Assembly: GCA_033439255.1 (NCBI GenBank)
Contig: CM065887.1
Span: forward strand, 1,674,001-1,738,000
DNA from: Hericium rajendrae
Lineage: Eukaryota; Basidiomycota; Agaricomycetes; Russulales; Hericiaceae
DNA length: 64,000 bases
Direction: 5' to 3'
This document shows, piece by piece, positions 1 to 64,000 of the stretch. Position numbers and translations under genes: made by a program. Below the pieces are notes generated by a model. That model was not told where the DNA came from and ran no database searches. It saw only the letters and a list, made by a program, of their open reading frames with translations. Every line of letters starts with the position of its first letter. The first letter of the stretch is position 1.

Positions 1-295
1 CGAGAGCCAGAGAGCATGTGCCAGGCCATATCACCATCGAATATTTTAAATTTACGAGCTTCGCGTAGCTCTGCACGTCTCGAAAAAATTCATTCCTCAT
101 GCGTTCGTCTGGGAAACTCAAAACACCAAGTTACATGGCGTGCGGAAACGTGCTGCGGGCTACAGAACATTCGTTCGCAGCTGCTGCAAAGTGCAGCAGC
201 AATGACTAAGCGTGGCTCCTGCCGAAAAAGGCACCACTCTTCGAAGTCCGTTACAATTCGAAGTCCGCTAGAATTCAAACTCAGCTAGAGCTCGC

Positions 296-1489
296 TCAGT
301 GCCCACCTATGGCCCGACCGCCATCAAATCTGGTTGCGAGAGCAGTCCCAGGTAAGATTCGTCTATATATGGTAGTCAACCGCAATCTGGTTGCGCTCAA
401 CCGCGTTGCCGATCGCAGCCTTATATTCTCACCATCGCCTTGGGCGCCACGCTTTATCGCTCTATCTTCGACTTGCATGATTGTACCGCGATCGTGCGCC
501 GCCTGCTTCGCGAACGTCGTATCCTCGACCGCCTCGGGAAGTTCGCATTTGACGTGACCGAGATTTTCCTTGGGTGCCCTCTCTACATTCATCCCTCGGC
601 TCAGACCGCAGTGCGTTGCCGCCTCTGCTTGATCCCCGATCCCTCACACTCACTTCGTGTCTCTACAGGACACTCCCCAGTAATGATCTCTGCACCTGGT
701 TTTCCCATGTCCGCGGTTTTACCGACTAGGTTTTCCCCGCATGGGTTTTTCATCAGGTCTGCTCTCTAACAGTTGTGGCTTTCCCTTCCGCAGCATACAT
801 ACTGTCCGTCCTCGTCTCTCGTGACTGGGACCCATCATACTGGGTAGTGATCAAAGTAGTTACATGATATGAGTGTGCGTAACGTAGTCCTGTGCCTGTC
901 TACGTAGTACGCGCCACCGCTTTGTTCCGCCATGGGACCGCTGCGGAATACACTTCCTTCCTTCCTTCCTTCCTTCCACCCTGATTCAGTGTCCGCACAT
1001 CGACACATGCCCTGCTGTGCACGAGCCCCTTCTGGCGCTGCTCCTCGACCCACGTCTCTCGTACGTCATACCTTGGATGTCACCCCTGAGCAGCACGCCA
1101 TTCGCCGACACACGCATGGAACTGACTATCAAGTTGAGTGTCGTGAAGGCGTAGCCTGCGGCCTTGCTCTTCGCGCATCCCGCCGTCAGTGCGCGCAGCA
1201 TTTTGGTCTTCTCCGCATTCGGCAAGTTGACGCGCCCAATGTCCGCGAACAGCTTCAGCTTCAGCTGCAGCATCACGCGCCGCTCGCCTTTGTACCCCCG
1301 CAACGGTCACTTCGGTGAGTGGTTCTCCAAGCTTAGTGTCGTGAGGTTCTCCCTCTTGCCTAGCGCAAGTGGCACGTCCTCCGCGATCTGTGTGTCTTCG
1401 AGCCCGTCCAGAGACAGCATGAGCGGCTCCGTCCGCTTCCTTCTTGCCTGCCTCCCGCATATACTAACATGCTCCGTGTCCCGATGCAT
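296..1489 (-). pseudogene. decayed coding fragment, unknown product
   Basis: Read on the minus strand, the stretch from about 1489 down to 1090 carries protein-like sequence in one frame, including LMLSLDGLEDTQIAEDVPLA and, after one in-frame TGA at about 1307, KLKLFADIGRVNLPNAEKTK and AFTTLNLIVSSMRVSANGVL. The same frame is open again at 592-296 (ELPEAVEDTTFAKQAAHDRG), so several exons or exon remnants of one gene are possible. I do not recognise the family. The TGA stands where a CGA arginine codon would fit, which is what CpG decay would give. The area is GC-rich compared with the AT-rich DNA after 1500. It could be the remnant of a host gene or of a transposon cargo gene. The frame and protein-like composition are seen; the gene itself is inference. 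Confidence 0.3.
953..977. repeat. CTTC microsatellite
   Basis: About six tandem CTTC units in a row. A simple tract with no sign of function. Confidence 0.9.
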
Positions 1490-2442
1490 GTCTCATCGCG
1501 TGCGGAATCCTCGATGGAAAAGCTAGGTGAAGCCCCAGCACTGATTTTAGGCGAGTTAGTGTTCGCTATCCATCCCAGGCGCATACTGATTTTGTCTTTA
1601 GTCTAAGTCTTGCAGGCTACATGACTCTGTCAATGGCGACGGACCACTGCAGACCACAGCGATGCTGGCAGGAGTGGCTCAGATTGCATCGAACGAGATC
1701 GAATAGTTCTAGTAGCTACAAACAAAATATGTACCTCAAATTGAATATATTCAACTACTACTGCACCACCGACCTGATTCGATGTGATTCGAAATCGGCC
1801 TAAAGAGGACCGATGTCAATCGATGTGCTTCGCTATGCTCCGACGCGACATCGAATGACATCGATATATAGTCCAAAAGTTCGAATGAGATCGAAGTCGA
1901 CGCTGACATTCGATATCATTCGATCTCATTCGCGCCGATTCTCACTGGGTGTCAAACTTGATGTCCTCAGCTCGATCCTGGTGACAGATCAGCATCACGA
2001 GTGCTGCGCACTATAGAAAGAAGTCGCACCTGGTGCTGGTATATCGTCTCGAAGGTGATTGTCCAGAGACAGAAGCCAGCATAGAGCAGTGTGAGGACCT
2101 GCCAGTGGTCCCTTAGATCGGCGAAGTCGCTCTAGCCCATGCAAGTGCCGGCTCCGAACATGAGCCCCTGTCAGATTTTGTTAGGATCATGCTCAATCAA
2201 GTGGGCGATGCGGATGCATTGACTTACAAGGGGAATGGGCACGAGGTTCGTCCACTGCTGATAGCATTACGGAATGAGATCAGAGATCATTAGATAGTAG
2301 GACGGATGCCTTCAGCGAGTCAGGTCAGGACAAATACATATATATAACAGTATCAAGGTTCCCCTCGTGCAGAGTAGACTGGAACAAAAAATTACGCCGG
2401 GAAATTTGCTCTTTACTGTCGCATACGCACATTGATCACATC

Positions 2443-2622
2443 AACCGTCCCGGACGGTTACGCAGTGGACAGGGTTGACAAGGTCACCTGGGTGACCGGA
2501 CCGCATCGTCGACTGTACAGTGGTAACCGTCCCGGACGGTTACTCACGGTGCAGTGCGCATGCACAGTGCATGTTGGGTTGGGGTTTGGCGATGTACACA
2601 GTGACGACCGTCGTGGACGGTT
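2443..2622. repeat. three spaced palindromes (ACCGTCC/GGACGGT)
   Basis: The palindrome AACCGTCCCGGACGGTTA occurs at 2443-2460 and again at 2525-2542, with a variant (ACCGTCGTGGACGGTTAT) at about 2605-2622. The spacing is about 80 bp each time. Each could form a perfect or near-perfect hairpin, or be a two-fold binding site. The surrounding bases also share motifs such as a CAGTG box before each copy. No gene is adjacent. Confidence 0.75.
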
Positions 2623-4683
2623 ATTCCGTGCACCATGCGATCATCAAACTCCCAGTAAAAAGTCGGTCGAGTGAGATTGAAGGAGATCAAGTGAGATCAG
2701 ATGATTAGAACGTGTTCAGGTCTCACTCGGTAAGTGGCATAATCTCACTCACGTCCGAATCAAAATGAATCAAAACGAATGGTGCATGGAAAATAATTGT
2801 GTGCCATGCTTCCAATTTGATTTCTAGGTATTATTTCATCGAAGGACATCGAACAGGTACAGAGCATAGTCCGATGGCCGCAAATGAGTCCAGTTCATAT
2901 CAGAGCGTGGAAATAATCATATTTTGGGCCAGAATCGACAATGATCTGAGCAAATCGAAGCAAATCAGAATGTGATCAGCTCCCCAGCGAGACACATCAG
3001 AGCAGGATAGTCCTGCCGAATCCTTGGACGGACATGCCGCCCTTGCCCATGTCGCCTACCGATGTCGATAAGTAGTCATTTACTGCGCGTGCTGCACAGT
3101 AGAGACGAGCTGCTTCCACTTCAGAAACTCAGTGCAATGTGCTTTCACTTTCCAATAAATGACGTCGGGATGGTCTGCAGCAGTAAGAGGCACGGGAAGG
3201 TCATCTGGGCGTGGAAGAGGTGACGACACTGCGATCGGAGCTCTTGAAATCCCAAGATGGATGCTGAAATGGGGACCTCGTCTTCCTTTGTGACGAATAT
3301 GCTCCTGTTGTTCATTAACCTAAATGCAGCTGAAGTTAAGTTATAACTGTAGAAAGAGGTGGTCGTACGTACTTCAGTGTACTGTTTTCAAACTGCACAA
3401 GACTTCATCATCCACCTCTCATCAGTGAGATATCTTTGATATTCACGTATAATATCATATTTTGTATCTTTTTAACACTTCATTGAAGACTTCATGATTT
3501 CTATATCATGCTAAGAAATGATGAGAGTTGTGTAACATTCTTAGATCAAATTGTGCATTTCCTTAGAAAAATATGGCCTATAGCTGTCACATTTCAGCCT
3601 TTAAGAGCAATTTAGAGAAGAACTCAAGGAACTTTATGATAAGTCTGCAGCCATAGATACTCGATTTCTTGTTCATCTTTCAATTTAAATGCTCTCACCA
3701 GAAGCACTTCAGTTAGTCTACACTTGCAGAACTTCAATCCTTCTCAGAAGTTGTGAAATTATGAGGCAGTAACTCTCCCTGTCTTTCAGTGTTCTAGCTG
3801 CATGTATTTTCTCCAATTGAAAAGGTAAGTGTCACTTTTCACACCAGCATAAGGTTTTGATGCAGATAACAGGCAGTCAACTTGCTTTGTCAACATCAAG
3901 GACATGAATATTTCAGCATTGCTGAGGGTGGTGTCACCAGCTAACTTCATCTGTCCGAGAGCGCATGGCTACAGATCATTGTGCACATCTCAAATCTAAC
4001 CAACTCTCTTTGAAAACACCTTCAAGGTATGTCAGATAGCCTTGCAATGGCAGCATCTCGACAGAAATTTAGAGCTCTTTAGCAAAATGAGACACAATAT
4101 GCAGTCAGATTTTTAGCTGCTTGGACTAAGCTGCTTGATGTTGATGACTGACATCATTTACAAATAACCTTTAGAACTTCGAGAAACTTTTTCAGAAAAC
4201 TGGACCCCAAATAAAATACAAATTCATCACTAAACTAAAGAGCTTCACAGATGTGAGTGCAAAAACTATGTATAGATTTCACGGCCCTTCAGGCATCGGC
4301 TGGTCTCGTAGAGCAGGCCGTTTGTTGGGGTTTACCGACAGGCTTAGGAAGGTGAAAAAGTAGTATTTTCATCTCTTTGATATGTTACAAGTAGCTATGA
4401 GGTTCGCATAATTGCAGAAAGGTAGGGTGGAGTTTAAGGCTCAATCTCAAAATAAGCACTATTCACAAGGCCATATACAGGTGTAATGGGGCCTCTGCAT
4501 CCTTAGCAACATGCCAATGCTCTATGCAACTAGAAGGAGTGGACTTCTGGGAATGCTGTGAATGTGTCATCATCAGATCAGTTGTTGGATGTGGAAGAAG
4601 AGTGGGTGAGATCAAATTGAAGGCATGTGACATCATCAAAGTGACAAAAGGACACAGGGCAGTACAAATGATATCAGCCTTGT

Positions 4684-4743
4684 TTGTCATGTGAGGTGCT
4701 GATGTGACTGAATTTGTCATATGAGGTGCTGATGTGACTGAAT
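4684..4743. repeat. 30-bp tandem duplication
   Basis: Two adjacent 30-bp units that share GAGGTGCTGATGTGACTGAA and differ at a single position (GTG versus ATG). A recent local slippage product in non-coding DNA. Confidence 0.85.
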
Positions 4744-5769
4744 GGCACTATCTTTATATGATAAAACGGACATTGTATTTGGCAATGTATGCCTCTGTTT
4801 TTACAGTTTTTTTGACCGAAGGATTGATCATGCCTGAAAAGTAAAGTTAGGAGAGAAAAGAGATGATAATGCTTTACCATTGACTTGCCTCATCCACAAA
4901 GTGTCATGAGAGGGTAGGCAATGCAAATCTTTTTGTACTGGTGTAGTTTATCACAAAGGTGTTCTAAAATTGGTCGATGGATCAGCATGGAGTCGGTGTG
5001 CACTGATGATAACATCAAGAGCTTTGTGTCCATTGTGGTGCAGGTGGACAACAACAGCAATGCCGCTGATGTAGTCTAGAAAAGCTTGGTCGAGAAAGGG
5101 TTCTGGCCAAATGGCCATCAATCCTACAGTGTCAGTGAGAAAATGAATGAGGACACTGGCTGTGGTCAATGAGCAGTATATGTCTCTATCATTTGGAGTC
5201 CAACAGTCATGATTGGTGCTGTGGAGGATAAGCTATAAGATAACTGATCCTGATAAAACAGATTCACACTCATTCAGTTCATGAAGGAACACATTTGTTG
5301 TCGTGAACAAAACCTGTTTTGATCATCGACCTAACCGATTCAGTGATTAAAATTGTATGATAGATCAGTATCGGTGTGCGATAGATCGGTATGGGCCAAT
5401 AAATGGATTGCTGAACACTATGAGACCTGATCGGCAAGCACCAAGTGATCGGACCAAGTCAAGACACAGATTCAAGATCCCGATCACCATCAACCTGCAG
5501 TCTGGCGCTCGATCTTAAGATTTAGTAATATTCCTGTGGAAGCAAAAATGATATTAAAGGGTTCGCATTGACACGCAGTGCCACCTGACAACCATGCTCG
5601 GTATTTTCTGCCCTCATCGCTCATCTCTTGATGCATAGCTTTATCCGCTGCTCGTCAATCCAATCTTCAAGGACAATCCCATCGAAGTCTGAGTAACTCG
5701 CGAATACACCCACCACGTGCTATTTAATTTGGTCATCTCAGGTGTACAGCTCACGTCAGGATTCCCCAG

Positions 5770-6418
5770 GATGTCTATTTTGAGCAGAGCATCGATAAGT
5801 GCCATGCGCCCTGCCTCGTGTCAGCAGCCAGGTGGCATAGCCCCACCGGACCAGCATGCTCTACCACCTCGTCCCTCCTCTCCCCTCCAGATTGTCAATG
5901 ACCTCGATGATGATGACCACCTCACGTATCCCTCCTCCTATCATTATCTCTCGGTAGAGGCATGGTATCCTGCCTACTCGCTCAGCTAGTTCGTCACGCA
6001 GCATCCATCCCTTCGTATCTGCAAAGGCCTGCTCATCGAGCTGGTGCTGACTTACAAGAAGACCACCCTCACCACCCGAGCACACTTGGCCAAGATCTCG
6101 CATGTTGGCCCAACCTGGGTGCACTTCCGAGCAGAGCGTGAAGACACTCGGGGGTACGAACTGACAAGTGTCCAGCTGTGGTCCCTCGCATCTGGACCGA
6201 GCTCCCTCGCTACTATCCCATCCTCGCTCTCCCTAGCTGCTGCCATCCGATCAACATACACGAGCCGTTCAACCCAACAGGTGACAGGCAGATCCACAAC
6301 CGGCCATTCGTCCTCCCCGACAATGTCGATCCTGAGGATGTGGAGAGGGTGGAGCAGTTGCAGCGGTGGTCATGCAAGATGGATATCTTGACAGGAAAGG
6401 AATGGTACTACATCTGAG
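5770..6418 (+). pseudogene. broken coding fragment, unknown product
   Basis: The region is more GC-rich than its surroundings and reads as protein in two successive frames. The first gives MSILSRASISAMRPASCQQP, then an acidic run NDLDDDDHLTYPSS, and after an in-frame TAG near 5988 continues with LLIELVLTYKKTTLTTRAHL and THVGPTW-like text. From about 6180 a second frame gives ELPRYYPILALPSCCHP and FVLPDNVDPEDVERVEQLQR, ending EWYYI and TGA at 6416-6418. One stop and at least one frame change therefore separate the parts. I do not recognise the family. It resembles the DNA-binding or linker parts of fungal transposon-associated proteins only in general composition. Confidence 0.35.
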
Positions 6419-6945
6419 GAGAGGGAATGCAGCCATGGACTGCTTGTATGTTTTGTTTTGTCTCATGCTTTGCTTGCTATCACATCGTCATTACTCATTG
6501 TCACATCTACGCTATCTGTCATCATATTCCACATGTCGATCTTTGCGCACAAGCTATTCAGACCTTCTGCATTAATCACACGACCATCTGTCTTATCGCA
6601 CCCTCCTTCGTTGACTTCATCATTTTTCTACATCTGTCACGAGTTAGGAAGTGCTACGTGGACTTTACTACTATTGTTTACTCAGCTATGATGAGCGCGC
6701 ATACTATACGTCACATGCAGCAGTTGTCCATAGTTTGTTCGTCATGGTGGAATACATTCGTTCGGTGACATGTTCAGAAAGCTTGAAGGTTTACAGTAAA
6801 AGCTAGATAAATCTTAAAGATATTTGAAAGTAATCTTGAGCTATTCTATGCCTAGTAATAGAGTGAGAACAAGTGCCAGGATTCAGAACTAAGTTTGAAT
6901 GACTATAAGATTTAGGTAAAAATAAATACTCAAATCTGTAAATAG

Positions 6946-7085
6946 TTACGATTCCTTAGAATCATTTACTCTAACCTGCTTTTCAACTCAAAAAAGATGA
7001 CACCCAGCCAATGTAATGCCTTTGATAGTAATAATTTCTCACATCTTAAAGTAAGGTTGTAGGTTCGATTCTGGCAATTGTCATT
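6946..7085 (+). repeat. degenerate tRNA-like SINE head
   Basis: It begins TTACGATTCCTTAGAATCAT, a small hairpin, followed by TTACTCTAACC, and ends near a B-box-like GGTTCGATTCT at 7062-7072. Two better copies of the same unit lie at 25635 and 26819. Here the middle is strongly diverged. It is probably an old copy of the same tRNA-derived element. Confidence 0.5.
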
Positions 7086-7799
7086 TTTGTGATTTTAAAT
7101 AGTTCTGAGAGATATCAGTCTACTAAATCAAATTTAATTAGTGTTAAACTATATGCATATGTAAATCAATGCTAGTCTTATTAGAACTGAAAGATTTTAG
7201 TATAAGAAAGTGCAAACTTGTTGAAATAACAGATAAACATATTTAATAGGATATTCTGCATCTTGTTATTGATGTAAGTGAGTGGGATGTATGATAACAT
7301 GATAAAGGCAGATTCTACCTCCTCAGAACATTTTTTTCCATGAGAATAGATTCAGAAATGACTGAGATATGAGCAAATCACTTCAAAAGATACCTTTGAG
7401 GAGAAGAATATAGTAATTGCATCATAGCGACGCAACGAGTGGTGCTATTTACACAATAAAGATATCGTTGGAAAGATCTGATTCATACCTTTCCAACGGT
7501 ATATTGTACAAGACGATTGGATATGTATCGAGAAAACACGGTCACAATTACTGAAGGGTTGGTGTTAGAGGTAGAGGCAAAGTTGTTGAGGCCATATCTT
7601 TCTATCGACTCATCCAATTATAATGTACCTAGCATTGTTGAAAAGGTATAATAAAGAGCTTTCTGACGCAATCAAGGGACCAGTCAGATAATGAATTTTA
7701 ATTTTTATCTTACCTCTTTTTTATTTATTTTATTTATAAGGAGGTACACTCAAATTATCACAAAACCTTTTATTTGCCTATTTTTAAGGTTTTACATAA

Positions 7800-7883
7800 T
7801 CCGCAGCATGGGCAAAATGACATACTCCTGTCCCATGACATCATGAAGGGGACGGGAGTACGTTATTTTGCCCGTGCTGTGGA
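7800..7883. mobile_element. 84-bp hairpin MITE with 8-bp TSD (hAT-like)
   Basis: Almost the whole unit folds on itself. The left arm starts TCCGCAGCATGGGCAAAATG and the right arm ends GCCCGTGCTGTGGA, with a short loop around ATGACATCATGA. It is flanked by an exact 8-bp direct repeat TTACATAA at 7792-7799 and 7884-7891. An 8-bp duplication fits hAT-type (and some other) transposases. The few mismatches between arms are mostly transitions. It is non-coding and must be moved in trans. Confidence 0.85.
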
Positions 7884-8205
7884 TTACATAAGCAATTTAT
7901 AAGCAGGAAAAAATCGAAAAAATCATTCAAGTCTAGGGGCAAATCATCAAATCATCTGAGAATAGGCACATACTTAGTAGCATAAAAAATCAGTAAAAAT
8001 CATGTTAATATGGCCATTGATAGTACTATTCAGAAACACTTGAGTTTATGTTTATAGCTAGAGCATTGACAGAGATATAGCCAAATTACTGATTCAGACC
8101 CCCTAGAAGGTAAAAATAAAATCAATCTAGGCAACATACAACAGTTGACAGACTTTCAAAGGCCACACTTATGTACTTCATAAATGTAAACACAATTTTT
8201 GAGAA

Positions 8206-8251
8206 GTCACATGCAACAGTAAGCCTGACCGGACTCGCTGTTGCATGTGAC
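8206..8251. repeat. 14-bp perfect hairpin
   Basis: GTCACATGCAACAG at 8206-8219 is the exact reverse complement of CTGTTGCATGTGAC at 8238-8251, separated by an 18-bp GC-rich loop in AT-rich surroundings. It is probably the relic of a very small inverted-repeat element. No clear target duplication was found. Confidence 0.7.
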
Positions 8252-8984
8252 CATTATTTTGTCATTAGTTCAACTCTTGCTGGTAACAAAGTTTAAAAAT
8301 AAAAGATAAGTGTAAAACAATATACTTTGAAGATGGAGATCTTTGCAGCATTACAATACTAGTATATTCAATTCTCTATTATCTTATTAATTCTGTAAGA
8401 ATAACAGTACAAAGTTCGAACAATTCAAAAGGAATCGTATTGCCGTGCAGAGCATCGGCCCTCTTCTCCCAAGTCTAAGAATTAAGAATATCTCTAGTCC
8501 ATGGTTCAACAAGCTTACAAGCGATGAGTCTGCCTAGCCCCAGGCTGACAGAGCAGTGGATTGATAAGCACATTTGCTTACAGAGCACTGATAAAAGTGT
8601 CAAATAGTAACAAACAAAGTTTATAGAGCAGAATTTCTGATTACAAAGCAAGATTTAGGATTACAAAGCAGGAAAGATGTATTATAAAGCAGACAGAGTG
8701 TTAAGAAAGTGGATTTATAAGCAGGAAATGTGATTATAAATCAGATCAGTAAGCAAGAATGTGATTACAAATGCACTTAATAAGCAAAGAATGCAGCATT
8801 ACAAAGCCAAGTTTGCTTATAAAACTCATTATAAATCACTCATAAATGCAGGAAATATTCTAAGGTTACATACATAGTAGATAGTTCTCACAGTAGTGTA
8901 GCATCATGTACATATATGGAAGTTCATTCTCGGGGCCCCAAAAGGTATATAAGGAGCTCCAGATTGACCTAACCCCCCCCAATC

Positions 8985-9594
8985 CACCTGTGTGACACAA
9001 TACTCGAGCCTAGTAAGCCTCGTGATCCGAACCCTGATTCAAGCCTAATCTGCCTCAGATTGTGTTAATCTGCATACTACGGTTACTACCCCCTCCAGTG
9101 TCCACCTTGTAGCCAGTCTGCCCGCGGTCTCGGGGCTGTTCGGTCTGCACCGCTCGTCATCAGGCACGGATCAACACCAGCTCGGCAACGTCTCGGCATG
9201 CGTGTCCCGTCCCTCCCGTCCATCGTCCCGTTCCCTCGGTGCCTATCGGTGCACGCCTCTTGCTTGCCGCTGTCCCACCTATCAAGCGCTCGCCGTCGTC
9301 GCTGTCACTGATGACGACGATGCGTTCTCCCTCCTCCCATCCTTTATAGGGGACAATGTACATATATTCTAAGTCACTAAAATGCGTAGATTACAAATAT
9401 CACAGTACATTTCTGATTGCACCACCATATAGAGGTGTAAAGCAGTTCTCGTCCAGCACTGCCTGGGCCTGTTAGGCGCTCGTCGTTGTCATCGGTGACG
9501 GTGACCGTCCTCCCTCCTCCTGTCCCCTACGGGGGACAATGTATATACCTATCGAATCGTGACGATGTGTAGATTGCGAATATCAAGTCAGATC
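8985..9594 (+). repeat. KDZ left terminal inverted repeat
   Basis: It matches the reverse complement of 18385-18994 over its whole length with scattered, mainly transition, differences. It contains two subterminal blocks, each with CTCCCTCCTCC, then GGGGACAATGTA, then TGTAGATT or CGTAGATTAC; these end near 9400 and 9590. The inner block reads as an older tandem copy of the outer one. Such subterminal repeats are where transposases of large elements usually bind. The inner edge is at AATATCAAGTCAGATC. Confidence 0.85.
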
Positions 9595-9733
9595 TTTGGT
9601 TAGGATATCATATACAATGGTATATCTGTACTTCACTCATAAATGATCACGTGACTTTGACACGCTGATCAATGGACGCGTCGTGGGTCGATCTGGCCCC
9701 ACAATCTGTGCTCTTCGCCGCGCTACCACCGCC

Positions 9734-12700
9734 ATGGTGTTAACCAAAGGAAAACGCAAGGGCAGAGGCGTCATCACCAATACGAATGGCGCGTACAGTG
9801 TCGCCAAATGCAAAACATTGCATCAGCTCGCCAAAGAGCAGAGACAGATGCTTGCTCAGCGGCGGGAGATTCTCAAAGGTATGTAGGCACTTGAATGGTG
9901 TAAACTTCACTCACCATCGATGTTTGATACAGCACTCCCTTCAGAGATGCGAGCAGCCGTCAACGCCATGGTAGCCTCCCATGGAGGACCGTCTGATGAA
10001 GCTCAAGATGACGTACAGTACGACCCTGGTGTAAGCGCAATGGACTGGGAGGATGATGACGACATTGGTATATCGGCCGACAGTGGTGAATGCAATGACG
10101 CTGTTCGTGCTGCCCATCAACATTTTATCATCCTGTAAGTGCAATCTCTCCCAGTGGTTTTTGAGCTAATATTGCCATATAACAACCTTGTCTTCCAGTC
10201 ATACTGTCCAGCCAGCATTGCGTTATCGGCGCGATCATCTTCGAGCGCTGTATCGTAACTGGGACGAACAGATACCGGCTCTCATGCAGGCATATCTACA
10301 TTGGAAGCACGAGAAGGCACTGGCGCCCACTGAGGGCCCTAACACTGAGAGCAGTGAGTTTGACGTACTCATTATCTATACGCACAGCACGTATCTCTCA
10401 TCTCATTTATCGCATTCTCGGCTCATATTTCGCAGAATCAGAAATGCAGGCAATCTCGAGGTCTGGCGGCGAGTTCGCCAATGTTTTGCTCATTCGACGT
10501 GGTCTCCTGGGAACGGCACCTGTACACCCATCGATCGCGATCAGTCTTCATACACTGAAGCTGTATCATCAACTACGGCGACAACATGCCTGTCTGAGCA
10601 TTCAAGCATTTGCAAGAGCTATCTGTGATCTGCACGATGTAAGTACAAGGTAACCACTATTGTACTTCTGGATCTCACTCGGCTCTTTCATAGGTAAATT
10701 ACCGCACGGTGTTCAGAGAACAGCTCTCCGTCACCTTTGATGCCTATCTGCATATTCTTCGTACTGTCGAACTTCAGGTGAATACGACGCTGGGTCGCAA
10801 CTTCGCCAATTGGCGTATACAAAATGTCTGTGTCTGCTGTGATTATAAGGTGATTTTACATTCTATCTTGGTTCCCCAAGTAACCTAACACTTGATATCC
10901 AGCTGCGGGATGAAGCCGTACCTTCCCCCACAAAACTCATGGCCATGGATGGGAATAACTCCGTGAAATGCATCTGTAATGCAGGAAATGAGGACGAGCA
11001 GGTTTTCCAGAGCAACTATTTCCTCTCACGTGAAGAGGTGGACAAGTTTAAAGATGAAGTCAAGCATCAGTCACCACGTGTTCGCAAGGATGATGAGAAC
11101 GACGATGTGAGTCTTCTGCTCACATGATACATTTTTCGCGAGATAGGCAGAGTCTTACATCTCTGCAGGAAAGCGAGGACGATGCTCCGTGGGTTCCAGA
11201 AGAGAGACCTATTGACGTGACAGAAGAAACATTAAATCAGCATGACCATAGCAAATGTACAGAATGCTGGAAGGTCAGCGCCGCCGAGCATCACAAGCGC
11301 GCACTGGACATATACAATGCGACAGGCATGTTTGCATCTGCATGTTGCCATGGATTCATGCGAGATGGTTCAAAGTGGAGAACTGTGCATAATCTGGCTT
11401 CTGCAGAGCTGGCTCTGACTTGTGTACAGAGCAAAATATCCTCTTGCCATCTCAAACCATGTCATCGATGCTGAAGGCCACGACCTCGGCATGGGACTGA
11501 ACAATGGCTGCAGGCTGAGATCTACCATCCAGAAGAGCAAGCTACTTGGTCCGAAAGCTCAACAGCATAATTTTCGACTATCAGTCAACTCGTTTCACAG
11601 ATACGCCCATTCAAGAACATGCCAGTTGGATAATCATCCTTTGTATCTCAAGGGCTGGGGAATTGAAGACCTCGAAGGCATGGAAAGGGTGTTCTCTGCA
11701 TCTGATGCTGTCACCAGTACCATTCGATATGCTATGCGTTATCACTGGCATCAGGCGATTGATCTGCACTTCAAACAATAGGACCAGGACAAGTACTCAG
11801 AACTCGGTTTGTGATGTTACTTGAGCAACTGCTTAGTTTCTCGACTCACAGGCTCTTTACAGGCAAGTTTCTCCTCGGTAATTATCGCCAATGTCTGGAC
11901 ATCATCGCGGAGAATGTGCCCGAGATCGAGAAGATGAAGGCCTCGTCGAACTTAAATGATGACGACTTCGAACGTTGGATCGACGAAGAATGAACCTTTC
12001 TCCATAGTCTGACAGATGAGCCAGAGGAACGTGTATTGGAATGCGCTTATGTCGAAGCACTTGAAGTGTGGACGAAAGCTGAGTGAGTACACGTCACTCA
12101 CTGAGCTTGCAGGCACAGAACTTATCCTTTGTCAGTGAGAAATACAAGTCAGCAACACAGCTCTTTGTCAATGATTCCAGCCACGCATCGTATTCATCCC
12201 AGGCAAGCCAGACTCGCTGTCTTGAAGGACGGCGCCATGCTGCCACAGATGAACTCCTCGTAACTATGCACGCAGTCCAGGTTCTACAGGAGAAGCTAGG
12301 TATCGAGCACGAGTGGACTCCTGCAGATCCCCAGTACAGGGATGTCGTGCAGTACTGTCGGCGCCGTGACTTCCATCATGCACTTGACCGCATCGAGTAT
12401 CTTGTTGTACAACAACTCTTCGAACTTTCAAAAGCTAATATCGCTGGAATGGGTAAGTGAATCTTTATGCTTCTATATGACTGCTTCTCATGATGTTTGA
12501 CAGGCTATAAAATGCGTACATCAATTTGGAAGGCTCTCAAGAAACGAGGCAAAGCGATCTGAAGCGCCTTGAAGCGATACAATACTCTCGCACAACAACT
12601 GAACCCTCCCGCACCCTTTCTGCAATGGAAGGATGTCGTGAACTACGCATTTGTATCTGAATTTGACATCCTTCGACACTCGTATTTCCGTTCTGATGTT

Positions 12701-13300
12701 ACGTTGTGTCTCTGGGCCCTGCAGGCTAACCGCAAGCTCACGAGTCGATACTTCAAGGTCCTGCGCACACGTGAAGAAATCTTGCATCTCAATGTCGAAA
12801 CGAAGCATCTCTACACAGCCATGCATGATGAGCACAGGCTGTTTGAATCAGTGGTGCAAAAAGTTGAAGCAGGCAACGAGACAGAAGAAGGCGACGCAGC
12901 CCTCACTGCTGAGATACGCTGCCTTTTAAATACACGGTTGTGCATGAATCGGGTTCACCAATGGCGCATACAGGCCATCTGGACCTTACCGGGCTACACA
13001 GGCTCTCGAGAGCACGGCGTGCATTTGCAGTCTGAGGAGGGAGGGCAGCTGGCAACAAACTCAGAGTTGGACATGGATCCTTTGAGTCCCACTGCCATGA
13101 CTCCCGACGAACTTCATGATGCTATACCTGAAGGGTCGAACGAAGCGCTGTATGAGGAACTTGATGACGGCACGCAGGAGCAGTTACATAGTTTGGGTGA
13201 TTTCATGGACAGCCTTGAGGCAGGGGATGACGATAATGACGACATGCCGCAGAGCACACAAGGCATCCCTTTGAATATGCTTTCCCGCTTCCGTCTGTAG
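9734..13300 (+). pseudogene. KDZ transposase, multi-exon, decayed
   Basis: Start chosen at ATG 9734 (MVLTKGKRKGRG). Good GT..AG introns lie at 9879-9932, 10135-10198, 10354-10435, 10639-10693, 10850-10902 and 11107-11168. The core reads as KDZ transposase: CVCCDY, then LMAMDGNNSVKC, then NYFLSREEVDKFKDEV, then KCTECWKVSAAEHHKRALDI and FASACCHGF. Further on come AKYPLAI, SVNSFHRYAHSRTCQL, HPLYLKGWGIEDLEGMERVF, SASDAVTSTIRYAMRYH and NYRQCLDIIAEN. The C-terminal helical region (12100-13300) ends in an acidic tail and MLSRFRL. Damage: the frame changes near 11380-11420 where the transposase core should be continuous, stops occur at about 11781, 11991 and 12560, and the expected YDIGC-like segment reads only as NNGCRL. 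Known KDZ proteins act as DDE-type nuclear transposases on their own inverted repeats. I am confident of the family, and the damage makes it a pseudogene unless some breaks are unrecognised introns. Confidence 0.85.
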
Positions 13301-13407
13301 ATCTTTTGTAACTACGACTATACAATATCTGATCCATTCTGTACTGAAGAATTATATATTTGCTGGCAACATGGACTTGTTTATATGGATGAGTGAGTGT
13401 CGAAGTA

Positions 13408-13988
13408 CATCAGGAAGGTTGACAACTTTCTGATTGACCTGACAATTTCTAACCCTACTGACAGCTCCTGATTCACCTGATTCACCTGAAAGCAATCTTA
13501 ACAGGCAAATATCTAATCAGACTTTTATATTCAAGAAAAGACATTTATTGTCAGATATATAAGTTTTTAATCTCTAACTAATAGATATATCAAAATCTTT
13601 GATATCTAAAATTTTTGAAAATCTGAGAGTGTCTGATTTCAAATCTGGAGGTCAAATATCAGTCAGATGGATCAGACAGTGTCAGACACCATCAGATGCT
13701 CTCAGACAGTTGCAGATAATTTTCAGATATTTGACCTCCAGATTTGAAAAAAATCTCAGATCAGACACTCTCAGATTTAGAAAATTTCAGATATCAGAGA
13801 TTTTGTTATATCTATTAGTTGGAGATTACAAACTTATATATCTGACAATAAATGTCTTTACTTAAATGTAAAAGTTTGATCAGATATTTGCCTGTTAAGA
13901 TTGCTTTCAGGTGGATCAGGTCAATCAGGAGCTGTCAGTAGGGTTAGAAATTGTCAGGTCAATCAGAAAGTTGTCAACCTTCCTGATG
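13408..13988. mobile_element. 581-bp foldback element (CATCAG family)
   Basis: The two halves are reverse complements from end to end. The left arm begins CATCAGGAAGGTTGACAACT and the right arm ends AGTTGTCAACCTTCCTGATG, with TA on each side. Internal landmarks such as AGCAATCTTAACAGGCAAAT, GACATTTATTGTCAGATATA and GGAGGTCAAATAT recur inverted. It has no coding capacity. It lies between the KDZ transposase and the first companion gene, so it inserted into the transposon. Related elements are at 25328-25497 and 31567-31967. Confidence 0.85.
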
Positions 13989-14337
13989 TAGCAAAAATGC
14001 CATGGCATACAACTTAACGAATTAACGTGATCTTGAGAACTACACGAAGTTATCTGCTCGTACTAAGTACATGCCTCTTAAATTCATTCCAATTGTTTGC
14101 AGCATAGGAAGTAAAAGTTATATATTGACAATGTGGCATAATGACTCAACATGTAGACACAATTCACGAGGAGAGGATACTAGGAATAGCATTATTGACA
14201 CTTGAATGGAACACACGCAAGTGCACATAACAAGTGCCTGTCCATCATGTGCATGATTAACATCAAACACCCGTCATTCACTCCATCCCCCATCGCGCAC
14301 TTCCTTCCCCATCTCTCACTGTATTATATTTGACGTG

Positions 14338-16113
14338 ATGTCATCTCTGCCAGCCAGTCCAGCAGTGAGCTCGAGCCCTTCATATGGACCAGCAGCTTTA
14401 ATGCAGTATGCATCAAGTACAATCCCACCCCCCTTACGAAAAGACATCGATCACGAACACATCAGTCGACGACTATACGTGCACAAGGACGGCAACGATC
14501 AGCTACAGGATGAGTTACACAGTCACTTCTGTACGAATCTGCAGCATCGTGAGCTCATGTTTCGTGATTCAGTACGGGACATGAAGAACGTGGTAAGTTA
14601 GATCTCCTCTCCGTCATGAGCTCAATATTCACTTTCTCTCAATTTTTAATTTAGGCTACTGGCTTGGATCGACTCGCAAACGGATTATTCATTGGCTTTG
14701 CTATCAGCGCAGATTGGGACAAGAAGGAGCCTCTGCACCTGTCAAAAATCGAACTTCACCCTATTCTCAGCCGTTACTTCTCACAGTACCCCGCCTTTCG
14801 AGCAACGCTGGCCAAGATCAAAGATATTGTCCGTGAAGAACTCACCCTGCCCCATATATATGGTTTTCCGGACAAGCTCAATGCTATGACACCGGGCGTG
14901 GGATATCTTGTCTCTGCAACGATGGAGCCGAGTGAAGATGGAGGTATCCGAATGGCACCCTCAATGCCCGCGCCCCCTATGCCAGCCTTCCGCCCCCGCT
15001 GTGGAGCGGTGCATTTTGCTCATCCTTTGCTCGTACCTGCTGCTGGCACTCTGCTTTCAGCCATCTCAGCGTCAGGGGATGCAGTACGGGATACAGTACA
15101 GGAACTCCGCGGTGATGCAGCAATGTTGTCTCAGCCATGTAAATTCTCTATATACTGAGATCAGCTCTTGCATAACTTACAGTGTGGCTGCATACAAAGT
15201 GCTCTTACCTCATTCTCAGCAAGAATGTTTGCTTGCAAGTGTATCCCTTCCTCAAGCGACTCATCTGCTGCATGCATCTCTCGAAAGACCTCATCTGAGA
15301 GAGGAGTTCAGGACTCTCGTGCTAGGGGCAGATGGATCGGAGGATGCTGCACTGGCAGAAAATGTATGTTGATCTCTGATCTGCAGTCGACTATCAAGAC
15401 TGACAGTTGGCGCCACAGATTTGCACTCTAAACCTGGAGTCTCGGTGATCATTTCCATCGAATGATGCTGTCATTGTCCTAAGTGGCCAGCCAGTTGTCT
15501 CGAGTTCTGATCTGGCCTTCGTAGGAACATCTATGGTAAGTAATACAACCAATCACCCTTTTTTGTACACTAAATCAGATTCATCATGTATTACATGACA
15601 TAAGCACCTACGCGAGCAGCTGACCAGTCTCCAACGCAACAGCAATCATCTTGTAGAGCTGCCTCATCGCAAGCTACCAACCTCCAGCTCGAGGGTGGTC
15701 CGACATCATCGCCATCACGCGCTGTCAACAGAGTGACTCAAGCTCATGTCTGGAGTCCACCACAGCACCTGCGTTTGACCAGCATTCCTGCTTCAACTTC
15801 GCAGCAGCATGTTTTCAACTCACCACCACCTTCGTATGGGTCTTTGCCAGCAAGACCGGGTGATCTCCAGCAGTTCAACTTCTCATCAAATGCAATGGAC
15901 TGGCTCATAGAGCATGAGGTTAGCACAGACATATACACACGTATCTATGCAGCACTACCATTCAAGCCGCAATATTGGTTTGATGCCTTCACCGAAGCCG
16001 GACTCACAGATCGTCAGGCTTGGGATCTCCGTGCCATCATAGTGCGAGATTCTCGAGGTGATGTAGGAGGCATTGTGGATTTCGTCACAGGTGGCCTGCA
16101 AAATATTAACTGA
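14338..16113 (+). pseudogene. KDZ companion gene 1, unknown function
   Basis: ATG at 14338 opens MSSLPASPAVSSSPSYGP, a serine/proline-rich start. Exon 1 runs to 14592, followed by a clear intron (14593-14654, GTAAGT..TTTAG), and exon 2 continues ATGLDRLANGLFIGFAISAD, WDKKEPLHLSKIELHPIL and RATLAKIKDIVREELTLP. A likely intron at 15139-15182 leads to AAYKVLLPHSQQECLLASVS and LEEFRTLVL-type text, but the phases do not match across it. The last exon (about 15733-16113) ends with SNAMDWLIEHEVSTD, YWFDAFTEAGLTDRQAWDLR and TGGLQNIN. I do not recognise the family. The final segment, a small helical region, could be a protein-interaction module. The frame mismatch suggests decay, though unusual splicing is possible. 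Its place inside the KDZ repeats marks it as cargo. Confidence 0.55.
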
Positions 16114-16307
16114 GTTTGCTGGTGTAGAAGCAGATGTATTCGACTAGATACTGTACATGTGTAAATCAATCTTATGCCACTGTCTGTGTAGTGGGGGACC
16201 AGGGGAGAATCTGAGTTATGATTATTTTCTCACAGATTTTGTTGATTCATTCCAAACAACTTTACTGGCGATAAAATCTTCTGAGCAGTAATTCTACCCT
16301 CTCCGCG

Positions 16308-17856
16308 ATGCCCCCCGTATGCTCTGATAATTTCAGAACAGCCAACAAGGGTGACAAACAGCGGCAAACAACTGCTACTCACAAGGAAGCCTTATTTTCT
16401 GCTCTTTCGACCAGTCGACAGGCAGTGGTCAAATCTGTGAACACAATCGCAGCTGAGCACGACAAGTAGTCTGAATCTTGTTATCTCCACATCCCTGCAC
16501 TTACCACTCATACCTTAGGGACAAGTGCTATATCTTGACCCAGCTTCATGCCAGGTCGAAGATGCTAATTTCAAAGCGCAAGCCATCGCTGTACAATGCT
16601 TATCTCCATCATCTATCAAAGAAAGGTATGGAACTCAACAAAAATGGCTATGCATTTTATTTACGACGGCATGCGGGATAGAAAACAACAATGATAGAGA
16701 AGGCCGAGAGAAGCTGCCCAACTTGTCGAGCAAGATGGCTGAGACAGATTGGCACGCAGGCCTGTCAGTGCAAGACAAAGCTCAGCTCATCTATGACTTG
16801 GAGGAAGCGAAGAGGGAGAAGGAAGCGAAGAAGAAGATGACACAGGCTTACATCACAAAGGACTTCAATGGTATGGTTGAGAAGCTGCAGACTGAGGTAC
16901 GCCATGTTAGAATCGAAGTCGAGACAATAATGGCAATCGTGGACCCACAAACCTTCTTTGCAGTTTGTCAGCCTCAGCCAGCGCACCGGTGCAGAGTATC
17001 TCGTCTTCTTTATGAGGGGCAGGAATCTCGACACATTCGATAGCCAGATCTTTGCAACACCAAAGGCTGCCGAAGCATGTGGCCATTTGTTTGCACAAAC
17101 ACCCAAGGAATGGGTTTGAAGATTGAAGGATACTGTGTTGCCGGCCTCGCAGGTATGTATTCCCACAGCTCTTACGAGATCCATCAGAGACGATTGACAC
17201 ATTGTTGACAACGTGTGTTTACTGATGTTCTGATTCCCAGGTGCCCTCAAGAATTCTGATCTGCTCGATCTCAATTGTGTGGAGGCACAGAAGAAGATTC
17301 GCAAGATGATCTCTGACGGTCTCAGTAAGTCGCCAATGCAGTACTTCTCCCATTGCCTTCACTAATGCCCTGATCAGCTGCCATTTTACTGCAGAAAGGA
17401 ATGCCGCCCCAATTGCATCCTGCCATGCAGTATTCAGCCCACGAAAGCCTCGTCGTGAAGACTGGTGTTGAGCTTGTCAGTTGGCCTGACCCATCGGGAA
17501 TGCACTCTGTCAAGCATATCAACACCGCGTTCGAGTTATCGCACCTGCTGACAGCTTTAACAATCAGCGAATGCCGCTGGGAGATCCTCTCTGATGAGGA
17601 TTGGAAGGCACACAGGGCTGCATACTGAAAGCACGGAGCTCCCAAGAGGAAGACTCGGAACGACAAAGGCATCCCTAGGAAGGGCAAGAATGTCAAAAGC
17701 TCCGAGTTCATCAATTCGGATGAGGATGAGGAGGACGAGGGGAAGAACGGGGGCATGAGCGATGGTGGGGGTGAAGGTGAGGGTGCGGGTGCGAGCGAGG
17801 GTGCAGGCGAGGGTTCAGGTGCGGGCACAGGTGTGGGCGAAGGCGTCGATGCTTAG
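16308..17856 (+). pseudogene. KDZ companion gene 2, HMG-box-like start and acidic GEG tail
   Basis: Exon 1 (16308-16465) starts MPPVCSDNFRTANKGDKQRQ. The intron 16466-16518 (GTAGTC..CCTTAG) joins in phase to DKCYILTQLHARSKMLISKR and KPSLYNAYLHHLSKKGMELN, whose R/K-KPS-YNAY core resembles an HMG-box-type or related helical start seen in a widespread family of agaricomycete hypothetical proteins. The frame then shifts to KLPNLSSKMAETDWHAGLSV and DKAQLIYDLEEAKREKEAKK, and shifts again to TGAEYLVFFMRGRNLDTFD and FATPKAAEACGHLFAQTPKE. The end is GMPPQLHPAMQYSAHESLVV, ECRWEILSDEDWKAHRAAY and an acidic, GEG-repeat tail, stopping at 17854-17856. At least two frame changes and in-frame stops at about 17118 and 17626 show decay. 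Nuclear, DNA-associated function is only a guess from composition. Confidence 0.6.
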
Positions 17857-18384
17857 CTCGGTGTGTTTTGAATTTCTCCTCTCCCCTCTCCTTTCTCAAT
17901 GCACGAGCAGATCCACCCTCACCACCGCCCAATGCTCGTGCTTGTCATGCAGTGCCTGGCTTTCTGCCTCAGGCCGTTCGCCACATCATCATTCCCCACA
18001 CACTCTTTTGGCTTCCTTTTATCATGTCTCCCTTTGTGTTCGTGTCATTCCTTTCACGTTCATGTTTCCTTTCGCGTTCATGTCCATCTCTCCTTTCGCG
18101 TTCACGTCCATCTCTCCTTTCGCATTCACGTCATTCCTTTTGCCATTGCTGTCAACATCATACCCTACTATTGCACCTACTATTTTCTATCTGTCGTCAG
18201 ACTTTATATTAAGCCTCCTATGTGACTTTGCCACTGGAGAACATGTCCTTAACCTAACTACATGCTTGTGCAACCATTAGATTGTGTGAATCAAGAGTTT
18301 GGGATGATTGAATAGCACTCAAATGCTAAGGTGCTGCCAATCACGAAAATTTGCAATAAATATCGGGATGAGTGTTTTATCAAC
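17857..18384. other. spacer with pyrimidine-rich repeats
   Basis: No gene. At 18045-18130 a 24-27-bp unit around CCTTTCGCGTTCACGTCCAT repeats about four times, decaying through C to T changes. The remainder separates the last companion gene from the right inverted repeat. Confidence 0.6.
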
Positions 18385-18994
18385 GATCTGACTTGATATT
18401 CGCAATCTACACATCGTCACGATTCAATAGGTATATACATTGTCCCTCATAGGGGATGGGAGGAGGGAGGACAGTCACCGTCACCGACGACAATGGCGGG
18501 CGCCTAATGGGCCCGGGCAGTGCCAGGCGAGAACTGCTTTACACCTCTATACGGTGGTGCAATCAGAAATGTACTGTGATATTCATAATCTACGTATTTC
18601 AGCGACTCAGAATATATGTACATTGTCCCCTATAAAGGACGGGAGGAGGGAGAACGCATCGTTGTCGTCAGTGACGGTGATGACGGCAGGCGCTTGATGG
18701 GCAGGACAGCGGCAAGCGAGAGGCGCACGCTGATAGGCGCCGAGGGAACGGGACGATGGGCAGGAGGGACGGAACGTGTATGCCGAGACATTGCCGAGCC
18801 GGTGTTGATCCATGCCTGATGACGAGCGGCATGGACTGAACAGCCCCGAGACCGTGGGCAGACTGGCTACAAGGTGGACACTGGAGGGGCTAGTAACCGT
18901 AGTACGCAGATTAACACAATCTGAGGCAGATTAGGCTTGAATCAGGGTCTGGATCACGAGGCTTACTAGGCTCGAGTATTGTGTCACACAGGTG
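18385..18994 (-). repeat. KDZ right terminal inverted repeat
   Basis: The reverse complement of 8985-9594, starting at GATCTGACTTGATATTCGCA and ending TTGTGTCACACAGGTG. It keeps both subterminal blocks. Differences from the left copy are scattered and largely CpG transitions, so both ends have decayed in place since insertion. Confidence 0.85.
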
Positions 18995-19247
18995 CTCAAT
19001 CAACCACTTGACTTTAAAACCACCATCTCCAGAGTGAGAATTAGTGTGAAGCATTTGAGTTAAGGTAAGTTTAGCTACTAGACCGATTGGAAGGCTAGTT
19101 AGTTAGTTGGTTCACTTAAGTTCTATCTTTGCTTTTACGTCTGTGGTACGTAAGCAACTCATCGATTCAAGTCTAGTTCCATTCGACATCCATAGTACGT
19201 ATTGAATATTGCCATCCAGTTTCAGTTCATGCAAGACCAAGTTACGA

Positions 19248-19330
19248 CCTTTACGACCTTTACGACCTTTACGACCTTTATGACCCTTTACGACCTTTTC
19301 GACCTTTATGACCTTTATGACCTCAAGTCT
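19248..19330. repeat. 10-bp minisatellite TTTACGACCT
   Basis: About eight tandem units of TTTACGACCT with variants TTTATGACCT and TTTTCGACCT. Isolated units also appear shortly after, at 19375-19390. Confidence 0.85.
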
Positions 19331-20499
19331 TGACACTTCAAGCTCAAGCCTTGTCAGAGTTTTGGCACTCTTACGACTTTTACGACCCAGCTATTCTGAA
19401 GTTTTGTTTGGTTCTATTTATAGGAGCATATACAAGGCCAAGCAATTCTGCTATAAAATCCACAAAATAAGCACTAGCAAAGAAAAGCATACAAAGAGCT
19501 GCTCAACCATACAACAAAGAGAAAAACCTGATAAACTTCTTGAACGACTAGGTACATCCAGGAAAGTGGAAAACCTGATAGTATCTAGGGTAGTGTGATT
19601 TAATTTATATTTTGGGTTGTTCATAAGTCTGAAATATATACTCATATCCTTCGAACCATGCCACCATCACGACATCGTGTGTTTTCTGATGAAAAGGACA
19701 AGCTTTTGGCAGATGAAAGCTGTCAGAAATTGTTCTACATGGATGTGAAAAGTGGATTGAGCATTGTGAATATGAAATAAGTCTGACAATGATATGTATT
19801 TAAGAACCATGAAGAAGATGTTATGCTGATTTATGATGGCATAGACAGAGTACACAGATATAGTTGATGATGAGTTCTAAGTGCACCTGGTATGCCACAG
19901 ATACTGAGCATGCAATATGTATGAAAGTTCTAAATCTTCTGTCATTGAGTTTATGTCATGTATGCAAGGTTCACATCACCAGTTACTTCGCAGAGAAGGC
20001 ATGTAAAAATACAGTAAAATACAGTAAGTCGAAACACAATTTCTGATGTCAACCTGAAAATTATATGCCTTTCAACATATGCTAAAGTGATCTTTTTTCA
20101 AAAATGTCTGCAATGCTGAATTTCATTGAATGATACCATTACATGCTATGCGCAAAAGCTTGAGAGTCAAGGAACTTGTCATACTTCTAACTTTCACCTT
20201 TAAAATCATTTTTGATGATGATGGTGAGTCTGCATAATAGAGGAGAACTAGCTTTCAAGGCTCAAGAGGTGATTGTGTTGGTATTTTGAGATGCACAGAG
20301 AGATTAGTTGGAGGCATATAAGGAGTAATACCAATCAGATCTAGCAATGTCTTTGTCATAGATGTTGACAACATGATTGATATGGTCTTGTAGACTGAGG
20401 TCATGAAGGTCTTGTTTATCGATCTCTCCTTTGTTGTTGATGTGCACCATACAGAGATCAACTTGGAGCTTGACATGAAAGCACGTCTGAAATATGTTG

Positions 20500-20660
20500 C
20501 AGCCCATCAGGAAAAACCGGAGTTTCACTAAATCAGGTGATGTGCCTACAGAAGCACTGATGTGCCTATAGAAGCACTGATGGTAACTACCGGTGTTCTC
20601 CAGCAGATACTGTAGCTCATCTCATTCTACAGTAGCCTTCTGTAGCTCTCTGTAGTTATA
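20500..20660. repeat. CTACAG/CTGTAG-rich block, left
   Basis: Begins GCCCATCAGGAAAAACCGGA and then carries many CTGTAG and CTACAG hexamers. Its outer edge is a near reverse complement of the outer edge of the block at 22677-22850, and both are rich in the same hexamers, so the pair may be the ends of a 2.3-kb inverted-repeat element. The body does not align cleanly. Confidence 0.4.
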
Positions 20661-21023
20661 CTATATTTTCAATTCATTATATTCCTTGAATGTTTCTGAA
20701 AAATAAAGCTGTACTTGTGTTTATCGTATAGTCTGACTTCTTTGATGACTCATGTACTGTCACCACAAGTGACATGTCACATACACATGTAGCGCGCCTC
20801 TTGCAGTTCCCGAATCCCCACTCTGCATTTATGTCCTAGGCAAGCAAAGCACAAGTCAAGAAAAAATGTGAGTGTATTCAAATTATCTTGATTAACATTT
20901 TCTAGGAAGTTTAACAGCACATCAGCAATTTTGGTTATGAAAAGGTATGTGTGATTGACGCTCTAACTAACTATCTTATATCCTAGATTTCGATGTTGTG
21001 CACCAAGAAGTACACCGATTTGC

Positions 21024-21700
21024 ATGTATGTACATGCGTTCGAAAGGTACGGATCACCGCTTTCTGGAACACTAAACATGTCTCCGGTGCGTTTCCTCGT
21101 TGTAACGATATTCCAGAAACATGTTTTTGCTGACAGTTTTAGAGATTTCATTCTAGTGGCTCCAGTTTTGCAGCTACCAGGTCGCATGATGGCTCGTTTG
21201 AAAGCTCTTGATGAGCTCTTTCTAACGCGCCAAAAACGTCTGTGGTACGTCCATTCTTCGCTATTATACAGCCCATTCTTGTTTAGAGGGGCGATTTTTA
21301 GAAGTTCTCAGATCGGGTCATGCATGACACCGTTCGAAAGCTACGATCAACCGCTTTCCAGAACAGTTGAAACGTTCATGGTGTGTTCTCTTGTTGTTGA
21401 GATAGGCCTGAAACAATATTTGACCTCCATTTTCAGAGATTTTGCCCCTATGGGACGAGTTCTGCCCCTATCATGGGGCATGAGGGCTTGTCCGAAAGCT
21501 ATTTATTAGGGCTTTCAGATGGTCCAATCAGTTTTGTGGTGCATGCAGTATTCAAGGCACTATGCCACTTTGTGTACCTACTAAAGGTCACCCATAGTGT
21601 TCAGGCTATAGTGCCTTCAATATTCAACGTATCACATCGTATAGGGCACCGTTCGAAAGAGATCAATCACACGGTTCGAACGATACTAGGTACGTGCTAA
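21024..21700. repeat. diverged tandem repeat, period about 305 bp
   Basis: The motif CGTTCGAAAG followed by a variant of TACGGATCACCGCTTTC occurs near 21038, 21342 and 21651. A half-unit related to GTTTGAAAGCTCTTGATGAG occurs near 21195 and 21493. Units end with repeated TTTTAGAGATTT or TTTCAGAGATTT text. The open frames through it change between units, so it looks like a non-coding diverged array rather than a gene. Confidence 0.55.
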
Positions 21701-21804
21701 TCGGATAAGAATTGATCTTTGTAGAAGAGAAAGGGAGATCTGTCAGAGGGACCCGGACACTCTCTCACGCCCCTTTCAGCTGCGACGCATGCAACTAAGG
21801 AAGA

Positions 21805-21985
21805 CAGATTGCCAAATATAGCAGTCTTATTTTTGCCAGTACAAGATAAACATAAGTTAGTGTAGAACCTAGTAGCATTACTAGATGTTTTAAAAAAACT
21901 TGTAAATAGTGTAACTTACAACGTATTCTGCAAGGGGGCAGAAACCAGATTGCCAAATATGGCAATCTGATTTCTGCCTTTGGTG
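21805..21985. repeat. short repeat with TGCCAAATAT ends, copy 1
   Basis: Starts GACAGATTGCCAAATATAGC, then TTTTGCCAGTA, and ends with the palindrome CAGATTGCCAAATATGGCAA followed by TTTCTGCCTTTGGTG. A second, more mutated copy with the same start and end landmarks is at 28895-29125. It looks like a small non-autonomous inverted-repeat element. Confidence 0.5.
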
Positions 21986-22218
21986 TTGTTTGGCCTCAGG
22001 ACTTGCCAGCAATGCGCGTCGTCTTTACCACTCTTCCTCACTCTCTTCTCACTCTCTCTCCTCACTCCTTTTTTTCTTCTCTTTTTTTTTCTCTTATATT
22101 ATTGTAAGTCTTTTTTTCTTGGCTTCTCATTTCTTTTCAAGCCAGTTGGGTGCAAGAGGTGGCAACAAGAACGTAAAAGGTAAGTAAATTTGTTTGTATC
22201 TTAGAATCTTCAGTACTG

Positions 22219-22510
22219 ATGTGTACGTCTATCTGCCCATCCACATGCTTGCCCACCCACCTATCTACTCACTTGCCCATCTGCCCACTTGCTTACCCAT
22301 TTGCCTGCCTGCTTGCCCACCCACCTGCTTGCTTGCTCACCCTCACCCGCTTACCTGCTTGCCTGCTCACTCGCACTTGCTTGCCCACTCACCTGCTTGC
22401 CCGCTCACCTGCTTGCTCACTCACCTGCTTGCCTGCCCACCCACATGTCTGCCTGCCCACATGCTCACCTGCACATCTATATGCCTGCACCCTGCACCCT
22501 TGCGTGCCTC
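22219..22510. repeat. CCTGCTTGCCCAC minisatellite
   Basis: Long array of 8-13-bp units built from TTGCCCAC, CACCTGC and CTTGC. It is open in three frames only because the units lack stop codons, so the apparent proline/leucine/cysteine-rich proteins are not genes. A polypyrimidine run lies just before it at 22018-22110. Confidence 0.85.
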
Positions 22511-22676
22511 CCTTATATACATGAATGGGTTGTAATAGTATAGATCAGAGTACTTAGTTTTTTTGTAGTTAATACAACAATGAGAATATTGAATGATCTG
22601 ATTTATTAAAATTGTGTGAAATAAACTGCTAACATTAGTAGTCTATGCTCAAGTTTGTAGAACTACTATAACATGT

Positions 22677-22850
22677 TTGGTTACTACAGTAGAAAGATCC
22701 TCACTACAGGTCACTACAGAAGCCACCGTAGAAGGGGGGGTTCCTACGAGTACTACAGGTACTATAGGATCTACAGGTAGCTACCGTAGACTACAGATTG
22801 CTACTGTAGCCAATGGTAGCAACTTCGGTTTTTCCAGATGGCCCCCTCGG
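22677..22850. repeat. CTACAG/CTGTAG-rich block, right
   Basis: More than ten CTACAG or CTGTAG hexamers in 170 bp, ending near TTCGGTTTTTCCAGATGGCC. See the inverted partner at 20500-20660. Confidence 0.5.
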
Positions 22851-25327
22851 GTCAGGATGAATAAATATAGCATTCTATTCTGATTTAAAAAAAGGCTCAG
22901 ACATAGTTCTCAATTAATGACAGAGTCAGTCATAGTTTTCTGTTCATGAGTTATGCAAGGACTGACTTAAGAGGAGAAGTAGATAATGAAGGCAAAAGAG
23001 ATATTTTTTTTGATCATTGCAGAAGCTAATATACAAAAAACAGAACTACTTTACAGAGCTAAAAAAAATTAGATTCATAAATGTATTTTGACTAGATAGT
23101 GCCTTCAGAGCCATAGTCGAGAAATTTTATAACTGATTTGTCTTTACTTTTTGCCAACAATGAGATGTTCTGAAGATAGAAGTATGTTTGTCAACCTTCT
23201 TTCACCTTGGTTTCGAAAGAGCCAAGTGTAGCTTCAATGAGGACTGTGTCACCTTCTTGTATGTATGAAGATTTCAGCCTTTTTATGACTGATTTACTTT
23301 CATAGGCAGTATAAGCATCAAAGACATTGGAGAACAGTTGCACTTAATGTTCAAGTTAGCTTGGAGTGCATTGAGCTTGTAAAGAACCAAATATACTACA
23401 TTTGAACTCAGGCTGCATTTGCAAGTTGTTTGCCAGTGAGAAGCTCTAATGTCATCACTCTAAGTTGTTTGCTTTATTGTATGGTTGTAAGCACATTTAT
23501 TCCAGTTTGGAGAGATAAGTAATAATGAACTAGTATCACTCTCTGTAAAATCATTGAGAAGTTTTTTTTGCTGACTTGTAGGTGTTGTAAGTGACAGATA
23601 TGACTAAAATTGCAGCACATTTAGCAAGCATGTCTTTGTCATTATAGAACTATTGACTAGCAACAATGCCAGCAATTCCAAAATACCACTGCTGTTTTGT
23701 CATCAGCCTGACAGAGAAAAGGCATCTTGATCTCAAGCACCAGTAGCTACTGGAGATCACTGGGAGGCTTTCTGACTACAAACATATGCTTTTCTGGCTG
23801 CTGCCAGTTTAAGAAGGTTTTCAACTACCTTTGACTGTATAAGTATTTAGAAATCCTGAAGATCAGCAAAGTTCATACTGTATGACTACTGGAGTATAGT
23901 AGGTGTAGATTATGATTTCAATTTTGTTGATAAAAAATGTGTTCCTCTCAGTGCCATCAGATGAAGAAAGGGTAAATGGGGTTTCTGATCATGCATTTGG
24001 TCTAAAATTTTAGTTAATATAGGATGAGATGGTACAGAAGGAAAGAATATGTACGCCTTTCCTTTTCCTTTGATAGTGCTGCTGAAGGGAGCATCATCAC
24101 TCTCATTTCTTTTGGCTGTTTTAGCATCAGGCTGTTCTGGATGTTTCTGTTCTTTGTATTTGAGAGCCATATTTGTATAAATATAGGTAGATAAAAAGAT
24201 GAAAAATTGGCATGACAAAAATGAAGATAATGTGGTTGAAGATAAGCTTACAAGCAGAGAATAGGAGAAGACTGAGAGGTCTGGGGAAGAAAAGTCTAGA
24301 AATATCTGGATTGAGGTCCATCAATACCATGCATGGGTAAGATGTGTCAGCAGTGCAGGCATAGATTATCAAAGTCATGAAGAATGGAGATATGCATGGA
24401 CAGTGTGCATGAGGTGAGATGAGGTGTTAAAAGGGATGAGGTGTCAATATGTCGAAGACAAGAATGAGAGCCTTACTCGATAATGAGCGAGACTCTCGAG
24501 ATCAGTAGATACAATGAAAATACAAGCTTTTTGGACTCACCTAAGCACCTTCTGACTCTTATAACACATTTTAGCTTTGAATAATGAAGAATGTGATGTT
24601 GAAGGAGGAGGAGGAGAGAGATGCAAAAGAGGGTGGAGCCAGAGAGTGAGAGCAACCAAGTCATGTGATGCACCTTCTGTACTTCAACCATCTATGAGTT
24701 CAAATGTTTTTGAGGTTGATAAATCAAATCAAATTGCATAAAACAGGAAAAAAAAATGCATAAAACTGATGTCCATTGATATAATATGATTATATGAGTT
24801 ATATATCTAGCAATGAGATTGTAAGCTACTGAAAAACAAAATAAAGTTAGTAGCATCTAGCACTTAGCCTCTGTTGTGATGCCTAGCAATGTATAGCTCA
24901 GTGCTTAGCAGCTACATTTCAGACCTCACTTACAATGTCTATTTAAGGCTTGTGTGATGTGTGTCCTCTCTTTCTCTTTAATCCCCACCATCTCTCACTT
25001 TCATGGCCTTTCTTCATTTTTTACAATTGTTTACTAAGTTTTCAAGATAAAGTCTCTTATATTTCTTATGTTTCTAACTATAGTGTTCTTATGTTTCTAA
25101 TTAATTTATACTTTTTTGTAGTTATAGCAAGACTTGTAAGATAAGTTATGTTATCTTTGTTATGTTTCTCAGTCTGATGTTCTTATATTTGCAGTTTATT
25201 TTTGCTTTTTATGATCTCTGATAAGTTTTATATCATATCTTTTATATTTTATCTTATTTTTTATTATCTTTTCTTATCTTTTATATCTTATCTATATTAT
25301 AGAACTATATTAGATATTAACATAGTT
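22851..25327. other. gene-free AT-rich stretch
   Basis: No recognised gene. A minus-strand open stretch at 24171-23910 starts MALKYKEQKHPEQPDAKTAK and has a believable composition for about 86 codons, but no motif or partner exon was found. The rest is AT-rich with poly-T and TATCTTTTAT runs after 25190. Confidence 0.45.
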
Positions 25328-25497
25328 CATCAGCAAACCTTTCCATCTACTTGTTGATGTTGTTTGCCTTTTTTTAATCTGGTTTATCTGGTTTGCATCT
25401 GGTTTGTCTAGTTTTGCAGATTTCAGACAATAACCAGATAAACCAGATGAAAAAAAGACAAACAAGGTCAACAAGTAAATGGAAAGGTTTACTGATG
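25328..25497. mobile_element. 170-bp foldback element (CATCAG family)
   Basis: The left arm CATCAGCAAACCTTTCCATC pairs with the right arm ATGGAAAGGTTTACTGATG, and the inner arms (AATCTGGTTTATCTGGTT and its complement AACCAGATAAACCAGAT) pair as well. It is flanked by TT on both sides. The outer hexamers CATCAG/CTGATG match the larger foldback elements at 13408 and 31567. Confidence 0.8.
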
Positions 25498-25634
25498 TTG
25501 CTTATTAATTAGATAAAATACTTTGTATTATTATTATTATACTTAATAAAATTTATATTGATTTGTTCTTTTTGTTAATTTATTATGCTTTGATATTAAG
25601 TTTTTTTAATCTTAAAATTATCAAATAAGTCAAA

Positions 25635-25783
25635 TTACGATTCCTTAGAATCGTTTACTCTATACCGCCTTTTCATAGTGAAAACGACACCAAAACGATG
25701 ACTATGCCCATTAGGCAGTTGGCTTATATAATCACATATCTTCAATCTAACGAGTTTGCAGGTTCAATTCCAGCTCTGGCCAG
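25635..25783 (+). repeat. tRNA-like SINE head, copy 1
   Basis: Opens with the hairpin ACGATTCCTTAGAATCGT, then TTACTCTATACCGCC. It carries an A-box-like TTAGGCAGTTGG at 25711-25722 and a B-box-like GGTTCAATTCC at 25761-25771, ending AGCTCTGGCCA like a tRNA 3' end. Acceptor-stem pairing is not convincing, so this is not called as a tRNA gene. It is followed at once by a 160-bp tandem array. Confidence 0.65.
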
Positions 25784-25819
25784 ACTTTTTCTTTTACACT
25801 TTGTTTACTGTTACTTGGT

Positions 25820-26400
25820 CAGTTCTTGACCAATTCACACATTCTCAAATGCACCAGAATCTACTCATTTATCGCTTTCTAGCCATATATTATGCATCTT
25901 GATCCATGCAGATCTTGCAGAATGCAAAGCATTCCTGTATTTTTCCCTCTAGTATGCTTGATCCTCAGCTAGCTCAGTCAGTTCTTGACTGATTCACTCA
26001 TTCTTAGATGTATCAGAATTTACTCATTTATTGCTTTCTAGCCATATTTTATGCATTTTAGTCTATGCAGAACTCATAGAACATGAAGCATCTCTGTATT
26101 TTTCCTCCTAGTATGCTTGATTCTTAGTTATCTCAATCAATTCTCTACCAATTCACTCGTTCTCAAGTGGATCGAATACTACTCATTTATAGCTTTTGAA
26201 CCATATTTTTTTGCATTTTGATCCATGCAGAACTCATAGAATGTGAAGCACTTCTGTATTTTTCCTCCTAGTATGCTTGATCCTTAGCTATCTCAGTCAA
26301 TTCTCCACCGATTCACTTGTTCTCAAGTGGATCAGATGCTACTCGTTCATTGCTTTCTAGTCATATTTTATGTGTTATGATCCATGTAGAACTCACACAA
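25820..26400. repeat. 160-bp tandem array 1
   Basis: About 3.6 units with starts near 25820, 25979, 26138 and 26298, giving periods of 159-160 bp. Shared landmarks are CAGTTCTTGAC or CAATTCTC, TCTACTCATTTAT, GCTTTCTAGCCATATTTTAT and TTTTTCCTCCTAGTATGCTT. No open frame runs through it. It begins directly after tRNA-like head copy 1. Confidence 0.85.
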
Positions 26401-26555
26401 AAACTCAGTTTTGTGATCTATGTTGCTCAATCATTTTTAGTATACATTGAGCATGCTGAATAAGTATATATACTATATAGCAATATACTATGTGATCAAA
26501 TCATTTAATGACTGTTGAAAGATTCAGTCTTAGTATGAGCTTCAATGCAGCAGTG

Positions 26556-26633
26556 CTTCACTATGGTATGGCCATACCATGGTGAAGGTGGTCACATGTC
26601 GTTCACCATGGTACGGTCGTACCATGGTGGTGA
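26556..26633. repeat. two adjacent long palindromes
   Basis: 26556-26587 (CTTCAC..GTGAAG around ATGGTATGGCCATACCAT) and 26601-26633 (TTCACCATGGTACGGTCGTA and its complement) are each near-perfect palindromes of about 30 bp. They share the motif CACCATGGTA and look like a duplicated hairpin that has since mutated. Confidence 0.75.
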
Positions 26634-26818
26634 TCACGTGATGATTACATAATCAAAACTCGGTGATGAAGTGTGAGTTCTCTTGAGTTTGCAAGTTCAA
26701 TTCCAGTTCATGCCAGACTTTTTTGATATTTTTTAATACTGAAAATGATATAATCAATGAGCAATTAGCATTAGTACAATGTCTACTCTTATAGTATATT
26801 ATAAGTACAGAAATGCCT

Positions 26819-26973
26819 ATTACGATTCCTTAGAATCGTTTACTCTATACCGCCTTTTCATAGTGAAAACGACATGCAAACGATGACTATGCCCATTAGG
26901 CAGTTGGCTTATATAATCACACATCTTCAATCTCACGAGTTTGCAGGTTCAACTCCAGCTCTGGCCAAACTTT
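26819..26973 (+). repeat. tRNA-like SINE head, copy 2
   Basis: Nearly identical to copy 1, including the hairpin, A-box-like TTAGGCAGTTGG (26896-26907) and B-box-like GGTTCAACTCC (26946-26956), ending AGCTCTGGCCA. It again leads straight into a 160-bp array. A lone 3' part (TTGCAAGTTCAATTCCAG) sits at 26691-26712. Confidence 0.7.
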
Positions 26974-26994
26974 GTTGATTTAATGTAACTTGAT

Positions 26995-27520
26995 CAGTTC
27001 TTGACCAATTCACCTGTTCTCAAATGCATCTGGATCTGCTCATTTATTGCTTTCTGACAGTATTTTTTGCATCCTGATCTGTGCAGAACTCATAGAATGC
27101 AATAAATTTCTACATTTCCCCTTTATGACACTTGAACTTGAGCTAACTCAGTGCATTCTCCACTGATTTACTTGTTCTTAAATGCATCTAAATCTACTCA
27201 CTTATAGCTTTGCTATCATATTTTATGCATCCAAATTGGTTAAGAACTTGCAGAATGCAAAGTGTTTCTTTTTTTCCTCTTTTAAAATGCTTGAACCCTA
27301 GCTAACTAGGTCAATTCCCAACCGATTTACTCGTTCTAAAGTGCATCAGAATCTACTTATTGATAGCTTTCTGACGGTACCTCATGCGTCAGGATCGGTG
27401 CAAAACTCACAGAATGCGAATTGTTTCTGCATTTTCCCCCTAGAATGCTTGAACTCCAGCTAACTTAATCAGTACTCAGCCGATTCACTTGTTCTCAAAT
27501 GCATCCTAATATATCAGAAA
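26995..27520. repeat. 160-bp tandem array 2
   Basis: About 3.3 units related to array 1 (GATCAGTTCTTGACCAATTC, TCTGCTCATTTATTGCTTTC, CATAGAATGCAA) but more diverged from each other. It follows tRNA-like head copy 2, repeating the head-plus-array arrangement. Confidence 0.8.
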
Positions 27521-27674
27521 GCTGGTCTCCAACACAATTTACTGCTCACAGAAAGATACAGCCACTAAAATGATACACAGCAAACAAATGTACATACTGT
27601 TTATTGATAAAATGAGCAAAACAATGCAATTTATCGGTAGCAATGGGTCCTGAGACTCGGTCATGTGATCCTAC

Positions 27675-28461
27675 AAGACCTTGTGCGGCCGAACAAGGTC
27701 TTAGTGCCCGCTTACATAAGCATAAGTCGCCTAGAGAGCCAATACACTGTATACAGTGATTGCTTTATAGCTCTGCAACGAAGCAATCAATCGACAAACG
27801 GTAAATTGTGTTCAAATACCTTTGATTACATCTTTCCAACCCAATTTAGAATATGAAAATTGGATCACTCCAAGCAGAGATATTTCTCGATTTATGTGCC
27901 ACATCAGCAAAACAGTATTGTCTCTTATCTCAACAACAAGTGGTGCTATAATGTTGTAAACTATACTGTTAGAAAGCTACTGTAAATCCAATTTCAATAA
28001 GCCCTCATACATCATGATTGATGCAGTATCAGCAGAGCTATAAAGCAATTAGTCTGCCACATCATCACGGACATATAGTTCAATAGATCAGCATTTTGCC
28101 ATGCTATCTTACTGTTTATGGCACTATTCTAAAGCTATTCTAAATCTGATTCCAACAAGCTTTCACTCATTCTGATTCATGTGGTATTGAGAGGGCCATG
28201 GTGCAATCTCTATGCCACATCATCAGAAGAGATCCAGAAAGTTGGTGATGGCCCTACACCATCATTGGACACCTCAGCCGCAACTCACTGCAGATGGGAA
28301 CTGGGCATGTCCAAGCCTTGTAGTCAGTGTGCACTACTGGTAGTATCACACTGACTTCAAAGCTATCTGAAGAAAAGAAGAGAAAGCAGAGAGCGCAACA
28401 TCAACTACTGCTGACATAAGCTAAGCACAGCCACCAGACCTTGTGCGGCCAAACAAGGTCT
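27675..28461. repeat. hairpin-flanked region with diverged tandem units
   Basis: AAGACCTTGT..ACAAGGTCTT forms a hairpin around GCGGCCGA at 27675-27702. An almost identical hairpin (loop GCGGCCAA) lies at 28436-28461. Between them are about three diverged units of roughly 160 bp, each ending near TGCCACATCA (27895, 28053 and 28213). A motif CATGTGATC/GATCATGTGAT also sits next to each hairpin. The two hairpins may mark the ends of one element or be dispersed copies. Confidence 0.55.
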
Positions 28462-29299
28462 GCTATTGATCATGTGATTGGCCATTAGCTTTGTTCAACA
28501 ATACAATGTTTGACATTGATCATATATTCAATCTTGAATCTTGTTTGATTAGACATACAACTAGACTACTACTATAATTGTAGATATTACAAGTATCTAT
28601 AGTATAAGTATATATAATAGTGTATATCATATATCGAGCTGAGTAGAATAAGATATGACAAGTGTGTACTATATAACACACAAGATTATATATAAAATAA
28701 GGTGCTAAGATATATGACATAGCAGAAAATGTAGAGTTATCAGAGGTAGGAGCTGAACTACTCATGATTAGATTAGATTAAATAGTGTTTTTTTATATGT
28801 TTAAAGTGATGTTTGCACAATTAATGCTCTCATGCATTTGTATGAGTTTTTTGTTACTCTGGACCTTCATGCTAGTCGACAGGCAATTTTATCAGAAAGT
28901 AGTTGCTATATTTGGTCACTAATTTCTGCCAGTATACAAAATATGATTTGAAAGTGAGAATTCAATTTTGATAGTATTTAATGCATGTAAAATAGAAAAA
29001 TACTGACTAGATTATACATTGAAGAGATATAAGCTCTATTAAAAAAAACTAGTATGAGTTATGTTATTTTTTGTAAAAGTCAGAAAAAAATCCAAATATA
29101 GAAATTAAATTCTGCCTTTGGTGCTAGCAGCAATGCATACAAATCAATAGAAGGTGCACAGGCTAACAGGAAATGTATGAGGTAGTAGAAGCATACATAA
29201 GTTTGCTATGATGCCCATGGGTTGATACATGTGTAAGTAGATCAACAAAGGTATACATAGGTCAAAAAATGTGAGCCAAGAGTGCATATATGAGTTGGT
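28462..29299. other. gene-free AT-rich stretch
   Basis: No coding sequence. It contains copy 2 (28895-29125) of the short TGCCAAATAT repeat, recognisable by GTTGCTATATTTGGTCACTA near its start and TTCTGCCTTTGGTGC at its end. Confidence 0.5.
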
Positions 29300-29372
29300 G
29301 TAGTGTATATCATCTGAAAATTTGAAATTTCACATAGCCCAGTGTTGATCTATATGTCCTATCATAGTACTA
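29300..29372. repeat. dispersed repeat, copy 1
   Basis: TATCATCTGAAAATTTG followed by CATAGCCCAGTGTTGATCTA and TATGTCCTATCATAGTACTA. The same run with transitions is found at 59018-59095. It abuts the end of the copia fossil. Confidence 0.65.
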
Positions 29373-30882
29373 GCTTGAAGTAAACAGACGTAGCAGGAAG
29401 GTACAATATGCACTGTGCTTGAGATGCATCCAGCACAGTTGGTGGTTCACTGTGCGTATGCACTGGCAATGGGGTCTGTAGTACGGTGGCATGTCCTATC
29501 GTGGGTGGGGGCTCACTCTGGCAAGTTGCAGGCACATTCATCGCGTCAGGCAGAGTGTCAGCTGGCACGTCGTGCAGGGCTTGCTCTGCGGCAGTTGGCG
29601 ACATGTGGTCTGGAGGTAGTTGGTCGGCCTCAGGGACAGTACGGTCTGTCGTGGGGGTATCTCTCAGTGCAGCATTGTCCCCATCAATGGCGACCCACTC
29701 CTCTGAAGCACGACCATCAAAAAGTTCAATTAGCCAATCATCCACGGGCATGTCAGTCATCGGCAGCAGTGCAGCATCATCCCAAATGACATTGCACTTG
29801 ACAGTGATCGAGTGCTTGCAGGGCCAATATACTAATATTCCTTTGCTCTTGCTGCTGTAGCTGACGAACTTCTCTTTGTCAGCACATTCGTCAAGCTTCC
29901 GTCAGTTCTCAATGCAGACCCAGATGGGGCATTCCCATTCATGCAGGTCCAACAGGTCTGGTTTCTCGCTGAATGCCCATTCATATCGGGTTTGGTTGCC
30001 AGTGATCTTTCCTCTGGTGCAGTTCCAAAGCCACATGGCATGTTGCATCACAGTGGCCCAGAGGAATTTAGGGAGTCCCACGGCCAATAGCATTGTGAGT
30101 GTGCATGTGACGCTCATGCAGAAAAAAAAGTTCTGCGGCACCATTCTGTGAAGACGAGTCATGGACTGTCTTTTCATGATGTGTGCCTTGCTTCACGAGA
30201 TGATCTTCGAATGCGAGGCTGGTGTACTTGCCACCTTGGTTAGAACAGAAAGTCTGTATTACAGAGACCCCCCAATGAACTTGGACAAATTTCTCGTAGT
30301 TCACATATTTGTCGAAAGCTTCGCTCTTGTGCTGGAGGAATGAGATGAGGACCTCATAGGTTGTATCGTCCAATAATGTCATAGCATACCAATGTCCGGC
30401 AAGGTATGTGATGTGAGCAGGGCCGAATAGATCAGATGATACAAGTTTGCCATAGATTGTCGATCGAGGCCACGTGCATTCTTTTGGAAATGGCACATGC
30501 TGGATTTTTGCTTGGACACAAGCTCGGCAGAGTTCCATCTCCTGGATCAGATCATCGAGATTAATGCCAGTGATTATGCTATGCTTGATTAGAGACTTTG
30601 CAGCATCAATTGACATATGGCCTAGCTGGCGATGAAGGTCAGCAGTGGACAGCATGAGATTGGCACTATGGTCATCGACGGCTGCAATGGAAGCTAGCAC
30701 ATGTGCGAGTGCATCTGCAGGACTAGTAAATTTGTAGAGATTGTTGTCACGCAGGATGCATGTGATGGTTTGTCCGGCGGGACTGCAAATCTGGCAATGT
30801 CCATCACAGAACATTGTGGAAAAGCCCAATGCATTAATGCGGCTGATTGAAATCAGGGTAAACGCTATGCTCAGCGTGTACA

Positions 30883-31298
30883 GTACTGTACCATTTTGAT
30901 CATAAGCTCATGTCACAGGTCACAGGGACCCTTGAGCTATGCCTAATCACCACTTTGTCACTGGTCACAAGGTCTGATGAGCCTCATCGATATCTGTGAC
31001 CAAATTTTGATTATAATTAAATTAAAATCAAAATTTTCTCGGTGTAATGCAAGACCTTTGTGGAGGGCTAAAATCATCTCATTACATGTTCAAGCTGTCT
31101 GAGCATTCACAACAAGATAATATGAGATGTCTCCAAGCATATGAGCCTGCAAATCCCCAAAAACATAAGGGATGAGTGAGCCTATTTTCTTTTGGTCATG
31201 GGTCACAGCCCGTTGTGAGCCTAAGAGACCAAATGAGCCTACTAAGTTCTCAGTCACAGCTCAACCCCCATGAGCCTATGATCGAAATGGTACCGTAC
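30883..31298. mobile_element. 416-bp MITE with GTAC termini
   Basis: The terminal inverted repeats run about 30 bp. The left starts GTACTGTACCATTTTGATCA and the complement of the right end starts GTACGGTACCATTTCGATCA. Internally, short runs such as GTCACAGGTCACAGGG and GAGCCTAAGAGACC recur in both orientations. No coding capacity and no clear target duplication. It lies inside the copia fossil. Confidence 0.75.
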
Positions 31299-31566
31299 AT
31301 CCTTCAGGGTGATCCTGATGACTGTCACCATTTGGGAAGGTAATAATTACATCACCGCAGCCTGTCACGAAGAAGACATGCTTGTCAGTGGTGATGATCG
31401 GTTTAGGTGCAATCTGATGGAAGTTCAAAAATTCTGATCAGAAAGAGGAGTAGTGGTGACTGGTGCTGATGTCGATGCATTGCATCAGCGCTGAGTCAGG
31501 AACCGTAGCAGCTAGTGCTGAGAAAGCAAAATGGGTCTCGAGGGTGGCAGCCACATTTGCTGTACC

Positions 31567-31967
31567 CATCAGGAACCTTCAAAACTTTCTGATGGACTCT
31601 GCAGAGTCTGATCAACTGCAAGACCTGATCCAGCTGCAGGCTCTAATTAGAGATCAATTTCTGATCAGAGCTTTTATATTTTGAAATCAATAACTATTGA
31701 CAGATATAGTAGTCATCCAACTCTAATCATTAGATGCAACAAAGTTTTCAATATCTAAAATTTATATAAATCTGATTAGTTCTGATCAGTCTGTGAGCAT
31801 TCTGCATTGATACTTTTTTGAATCTTGAGGTCAAATATTCTGCAGCTAGCTGAGATTAGCTGATGTTGTCTGAGAGTATCTGATGTGTCTGATGCAACTG
31901 CTGCAGGTCATGCAGACACTGTCAGATGTCTCGCAGGTCAAACAGAAAGTTTTGAAGGTTCCTGATG
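31567..31967. mobile_element. 401-bp foldback element (CATCAG family)
   Basis: Ends CATCAGGAACCTTCAAAACT and AGTTTTGAAGGTTCCTGATG are exact complements, and pairing continues inward through TTTCTGAT/AACAGAAAG. The centre shares GAGGTCAAATATT and GAGAGTATCTGATG with the 581-bp element at 13408. Flanked by CC on both sides. Inserted in the copia fossil. Confidence 0.8.
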
Positions 31968-32879
31968 CCTTTCCCATTGCTGTCCTTGTCTTTCCTGCTG
32001 CTCTTGCCCTTCCTATCAGATTCCTGCCCCTCCTTTCTGCCTCCTTTCTGCCAGCAATTAGTGGTGCTGTGAAAATGGTGTCTGCAGTTCGAGCACTTGA
32101 CATTGTTCTTCGTGCCAGAGCTACTGCCATTGCTGTTGCCACACATGCCTTGGCTAGTGCCACACTTCTTTGGATCGGATCCCATGATGATCAAATTCCT
32201 CATCGACATGAGAAATGATGGTCATTGGCAGGATGGTCTTTCCAGTGATACAAGCAGCTGAGAGCATTGCTGAGAGGACAGGATTGTAGTCAGTGAGGAG
32301 CAAGGATAAAATTATGGCAGTAAAATTGGTGTCAATTAGTTTAGCCCCCATGCCTGCTAATTCTTCCTTCATGCAAAGCAACAAATTGAAGTGCTCATGG
32401 ACGTCACCGCTGGGTTGACAATGTGTCTCCTGGAGCCATCACCGGAGATCAATTTGGACCATTTTGGTCTTGCCCTTGTATTTATTACAAGTATGGCAGA
32501 CCATACTTTGTGTGCACGATCGAGATCTTGCATGCATGAAAGGAGTGATTTGATGATTGTCAAGAAGATCTGTTGTTTGATGGTGTATTCCTGTTGGAGC
32601 CACTTGTCCCACTTTTCTTTGTAATCATCCAGTTGCTTGGTCATCGGATTGACATCCTTTTTGTCTTTATCGAGTGATGTCAATGGTTCCTTTGGTTCCT
32701 TGGCGGTGCCTCTCAGATGGTGCATCAAACCTTTTACTCCGATCATGGTCACAATGCAGGTTTTGTACGTCACCCAGTTCGAGCCATTGGCTATGAGCTT
32801 CGGGACAGTGCAAAGGTTGAATGAGCTGTTGAGCAACATTGATTCAGGACCAGGGCCCATAACCTCTTAGAAGAACCAG

Positions 32880-33075
32880 GGTATGGGAGGTATCTAAAAT
32901 GATACTGAGCAGTCAGGACTCAGTGATAGAAGAATTCACTGCATTGATTATGTACCTAGAATGATACCAAGCAGTCAGGACTGCCCATGGAGTAAGTACA
33001 TTAATAATCAATGAAAGAAGCATAGATCACATACCTCAGTGATAGAAGAATTCACTGAGGTAAACATCCTGCAAA
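32880..33075. repeat. short direct repeats upstream of the copia gag
   Basis: The block AGTGATAGAAGAATTCACTG occurs three times (about 32919, 33036 and in part between), along with two copies of GAATGATAC or AATGATACTGAGCAGTCAGG. This is the leader side of the minus-strand copia fossil. Confidence 0.6.
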
Positions 33076-33149
33076 CTTGTGCCTACATCAACAGCATGAG
33101 GGGCTGAAAGCAACTGTATAGTAGTGTACATAATCAATCTGGGCTCCAG

Positions 33150-33660
33150 GCCTGAAACATCTAATCTAAAGGTAAGGAACGAGATAAGATGAAAATCACA
33201 CTTAGTGTGCTTTGGTAATGGGCATTTGCCCCGATCTCAACAAAGGTACAGGCAAGTGACACACCTGCACATGGCAACACACAATGTGTGTATATGGTTG
33301 TGCTGACTGACATGCTCACATTCAGCTGTAGCCATCTCTGAGCTGTCACTGGCCCATCCACAAGGTACATCGAGATGTGGTGAACCAGCATAGGGTGTGG
33401 CCAGTGAACATGAGGCACAGTGGGCTGGCATGAGATGTAGCAGGCATGCACGAGGCACTGGCCCCAGCACAATGCTACATGCCAAGTATAAAGCATGAGG
33501 TACAGGTACATGACATGCCTACACAGGTGTGCTAACTGATGTACTTGTGCATAGCTATGACCATTTATCAGCCATATATATGCTAGCATGTGTAGCATCT
33601 GAGCCCATGCATAAGACATCAGAGGCAGGGCATGGTGTGTCTGATCTATGTGTGAGGTAA
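33150..33660. repeat. degenerate GGCATGCACGAGGCAC-type repeat, copy 1
   Basis: Contains CATGAGGCACAGTGGGC and GGCATGCACGAGGCACTGG, matching the unit of the larger array at 59440-60290. It is open on the minus strand but shows no protein signature. Confidence 0.5.
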
Positions 33661-35518
33661 TTTATATACCTTCATTAATAATAAAAAAAGGAATCGTTTT
33701 GCCATGCACAGCATTGGCCCTCTTCCCCCAAGTATAGTATAGTACAAAAAGTGTAGAAAGTTAGTATAACTTTGATAATCACTTATGATAGGAATAATAT
33801 ACATATAGTCTATAATATAGATAGCATACATATAATATATACTTAGCATAGCTCTTATAGCTACTTTATACTATAGTATCTATGCCTTATAGTAAGGTAG
33901 CTATGATAACTATGATAACTCTCTATAGCTGTCCTATCTACCTTTATAGCTCTATATAGATGACCTCTAAGCTATATAAAGCTATGAAAAAAAGAAGACA
34001 GCTATCAGACTATTAGAGCTATGTAGCCGATATAGTGATATATAGCTCTAACAGATTTTTCAGATGTATTTCAGATATAGTATCTTTTTTGGCATACAAA
34101 GGTACTAGTATTAGATTGAATTCAGTAATTATGCTACTTGCAGTGATGCTAATACTATGTCAATTATAGTGCATCTGAATTTTTCATATTTACTGTATTT
34201 GTTATACTTCTTTTATAATCTCAAAAATCTACTGATTAGCTTGAATAATGAGAGTAAATATAATTTTCCTCTTTTATTTGTCAACATATATCCACAAGAT
34301 ATTAACTTACTGATTACTTATTCTTCAAACTATTACTTAGTTTGAATTTTGCAGATTTTGATACAACTGAATAGATCAGCATCAAATCTGATTATAAGAG
34401 CAGTTTTAGATAAGATTTATCTATATATGATAGTCAAATGCAATCTAAGATAGATGACATGTGGATCTTGCACATGTTATATAAGCAAGTGCACTGCTTG
34501 ACAGTGATGCCTACTTCTCTACTGCAAGTGCTTGTTTCACAATTCTACTCTCTGAGATGTGTAGTAGATATGTATAACTATGAATGCTAGAAATAATATT
34601 ACTTTGATTCTTCATATTCATTCACTTATAAGGTTAACAATCTATGTCAGCTGAAAACTTTCAAAATCAAGTTTTCTATGTATTCTGAGCTGTTTCTTAC
34701 ATTTTGAACTTTTTAACCTAAGGACATTTGGTGAGCCAAGCATCCACTAAGTACTCACACATGATATAAGCACACACAACATGTGATGAGTTTGAACTTA
34801 CTACACAACATGTATTATTAACAGAAAAAAGAGTATTGTACACTATTATATCTCAAAAAACAATGCTGCAGTCATTAAAAGCAAAGTGAGCTCACATCAA
34901 AAATTTTGCAGGCAAACTAGACATTATTGGAGAACAACAGAACATCTAGTCTGATCCAAAAAGTTTCTCATCAGATGAAGAGTGGCCTTCAGATTCAGAT
35001 CTGCCTACCAAGCATTTGGCTGCTCTTGGCAATAATGACAATGACAACAATGACAAATGTCTGATGATGAATGAAAGACTAATGCAGAAGAAAAAGACCT
35101 GCAACCTGAGACCAAACTTTCAGCATTCCATGTAGTGTTGCAAAAAAAAAAAACTTACAGAAATACTCTTTTATGATACATAAGAAAGATTAATTGAAAA
35201 AAAAAAACAGCTGACCTACTATGGTAGATTCAGCTAGCAAACTAAGGAAAGGAGGCTTGCAAGCACTTGAAAAGAGGCAGAGAATGACAAGCAGCAAAAA
35301 ATATTGCCAACATCATTAATCAATATAGTTTGCAAGTTCAAGATAGCATCCAATAATGTGAGTGTATTGATTTATATTAGGCAAGGCACCACTCACACAT
35401 GATATATTGTATCAGGATTCTATTAAGATCTCATCTGATAAATCAGACTTCATTAAAGAACTCAATGCTGAAAAACTTCTTAGTAATACTATTGAGTCTG
35501 CTCAGTGCTAAGGACTGA
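33661..35518. other. AT-rich decayed sequence
   Basis: No gene. 33690-33740 repeats the block seen at 8430. 33770-34110 is dominated by variants of CTATAGCT/TATAGCTA. 34360-34740 has the look of an old LTR (TATATAAGC then start-like text, and TTTGGTGAGCCAAGCATCC after it) but no terminal repeats were found. 34900-35300 may be decayed coding DNA. Confidence 0.4.
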
Positions 35519-36025
35519 TGTTCTGTAGTGACCGAGTAGGGGCTCAGGCTACACACAAACAACAAAGGCTGACTTGCTCAAGAGGCAATCGATGATGGAG
35601 AGAGTCAAGAGCAATTGAGAGAGGAAAGTGCAAAGTGGAGGAACTTAAAGGGCACTAGCGACTGATAGGAGGTAAATTCTATAGAGTTGCAAAGTGGTTA
35701 AGCTGAGGTTTAAGAGACTCAGCTCAACCAGTTAAATACAGGAGGATACACAGCCGTAAGTTATATCTAAGGTAACAATAGTAACTGTGCATTGTACAGC
35801 ATTGTACTGTGCATGATGAGGATGAAACATGATGGAGGAGTAGATAGGAAAGCACTGCAATGATCATGATAGAAACAAATAGTAGATCGAGGCAGTGCGA
35901 TAGAGTCCATGCATGCATGTAGATATGATTAAATAAATGGAATAGAGCAATAAGACATTTGACCATAGTAGGAATGTTGAAGGGAGTGATGTCAAGTTCA
36001 GAAATGAAACATACAGTTCTTAACA
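35519..36025 (-). mobile_element. isolated LTR, minus orientation
   Basis: Plus-strand ends TGTTCTGTAG and GTTCTTAACA, so on the minus strand it reads TGTTAAGAAC..ACAGAACA. Directly beyond it (36026-36042) lies the complement of a polypurine tract (AGAAAGGGGGTGG), as expected beside a 3' LTR of a minus-strand element whose interior would extend right to about 36300. That 36040-36300 stretch is weakly protein-like on the minus strand but not assigned. The other LTR is not in view. Confidence 0.45.
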
Positions 36026-36788
36026 CCACCCCCTTTCTATGACGCATCAGCCTGACATGTCCTAGTAATCCCAGCTAGGGAGGCCCTAGCTTGGATGGTG
36101 CAAATGGTCCTCCTCATCTGTTCAGGTGCACTGGCTTGTGCAGACCTGCTTTTTGAAGGGATGCGGGGGTTTCTGCCAGTCCATCGCTCACAGTTGGTCC
36201 AACCAGTACATGTGATGCTCCTTCACCTTGTCGATGCTAGCATCAGCATCTCAAAGGCAATTGAGGAGCTGACAATGAGCTCAGAATGCATTGGCCGTGG
36301 TGTGACATACCTGTACTGTAGAATGAGAAGGGAGCCTCAAGACAAAGAAAGCTGAAAAAGGGAATACTTACATAATATACAAATGCTAGAAAGGAGTGCC
36401 AGCACTCGTCGTGTATCTATCATCTTACCACTACAATCGAGTTTCAGTTTTCTTGCTTTCTCTTTCTGTTTCTTTTCTCGTCATCTGTCTATCGTCTCTA
36501 TCTCTCCGTTCCTCTCTATCATATGTTTCTCTCTCTCTCTCGAGTTACTAACCATTCTATTCAACTACAGAACTTAGACTATGACTCTTGGCTGACATGA
36601 AGCATTCCAGCATTCTTTCAGAGGAGAGGTTCGCTCCCTCCTAGTGTTCTCAAAGCTGGGGTAGGATCGCTCCCCGCGCTCTGCTTGTGAAGGCCTCGTG
36701 TCGTGGTGGCACCTTGTGTAACAGACGATAGAGGTCGAGCTGCTACTGCCCAGGAAGTCCAAGGTAGGCGAGCGAGTGAGGAGGGTAT

Positions 36789-37323
36789 TGTAACGGGACG
36801 TCCGAAGGTCGGGCCGGCCGGACCGCGAGACGTGTCGCCGATTGAGGAAGGAGTCTTCGCTAAGCAACCGGGAAGTTGCGAAGCGGAGATCGAACCACGT
36901 AGACAGACCATATGTATGTACAAGCAAATAAGAGACGACTTACTTCTTGCATCATCCATCGCCTTAGACGTGCTTCATCTTCTTCTTCTTCCTTTTCTTC
37001 TCTCTGCTTCCTCCTCGTCTCTTTTCTCGAAGGAAGGCTTCTAGTGAGTCTTCCGTGGGCCGACTCCCTATTTCCTTCCAGTTGTCGACTCGAAGGGTTT
37101 CCTCCTCGAGTCGGTAGCTTGGTCCAGCTAACGCCTGACACGTGTAGGCTTCCAGCGACGGCTCGTCCCTCGCCAGCCAGCCGCGCCTCACACTCGTTGC
37201 CCGCTCCTGTCGAAAGGGTTCTCCCTTCGACAGCGAACTTCCTTGTCCTCCAGCTCGATCGTGAACCACTCGTCAGCTCTCCACGCGGAGGTGTCCCCGA
37301 CACGTAGCGTTCCTAGCGTTACA
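36789..37323 (+). repeat. chromovirus 5' LTR
   Basis: 535 bp from TGTAACGGGACGTCC to CCTAGCGTTACA. The polypyrimidine stretch around CATCTTCTTCTTCTTCC and the sequence AAGCAAATAAGAGACG upstream are a possible promoter and initiation area. Followed by AAGTGGACAAGCAGTGG, the expected primer-binding position. Confidence 0.9.
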
Positions 37324-37373
37324 AAGTGGACAAGCAGTGGAATACCTGCCCCAGAGCCGATGCAGTCGTCCCC

Positions 37374-40121
37374 ATGGCAGAAACGTCTTCCGCCAGCGAG
37401 ACCTTTCGGTCTGCATTGACTTCCATTGCCAGAGGATCCTCCTCCTCTACCATCACTCCTAAACAACGTCCTCCCTTGCAACCTCTCTCTCAACCTCGCA
37501 GGACCGTCTCAGGCTCTCATGTTCTCCAGACCGCGAGTTCAAAGCACGCGGATGCGGCCTCCCTTCAGCGACTCACTCCAATCGACCTTAGCGGATTCCC
37601 AGCTGCATTCCTCGACGGTCCCTCCGGTCAAGCGTTCCAGCTCCTTCTCAAGTCGCCCTCTTCTGACCAATTCTGACCAACTCTCGTTGTACCAGCAGCT
37701 CATCTTCATGGCCAACAAGGAGCTCCCGTTGGATAAAATAGTGGCATTAAAGGAGGACCCGGGCGAGGACAGCCCTTGGTTTAGTCTCGATGCCAACTTC
37801 AAGTCCAGCCTTCGTCGCCTACTACGAGATGCCCAACCACTCGTAGACGCCTTTCTCCTCTGCGACGTGAACTCGGAATCCGGGAGGTCCTACGAGCTGG
37901 ACCCCAAACATCGGCTATTCAATACACTAGAGCGTGCCTCTTCTCGAATCATCATGCAGGCCACGTGGAATACATTGCGTGCTAGGTTTTCCCACGCTGT
38001 TACCCACATACACGCGAAGATAGACGAGGATTCTGAACTTACCACTTTCTACCCGAGTACTTCCCCGGTTCCTCGTTCAGAGCCGGACACTGCGGAGGCT
38101 CTTCAACTTGTGATTTCCCCAAGAGCGGTCTTGAGGACCCATCTCCAATCTCGCACTATGCAAGATCTACACATACCCACGAAGCAGGGCTCCAAAACCT
38201 TGTCTCCACTCACTAGCCTCGCCACGCTCCAGTTGCCTCCTGTGCAGCAGCTGGATCTGGACAAAGGCCTTATCATCAACCGCCGGCACTCGACCTCACA
38301 GCCGACCTCCGCGGGTAAATCTTGCGCCCTCGCCGAGTCGACCCCTCAACAACGTGGACACAAGTCTTGCTATAGCCTCGGGGGATTCGATGACCCTTCT
38401 GTCCTCCACCGGCCCCTGTCTTCCATACCGGAAGACGATGCGTCGCTCGCCTCGCCTATCAGAAGAATCTTCCCGACCAAAGAGCGCCAGCAAGCCACTA
38501 CGACGCAGCAAGTCACCGCTCGAACCCAAGAGCAGGTCGACCCGTACGAAGATCCAGGGGTATGGGTTCCCAACCCGGACTTCGAGGACGACAACCGCCG
38601 CTCCCGCAACTCAGAATAGAGTATGCAGGAGGAGATGGCGATGACAACGGCGGCGATGACGGAAGCAGCAGTCATGGCGGTTCCAGTGGAGGTTCCAGTA
38701 GAGGCACGGGACGCAGAGGATGGCGCGACATCCCTCCTCACCAAGACCCTCGACCGGACAGGAATGGCGATAGGGGCGCAGGCGAGCACAGAGGAGATCC
38801 TGGCGGAGGAGGCGGAAACGGCGGAGGCGGGGGCGGAGGCGGAGACGGCGGAGGAGGCCGCATTCCGGGAGCAAGAGGGGATGGTGTTCCTCCCCAAGCT
38901 CCCCAGAACCGGGTTAACGAACCTCGTATGAAGCTAGAAATCAAACGGGAAGACCTACCTGTGTGGGATGGTAACAAAGAGACCGCCATTGATTTCTTCT
39001 TCAAGATCTCCACCATCGCTGAGACGGGTGACCGCCTACCTTATGAGATCCCTCGCCTTCTTCCTCTCACCTTTCCCCCCGACTCGACTATAGCGGGATG
39101 GTATAGGCTTCTCTCCGAGGCTCGAAGAATGGCCATGAGCAGTCATCTCGAAGTATTCCTGGAGAACATTCGGGAACGCTATCTGGGGGATAAATGGTCC
39201 TTCATGCAAAGAACTGTCTACGATTCGATGTTGTTCCGTCAAAAGGAACATGAAAAAGAAAAGCCAATCGACTTCATCCAGTGGAAAGCCACCTACGCCC
39301 GGATTCTCGGCCTCAGTGACGATGGTGGTCCCCGGGAGGTCCACATAGTCATGGGCACCTTCCCCGTATACTGGAGGACCATCATCAATGAGCGAGAGGT
39401 GCCCGATACCGCTGTCCTCCTTCTCCGACTTACCAAACGTGAGAGAGAGTTAATCCACGTATGGGAACAGAACCAATGCTTCGAACGCACGGCGGAAAGA
39501 TCCTCTAGGTCCTTCTATAGGCGTAACGCCTACGTCACCGAGGAAAAGGATCCTCAAGCCGATGCAGAACCAGGAGAGATCCGTGATCCCGTCATCGCCT
39601 CCACCTACAACACGATTCAGCAACGCACGCGCACTCGCCCTCCTTCCAGAGATGGATACCGCTTTCCCAAGGAGGATAACATCGTCTCCAAAGTCCGGCT
39701 CCCGCCTTCCCCTTGCAAGGTCTGCAGCAGCGCTAACCATTGGGACAAAGAGTGCCCACATTTCCAGGAGTGGGTGAAGCTGAAGGAGATGAAGCGTTCA
39801 GAATGGGCGTACTACGACAGGAATGAGCAGGATGAACACGAGTATGAATCTGTATATCAAGCTTTCTTAATCGAGAAGTCCCTTGACCTGTATGATCCGT
39901 TACTAATGACTCGTGAAGAATATGAAGAGGGTAAGCAAGTTTTCCTGTCGAGCCGCGAGCAGACTAAGGAGCGAGGAGAGGTTCCCCTTCCCCCTCCCAA
40001 GTCAGCGGCCTCAGAGACTCCAGAGATGCCCCCTTCTATTTCACCTATTATCAACATACCCCCTAGCAGGAACGCAAAACCAGGGTATGCAGCTCAGGAT
40101 GTGTCCGTCTTAGCAGTTTGA
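37374..40121 (+). mobile_element. chromovirus gag region
   Basis: Part of the fossil described at 36789. The N-terminal part starts MAETSSASETFRSALTSI. The C-terminal part has a glycine-rich stretch, a capsid-like core (DNKETAIDFFFKI, YLGDKWSFMQRTVYDSMLFR) and one zinc knuckle CKVCSSANHWDKEC (CX2CX4HX4C). Composition and position identify it as Gag. The gag region is not a single open frame. Confidence 0.8.
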
Positions 40122-40190
40122 GGGCAGATCGGAGGCCGTCACACTCCGAGTACTGACGTCCGACTCGACTCGTGTGCGGACGTCACCCTC

Positions 40191-43100
40191 ATGTCCTCAG
40201 AATTCTACCATTCTCTCCCACAACTGCCTAAACTCCGTCAAGGCTTGCGCATCCGTCTCTCCCAGTTGACGGTTGAAGGTGGCGCAGAAGCCGAAGGCTT
40301 CGTCCGTATCCCTATTTTCCTTCCGTCCAAAGACGGACCCACTCTTCGTATCATAGTTGAGGCTTATGTCGTGCCCCACATGACCGTCCCTATCTTGCTG
40401 GGAGAAGACTTTCAGCAAAATTACAAAATGTCGGTCGACCGCAATATCTCTGAAGGCACGACTGTGTCTTTCAAGAACTGTCCGTATGACCTCCAAGCAG
40501 TCTCAGTCAAGCATTACCGCACACCGCAGGTCCAACGTAGCCTCTTCGGAGTTCAGTCCTTCCTCAGGGCAAAGGCGCACAGTCGCAGCAAGACTCAGCG
40601 TCGAAGACGTCTCCAGCGGGCCCGTCTCTACGAAAGGGAAATCCGCGCAGCACAGGACCACAGAATTATGCCCGAAACAGTGCGTAACATTCGGATTTTG
40701 GGACAATTCCTGGACGAGAGGGAATGGCTTGTTCAGAGATCGCTGTTGTCGTCAGGCAAGGACGATTTCTTCATTACGCCTAATACGTTATTCTCGGCTC
40801 GCAACCCCATTATACCAGTTACGAACCACTCGACACGGCCGCGCTACATCAGAAAGGGGGATATTGTCAGTACTGTTGCGGATCCCACATCCTTCTTTGA
40901 CGCGCCCGACAACCTACGTGAATTGGAGCAGATGATCACCAAATCAGCTCAAATAGCCCAACTGATTAAGAACCTTGCGGAACCAGAGTCCGCGGGCCAA
41001 TCCTTCGAAGGGAATCCTCCTCGAGATACACCCGCGGAAGCTCCTCAGGTTTCAACCGATCCTCCCATCCAGGACCAGCAGCAGACCTCCGAAGGGATTC
41101 CTCCTCGGATTCCGCTGGCGCAGGGAGAAGAGTCCCCACAGGCTTCACCTATGGGACCCAAAACGGCTGAGCTACCAGACCCCACATACTATCCCTCGGA
41201 CAGGCTTCGTGAGCTCTTGGATGTGGGCAGCCTGCCGGACAGGCTTCAGGACTCAGCCTGGGCCATGCTAGAGAACCATATTAAAGCCTTCGGATTCGAC
41301 GGACGGCTAGGGCACCACCCAGCCAAAGCGCACATCAGAACAGATCCAGATCATCCTCCTATATCCGTCCCCATGTACGGCTCGTCCCCACGCAAACGCG
41401 AAGTAATCGAAGCCCAAGTTCGACAGTGGTTCGAACAAGATGTCATCGAGCTGTCACGCAGTCCATGGAGCGCCCCGGTGGTCATAGCATACCGCAACGG
41501 CAAAGCGCGCTTCTGCGTAGACTATAGAAAACTCAATGCCGTTACAGTCCCGGACGAATTCCCTATCCCCAGGCAATCGGAAATACTCGGTTCACTCACA
41601 GGCGCGCAAGTACTATCATCCTTGGACGCCCTCTCAGGCTTCACCCAGTTGGAGATGGACCCTCAGGATATAGAGAAAACTGCATTCCGTACACACCTGG
41701 GTCATTTCCAATTCAAACATATGCCATTCGGCCTCTGAAATGGCCCCGCCATTTTCCAGCGCGTCATGCAATCCATCTTAGCTCCTTTTCTTTGGTTATT
41801 CTGCCTAGTCTACATCGACGATATCGTCGTTTTCTCCCAATCGTACGAGGAGCATATTGAACATTTGGACAAAGTCCTGCATGCGGTCGAAGACGCGGGT
41901 ATAACGCTGTCGCCCTCCAAATGCCATCTTTTCTATCCTTCCATCATCCTTCTGGGCCACAAAGTCTCTCGCCTAGGCCTCTCCACACATAAGAAGAAAG
42001 TACGAATCATCGATCAATTGGAGATCCCGCACTCCATCACGCAGCTTCAGACCTTTCTGGGCATGGCGGTCTACTTTTCTGCCTTTATACCTTACTATGC
42101 GGACCGCGCACGCCCGTTGTTTGAACTCACTCGCAAAGGCAAGACATGGACCTGGCTCAGGGACCAACAAGAGGCCTTTGATAGCATTAAGGCAGCACTC
42201 CAACAAGCCCCGGTTCTAGGACACCCCATACAAGGTAAACCATACCGCCTGTATACTGACGCTTCTGTCGCTGCTTTAGGATGTGCTCTACAACAAGTCC
42301 AACTTATCGCCGTCAAGGACTTAGAAGGTACTAACGCTTACAAGAAACTCAAACAAGCATTCAAGGCAGGGTTCCCTCCGCCTAAGTTTGTAGTTCCCAT
42401 GGACAAAGAATTCAACGATTTCGAACACCCGAAGGAATGGTCCCCCGTCTTCGAAGCAACCCTCATCCCAGTCGAAAAGGTTATCGCATACTGGTCACGC
42501 ACGTTCAAAGCAGCGGAATTGAATTATTCAGTAACAGAGAAGGAGGCCCTTGCCGCGAAGGAAGGACTCGTCAAGTTCCAACCATTCTTGGAAGGGGAAC
42601 AGATCCTCCTCGTCATGGACCACTCAGCCCTTCAATGGGCTAAGACCTACGAGCATACGAACTGCCGTCTCGCAGCTTGGGGCACGGTTTTCTCTGCCTA
42701 CAAGCCGGAACTACAGATCATTCACCGCCCAGGTCGCGTCCATTCTAACGTGGATCCCTTTTCCCGCCTCCCTCTGGAACCCCCGGCGTACATCTCTCCA
42801 GCCATGGACAACAGCCCCAGTTTGTTCACTGATACAGTCGCCGCTGCCCACGCAGAAGCTCTTGACCGGCAACGCCCAGCCGAAGCCTTCATCGCACTCT
42901 CGATGGAAGACTGCCTGGAGACTTCCTCAGTCTTTATAACGACCCGATCGAAGGCCCGACAGGAAGCCAAGCTGCAGGAGTTGCCCACTCTAGATAGCCC
43001 CACCCCAGCCCCAGCTGTTACAGCCCGATCAGATGCTACGCCGGTTTTAAAGACAACCTGCTCGTTCCCGCTGATCAGCCTGCCGGACAATTTCTTGCGA

Positions 43101-44578
43101 GAGTTTCATGAGGCATACGTTAAGGACCCCGCCTTTAAGGCTAAGTGGCTCTCCCCACCCTCACCATTCATAGACCACCAGCCGGGCCAAAGGTTCTTTA
43201 AAGATGAACGCGCCCTCCTGTTCTTTGAGGATGCTAATCAAAGCCTCCATCTGTGCATACCGCGTCAACTCCAACCACGGTTCCTAGCTCTCGCACATGA
43301 GTCTGCAGCGGAAACAGCTCACGCAGGTGCCGAGAAACTGCGGGACTTCTTGGCTCGAAAGCTTTACTGGCCGCGCATGAACCGCGACATCGAGCGCTAT
43401 TGCGCTTCGTGCGACGTCTGCCAGAAAATCAAATCTAAGAATTTCAAGAAATATGGGCTACTCATACCCAACCCTATTCCCAATCACCCCTTCCAGTCCA
43501 TCTCCATGGACTTGATCGTGGGCTTACCCATGTCCCTCGGGTTCAACGCCGTCTTCGTCGTCATCTGCCGTCTATCTAAATATGTACAGTTCATCCCCAC
43601 CACATCCAGCTTATCAGCAGCTGACTTTGCCAAGCTTTTTGTCGACAAAGTCGTCTGCCGCTTCGGCCTCCCAGACTCGATTATCTCAGACCGGGACCCT
43701 CGATGGACGCACGATTTTTGAAAACGGTTATGGAACGATTGGGTATTAAAATGAACCTCTCTTCATCACACCATCCTCAACATGATGGTCAGACGGAAGT
43801 GACCAACAAAGCTCTTGAAACTGCCCTTCGTGCGTACGTCGCGGAAGACCGCACGACATGGGCTGATTGGCTCCCCCTCCTGGAGTTCGCTCACAATGCC
43901 ACCGTATCAGCTTCGACAGGGTACTCACCCGCCTTCCTCCTCTACGGATTCCAACCAAACGACGTCATGGACGTGCTCATTCCTATGGACCAGCGTCGCA
44001 TTTCCCGACATGCCGCGTCAGGCGACTTCCTTCTGTCGATGACGGCTCACCGCACAGCCGCTCGGGACACGATTGCCCTTGCGCAGCACAGCCAAGCTCA
44101 GCAGTTCAATAAAGGGCGCTGAGAGCTAACTTTCAAACCTGACGACTTAGTCCTGGTCAATCCGCACAGCCTGGAATGGAAAGAATCTAAAGGCGAAGGC
44201 GCGAAGCTCGTCCAGTGCCTCATTGGCCCATTCGAAGTCCAGCAATGCATTAACGACAACGTCTATCGTCTGCGCATGGGGGACAACTATCCAGGATCCA
44301 CTGTCTTCAACGTCCAACACCTGCAACCTTATGTTGCTTCACCCCTGGACTTCGGCGAGCGAACTACGCTAGAAGACACCCGCCACGATCGTCCTCCCTC
44401 GGAGGAGTTCGAAGTTGAAAAGATAGTGGCTCACCGGTGCAACGCCCACACAGGTAACCTCGAATTTCTCGTTCGATGGTCCGGGTATTCCCCCCTGTAC
44501 GACATGTGGCTATCCAGCCGTGATCTACGCAACGCGCCCATTGAGCTCTTCTCTTACTGTAGAGCTCATGGCCTTTGA
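40191..44578 (+). mobile_element. chromovirus pol region (PR-RT-RH-IN-chromodomain)
   Basis: Part of the same fossil. Domain order: retropepsin-like protease (VEAYVVPHMTVPILLGEDF), reverse transcriptase (FCVDYRKLNAVT and LVYIDDIVVFSQS carrying the catalytic YIDD), RNase H (YRLYTDASVAALGCALQQ), the integrase HHCC zinc domain (HAGAEKLRDFLARKLYWPRM then CASCDVCQKIK), the integrase core (DLIVGLPMSLGFNAVFVVIC, SSHHPQHDGQTEV) and a chromodomain (VEKIVAHRCN then LEFLVRWSGYSPLYDMW). The chromodomain places it among the chromoviruses, which target chromatin through that module. The region is interrupted in a few places. Confidence 0.9.
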
Positions 44579-44787
44579 CGGCCCGGGCGGCCTGCCCGAC
44601 GTGCTTCGGAGCTTCGCCACAACTGTACAGTTTATGTAGCGGAGTCTAAATGTACATAGAGCCACATCTCGCTATCTATAGCTCCCATCTATCTTCTTTC
44701 CCAGTCAGACTGTCATGAAGGGCTTTCCCTCACAACGTGTCCTTTCTTTTCTCTCTTCCCCACATGTCTACCCACTCCATCTCTCGC
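44579..44787. other. chromovirus sequence after the chromodomain
   Basis: About 210 bp between the end of the chromodomain and the insertion point of the small LTR element. It has no protein motif. It resumes after the insertion, at 47909. Confidence 0.5.
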
Positions 44788-44791
44788 ACGT

Positions 44792-44963
44792 TGGAGTGGG
44801 GAGACTAGGTCTCCCACCCTCCAGAGGTTGGGCCAGCAGCGGTGGTTAGCCAAGGGCTTAGTCAGCATAGCCCATGTCTGTAGCATGTCACAGTAGGTAG
44901 CCTCATCACAGCATTCATCTGCATTCCTTCGGGGCATAGCTAGAGTCCCCTGGGCCCACTCCA
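44792..44963 (+). repeat. LTR 1 of the small LTR element
   Basis: 172 bp, TGGAGTGGGGAGACTAGG to CCTGGGCCCACTCCA. Its outer ends are themselves inverted (TGGAGTGGG/CCCACTCCA). One A/G difference from LTR 2 (CCAAGGG versus CCGAGGG), a CpG transition. Confidence 0.9.
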
Positions 44964-45255
44964 CCTGGTGATGAGAGTGTGAGTTCGACATACGCAGCTC
45001 TGCCCTCATTTTGCTGTCTTTTTTCATCCTTTTTCGAGCTTTCGTCGTCTCTTGTCGCTACTCGCACGCTCGTGTCGTGTCATACACTCGTCGTTCTCAG
45101 CTGCGCGGTCCCCAGTGCTCTCTTGGTGATTTTTTTTGTTGCTCTCAGGTGCTCCTCAGTGCTCTCCAGTGTCCTCAAGCCTTGTTATTTCGTGCCTACC
45201 AACGAACACCCCAACTCGTTCGAACTTCGAATCGACCGGCCGCGAATTACCCGAT

Positions 45256-47790
45256 ATGGGCAAGAAGAAGCGCGTTTCCACAGCTGCTTGGAGAGCAGCA
45301 GCAGCAACATCACTCCCCCTGCCCACCACCACGAGCCTCGCGACCCCGCTCGTCGCCACTATCGCATCCGCAGATCCGCTAGGCCCAAACGCCGCGAACG
45401 AGCCACCCGTGGCGCTTACACAGCAACCAAACGACTCGCACGCGCGTACCGCGTGTCCCGCACACCCAGCGCCATCTATCGCGCTACATACGACCTCCGG
45501 GAGCCCAAACGCCACACCCACGCCACGCAACACCAGCCCGGCACCATTCACGACCGAACGCGAACCCGACGGCAGCCTAACGCCCGCCACAGCGAAACCG
45601 CGAGAACCGCGCAGCGTGCAAACGCACCCCGCTCCCGCCACCATCCCTCGTGTGCCAAACGCGCATACCACGACCCCCCACACCTCACGCACGACGCCCA
45701 ACCGCCCCGCATGCCCTCACACCACGGAGAACGACCCGCAGGACGAACTTGGGCCGAGCAGGGATAAGATGCGGACCGCGAGCGACGCAAGCGAGGGAGG
45801 CCCACAGCTGGTACGCACCCCCGCCTCTCCCATACCACACACCCGTGCCGCGATGCCACACGATGTGCCTACCTCGCCCCGCCTCGGCACACATCCCCGC
45901 GCGCCCGAAAACGAGCCCAAGGAGCACCCGGGAGTCCGCACGGACAACACGGCCGCTGCGACTGTGTACCAGGGCCCCAAATCCATCTCTCCGACGTCCT
46001 TTGCGTCACCCAACAAAGTCTCCGCACCCGCGCATAGCGTCGCAAGACCGCCGACGCCCGGATTTGAACCGGGAGAGCCTCACATGGCCGCCGCGTACGC
46101 ATCACCCGAGGATTCCGCGCCCCCGCACGTCGACTTCATCGCCCGCGCACTCCACGACGAGGTCACGGTGATCACGCTTCGAAAAGGACACGCCGCGGGT
46201 TTGAAAGAGGGCCGGAATGCAGGATTTCGGGAGGGTCTTGAGGCTGGGAAGAGGGCAGGGACGGTAGCAGACAGAGAGCGAGGGTTTCAGGAGGGAAAGG
46301 TGGCCGGATTGAAGGAAGGATGCCATCAGCGTCGATCTGAATCCCTTGCAGATCCCGCGGACGAACTGCGCGATGCGCATGGCGCGGATGCGACCCCCGC
46401 ATCCAGTATCTCGGACGTCGACGCCATAGATGGTCGGCTGCTGCAACAGATCCGCCGTGAAGCCTACAGCCGCGGGTACGCGAATGGCGGCGATGATGCT
46501 TGCGAGGATTTTCAGGCCGCCCTTGACCAGAAACGGCTGGACGGTTACGTGGCCGGCTGCGAAGAGGAGTACCGAACCTGGATGGACAAGACGGTTGCAG
46601 ACCGGTCACAACTGGATCTGCTGAAGTTTTGGGAGGGCTTCAAAGCGGCTCAGCAGGTGGCTGGTGCATCGAGCATACTAACATGTGAATGGGCAGATGC
46701 CCATACCCAAACGGATGCGCCGATTGCTCCCCTACCACACCGCATGCTCTCACAGTTCCATCCTGACTTGTCGCACGAGAGGAAGGCAGGGAGAACAGAG
46801 GGTCGAGATGCGGGCTACCTGGATGGTCTGGAAATAGGGAGAAAGATGGGCTTGATGGAGGGTCGAGAGCGCGGGTTTGCAGACGGCAAGTCCGCTGGGG
46901 TACAGGCAGGGCGCGTACTCGAACGCGCCGAGGTACGTCGCATCATGCGCCCCTCCGTTCACGTCCAGATGGACGACCGACCCGTCCGCACGTACGTCAA
47001 CACCGCCATCAGGACCTCACCGACTGCGCACACCGACACCGCCATGCAGACGTTACCGCTCTATGCGGCTGCCATGCCGTTCATCGAGGATCCCGACCCC
47101 GCCCTGCTGGATCCCACGCATCTCAAGGAGATCGTGGTGACAGCGCTGTACGACGGCCACACTGCGGGCTTGAAAGAAGGGCGGCATGTTGGTTTGCAGG
47201 AAGGCATAAAGGTTGGGTGCGAGCGCACTCGCGCTGAGGCATGTCGCATCATGCGCACCTCTCGTCAAGTCCAGACAGATGACCCACCCGCTCCGGTTCA
47301 CATTCACACTGCAGTCGCACCCGCACCGTTCTCGTGGGCTGACGATGCTGATTCCCTCCCAATCCGGCCTCCTCCGCCTCTATGTTCAGCACCTCTGCGT
47401 GACTTCTCCATCTTGCGGTCCAACTCGGTGACCCAGCCCTTTGGGTCTATACAACGGCGAGTTCAACGTTCTCAGCGACACAGTACTCATGCACCACAGT
47501 TCCGTCGATACCGGTCACCACCGTCTGCATCATTGTCTTGGCGCTCATCAATCCGACCTGCACATCCCGTTCATTCGATGCAGCAGCATGCTTCTGACCT
47601 TGAGTGGGCAACAGACCCTCGTCTTTCAGAGCTGTCTCATGTCTTGCAGGGCCTTGGCTGGGTTCACTCCTCATTTTCATCAGGTCAGGTTTTGGAGGCA
47701 ACGCGGACGTTGCCATGTTGGAGGGGGGCACATGGAGTGGGGAGACTAGGTCTCCCACCCTCCAGAGGTTGGGCCAGCAGCGGTGGTTAG
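45256..47790 (+). CDS. element ORF with Yae1-like glycine-every-fourth blocks
   Basis: An 844-residue ORF from ATG 45256 (MGKKKRVSTAAWRAAAATS). The frame is also open upstream but lacks an ATG. Residues 1-300 are proline/threonine/alanine-rich and look disordered. Three blocks then show glycine every fourth residue: about 311-356 (AAGLKEGRNAGFREGLEAG), about 506-552 (KAGRTEGRDAGYLDGLEIG) and about 632-656 (AGLKEGRHVGLQEGIKVG); a weaker one lies at about 400-440. Blocks two and three are each followed by RIMR-S--VQ-DD, so the unit was duplicated. The pattern resembles the deca-GX3 motif of Yae1/Lto1, adaptors in cytosolic iron-sulfur protein assembly, and glycine-repeat regions of FliH-like proteins. 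That is pattern resemblance only. The last 19 codons run into LTR 2. No nuclease, polymerase or zinc knuckle is visible. It may act in packaging or as a scaffold, or be a captured host fragment. Confidence 0.6.
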   Translation: MGKKKRVSTAAWRAAAATSLPLPTTTSLATPLVATIASADPLGPNAANEPPVALTQQPNDSHARTACPAHPAPSIALHTTSGSPNATPTPRNTSPAPFTTEREPDGSLTPATAKPREPRSVQTHPAPATIPRVPNAHTTTPHTSRTTPNRPACPHTTENDPQDELGPSRDKMRTASDASEGGPQLVRTPASPIPHTRAAMPHDVPTSPRLGTHPRAPENEPKEHPGVRTDNTAAATVYQGPKSISPTSFASPNKVSAPAHSVARPPTPGFEPGEPHMAAAYASPEDSAPPHVDFIARALHDEVTVITLRKGHAAGLKEGRNAGFREGLEAGKRAGTVADRERGFQEGKVAGLKEGCHQRRSESLADPADELRDAHGADATPASSISDVDAIDGRLLQQIRREAYSRGYANGGDDACEDFQAALDQKRLDGYVAGCEEEYRTWMDKTVADRSQLDLLKFWEGFKAAQQVAGASSILTCEWADAHTQTDAPIAPLPHRMLSQFHPDLSHERKAGRTEGRDAGYLDGLEIGRKMGLMEGRERGFADGKSAGVQAGRVLERAEVRRIMRPSVHVQMDDRPVRTYVNTAIRTSPTAHTDTAMQTLPLYAAAMPFIEDPDPALLDPTHLKEIVVTALYDGHTAGLKEGRHVGLQEGIKVGCERTRAEACRIMRTSRQVQTDDPPAPVHIHTAVAPAPFSWADDADSLPIRPPPPLCSAPLRDFSILRSNSVTQPFGSIQRRVQRSQRHSTHAPQFRRYRSPPSASLSWRSSIRPAHPVHSMQQHASDLEWATDPRLSELSHVLQGLGWVHSSFSSGQVLEATRTLPCWRGAHGVGRLGLPPSRGWASSGG

Positions 47791-47904
47791 CCGAGGGCTT
47801 AGTCAGCATAGCCCATGTCTGTAGCATGTCACAGTAGGTAGCCTCATCACAGCATTCATCTGCATTCCTTCGGGGCATAGCTAGAGTCCCCTGGGCCCAC
47901 TCCA
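47733..47904 (+). repeat. LTR 2 of the small LTR element
   Basis: 172 bp, the near-identical partner of 44792-44963. The stop codon of the element ORF falls inside it. Confidence 0.9.
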
Positions 47905-47908
47905 ACGT

Positions 47909-49004
47909 GCATTGGCGAAACCGCCTGGGTTCGGATCTGGACAGACCGCCCTCCCCCAGCCTCTTTCCCTGCCCTGGACGGCCCCAACCCTACGTTCAGC
48001 TCAGCGTCTGGACTCTTCCATCCTTGGGACTGGGTCAAAGACCCCGACTGGGCCGACTTCAACACGCCGTGGGAGCCGTTCATCCCTTCTGCCCCCCCAG
48101 CCAGCCTCATCTTCACATCTGACATGAACTGGGCATATCTTTCACATTCGCACGAGGGCGTTGTGCGCTGGGATACCATCGTCAACAAGTACTACGTCCC
48201 CGGGGACATTACTGGTTCGTATGCGTGCGCTAAGACCTGGCTGGAGAGCCATCTCGTCACCCTTCGCCAGCTGTGCAACATCACCATCCCTCCCCCACCG
48301 CCCCTTCGTTCCGCAGTGGCATTCAGCGCCCTTCGGCAGGATTCCACCGAGGCGCTGGAGGTGGAGGTTTGGCGATACCGCCGTGACCTTTTGGACTGGT
48401 TCGGGTACTTCCAATGGGCATTACTGAATTATCATCCAGAATGGCCTACCTTACCTACCTTCCAAGCGCACCACACATTCATGGACTTCACCACTCGATA
48501 TCTCTACCGCGCTCCCCCTCGAGGCGTCTCTATCAGAACGGCGGCTTACCCTTCCTGGCCCGAGCCATGGCGTCAGGCTTTCCAACGCTGGCTCGCCCTG
48601 GACGTCCCTGTCAATTACCCCTGGAATGCCGCCTTTGCCGAAGATCGCTGCTTTCTGGACCTTCGCCCGTCTTCTTACCTGCCTTCCTGGTGTCGCATCG
48701 ATTGCACGCTGCCCAAGATGCAACGAATCCTCGCCGACGACCTTGATGTGACCTCAGGACTGCGCTCTGTCACGAATGAAGAATCCAAGACATGGAACAA
48801 CCTCCTCCACTATCGTGAGTACGCGAACGTGGACGATTATATCAACATCCGTGTTCACTATCGGGCCGCCCCTATCAGCCGAGCCAACCCCTTCGACGAC
48901 GACGACGATGATGATGAGTTCCCCGAACCGAAAGGGCGACACCAGTTTTGCTTCACGACCCTTCAGTCTTTGCTGTGGGACTCGCCCGCCATGCACCAAT
49001 GGGA
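47909..49004 (+). mobile_element. extra coding region of the chromovirus, part 1
   Basis: Lies between the chromodomain and the 3' LTR. The open text includes NTPWEPFIPSAPPASLIF, VVRWDTIVNKYYVPGDITG, VWRYRRDLLDWFGYFQWALL and an acidic run before EFPEPKGRHQFCF. I know of no domain match. It ends in the left repeat of the inverted-repeat element at about 49005. It is either an additional ORF belonging to this chromovirus lineage or another inserted sequence. Fossil state: partial. Confidence 0.5.
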
Positions 49005-52000
49005 GGTGTCCCAGTCACTGAAATACATTATATAAGGCAACTTGCCTAAATCGTATTACAAAAACCCGGCAGTTGCTGCCCGGGGCCTTGCCATGCACAT
49101 TATAATTCACGCCACTTAAGCCGCATTATAATGCGGCACTGCGGCACCTGGGATAGCCCAGGGGCCACGAAAAACATATGGCATTGCATAAAAAAACATA
49201 TCAGCCGAGATCGTAAGGATCTCGGCTGCCGTCGCTACTGCTCATTACCGCCACGCGCGCTCGTTGCTCTCGGCTATGGGCATGCCGACATTCTCACATA
49301 CCTGCGCTCGCCGGCGCTTCCCTCGCGCTCGCCGGCGCTTCTCCGTGCGCTCGCCGGCGCCTATCGTCCCGCCCGTTCCCGCCGCCCACTGCGCTCGCGC
49401 GTACCGTTCCTGCTCCCGCACCGCGGCTACGCACGCATGCACGCACGAGCTGCGCGCTACTCGCCGTATGCTGGCTGCAAAGCGTGCGCGCCACCGTGCG
49501 ATCGGGGTATCGGCGCGGGCGCTGCCCGCCCGCTTGCCGCCGGCGCGCGCTCCGCCCTGCACGCGCCGTCCACTGCCTGGCCGCGCATCCGCCGCGCACC
49601 GCGCTGGCCGCACATGGGCACAGCGCGCGGCTACGCGTGGGTGCTCGATTGCCATTGGGCACGGCGCCGGCGCGCGGGCATCGGTGCAGGCATCGGTGCG
49701 GGGGCCTGCTGCTGGCGCATGGGCATCGGTGCGCGGGCTTCCCGCTGGCGCGCGCGGGGCACAGGGTTGGGATGCGCAGGCACGGGGACACGGGGCACGG
49801 GGTTGGGATGCGCGATCATAGGTGGGGCACGCGGGCGGGATGCTGGAGGGTGTGGGCGGGGTATTGGGGCGCGCGGGCGGGGCTGGAGCACGTGCGCACG
49901 GACCGGGAGGCACGGTGCTGGGATGCGTGCGCACGGGGCTGGGACGCGTGCGCACGGGGCTGGGACATGCGCGCACGGAGCTGGGACACACGCGCGGGCG
50001 CCGGAGGATGTGGGCACAGAGTTGGTGTTGGATGCCTGCGGTGGAGGGTGTCTTGAGGATCGTTTGCGTCCGCGTGTCGTTGTTACCCGATGGGACGTGC
50101 GTGATAGTGGGCCGACGCACACGCGAACGCGAATGCATCGGCGTGAACGTGGCGTGGTGGGGGTGGGGATGGGATGGGGACAGGTTGGCCTCGTGCGGCA
50201 TGCGCGCACGCCTCCCGAGGATTTTGATGGCGCGCGGTTGTGAGCACAGGATCTTGCATGCTGGCGAGTGCCCCCTCATGGCGCGGAAAGAGATCGACGT
50301 GCATTTGCAAGCGCGGTGGTGGGGCCGAGATGGGGGCCGTGGCGCGAACGTGCGGTTGCGAGGGCACGTGTGGGGTTGTCAAGCGGGCGGTGTGTCGCAC
50401 TGCACAAGTGCGCGAATGCGCAGGCGACGCTGGACGCAGGTTGACGAGCGCGGGGGAGGGGAATGTGCGGACGGGGGAGGGGAATGTGCGGACGGGGGCG
50501 GATGTGGTCTGGCTGCGTGCGATGCCACGTCAGCGCGTTGGCGGGCTGCAATAGGAAGATTTCGTTAGTAAACCGAGCGAATACGAGAAAGGATAGAAAA
50601 ACTTACGAGTTTGTGGGCTACTGAGCCCTACAGCATCCCCGCTTGACGGGAGGAGGAGGAAGAGGAAGAGAGGAGGCCACGAGCCTTGTGGCACCGATCG
50701 GCAATTGCCGAACAGGGCACCGAACGAGGCTGGCCGACATTCGAACACGATTTGCCAGGCGTAGAAATTTTATTAAACTCTACAAATAATAGAGTAACTG
50801 TAAATACATTTGAATAATGTATATACGAAGTTTGGTATGAATTGAATGAACTGAAAGTGCCCTGTGCACGACACACTGATAAGCACGTCTAAAATGGACG
50901 GCGCTTGTCAATACTGTCATACGCGTCGAGCTCGAATCAACGTCTCGAGCACGCCGGACATCCGATTCGAGTCGCGATTTCCTAGCACATCTTCCTCCTG
51001 CCATCTATCGGCCTATTATAATGTATTGGGGTGTACTATAGCTATGTAATGCGACTTTATTAGGTCTTTCCATGGCCCAGATCTATAGGATCTAGGTAAG
51101 ATTGATGTTTTTCGGTTGTTTCAGGCCAGATTTTACGAGTTTTTCGAGTCTCGAGATCTCAAACCTTCATTAAAATATTTGTACTTTCGGAAATATATGA
51201 TCTATAGCTTTTGAAAACGTTTCGCGTAACTCGTTTGTCTAATTTCGAAGGACTGAAGCCTGCACAACCTGAACTATGCATTAGGGTTACCGAATATTAC
51301 AGTATTATTGCCTTGCTGACTCTGATATTACGAATGATCGCTCAAGCTTTCTGTTATCTATTCTAAGTTGCTATAGGTACGTATCTACTATTCAATTTCT
51401 GTCTTGTGCAGTCCAGAAACCTCCCGAGACTCGACTCCTCCTCCTCGCTCGGGCTTCTCGGGCTGCTGCCGCCGCTCGGCGATTTCCGAGCCGCGCCACA
51501 GCTGGTGCGCGGCTCGTCCTTGTCCTCTCCCTCTGCACCCTCCTCCCTTTCCTGCCCACCCTCCTCCCTCTTCGCGTTCATGCGCACTTTCGCGCTCTTC
51601 GCGCACCTTCGTGCTCTTCGCACGCCTCACCTCGCTCTCCGCTCGCCCTCCTCCTCTGGCATGTCCGCCGCGCGTCCGCCGCGCTCCGTGCCTCTCGACC
51701 ATGCCCTCCACGGCCCACCATAGCCGTCCACCCATCTCCACACACGCCGAACACGCGTAGAAGCGCGTATCAAACGCCCCGGATGCGTGTATCCCGGCAC
51801 GACAAGATGGACGTGCGCCCGACACCCGCGCTTGTGCGGCGCCAGCACCCACATCCACCACAACACCCGATGCGCGTGGCCGTGGCCTCTACGCATTGCG
51901 CGTCGCGCACCTGGGGCCCTCCACACTCCTCAAGCGTTGCTCGATGCTCGCGACGGTCCGCAACACCCGCGCACGACGTGCAACACCCCGGCATCGGCAC

Positions 52001-52707
52001 GCACAGTGCAGCAATGGCGCACTGCCCCCCACGCACTCGCGCTTGGGCCCCAGCACCCCCGCGGAACGCCAGCACCCACGCGATACCCAGCACCCACGCG
52101 GAATGCCCCAATGACGGCGTGGGGTGCGCAGTAACGGCGCACAGGTCCCAGCAACCGCGCGCAGGCGTAGCACCACGCCAGCAATGCAGCAACGACGACG
52201 ACATAAGCGCCTGTGGTGCTGATGACGTGCGTCGCGGCAACGATGGCAGGGAGCGAGCGACGGCGGCGGTAGCGGTGACGGGGAGTGAGCGACGGCGGTG
52301 GGAGGCGGGCACAGGCACGTAGCTGAGGGTGGGAGGCACACGGGTGCATAGCCGTGGCGGAGAGCAAGCGGCGGCGGCGGGGAGCGAGCGGGGACGAGGA
52401 GCGGGCCCAGGCGTGTAGCCGAGGGCGGGATGTGCGAAGCGAGCACGTAGCCGAGGGCGGGCGGGGCGGGAGGCGGTGAGCGTGTAGCCGAGGTGGGAAG
52501 CGCGCAGGGCGGTGGACGGTGCCGAGCGAGTAGGCGCGCTAAGCGCGCGGCAGTGTGTAGTGTACGGCCCGGTAAGCGGCCCCGACCTACATTATAATAC
52601 GAGTGAATTATAATGTGTGCTGCGAGTTGCTGGCCAGCAACTGCTGGGTTTTTTGTAATACACTTTAGGCAATTTGCTGGTACACAATATAATTTCATAG
52701 CTGGGAC
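49005..52707. mobile_element. GC-rich 3.7-kb inverted-repeat element, copy A
   Basis: The left end (about 49008-49090, with GGCAACTTGCCTAAATCGTA and TTACAAAAACCCGGCAGTTG) is an imperfect inverted copy of the right end (about 52590-52707, with TTTTTTGTAATACACTTTAG, GGCAATTTGC and TTTCATAGCTGGGACTGG). The arms are about 110 bp. The inside is very GC- and CpG-rich and carries no transposase; the long open frames on both strands come from repetitive GC-rich text. Minisatellites occur at 49301-49352 (CGCTCGCCGGCGCTTC) and 49905-49995 (GCGCACGGGGCTGGGACGC). It is non-autonomous. A decayed relative (copy B) at 57640-58946 matches its right third. No exact target duplication was found. Confidence 0.7.
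50570..51380. other. less GC-rich segment inside the inverted-repeat element
   Basis: No coding domain. The composition drops to near even GC and the text changes character (TTTATTAAACTCTACAAATAATAG, TTTCAGGCCAGATTTTACGAG). It is absent from copy B, so it could be a separate insertion or ancestral sequence lost in copy B. A short MDGACQYCHTRRARIN reading at 50894 has a C-x2-C-like look but no support. Confidence 0.35.
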
Positions 52708-52752
52708 TGGTGCCAATGGCGCATCCGACAGCCTCATCCTCCAACCGCAGCG

Positions 52753-54258
52753 ATGCCTCGCCCGAACACGCCAGCTCAGCCCGATGTGAACTCATCGGGC
52801 CCAGCCTCAGCGTCGACCACGGTTCCTCCTACACCCGTCTCCATCGGCGCAGCGCTTCCGGATCCCCCTCCGCCTCAGCCTACAGCCTCCGCAGCCCTGT
52901 CTCAGCCCACAGCTCCTGCCACCCCGCCGCAGCCCTCAAACCCCGCCATCTCAACAGCCACTGCAGCTTCACCCTCTGCAGACGCAGATGACGTCTCCCT
53001 GGGGAGTGCAGACGACATCGCTACGTCCTTCCCGGCAGGCCCGGCAGCCGAAGGGTACTCCCTCGGACAAGCCGACCTCGACCAGGACGAAGTTCAGCCC
53101 GAGCCCGAAGGGTTTCCCCTCGGGACTCAGGTCGCCTCCACGTCCGCAGTACAGCTCGGAGGGTCTTCCCACGAGCTGGACTCGGATGCGCCTCTCCCTC
53201 AGGCCTCGCAACAAGATGAGCCTGTCTCCGACCAGGACGTAGAGATGACCGCCGCGGACAGCATTGTCCTCGACCCCCCACAAACCTTCTCAGCATTCTG
53301 GGCGACGGTCACGGCCAACGACGACCTCCTTGCCACCGCTCACAAAGTCGCGCCGGGTCTTTTCTTCGGCATCGCGTGGGAGTTCCTATCCGAGATTACG
53401 GTCTCCATTCCTCCCCTCATGGAAGCTAGGCTCATCCAAGCCCTAGAACGGAACCCATCCCACTCTGTCCTTGACCTCATCAAGCTCATGCTTCAGCTAG
53501 GCATGCGCTTCCATGTCGCATGGTCGCCTGAATGGGGAGCATCGTGGACCGCTTCCCATCTTCGAGGAACGCAGCTACCCCTCCTGACCTATCTCGCGGA
53601 GGCCCCCCGCCCTCTGGGACCCGCCTCCATCCCCTCTCATGAGCTTTGCGCCAGATACATCAAACGCGCGGAAGAAATCTGTCGCCGCACTTGCAATGCC
53701 CGCCTGCTTCGTTATGGGGGCCTCATATGGTGCATCATCATGCAGTTCGGAGGTGCCAATTTGGCAGCGGACGTCCTCAGTGGCCCCGCAGCCACGTACG
53801 TCAACAATGATTGGTTCTTCACGGGCGTGGACGGCAGCCATTGCGACAACCCAATCGCATGGCAAGATGACCCGGTGGTCACAGAAATCCTCAGTACTAG
53901 TCCGTACAATGCGGCACCCACTCTGTGGCCAAACCCAGACTCCTGGGAATGCGGCATGACCTGGTCCGGTCGCTGGAACGCTCGCGCAGAGCAATGGTTC
54001 ACATGACGCTGGAGCGACATCATCGTCCACATTGCCAAGCCCCACACGCCAAAGAACTGGCGTACTGAGTTGCGCAGACATAATGGTGGTGTCCGCAAGG
54101 ACCTTAATATGCGCATGGAGCTGCCCGCACGATTGCCTCAGATGCGTACGGCTGCCCTGCCTCGACTCGCCAACTTGCCCTTCACACAGCAAGGCTGCCT
54201 CGCCCTTTTCTGAGGCTACGCAACGTGCCAGTTTCTTGAGCGAACACTGGGGGGGCTC
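52753..54258 (+). mobile_element. extra coding region of the chromovirus, part 2
   Basis: Begins MPRPNTPAQPDVNSSGPASA, a proline/alanine/serine-rich start, then an acidic middle (DQDVEMTAADSIVLD) and a more globular part with TFSAFWATVTANDDLL, FLSEITVSIPPLMEARLIQA, RYIKRAEEICRRTCNARLLR and YGGLIWCIIMQFGGANLAA. It ends close to the polypurine tract of the chromovirus. No domain recognised. Its place next to the 3' LTR suggests an accessory ORF of the element. Fossil, interrupted. Confidence 0.5.
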
Positions 54259-55369
54259 TGTAACGGGACGTCCGAAGGTCGGGCCGGCCGGACCGCGAGA
54301 CACGTCGCCGATTGAGGAAGGAGTCTTCGCTAAGCAACCGGGAAGTTGCGAAGTGGAGATCGAACCATGTAGACAGACCATATGTATGTACAAGCGAATA
54401 AGAGACGACTTACTTCTTGCATCATCCATCGCCTTAGACGTGCTTCATCTTCTTCTTCTTCCTTTTCTTCTCTCTGCTTCCTCCTCGTCTCTTTTCTCGA
54501 AGGAAGGCTTCTAGTGAGTCTTCCATGGGCCGACTCCCTATTTCCTTCCGGTTGTCGACTCGAAGGGTTTCCTCCTCGAGTCGGTAGCTTGGTCCAGCTA
54601 ACGCCTGACACGTGTAGGCTTCCAGCGACGGCTCGTCCCTCGCCAGCCAGCTGCACCTCACACTCGTCGCCTGCTCCTTGTCATGAATTGGTCCTTCATG
54701 ACTTAGAAGTGTATATATACCGTGTGCCAGATGTCAAGCCAAGCTTGACATTGCACCCTTTTGGCGTAGGCGTTACATTGTGGCACACCAATCTGAGTCA
54801 GTCCTTACATAATGTCAAGCTTCCAGTGGTTGAGGGTTCGAATCCCGGTTGAGACAGTAATTGTTGATAGACTGAGAAACACACTTGGGTATGAGGTCAC
54901 TGCTTGGCTTACCTAAGACTTCTCAGGAGGCGACAACTTGCTTGAGACCGGGTCCTCTGGAATTCCTCCAAAGCCATCAAGGTCCAAGCCCATCGGGTAA
55001 CCCTTGGGGCCAGGGTATAATATACCTTCCACTCTGGGGCGAGTGTCCTAAAAGAGGGGATGATGTCATGAATTGGTCCTTCATGACTTAGAAGTGTATA
55101 TATACCGTGTGCCAGATGTCAAGCCAAGCTTGACATTGCGCCCTTTTGGTGTAGGCGTTACATTGTGGCACACCAATCTGAGTCAGTCCTTACATACCTT
55201 TTGGCATAGGCATTACATTGTGGCACACCAATCTGAGTCAGTCCTTACACTCCTGTCGAAAGGGTTCTCCCTTCGACAGCGAACTTCCTTGTCCTCCGGC
55301 TCGATCGTGAACCACTCGTCAGCTCTCCACGCGGAGGTGTCCCCGACACGTAGCGTTCCTAGCGTTACA
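54259..55369 (+). repeat. chromovirus 3' LTR (split by a TRIM)
   Basis: Runs from TGTAACGGGACGTCC to CCTAGCGTTACA, with the TRIM at 54679-55249 inside. Without the insertion it is 535 bp, the same as the 5' LTR. Preceded by CACTGGGGGGGCTC, the polypurine tract. Confidence 0.9.
54679..55249 (+). mobile_element. 571-bp TRIM (miniature LTR element)
   Basis: LTRs start TGTCATGAATTGGTCCTTCA and end CTGAGTCAGTCCTTACA: 54679-54809 (131 bp) and 55064-55249. The second one carries a 55-bp tandem duplication of its own 3' end (55195-55249). The exact 5-bp duplication CTCCT flanks it (54674-54678 and 55250-55254). The 254-bp interior has a tRNA T-arm-like GGTTCGAATCC at 54835-54845 and a polypurine tract AAAAGAGGGGATGA before the second LTR. 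It has no coding capacity. It is the youngest layer visible in the nested stack. Confidence 0.9.
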
Positions 55370-57639
55370 GGTATAAAGGTGTCGTAGACCTCCTAGAGAG
55401 AGTCCACGAGCTAGAGCTAACAGAACCAAGGATGCCTCAGTCCTGCAGCCAAGCAGATGAGTGATGAGCTGGCACCTCCTCTGAGGGCCAGCAGCAGAAA
55501 CCTCCTGATGAGGGTTTTGGGGGCCACACACCTTCCTTTGAGGGTTGGATCCCAAGAGAGCCTTTCAGATATGAGGAGAACAAGCAGAGACTGAGACAAA
55601 AGCAGACAGATAGTGGTGAGTTGGCAAGATAGATGTTTATTCCCAATAAGGAAATCCGCTCTAAGTACATGATTCAAACTCAGCTATCCTAATAAGGAAA
55701 CTCTGCAAAACTCGAAAAGTAAGCCAGGTAGAAAAGAGTAAGAAAGTAGAAGACTATAGTAGTAACTGATAAACTATCTGTTACACCTTGCAGGGCCAAT
55801 TCACGACTCTGTTTCCCTTCCTCATTTGCTAGTACCTCTAGACTGTGTTCCCGGCTACGTGACCTCCGTAGGAGTGTCACAAAGTGGATACATCCAGAAA
55901 GTAGTCCATCCTGGCCAGCAAAGGAAGAAGTTTACATCCACAGGCGAGGACTTCAGGCCTCATTTCACCCGCTCGACCATCCCTCGACCTAGCCCAGCTA
56001 GGATCTCCCCTCACGCCAATCATGTCTTCCTCTCAAGCCGAACTGTCTACATCCCAAGCGTTTCCCCCTAAGGGACAGCCCACATCAGGAGACACGACTA
56101 TTTGATCACCTCAACCTCAAAAACTGGTGATCATCGTTGAACAATCCGACATGCCCGTGTCATTCCAGGTGACTGTCGATATGAATGTTGTCATGACTAC
56201 TGCAGCACAGATGGACTCAGGGTCTTTTTCTCCATCGGACTCTGCAATCGAGCGAGCCCATAGACTCTATAAATGTTTCACGAAGGACGGGCCCGCGATG
56301 AACTCTCTACGTCACCAATCTCTCTATGCTCTCGAGGAAGAACTACCTGAGAGTGTCTTCGTGGACTATGGCCCTGACCAAATTGGAGGTAAACCTCGCT
56401 ACGGCATGGATCGTCAAGCCATCGGTGTGATATCGGGCCTCATGAAAGAAGTTCAAGAGATTTTTCAAGAGTTATCAGCATTGTATCCAAACAGTCAGAG
56501 CATATACCTCATCAACCTGTTCTCCCGTATGTTGGAAACTCTCAGCAGTGCTAGCGAACCCAGAGATCTGTTCGTGGCCATATACATACTACGGCTCCGT
56601 CTGCACTATGCCGTGGATGTCATTGATAAGTATTACCATGAACTTACCACCGGAGAAAGAGTACGGTCGCTGGCCACGATGAGCTTGTCAGTATACAAGG
56701 ATTTCAACCAGCTAAGCTTCGATCAAGCAGCTGCCCGCTATCTTGTCAAGCATCCTCGCATCTCAAAAACCCTTTCTACTCGAGTGATTGTGGTGCTACT
56801 AACAGGCACTAAGCCTCGAGAAGCTTTGAATGCCTCTAAGACCTTGGCAGAAATACCGGGAGGACTGGTGAGCACAGACCCTATGTACGCGGCCCCGAAG
56901 GAAGACTACGGTGACCCCGACTATACACTGTTAGCACCCAAAAAGACAGTACTACAACAACTGCCTTTGGAAACAATAGGCCAAGACCTTTCCAACATTA
57001 CCTTACAGCAAGGAAGGCCGTCTCTAGCGCATGCGAACTTCGAGAAAGGAGCTAACAACCAACCCCATTCTACAAACTTTGGAGGAGAGCGCGTGAGTAA
57101 CTCGAGCATCCCTTTCAAGCAAGGAGACTTCTTCGCTGCCCCTTTGCAATTGCCTGTCATCGCAAGAGTGGTCGCACATGCAGCTAACATGATGAACATC
57201 CTACAAGGCTTAGGCCTCCCTGGTAGCAATAGCACAGTACTAGCTCAGCTGCCTGTTACACCCGATTGATCTGCATCGGGACATCAACCGAAACTCCAAC
57301 TGTCGTGGCCACAACACCAGCCGCTGCCACATATAGTCTCAAATTTCCCTCCCATCGATCTCACTCGGGATACTCCACCTTTCGCTCCCTCTGTGCAGTG
57401 CGACGACCTGTTGGCCTACCCTTCACTTGTCCCACAGAGCTCAAAGATGCAACCACAAGTAAACCTGGCTGCACAAGCGGGAGCATCCACAGCTGCACCT
57501 ATGCCTACGAACAAGGGCAGTTTGCACCCTTCATCTAACTCGGCCCCGTCAAACAATCCATTCATCCCTACAGGCAATCAACCACCTGCGACTTGTATCC
57601 TTCTTCTCCCTCAGTCTTCTCAGCCTTCAGCCACCAAGG

Positions 57640-58946
57640 CTCGGCAAAGTCTGAGCTGCATCACAGCTCAAGCGCTCATGCTCTCTCTCTCCACCTGCAC
57701 TCCTACCTGTCCTGCTCACCCTCCCCCCTTCTCATGCTCATGCGCACTTCTGCACTCTTCGTGTGTCTCACCTCTCTTTACTTGCCCTCCTCATCTCGCA
57801 CATCAATTGCACATTCACTGCCCTCCACGCCCCTCAACCACACCCTTCACGGCCCGCCACAGCTGTCCACCCCACTCCACACACGTTGGACACATGCAAA
57901 AGCATGCACAACATGCCCCTGGACGTGTACGCACCTGCGTACAATGCTGTGGATGCACGCCCAACACCTGTGCTTGTGTGTGTGCAGCGCCAGCACCCAC
58001 GCACACAACGACACCTGGTGCGTGTGCACACGGCCCATAGGCATCATGCCTCTCATGCCTGAGGCCCTCGATGCCCACGACACTCAACACCCACAACTGT
58101 CGCTCGATACTCACGATGGGTCCCGGCGTGATGCCCAGCATCCCGGCACCAGCATGCACAGCGCAGCAACAGCATGCTGCCTCCTTCCTCCCACCCCTCG
58201 TGCTCAGGCCCCAGCACCCACATCAAATGCCAGCACCCTTGCATGCGCCAGCAGGCCTGTGTGATGCCAGCAGATGGCATGATGCCAGCAGCGACGCGGA
58301 ACACCCCAGCCACAGCGTGCAGTAACTGCGCATGAACGCCAATAGTGGCACACCATGCATGGCACCCACAAGTGACGCAGCAGTGCTGATGGCAGCGTGC
58401 GACATGGCAACAGTGGTGGGGAACGAGGGGTGGCAGGAGGAGGCTCACGAAGCTGAGGGGCCGAGGGTGGGTGCGTAGTGGAGGGCGGGAAGCTCGCACC
58501 ATTGTGTAGCTGAGTGCTGGAGGTGCACGGACACGTAGCCACAGCGGAGAGCAAGTGGCGATGGTGGGGAGCGAGCAGTGACGGCAGGGAGCGAGCGGCG
58601 GCGAGGAGTGGGCCCAGGTGCGTAGCCAAGGACAGGATGTGTGAGTGAGCACGTAGCTGAGCGCTCGCGTAGCCAAGAGTGGGAGGCATTGAGTGCGTAG
58701 CCGAGGCGGCAAGCATGCAGGGCAGCAGACGGTGCCGAGGCAAAGCGGGCACAGTGCTGAGCAAGTAGGCGCACTAAGCGTGCAGCAGTGAGTAGTGTAT
58801 GGCCTGGTAAGTGGCCCCAACGTACATTATAATATGAGTGAATTATAATATGCATGGCAAGGCCCCGGGCAGCAACTGCTGGGGTTTTTGTAATACGATT
58901 TAGACAAGTTGCTGGTGCACAATATAATTTCATAGCTGGGACTGGT
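57640..58946. mobile_element. GC-rich inverted-repeat element, copy B (truncated, CpG-decayed)
   Basis: Aligns by eye with 51490-52707 of copy A (for example TCTCTCCACCTGCACTCC near its start and AATTTCATAGCTGGGACTGG at its end), but with most CpG sites turned to TpG or CpA. The left end with its inverted arm is missing. It follows the gag of the older Ty3 element without a clear boundary (57600-57650), and on its right it abuts sequence like 47580-47665 of the small LTR element (58947-59025). Confidence 0.65.
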
Positions 58947-59025
58947 GCAGCAGTGTGCTTCTGACCTTGCATGGGCAACAGATCCTTGTCTTTTGGAGCT
59001 GTCTTGTGTCTTGCAGGGCCTTGGG
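58947..59025 (+). repeat. fragment related to the small LTR element
   Basis: TGCTTCTGACCTTGCATGGG and TTGTGTCTTGCAGGGCCTTG match 47585-47665 of the LTR element with several transitions. An older remnant of the same family, so that family has more than one copy in this genome. Confidence 0.65.
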
Positions 59026-59095
59026 TCATCTGAGAAATTATATTTTTATATAGCCCAGTATTGATTTATATGTCCTATCATAGTGCTATGAGGTC
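59018..59095. repeat. dispersed repeat, copy 2
   Basis: ATAGCCCAGTATTGATTTAT and TGTCCTATCATAGTGCTA correspond to 29330-29372 with transitions. It lies between the fragment of the small LTR element and AT-rich DNA. Confidence 0.6.
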
Positions 59096-59440
59096 TATCA
59101 TCATCTATGTAGCTACCCTTCTCAACTATATAAGGCTATGAAGCCTGTCATAGCTTCCATAGCAGTAGTTACACACTATACAGAGCTATATATTTCTAAG
59201 AGGCAGCTATAGCAGCTATATAAATCCACTGACTTGCTATGGTCCCTATGGTCCTTATGATCCCTATAGTAAGTGAGATATGAATACTAATATTACTATC
59301 TCAAGTCAAACAGGTACAAAAAAAATCAATTATATTTGAGTATAGCTACTAGTACAATCAAGTATACTACTAGTATGAACAGCACATAGTCATGCACATG
59401 GCACAGTAGTTGTGCATGTGGTATGACAATTATGCATAAG
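59096..59440. other. AT-rich CTATAGCT-type sequence
   Basis: Variants of AGCTATA, CTATGG and TATATAAGGCTATG dominate, similar in style to 33770-34110. No gene. Confidence 0.5.
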
Positions 59441-60290
59441 ACGCAGTGGGCCCGTGCATGAGGCACGGTGGGCACGACAGCCGTGGCAAGGTGCAGAGAC
59501 CGTGCGGATGGCGTGGCAGCCATGCACGCTGGTATCGGACTGCAGCGGGCCTGTAAGTGAGATGCAGGAGGTGTGCACAAGACGTGGCAGGCAGTGGGCC
59601 CGTGCACGAGGTGCAGCAGTTGTGGGGCATGGGGCTGCCACTGGATCGTGTGCAAGGTGTGGAGGTGAGCGTACTCAAGTCACCGGGCTGTGATAGGCCC
59701 ATACGCGAGGCGCGGCAGGCATGGATGAGGCAGTGGCCCATGCGCGAGGCACATTGGATGTGTGCGGGGCATGGAGCTCCTGCTGGCTCGTGTGCGAGAT
59801 ATTGCGGGGTGCGGCAGCATTGTATGCAGTGTGGCATCGTTCGCGAGGTGCAGCGGGCATCCGTGGGATACGGTGGGCATCCACGGGGTATGATGGGCGT
59901 CCATGGGGCACGACAGGCACCGTGGGCCCTGGGGATGCTGCGAGGGGCATGAGTGAGGTGCGGGGGACATGAGCGAGGCGCCGGGGGGTTGGGCGAGGTG
60001 TAGAGTGCATGGGCGAGGTACAGGGTGCATTGACGAGGCACGGGGTGCATGCATGGGGTGCTGGGCTGCTGTGGGCCCGTACACGAGGTACAGTGGGCAT
60101 CCTCCAGCACTGGCTCATATGCGGGGTGCGGCAGGGCGTGGCAGGGCATGGTAGGTGTGCACGAGGCACCGGGCTCATGCGCGATGCAGAGGCCTGCACA
60201 TGAGGCACCGGGGCCCACATGCGAGCATGCCTCGCACGGCCACGCACGACATGTGTGCGTGCATGTGCTGGCTGACATGCCCATGCCTGG
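59440..60290. repeat. degenerate GC-rich array, unit about 30 bp
   Basis: Dozens of variants of GTGCACGAGGCACGGTGGGC in which CpG and TpG alternate (GCGAGGTGCAGC, ACGAGGCACGGGG). It is open in several frames on both strands only because units lack stops. A shorter relative is at 33150-33660. Confidence 0.65.
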
Positions 60291-60308
60291 CCATAGCCAT
60301 TCGCCGGT

Positions 60309-60929
60309 GTGACGGTCCTGGGCAGAGGATCACGAATAGAGAAGTCTAGCAGGTCACGAGGGTGATTGGTCAGCAGAAGCCGCGTGCATGTTGCGCTGAA
60401 TATAAATGTATTTCATTTGTAGAAGAAGAGATATCTTGCTTTCTCTCCACCACTTTCTCGTCTTGCTCTTGAACTCCCTGTCGTGCTGCCCGAAGACCGC
60501 GCCCTCAGGGGCTTCAATAGTCCTCTAGAAAGGTTCATGTTTCCTATATCTCTCCTATTCTCTTATATTCGCCTTAGAGCTCGACGAGCGCTCGTTAAGC
60601 GCTCGTCTATAAACACTTACAAATACGAGACTTAGACGCGTCTCGTGTCTCAGTCTCTTTCTCTTTAGTGAGCCTCGAGCAGCGAAGATTCGTTCGCTGC
60701 TCGTTCGGCTTAGTTCTCTTGGATTTCTCTTCTCCTCGAAGACCCTCAAGACTGTTCTCGTCTTGGGATCTCCAGGATTCGAGGTTCTCGTGCGTGCTCT
60801 TGGTCTAGCACGCCACGTCGAGGTGCTTTCGAGGCAAGACCTCCTACACCATTTGTTTCGCCTCCTCTCGCTCGCCGTCCCATCGTCCTGGTCCTCCGGA
60901 ACGTGACTCGCCTTCTACGAGGCATTACA
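60309..60929 (+). mobile_element. LTR of a third Ty3-type element
   Basis: Probable LTR from TGTGACGGTCCTG to ACGAGGCATTACA (about 620 bp) with a TATA-like AATATAAATG at 60400. It is followed by AATGGTGGATACATCCGGA, which resembles the start of the interior of the older Ty3 element (AAGTGGATACATCCAG). The left boundary is less certain than the right. Confidence 0.5.
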
Positions 60930-61389
60930 AATGGTGGATACATCCGGAACCAGGTCCAAGATGGCTGACGAAAGGAGCACCTCCTCCACCAGAATGCGCA
61001 AACTGGCCACTCCCTCTAAACCTAGTTTGCAACACATTCGACTTTCCAGCTTGCTTCAAACTCCTCAGCACGGTGCCTCCGCTTCCGCCCCAACGACTCC
61101 GCCTGCCACGTCGCAGGAGACCTTCCCCATGCTCCCGGGACACTACGCTTCGCCCGTTCATGCTCCCCAGCCTCAGCGACCGGAGTCGTCCATCCTCTTC
61201 CAACACCCTCCGTCCTGCAACTCTTTGAGTGAACGCTCTGCTGCGGCCGAGCATATTGTTTCGCCAGACAGCGCGGTCACTCGCGCTCATGCCCTTTTTC
61301 AATACTTCGGGGCCGAGGATGGAGATACTCCTTCCCTTCGCAAGGACGCTTTAACTGTCTTGTTGGAAGACCTCGAGGCATCCATGTAG
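60930..61389 (+). mobile_element. gag start of the third Ty3-type element, truncated
   Basis: Opens MVDTSGTRSKMADERSTSST and ends around SPDSAVTRAHALFQYFGAED, which aligns with SPSDSAIERAHRLYKCFTKD of the gag at 56220-56280. Only the start of gag is present, so this is a fossil fragment of the same broad family. Confidence 0.6.
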
Positions 61390-61659
61390 CTTGTTTAAAA
61401 ACCTTGCCGGACCTTGTCGGAGTTGGGGTTACAAACCACCCGGCAACTTTTCCAGCTAGGTTACAGCGGTTGGACAAAACCTTGGCACTGACGCGTTTTC
61501 CTGACCTAGGGTCCAAAATGGGAAATTCCCTTTTTGGAAGGCGTGAAGGTGGGGAGCTTGCAAGAACGCGTCGTACTCATTACTCGTACTACCATTACTC
61601 GTACTACTACCTTCTACCTTGTCCATAGAAACGAAATTCTACATCCCTGCATCTTTGCC
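61390..61659. promoter_or_regulatory. upstream region of the five-exon gene
   Basis: No coding sequence. 61575-61620 holds a short tandem of ACTCATTACTCGTACTACC that directly precedes the gene. It may be part of the promoter or 5' leader; no TATA box is obvious. Confidence 0.35.
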
Positions 61660-63507
61660 ATGGACCATGCTAGTGAGCTCGATGTGGACTTATCCCGGTC
61701 CTTCGACGATGAGATCCGGGAAGAGATCCTTCCTATGCTCGCTGCGAAAGGTACGTGCTATTTCGAGCACTTGTCGATACTGTATTGGAGGCTATTGATG
61801 TATATTCTAGGCAACAAGTTTGTGCTTTACAAGCCTGACCAGTCCAAGAAGCCTGCCCCAAAGAAGAAGAAGGATCCCAAGGGCAAGAATGTTGCAGCTC
61901 CGTCTAGGGCTGCGGTCAAGAAGCCGAAGAAGAGGACACACGACGATGACTTGAGCGACGAACAGGACGACAACGAGCAAGCAAAGAAGAAGGCCAAGAA
62001 GACCGCCGATGGTAGCGATGATGAAATCGACAATGCCGCCAGCGACGATAGCGATGACGACCCCGAACTCGAAGTCACGACGCACATCAACGTCGTTCTC
62101 TCCCAGTCAGCTGGCGGCACTCGGGGATCAAAGCAGAAGAAGCAGGCTGTAGGGCCTGAGGACATCCGTCGTGGTCCATTCTTTTTCAAGCTCGGCTGCT
62201 CGTGGGAGAAGTTTCTTTCTCTACTGGCTACAGCTACGCCGTGTCACGAAGCAGGTATCAACCTCGCGAAGCTGACATGGAAGTTCGACAAGCCAGCATC
62301 TGCGAAGCCCAAGGCTCTCAGCAACAAGCAGGGCTTCAGGGCTATGACGAAGGAACTCACGGAGCACCGCAAGGATCGTGTCGTTGTAGTTGCGATGCCC
62401 CGTCCTGCATCGCCTGCAGATTCAGTTGTAAGTCTTCGACTTGTAGAAGATATGACCATACTGATTGGCATCATGTCTTATTTAGCCTTGGGATACAGGA
62501 GCGACTGGCGGAGCAGGCTTGCAAGACTTCACGCTCAAGGATGGAGCAGATGCCCCGGCTGTATCACCGCGTGATCAACTTGTACGATTTCTTCTTCTTG
62601 TAGCGTACTTTGTATGATGTGCTAACATGCTATTTTGCGCATATAGCTTGGTCTTGATGCTGCGTCAAAGCCCGCCTTCGAGGAACTCTCTGATCGGTAT
62701 CCTGTCGGAGGCAATGCACGCTTTCCTGAAAAGCGAGTCTACGAAAAAGATGGCAAAGTATGGGAGCTTACCGATATCAGATTGAGAGTCTGGGCATCTC
62801 ATATTGTGCGTAGGCATGTTCTTCTTGCGACGTATACTGATTTTTGTCAAATATAGGCACGCGGTAGCGCTGACATCGACCATCCGCCGAATTCAACGCA
62901 TTTTGCCATTGATAAAGCCCTCAAACCACAATCTGAGGCACCGCTAGCACCGCAGACCCATCAAAGCGCAGCAAATGATTCTGCCGCCATGTTTCATGCA
63001 CTTACTTCACAGCTCGGTGGCCAGCAAAACTCCGTTCTCAGCATGCTGTCATCTATCGGTGGGATGCCAAATGTGGCTTCCATTCTCCTCAACCCGTTGC
63101 TATCTCAACTTTTGCATGCACCTGCTACTGCTAATGCTCTATCTCCGATGCATCTTCTGTCGCAAGGTCTGATGCCTGCCGCTCCAGGTCCTGCCGCATC
63201 CACTGCTTCTTCGTCAAAAGCAACAGATGCCATGCCTCATGCATCAAGCTCCACTCCATCTTCACCTGCTATCGAGAAGCTGCCGAACATCTCCATCCAT
63301 GACTTCTGTGTTCACTACGACATATCTCTACAAGACGAAGTCCGCCTATCAAAGCTTGATTTCATACCGGGCGAGAAGGCAGTTGAGCTTCTTGAGCGTG
63401 AGGACTGGAATGGCTGTGCAGGTTTCTCACGCCTTGCATGGGATCGATTTGTTGTCAAACATAAGCAGTTTCGTCGTGACATTGTGATGGGACTTTTCGC
63501 TGTGTAG
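61660..63507 (+). CDS. five-exon gene, nuclear-looking protein of 537 residues
   Basis: Exons 61660-61750, 61811-62427, 62486-62581, 62647-62805 and 62857-63507; all introns are GT..AG, 51-65 bp, and the phases close to 537 codons plus TAG/stop. Start at MDHASELDVDLSRSFDDEIR. Residues about 30-90 are strongly basic (KKPAPKKKKDPKGKN, KKPKKRTHDDD), like a nuclear localisation signal, followed by an acidic run (DDSDDDPELE). A conserved-looking core follows (RRGPFFFKLGCSWEKFLSLL, NLAKLTWKFDKP, VWELTDIRLRVWASHI). The C-terminus has IHDFCVHYDISLQDEVRLSK, FIPGEKAVELLEREDWN and LAWDRFVVKHKQFRRDI, which reads like the SAM-like helical end of a common agaricomycete hypothetical family, some members of which accompany transposons. 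No enzyme motif seen. It lies between an LTR fragment and a transposase. No damage is visible. Function unknown. Confidence 0.75.
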
Positions 63508-63584
63508 TCTTCTGTCTCGAAGCCAAAAATTCATTGCCACACAGGACTTGTAGAAATAATTGAACCCATTGTAATAGTAGTATT

Positions 63585-64000
63585 CTACCAAACGTAACCT
63601 GCATGCTTGAACCAGCCGTAAGCCATTGTAGCTGTAATAGCCCCACATGCTTCTATTAGCGCATCCTCAGGAACCTCTGCCTCGTCAATGTCAAACCCGT
63701 GTCACCGGAGATATGCCTTCCAGGTGCTGAACGACTCTTCGATGGGGTTGAGATCTGGTGAATACGGAGGAATAAATAGCAGCAGGCAACCTGTATCCAA
63801 GTCTGCATCAACACGTATAGCAAAATCACCATGCCATCTACTGACCTGCACCATGGACGAGTTCTGCAAGGGCCTCCGTATGATGTATGCGGCAGTTGTC
63901 CATAACCAGCACGCTCCAAGTGTCAGGCCATGGGTTCATTGATGGAAGCTACAGCAGATGTCAAAGACGCAGAGAAGTAAAGAAACAGTAAACATACCAC
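63585..64000 (-). pseudogene. DDE_3 (Tc1/mariner-like) transposase, C-terminal part
   Basis: Read on the minus strand from the window edge: an intron end (..CTGCTGTAG), then [20 protein letters not shown] and [15 protein letters not shown], a 43-bp intron (GTCAGT..GATGCAG, about 63850-63808), then [20 protein letters not shown] and [11 protein letters not shown]. The VMDN motif holds the second catalytic aspartate and [10 protein letters not shown] the third acidic residue of IS630/Tc1/mariner enzymes. After KAYLR comes TGA where CGA (arginine) would fit; beyond it the frame is still recognisable (HGFDIDEAEVPEDALIEACG, YGWFKHAGYVW) and ends with TAG at 63585-63587. One stop by CpG decay therefore makes this copy a likely pseudogene. 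The N-terminal half lies outside the window. Confidence 0.8.

Follow-up and report, generated by a model that had tools for sequence, protein, structure and literature searches.

A non-autonomous LTR retrotransposon family of Hericium rajendrae with a conserved GX3-repeat protein

Why would a retrotransposon that lacks pol keep a long open reading frame (ORF)? In non-autonomous LTR elements, for which proteins can be provided in trans, coding capacity would be expected to be lost. The question is raised by a short element in a 64,000-nucleotide stretch of the Hericium rajendrae genome (the window; GCA_033439255.1, contig CM065887.1, positions 1,674,001 to 1,738,000), which encodes a single protein with regularly spaced glycines. 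The initial annotation, made from the letters alone, suggested that the ORF may serve the element or may be a captured host gene.

A short LTR element and its family

The sequence at 44792–47904 is an intact, recently inserted non-autonomous LTR element of a large family. It has direct terminal repeats with TG...CA ends, a primer binding site (PBS), a polypurine tract (PPT) and a target duplication, and its features lie on the + strand. The duplication, ACGT of the NCGN type, has no strand and occupies 44788–44791 and 47905–47908. The 5′ LTR (44792–44963), with the ends TGGAGTGGG...CCCACTCCA, and the 3′ LTR (47733–47904) are 172 bp each and 99.4% identical, confirming that they are one base apart. 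The other signals first reported were likewise recovered: the PBS at 44966–44979, TGGTGATGAGAGTG, is the complement of the 3′ terminus, with CCA added, of a tRNA-Leu(AAG) gene, two similar tRNA genes of the genome fit it in the same way, and the PPT region, GGAGGGGGGCACA, lies at 47720–47732. The absence of pol also held, as a Pfam search of the ORF returned Yae1_N as the only family above its cut-off, and the element contains no other long frame on the same strand.

Two further signatures are shared across the family. The insertion site was a 4-bp NCGN in 22/22 copies, which is a very clear integration signature; the count covers 22 of 23 copies, one 3′ LTR having run off its locus. Directly 5′ of the PPT lies a 7-bp hairpin, GGCAACG-CGGA-CGTTGCC (47697–47714, +), that covaries within the family. 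The count covers 20 of 23 rows; the others are two whose hairpin is identical to that of a retained row and the copy at C3:1374668, which has no hairpin.

The existence of a family had been proposed from a single second fragment. That fragment (58946–59024, +) is real and is 87% identical to 47579–47657, representing only a C-terminal coding stretch of an older relative, but the family is far larger than it implied. Two genome searches, with two family members as queries, matched about 61–67 related loci (the best 54 of 144 and the best 59 of 122 ORF candidates were scored). Both LTRs were present in 23/30 ORF-bearing segments, with a median LTR identity of 99.4% and identical LTRs in 7/23. 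In 36 short elements with paired signals, the PBS and PPT were 1.99–3.01 kb apart, and a stop-free frame of at least 550 aa was found in 32 and a shorter one in 4. We interpret the locus at C1:337820 as a 5′ end, truncated and lying within the frame of another element. Among viral contigs, none of 21 pattern matches was confirmed as a relative.

Furthermore, the copies are mosaic. Trees of the N- and C-terminal regions conflict and close pairs are patchworks, as expected from template switching between co-packaged RNAs. Some copies carry stops or frame breaks. In two close pairs (98.7% and 98.5% identical), all three ORF breaks were private to one copy each, and these pairs, a small number, gave no sign that a broken copy had moved.

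The open reading frame and its glycine repeats

The 844-residue ORF (45256–47790, +) is single and open, as first described, but its last 41 codons cross the PPT and enter the 3′ LTR, a tail that three other members share. The conserved protein ends near residue 803: in 16/22 members the end falls a few residues past the sequence LGWV, and in 2/22 that end is absent. Protein length in the family ranges from 550 to 930 aa.

Could the frame be open merely by chance or through GC-rich composition in a decayed element? The sequence is indeed GC-rich and has other open frames on both strands. On the other hand, the longest same-strand open frame of the internal region spans 867 codons, compared with at most 421 in 500 runs of a first-order Markov simulation, and dN/dS was 0.2–0.3 in frame but above 1 in off-frame controls. 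We therefore rejected a chance ORF, to which we assign a negligible probability.

The evidence for selection differs along the protein. Using pairs with pS between 0.05 and 0.55, we found purifying selection on the GX3 blocks (median dN/dS 0.22; below 1 in 23/23 usable pairs of 231) and on the C-terminal domain (median 0.26; 41/41 usable pairs of 190), with in-frame values of 0.24–0.27 against 1.2–1.6 in the off-frame control. The first 60 codons showed no clear purifying selection (median 0.73; below 1 in 66 of the 82 usable pairs of 120), and among the eight closest pairs listed, dN/dS exceeded 1 in seven. Copies lacking the ORF, with changes spread evenly over codon positions, had been named as evidence against a function; instead, the differences at the three positions numbered 84/68/226 across 14 pairs of the GX3 block and 195/212/522 across 21 pairs of the C-terminal domain. 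A long ORF is thus retained under selection in a non-autonomous family, in agreement with the proposal that it serves the element. As a selected non-Pol protein whose one recognised domain is GX3 persists across diverged copies, its function would be tied to the encoding copy. These results suggest that the element needs its own protein and borrows enzymes from a larger relative.

The protein contains three GX3 blocks (46186–46320, 46789–46911 and 47155–47217, all +), the second with 11 glycines in register. Glycine at every fourth residue is a genuine pattern, the longest run being 11 compared with at most 5 in 1000 shuffles. The duplicated RIMR-VQ-DD segment is also a true repeat, its copies at 46901–46984 and 47207–47290 (both +) being 74% identical. 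It is followed by the conserved C-terminal domain under purifying selection, FSWADD...RDFSILRS...RR..RS...W..DPRLSEL..VL..LGWV (47329–47664, +).

How closely do these blocks resemble Yae1 and Lto1? Against Pfam Yae1_N (PF09811; cut-off 27.5 bits), the whole protein scored 45.1 bits and a 70-residue piece containing block 2 scored 48.5. Three full shuffles of this piece gave no match, eight that kept the glycines reached at most 20.1 bits, and six that kept the register reached at most 31.7, one of the six passing the cut-off. The likeness to Yae1 in the initial annotation therefore goes beyond composition and glycine position, but the NCBIfam FliH models match the same blocks, three at 64–73 bits and a fourth at 29, and the best of them stays below its equivalog cut-off (73 of 293 bits). 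A profile search of solved structures returned one match (E 0.035), and an AlphaFold2 single-sequence model of 322 residues was too poor for use (mean pLDDT 43.6).

We consider it very improbable that the ORF is a captured host Yae1/Lto1 gene that still works in, or interferes with, Fe-S cluster delivery to Rli1. Capture would account for Yae1_N matches at E 0.1 or better in 21/22 members (best 2.2e-12), with scores equal to those of the frames interpreted as Yae1 and Lto1 of the host itself; these frames lie elsewhere in the genome. With the glycines fixed, several members beat nearly all shuffles in their similarity to host Yae1, roughly as host Yae1 does to Lto1. However, over 22 members the mean z was only 1.98 to host Yae1 and 0.75 to host Lto1, in a test with little power, since its positive control, host Yae1 against host Lto1, was itself reached by 5/200 shuffles. 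Moreover, none of the 22 proteins ends in W or F as Lto1 does, the conserved W sitting inside LGWV, and Pfam reported nothing outside the repeat. As models of bacterial FliH also recognise the blocks, these may or may not descend from host Yae1/Lto1.

A candidate helper and possible roles of the protein

By pairing primer sites with PPTs, we found three long intervals with the element's signals (C3:1651062–1657660, C2:1631038–1637728 and C7:2969577–2976309; 6598, 6690 and 6732 bp). From one of them, a 1.25-kb piece encodes a Ty3-like reverse transcriptase; its RVT_1 match (E 3.6e-4, 20.7 bits) is below the cut-off of 29.6, and its best match among solved structures is the Ty3 enzyme 4ol8 (E 0.009). 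Two further pieces gave no Pfam match. A frameshift lies close to where the reverse transcriptase begins, so that copy may be dead. Even so, this RT-bearing 6.6–6.7 kb element is the likely helper, judging from its sequence.

Other searches for a helper were less productive. Of 77 primer sites, three had an RVT_1 match on the same strand no more than 8 kb downstream, with about one expected by chance, and among these matches (the best 150 of 294 candidates) none resembled an element of this family. Missing the helper in this way is consistent with the 20.7 bits of its reverse transcriptase piece, the lowest match listed being 110.6. RVT_2 gave 64 matches, one of which (C12:1665499) lies about 6–7 kb downstream of a primer site (C12:1672235), as compared by eye. 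The Gypsy element of the window was rejected as a helper by its target duplication, GGTAT rather than NCGN.

We propose that the short element is a helper-dependent LTR retrotransposon that keeps its own protein, an explanation in which our belief and doubt are evenly balanced. Reverse transcriptase and integrase would be supplied in trans by a larger Ty3-like element (about 7 kb) that would match the short one in primer site, PPT and the terminal bases of its LTRs; the NCGN target would be determined by its integrase. The helical GX3 blocks would probably multimerise the protein, by analogy with FliH and Yae1-Lto1, while the basic N-terminal arm and the RRARRS-type C-terminal domain are predicted to interact with the RNA of the element or with the particle of the helper. 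The protein may thereby favour packaging or assembly of the RNA that encoded it.

Alternatively, could the protein be a Gag? The main rival is that the ORF is a divergent Gag that the helper also encodes, in which case the element would be a TR-GAG that has lost pol and the GX3 repeats a local elaboration of that Gag; we think this rather unlikely. LTRs, one ORF and a pol-bearing relative match what is described for plant TR-GAG elements (PMC8704663), and Gag is described as variable and hard to recognise by profiles (PMC3248453). On the other hand, no related frame appeared in the three 6.6–6.7 kb intervals among the matches listed (best 54 of 144 and best 59 of 122 candidates scored), and neither the zinc knuckle CX2CX4HX4C nor a match to the Pfam Gag models occurred in any of the 22 proteins.

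It is somewhat less probable again that the target of the protein is the host or its chromatin and not packaging, for example in anti-silencing or in particle guidance through LC8-like VQTD/TQT motifs, protecting or moving its own copy. The 22 proteins hold 37 VQTD-type motifs, compared with a mean of 3.8 and a maximum of 12 after shuffling, although the pattern was chosen post hoc, the copies are related so that the counts are non-independent, and the core pattern is absent from 10/22 members. TQT and some VQT motifs are described as binding the dynein light chain LC8 in ASCIZ (PMC5963919). The insertions also lie at CpG sites, and CpG methylation is described for repeats in the mushroom M. 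oreades (PMC9674265), but the Pfam search of the 22 members found no known anti-silencing domain. More doubtful still is a replacement of Gag by a new structural protein, in which the GX3 repeats would scaffold the particle or RNP and the LC8-type motifs and basic arms would dock host transport and RNA. If true, the pol-less element would own its packaging and rent only reverse transcriptase and integrase.

Comparison with known systems

What is new here is the NCGN targets, the covarying hairpin before the PPT, the mosaic copies and the three long intervals sharing PBS and PPT. The closest parallel in layout is the plant TR-GAG group, which is described as having LTRs, one ORF and no pol and as presumably relying on a full-length relative (PMC8704663). 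The present ORF, from Hericium rajendrae rather than a plant, differs in having GX3 blocks and no recognised Gag domain or zinc knuckle, and among the matches listed it has no counterpart within the helper candidates. TRIM and LARD elements, which share the short LTRs and absence of pol, are not known to be coding, whereas the ORF here is conserved under selection. LARDs have been reported from the mushroom Laccaria bicolor (PMC3411680). The helper candidate's reverse transcriptase ties the system to Ty3/Gypsy, but the short element has no pol and the window's Gypsy has a 5-bp duplication of another type.

The blocks themselves recall the deca-GX3 motif of Yae1 and Lto1, in which a glycine recurs every four positions for about 40 residues, as well as bacterial FliH, which has the same register. 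Unlike Yae1 and Lto1, they lie within a mobile-element protein of 550–930 aa with a different C-terminal domain and no terminal tryptophan, and unlike FliH, they score far below the equivalog cut-offs (180–293 bits) and cover part of the profiles. Among the open-access papers listed by our searches, none showed a GX3/Yae1 protein in a retrotransposon, which is weak evidence of absence. In passages of one paper, the GX3 repeat is described as absent from eukaryotic proteins other than Yae1 and Lto1 (PMC4523923); with respect to that description, the element is a further source of the motif, and a mobile one, and its family makes it testable how satellites keep genes.

Anatomy and genomic family of the element

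The LTR element at 44792-47904 of the window has the anatomy that the initial annotation gave it: two LTRs of 172 bp each with one difference between them, a target duplication (ACGT) flanking both ends, a primer site, a polypurine tract (PPT) and a single ORF of 844 aa. Its primer site, TGGTGATGAGAGTG, fits a tRNA-Leu(AAG) gene that has a 28-bp intron and two similar tRNA genes in the same genome, in each case at the 3' end plus CCA. ARAGORN calls the latter two tRNA-Ile and gives them introns of 49-50 bases; judging by their class II shape, we would read them as tRNA-Leu, which differs from the tool's naming. The primer match is longer in some subfamilies, where it continues into the T arm with 21 of 22 bases agreeing (by eye).

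The suspicion that the element belongs to a family was well founded. The genome (46.8 Mb, 19 contigs), searched with the LTR, the window ORF and a second family ORF, contains at least about 61-67 separate loci among the matches listed, a lower bound because each search scored no more than its best candidates, with the range set by the gap allowed. The ORF is matched in 30 of the 36 segments assembled from family loci. Both LTRs are present in 23 of the 30 and are 96.3-100% identical (median 99.4%; seven pairs identical). The family proteins share 29-67% identity with that of the window copy. The family is diverse, with many young copies. Furthermore, when 81 primer-site matches (77 exact and 4 near) were paired with 56 PPT-LTR matches, 47 pairs lay at most 16 kb apart, 36 of them separated by 1.99-3.01 kb and the other 11 by more. 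Of the 36 short pairs, 32 contain a stop-free frame of 550 aa or more, and one of the remaining four (C12:917342) gives a 595-aa frame in another ORF-search match.

A 4-bp NCGN duplication was observed at all 22 copies with readable flanks, exact in 21. As CpG makes up 6.9% of dinucleotides in the window and family segments, the chance of NCGN in all 22 is ~10^-25.6. Five solo LTRs agree, three exactly and two with TG replacing CG on one side. At the solo LTRs of pieces L047 and L048, one side of the duplication now has TG where the other keeps CG, as CpG decay predicts. The element lies inserted within a Gypsy element (36789-55369), presumably of the chromodomain type, with LTRs of ~535 bp and the duplication GGTAT, and therefore with a target other than NCGN. 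The 3' LTR of this Gypsy is itself interrupted at 54679-55249 by a 571-bp insert that includes a 133-bp repeat pair (98.5% identical) and looks like a separate TRIM-type element.

By inspection, a 7-bp hairpin stands directly 5' of the PPT in 22 of 23 copies, three with one or two mismatches. Over 20 aligned rows, 97.1% of cells were paired, and changes on both sides occurred at four of the seven pairs, a number reached by 3 of 500 shuffles. The covariation score was reached by none of the 500 shuffles and by no slid version; the number of pair types was not above the shuffles (433 of 500). The position before the PPT suggests that the hairpin may act in plus-strand priming or packaging.

The encoded protein

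Most members start with a basic segment (MGKKKR or similar), followed by a long variable stretch rich in Pro/Thr/Ala. Each protein has one to several GX3 blocks, stretches with glycine every fourth residue (longest run 4-13 in 22 members vs. a shuffled maximum of 6), and a C-terminal domain with nearly invariant columns, including W694, D716, F717, P728, R735, W784, D787, E792 and LGWV.

Is this protein maintained by selection? The comparison of synonymous and non-synonymous changes between copies that had been proposed gave dN/dS below 1 in both the longest GX3 block (median 0.22; 23 of 23 usable pairs, out of 231) and the C-terminal domain (median 0.26; 41 of 41 usable, out of 190), although the pairs share ancestry and the tests are not independent. 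The first 60 codons had a median of 0.73 (below 1 in 66 of 82 usable pairs, out of 120). Among the closest pairs (14 and 21), the off-frame control gave ratios of 1.2-1.6 vs. 0.24-0.27 in frame. Of the eight closest pairs listed, seven had dN above dS in these 60 codons, a fast evolution unlike that of the remaining protein. The near-identical pairs C16:940134/C12:1040697 (98.7%) and C6:3158825/C7:397891 (98.5%) contain three ORF breaks, each private to one copy; these few cases therefore give no sign of a broken copy having moved.

Could the GX3 blocks be related to Yae1, as the initial annotation suggested? Yae1_N (PF09811) was the sole Pfam family listed; 21 of 22 members match it with E no higher than 0.1. 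A 70-residue piece scored 48.5 bits, similar to the 43.5 and 42.3 of two host frames that we read as Yae1 and Lto1. Three full shuffles of the piece gave no match, eight that kept the glycines stayed at or below 20.1 bits, and of six that kept both glycines and register, with a maximum of 31.7, one exceeded the cut-off. The similarity thus exceeds composition, but it is partly a reflection of the amphipathic register. NCBIfam FliH models, whose different lengths keep the scores from being fully comparable, match the same blocks with up to 73 bits, so the motif is not a specific pointer to Yae1. Against fixed-glycine shuffles, the resemblance of the blocks was weak for host Yae1 (mean z 1.98) and barely present for Lto1 (0.75). 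Since 5 of 200 shuffles also reach the comparison of host Yae1 with host Lto1, a weak control, common descent of the blocks with Yae1/Lto1 is compatible with this test. A natural inference is that the blocks would make the protein multimerise. An extra Yae1_N match (33.2 bits, 145-aa frame) lies in the same genome at C4:1093653-1093760, outside the element loci and separate from the Yae1/Lto1 frames.

The duplicated RIMR-VQ-DD segment noticed initially turned out to be part of a wider set of VQTD/TQT-type motifs. The 22 proteins contain 37 of them vs. a shuffled mean of 3.8 and maximum of 12, for a pattern picked post hoc, with up to eight per protein (e.g., L043 3996-6296, minus strand) and none in 10 of 22. 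According to PMC5963919, the hub protein LC8 is bound by TQT and some VQT motifs; the apparent resemblance to LC8 sites is offered as a lead only.

A candidate helper and a model of mobility

The ORF lies within 3.5 kb of the primer site at 51 of 77 primer-site matches. An RVT_1 match occurs within 8 kb downstream at three of the 77, with about one expected by chance (best 150 of 294 candidates): at a split-ORF locus, past the ORF of a short element and beside a primer match without an LTR end. A Copia-type RT at C12:1665499, one of 64 RVT_2 matches, lies by eye 6-7 kb downstream of the primer site C12:1672235 on the same strand.

Three long primer site-PPT intervals, C3:1651062-1657660 (6598 bp), C2:1631038-1637728 (6690 bp) and C7:2969577-2976309 (6732 bp), have a primer site and PPT like the family and are candidate helpers; the ORF matches listed include no GX3 ORF within any of the three. 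We read 1.25 kb of the first. Its piece L063 contains MPFGLTGAPSSF and FVDD and has an RVT_1 match of 20.7 bits (E 3.6e-4), below the cut-off of 29.6; among solved structures it came closest to Ty3 RT (4ol8, E 0.009), followed by Ty3 Gag-Pol (7q5b, E 0.038). The two pieces upstream had no Pfam match when searched singly, and one of the two resembles the RT of the window's Gypsy in a two-sequence comparison (E 8e-6). This copy has a frame shift near the RT start. Among the matches listed, its likeness to the window LTR and leader spans no more than 43 bases (95%), covering the U5 end, the primer site and the beginning of the leader.

Quick trees built from the C-terminal domain and from the N-terminal 230 residues conflict. 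The window copy and C3:2394514 share 95.9% identity in the 582 bases at the 3' end vs. 77% in the 1 kb at the 5' end. Such mosaicism is well explained by template switching between co-packaged RNAs and this, if true, would mean that family copies share particles.

We consider it highly probable that these are elements served by a helper: the RNA would be transcribed from its own LTR and primed by tRNA-Leu, and a Ty3-like element would supply the RT and integrase that copy and integrate it. The protein would be kept since it aids the RNA that encodes it, in the simplest reading by GX3 multimerisation and by basic parts contacting RNA or the particle. A function in packaging or assembly is tentative, at not quite an even chance. 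Our searches of open-access papers listed no GX3/Yae1 protein within a retrotransposon, and the accessible parts of fungal surveys covering non-autonomous LTR elements and LARDs (PMC3248453, PMC3411680) mention no comparable protein. The strongest rival is that the ORF is a divergent Gag, which would make the family a counterpart of the plant TR-GAG elements: these have the same plan, with a single ORF that encodes Gag (PMC8704663).
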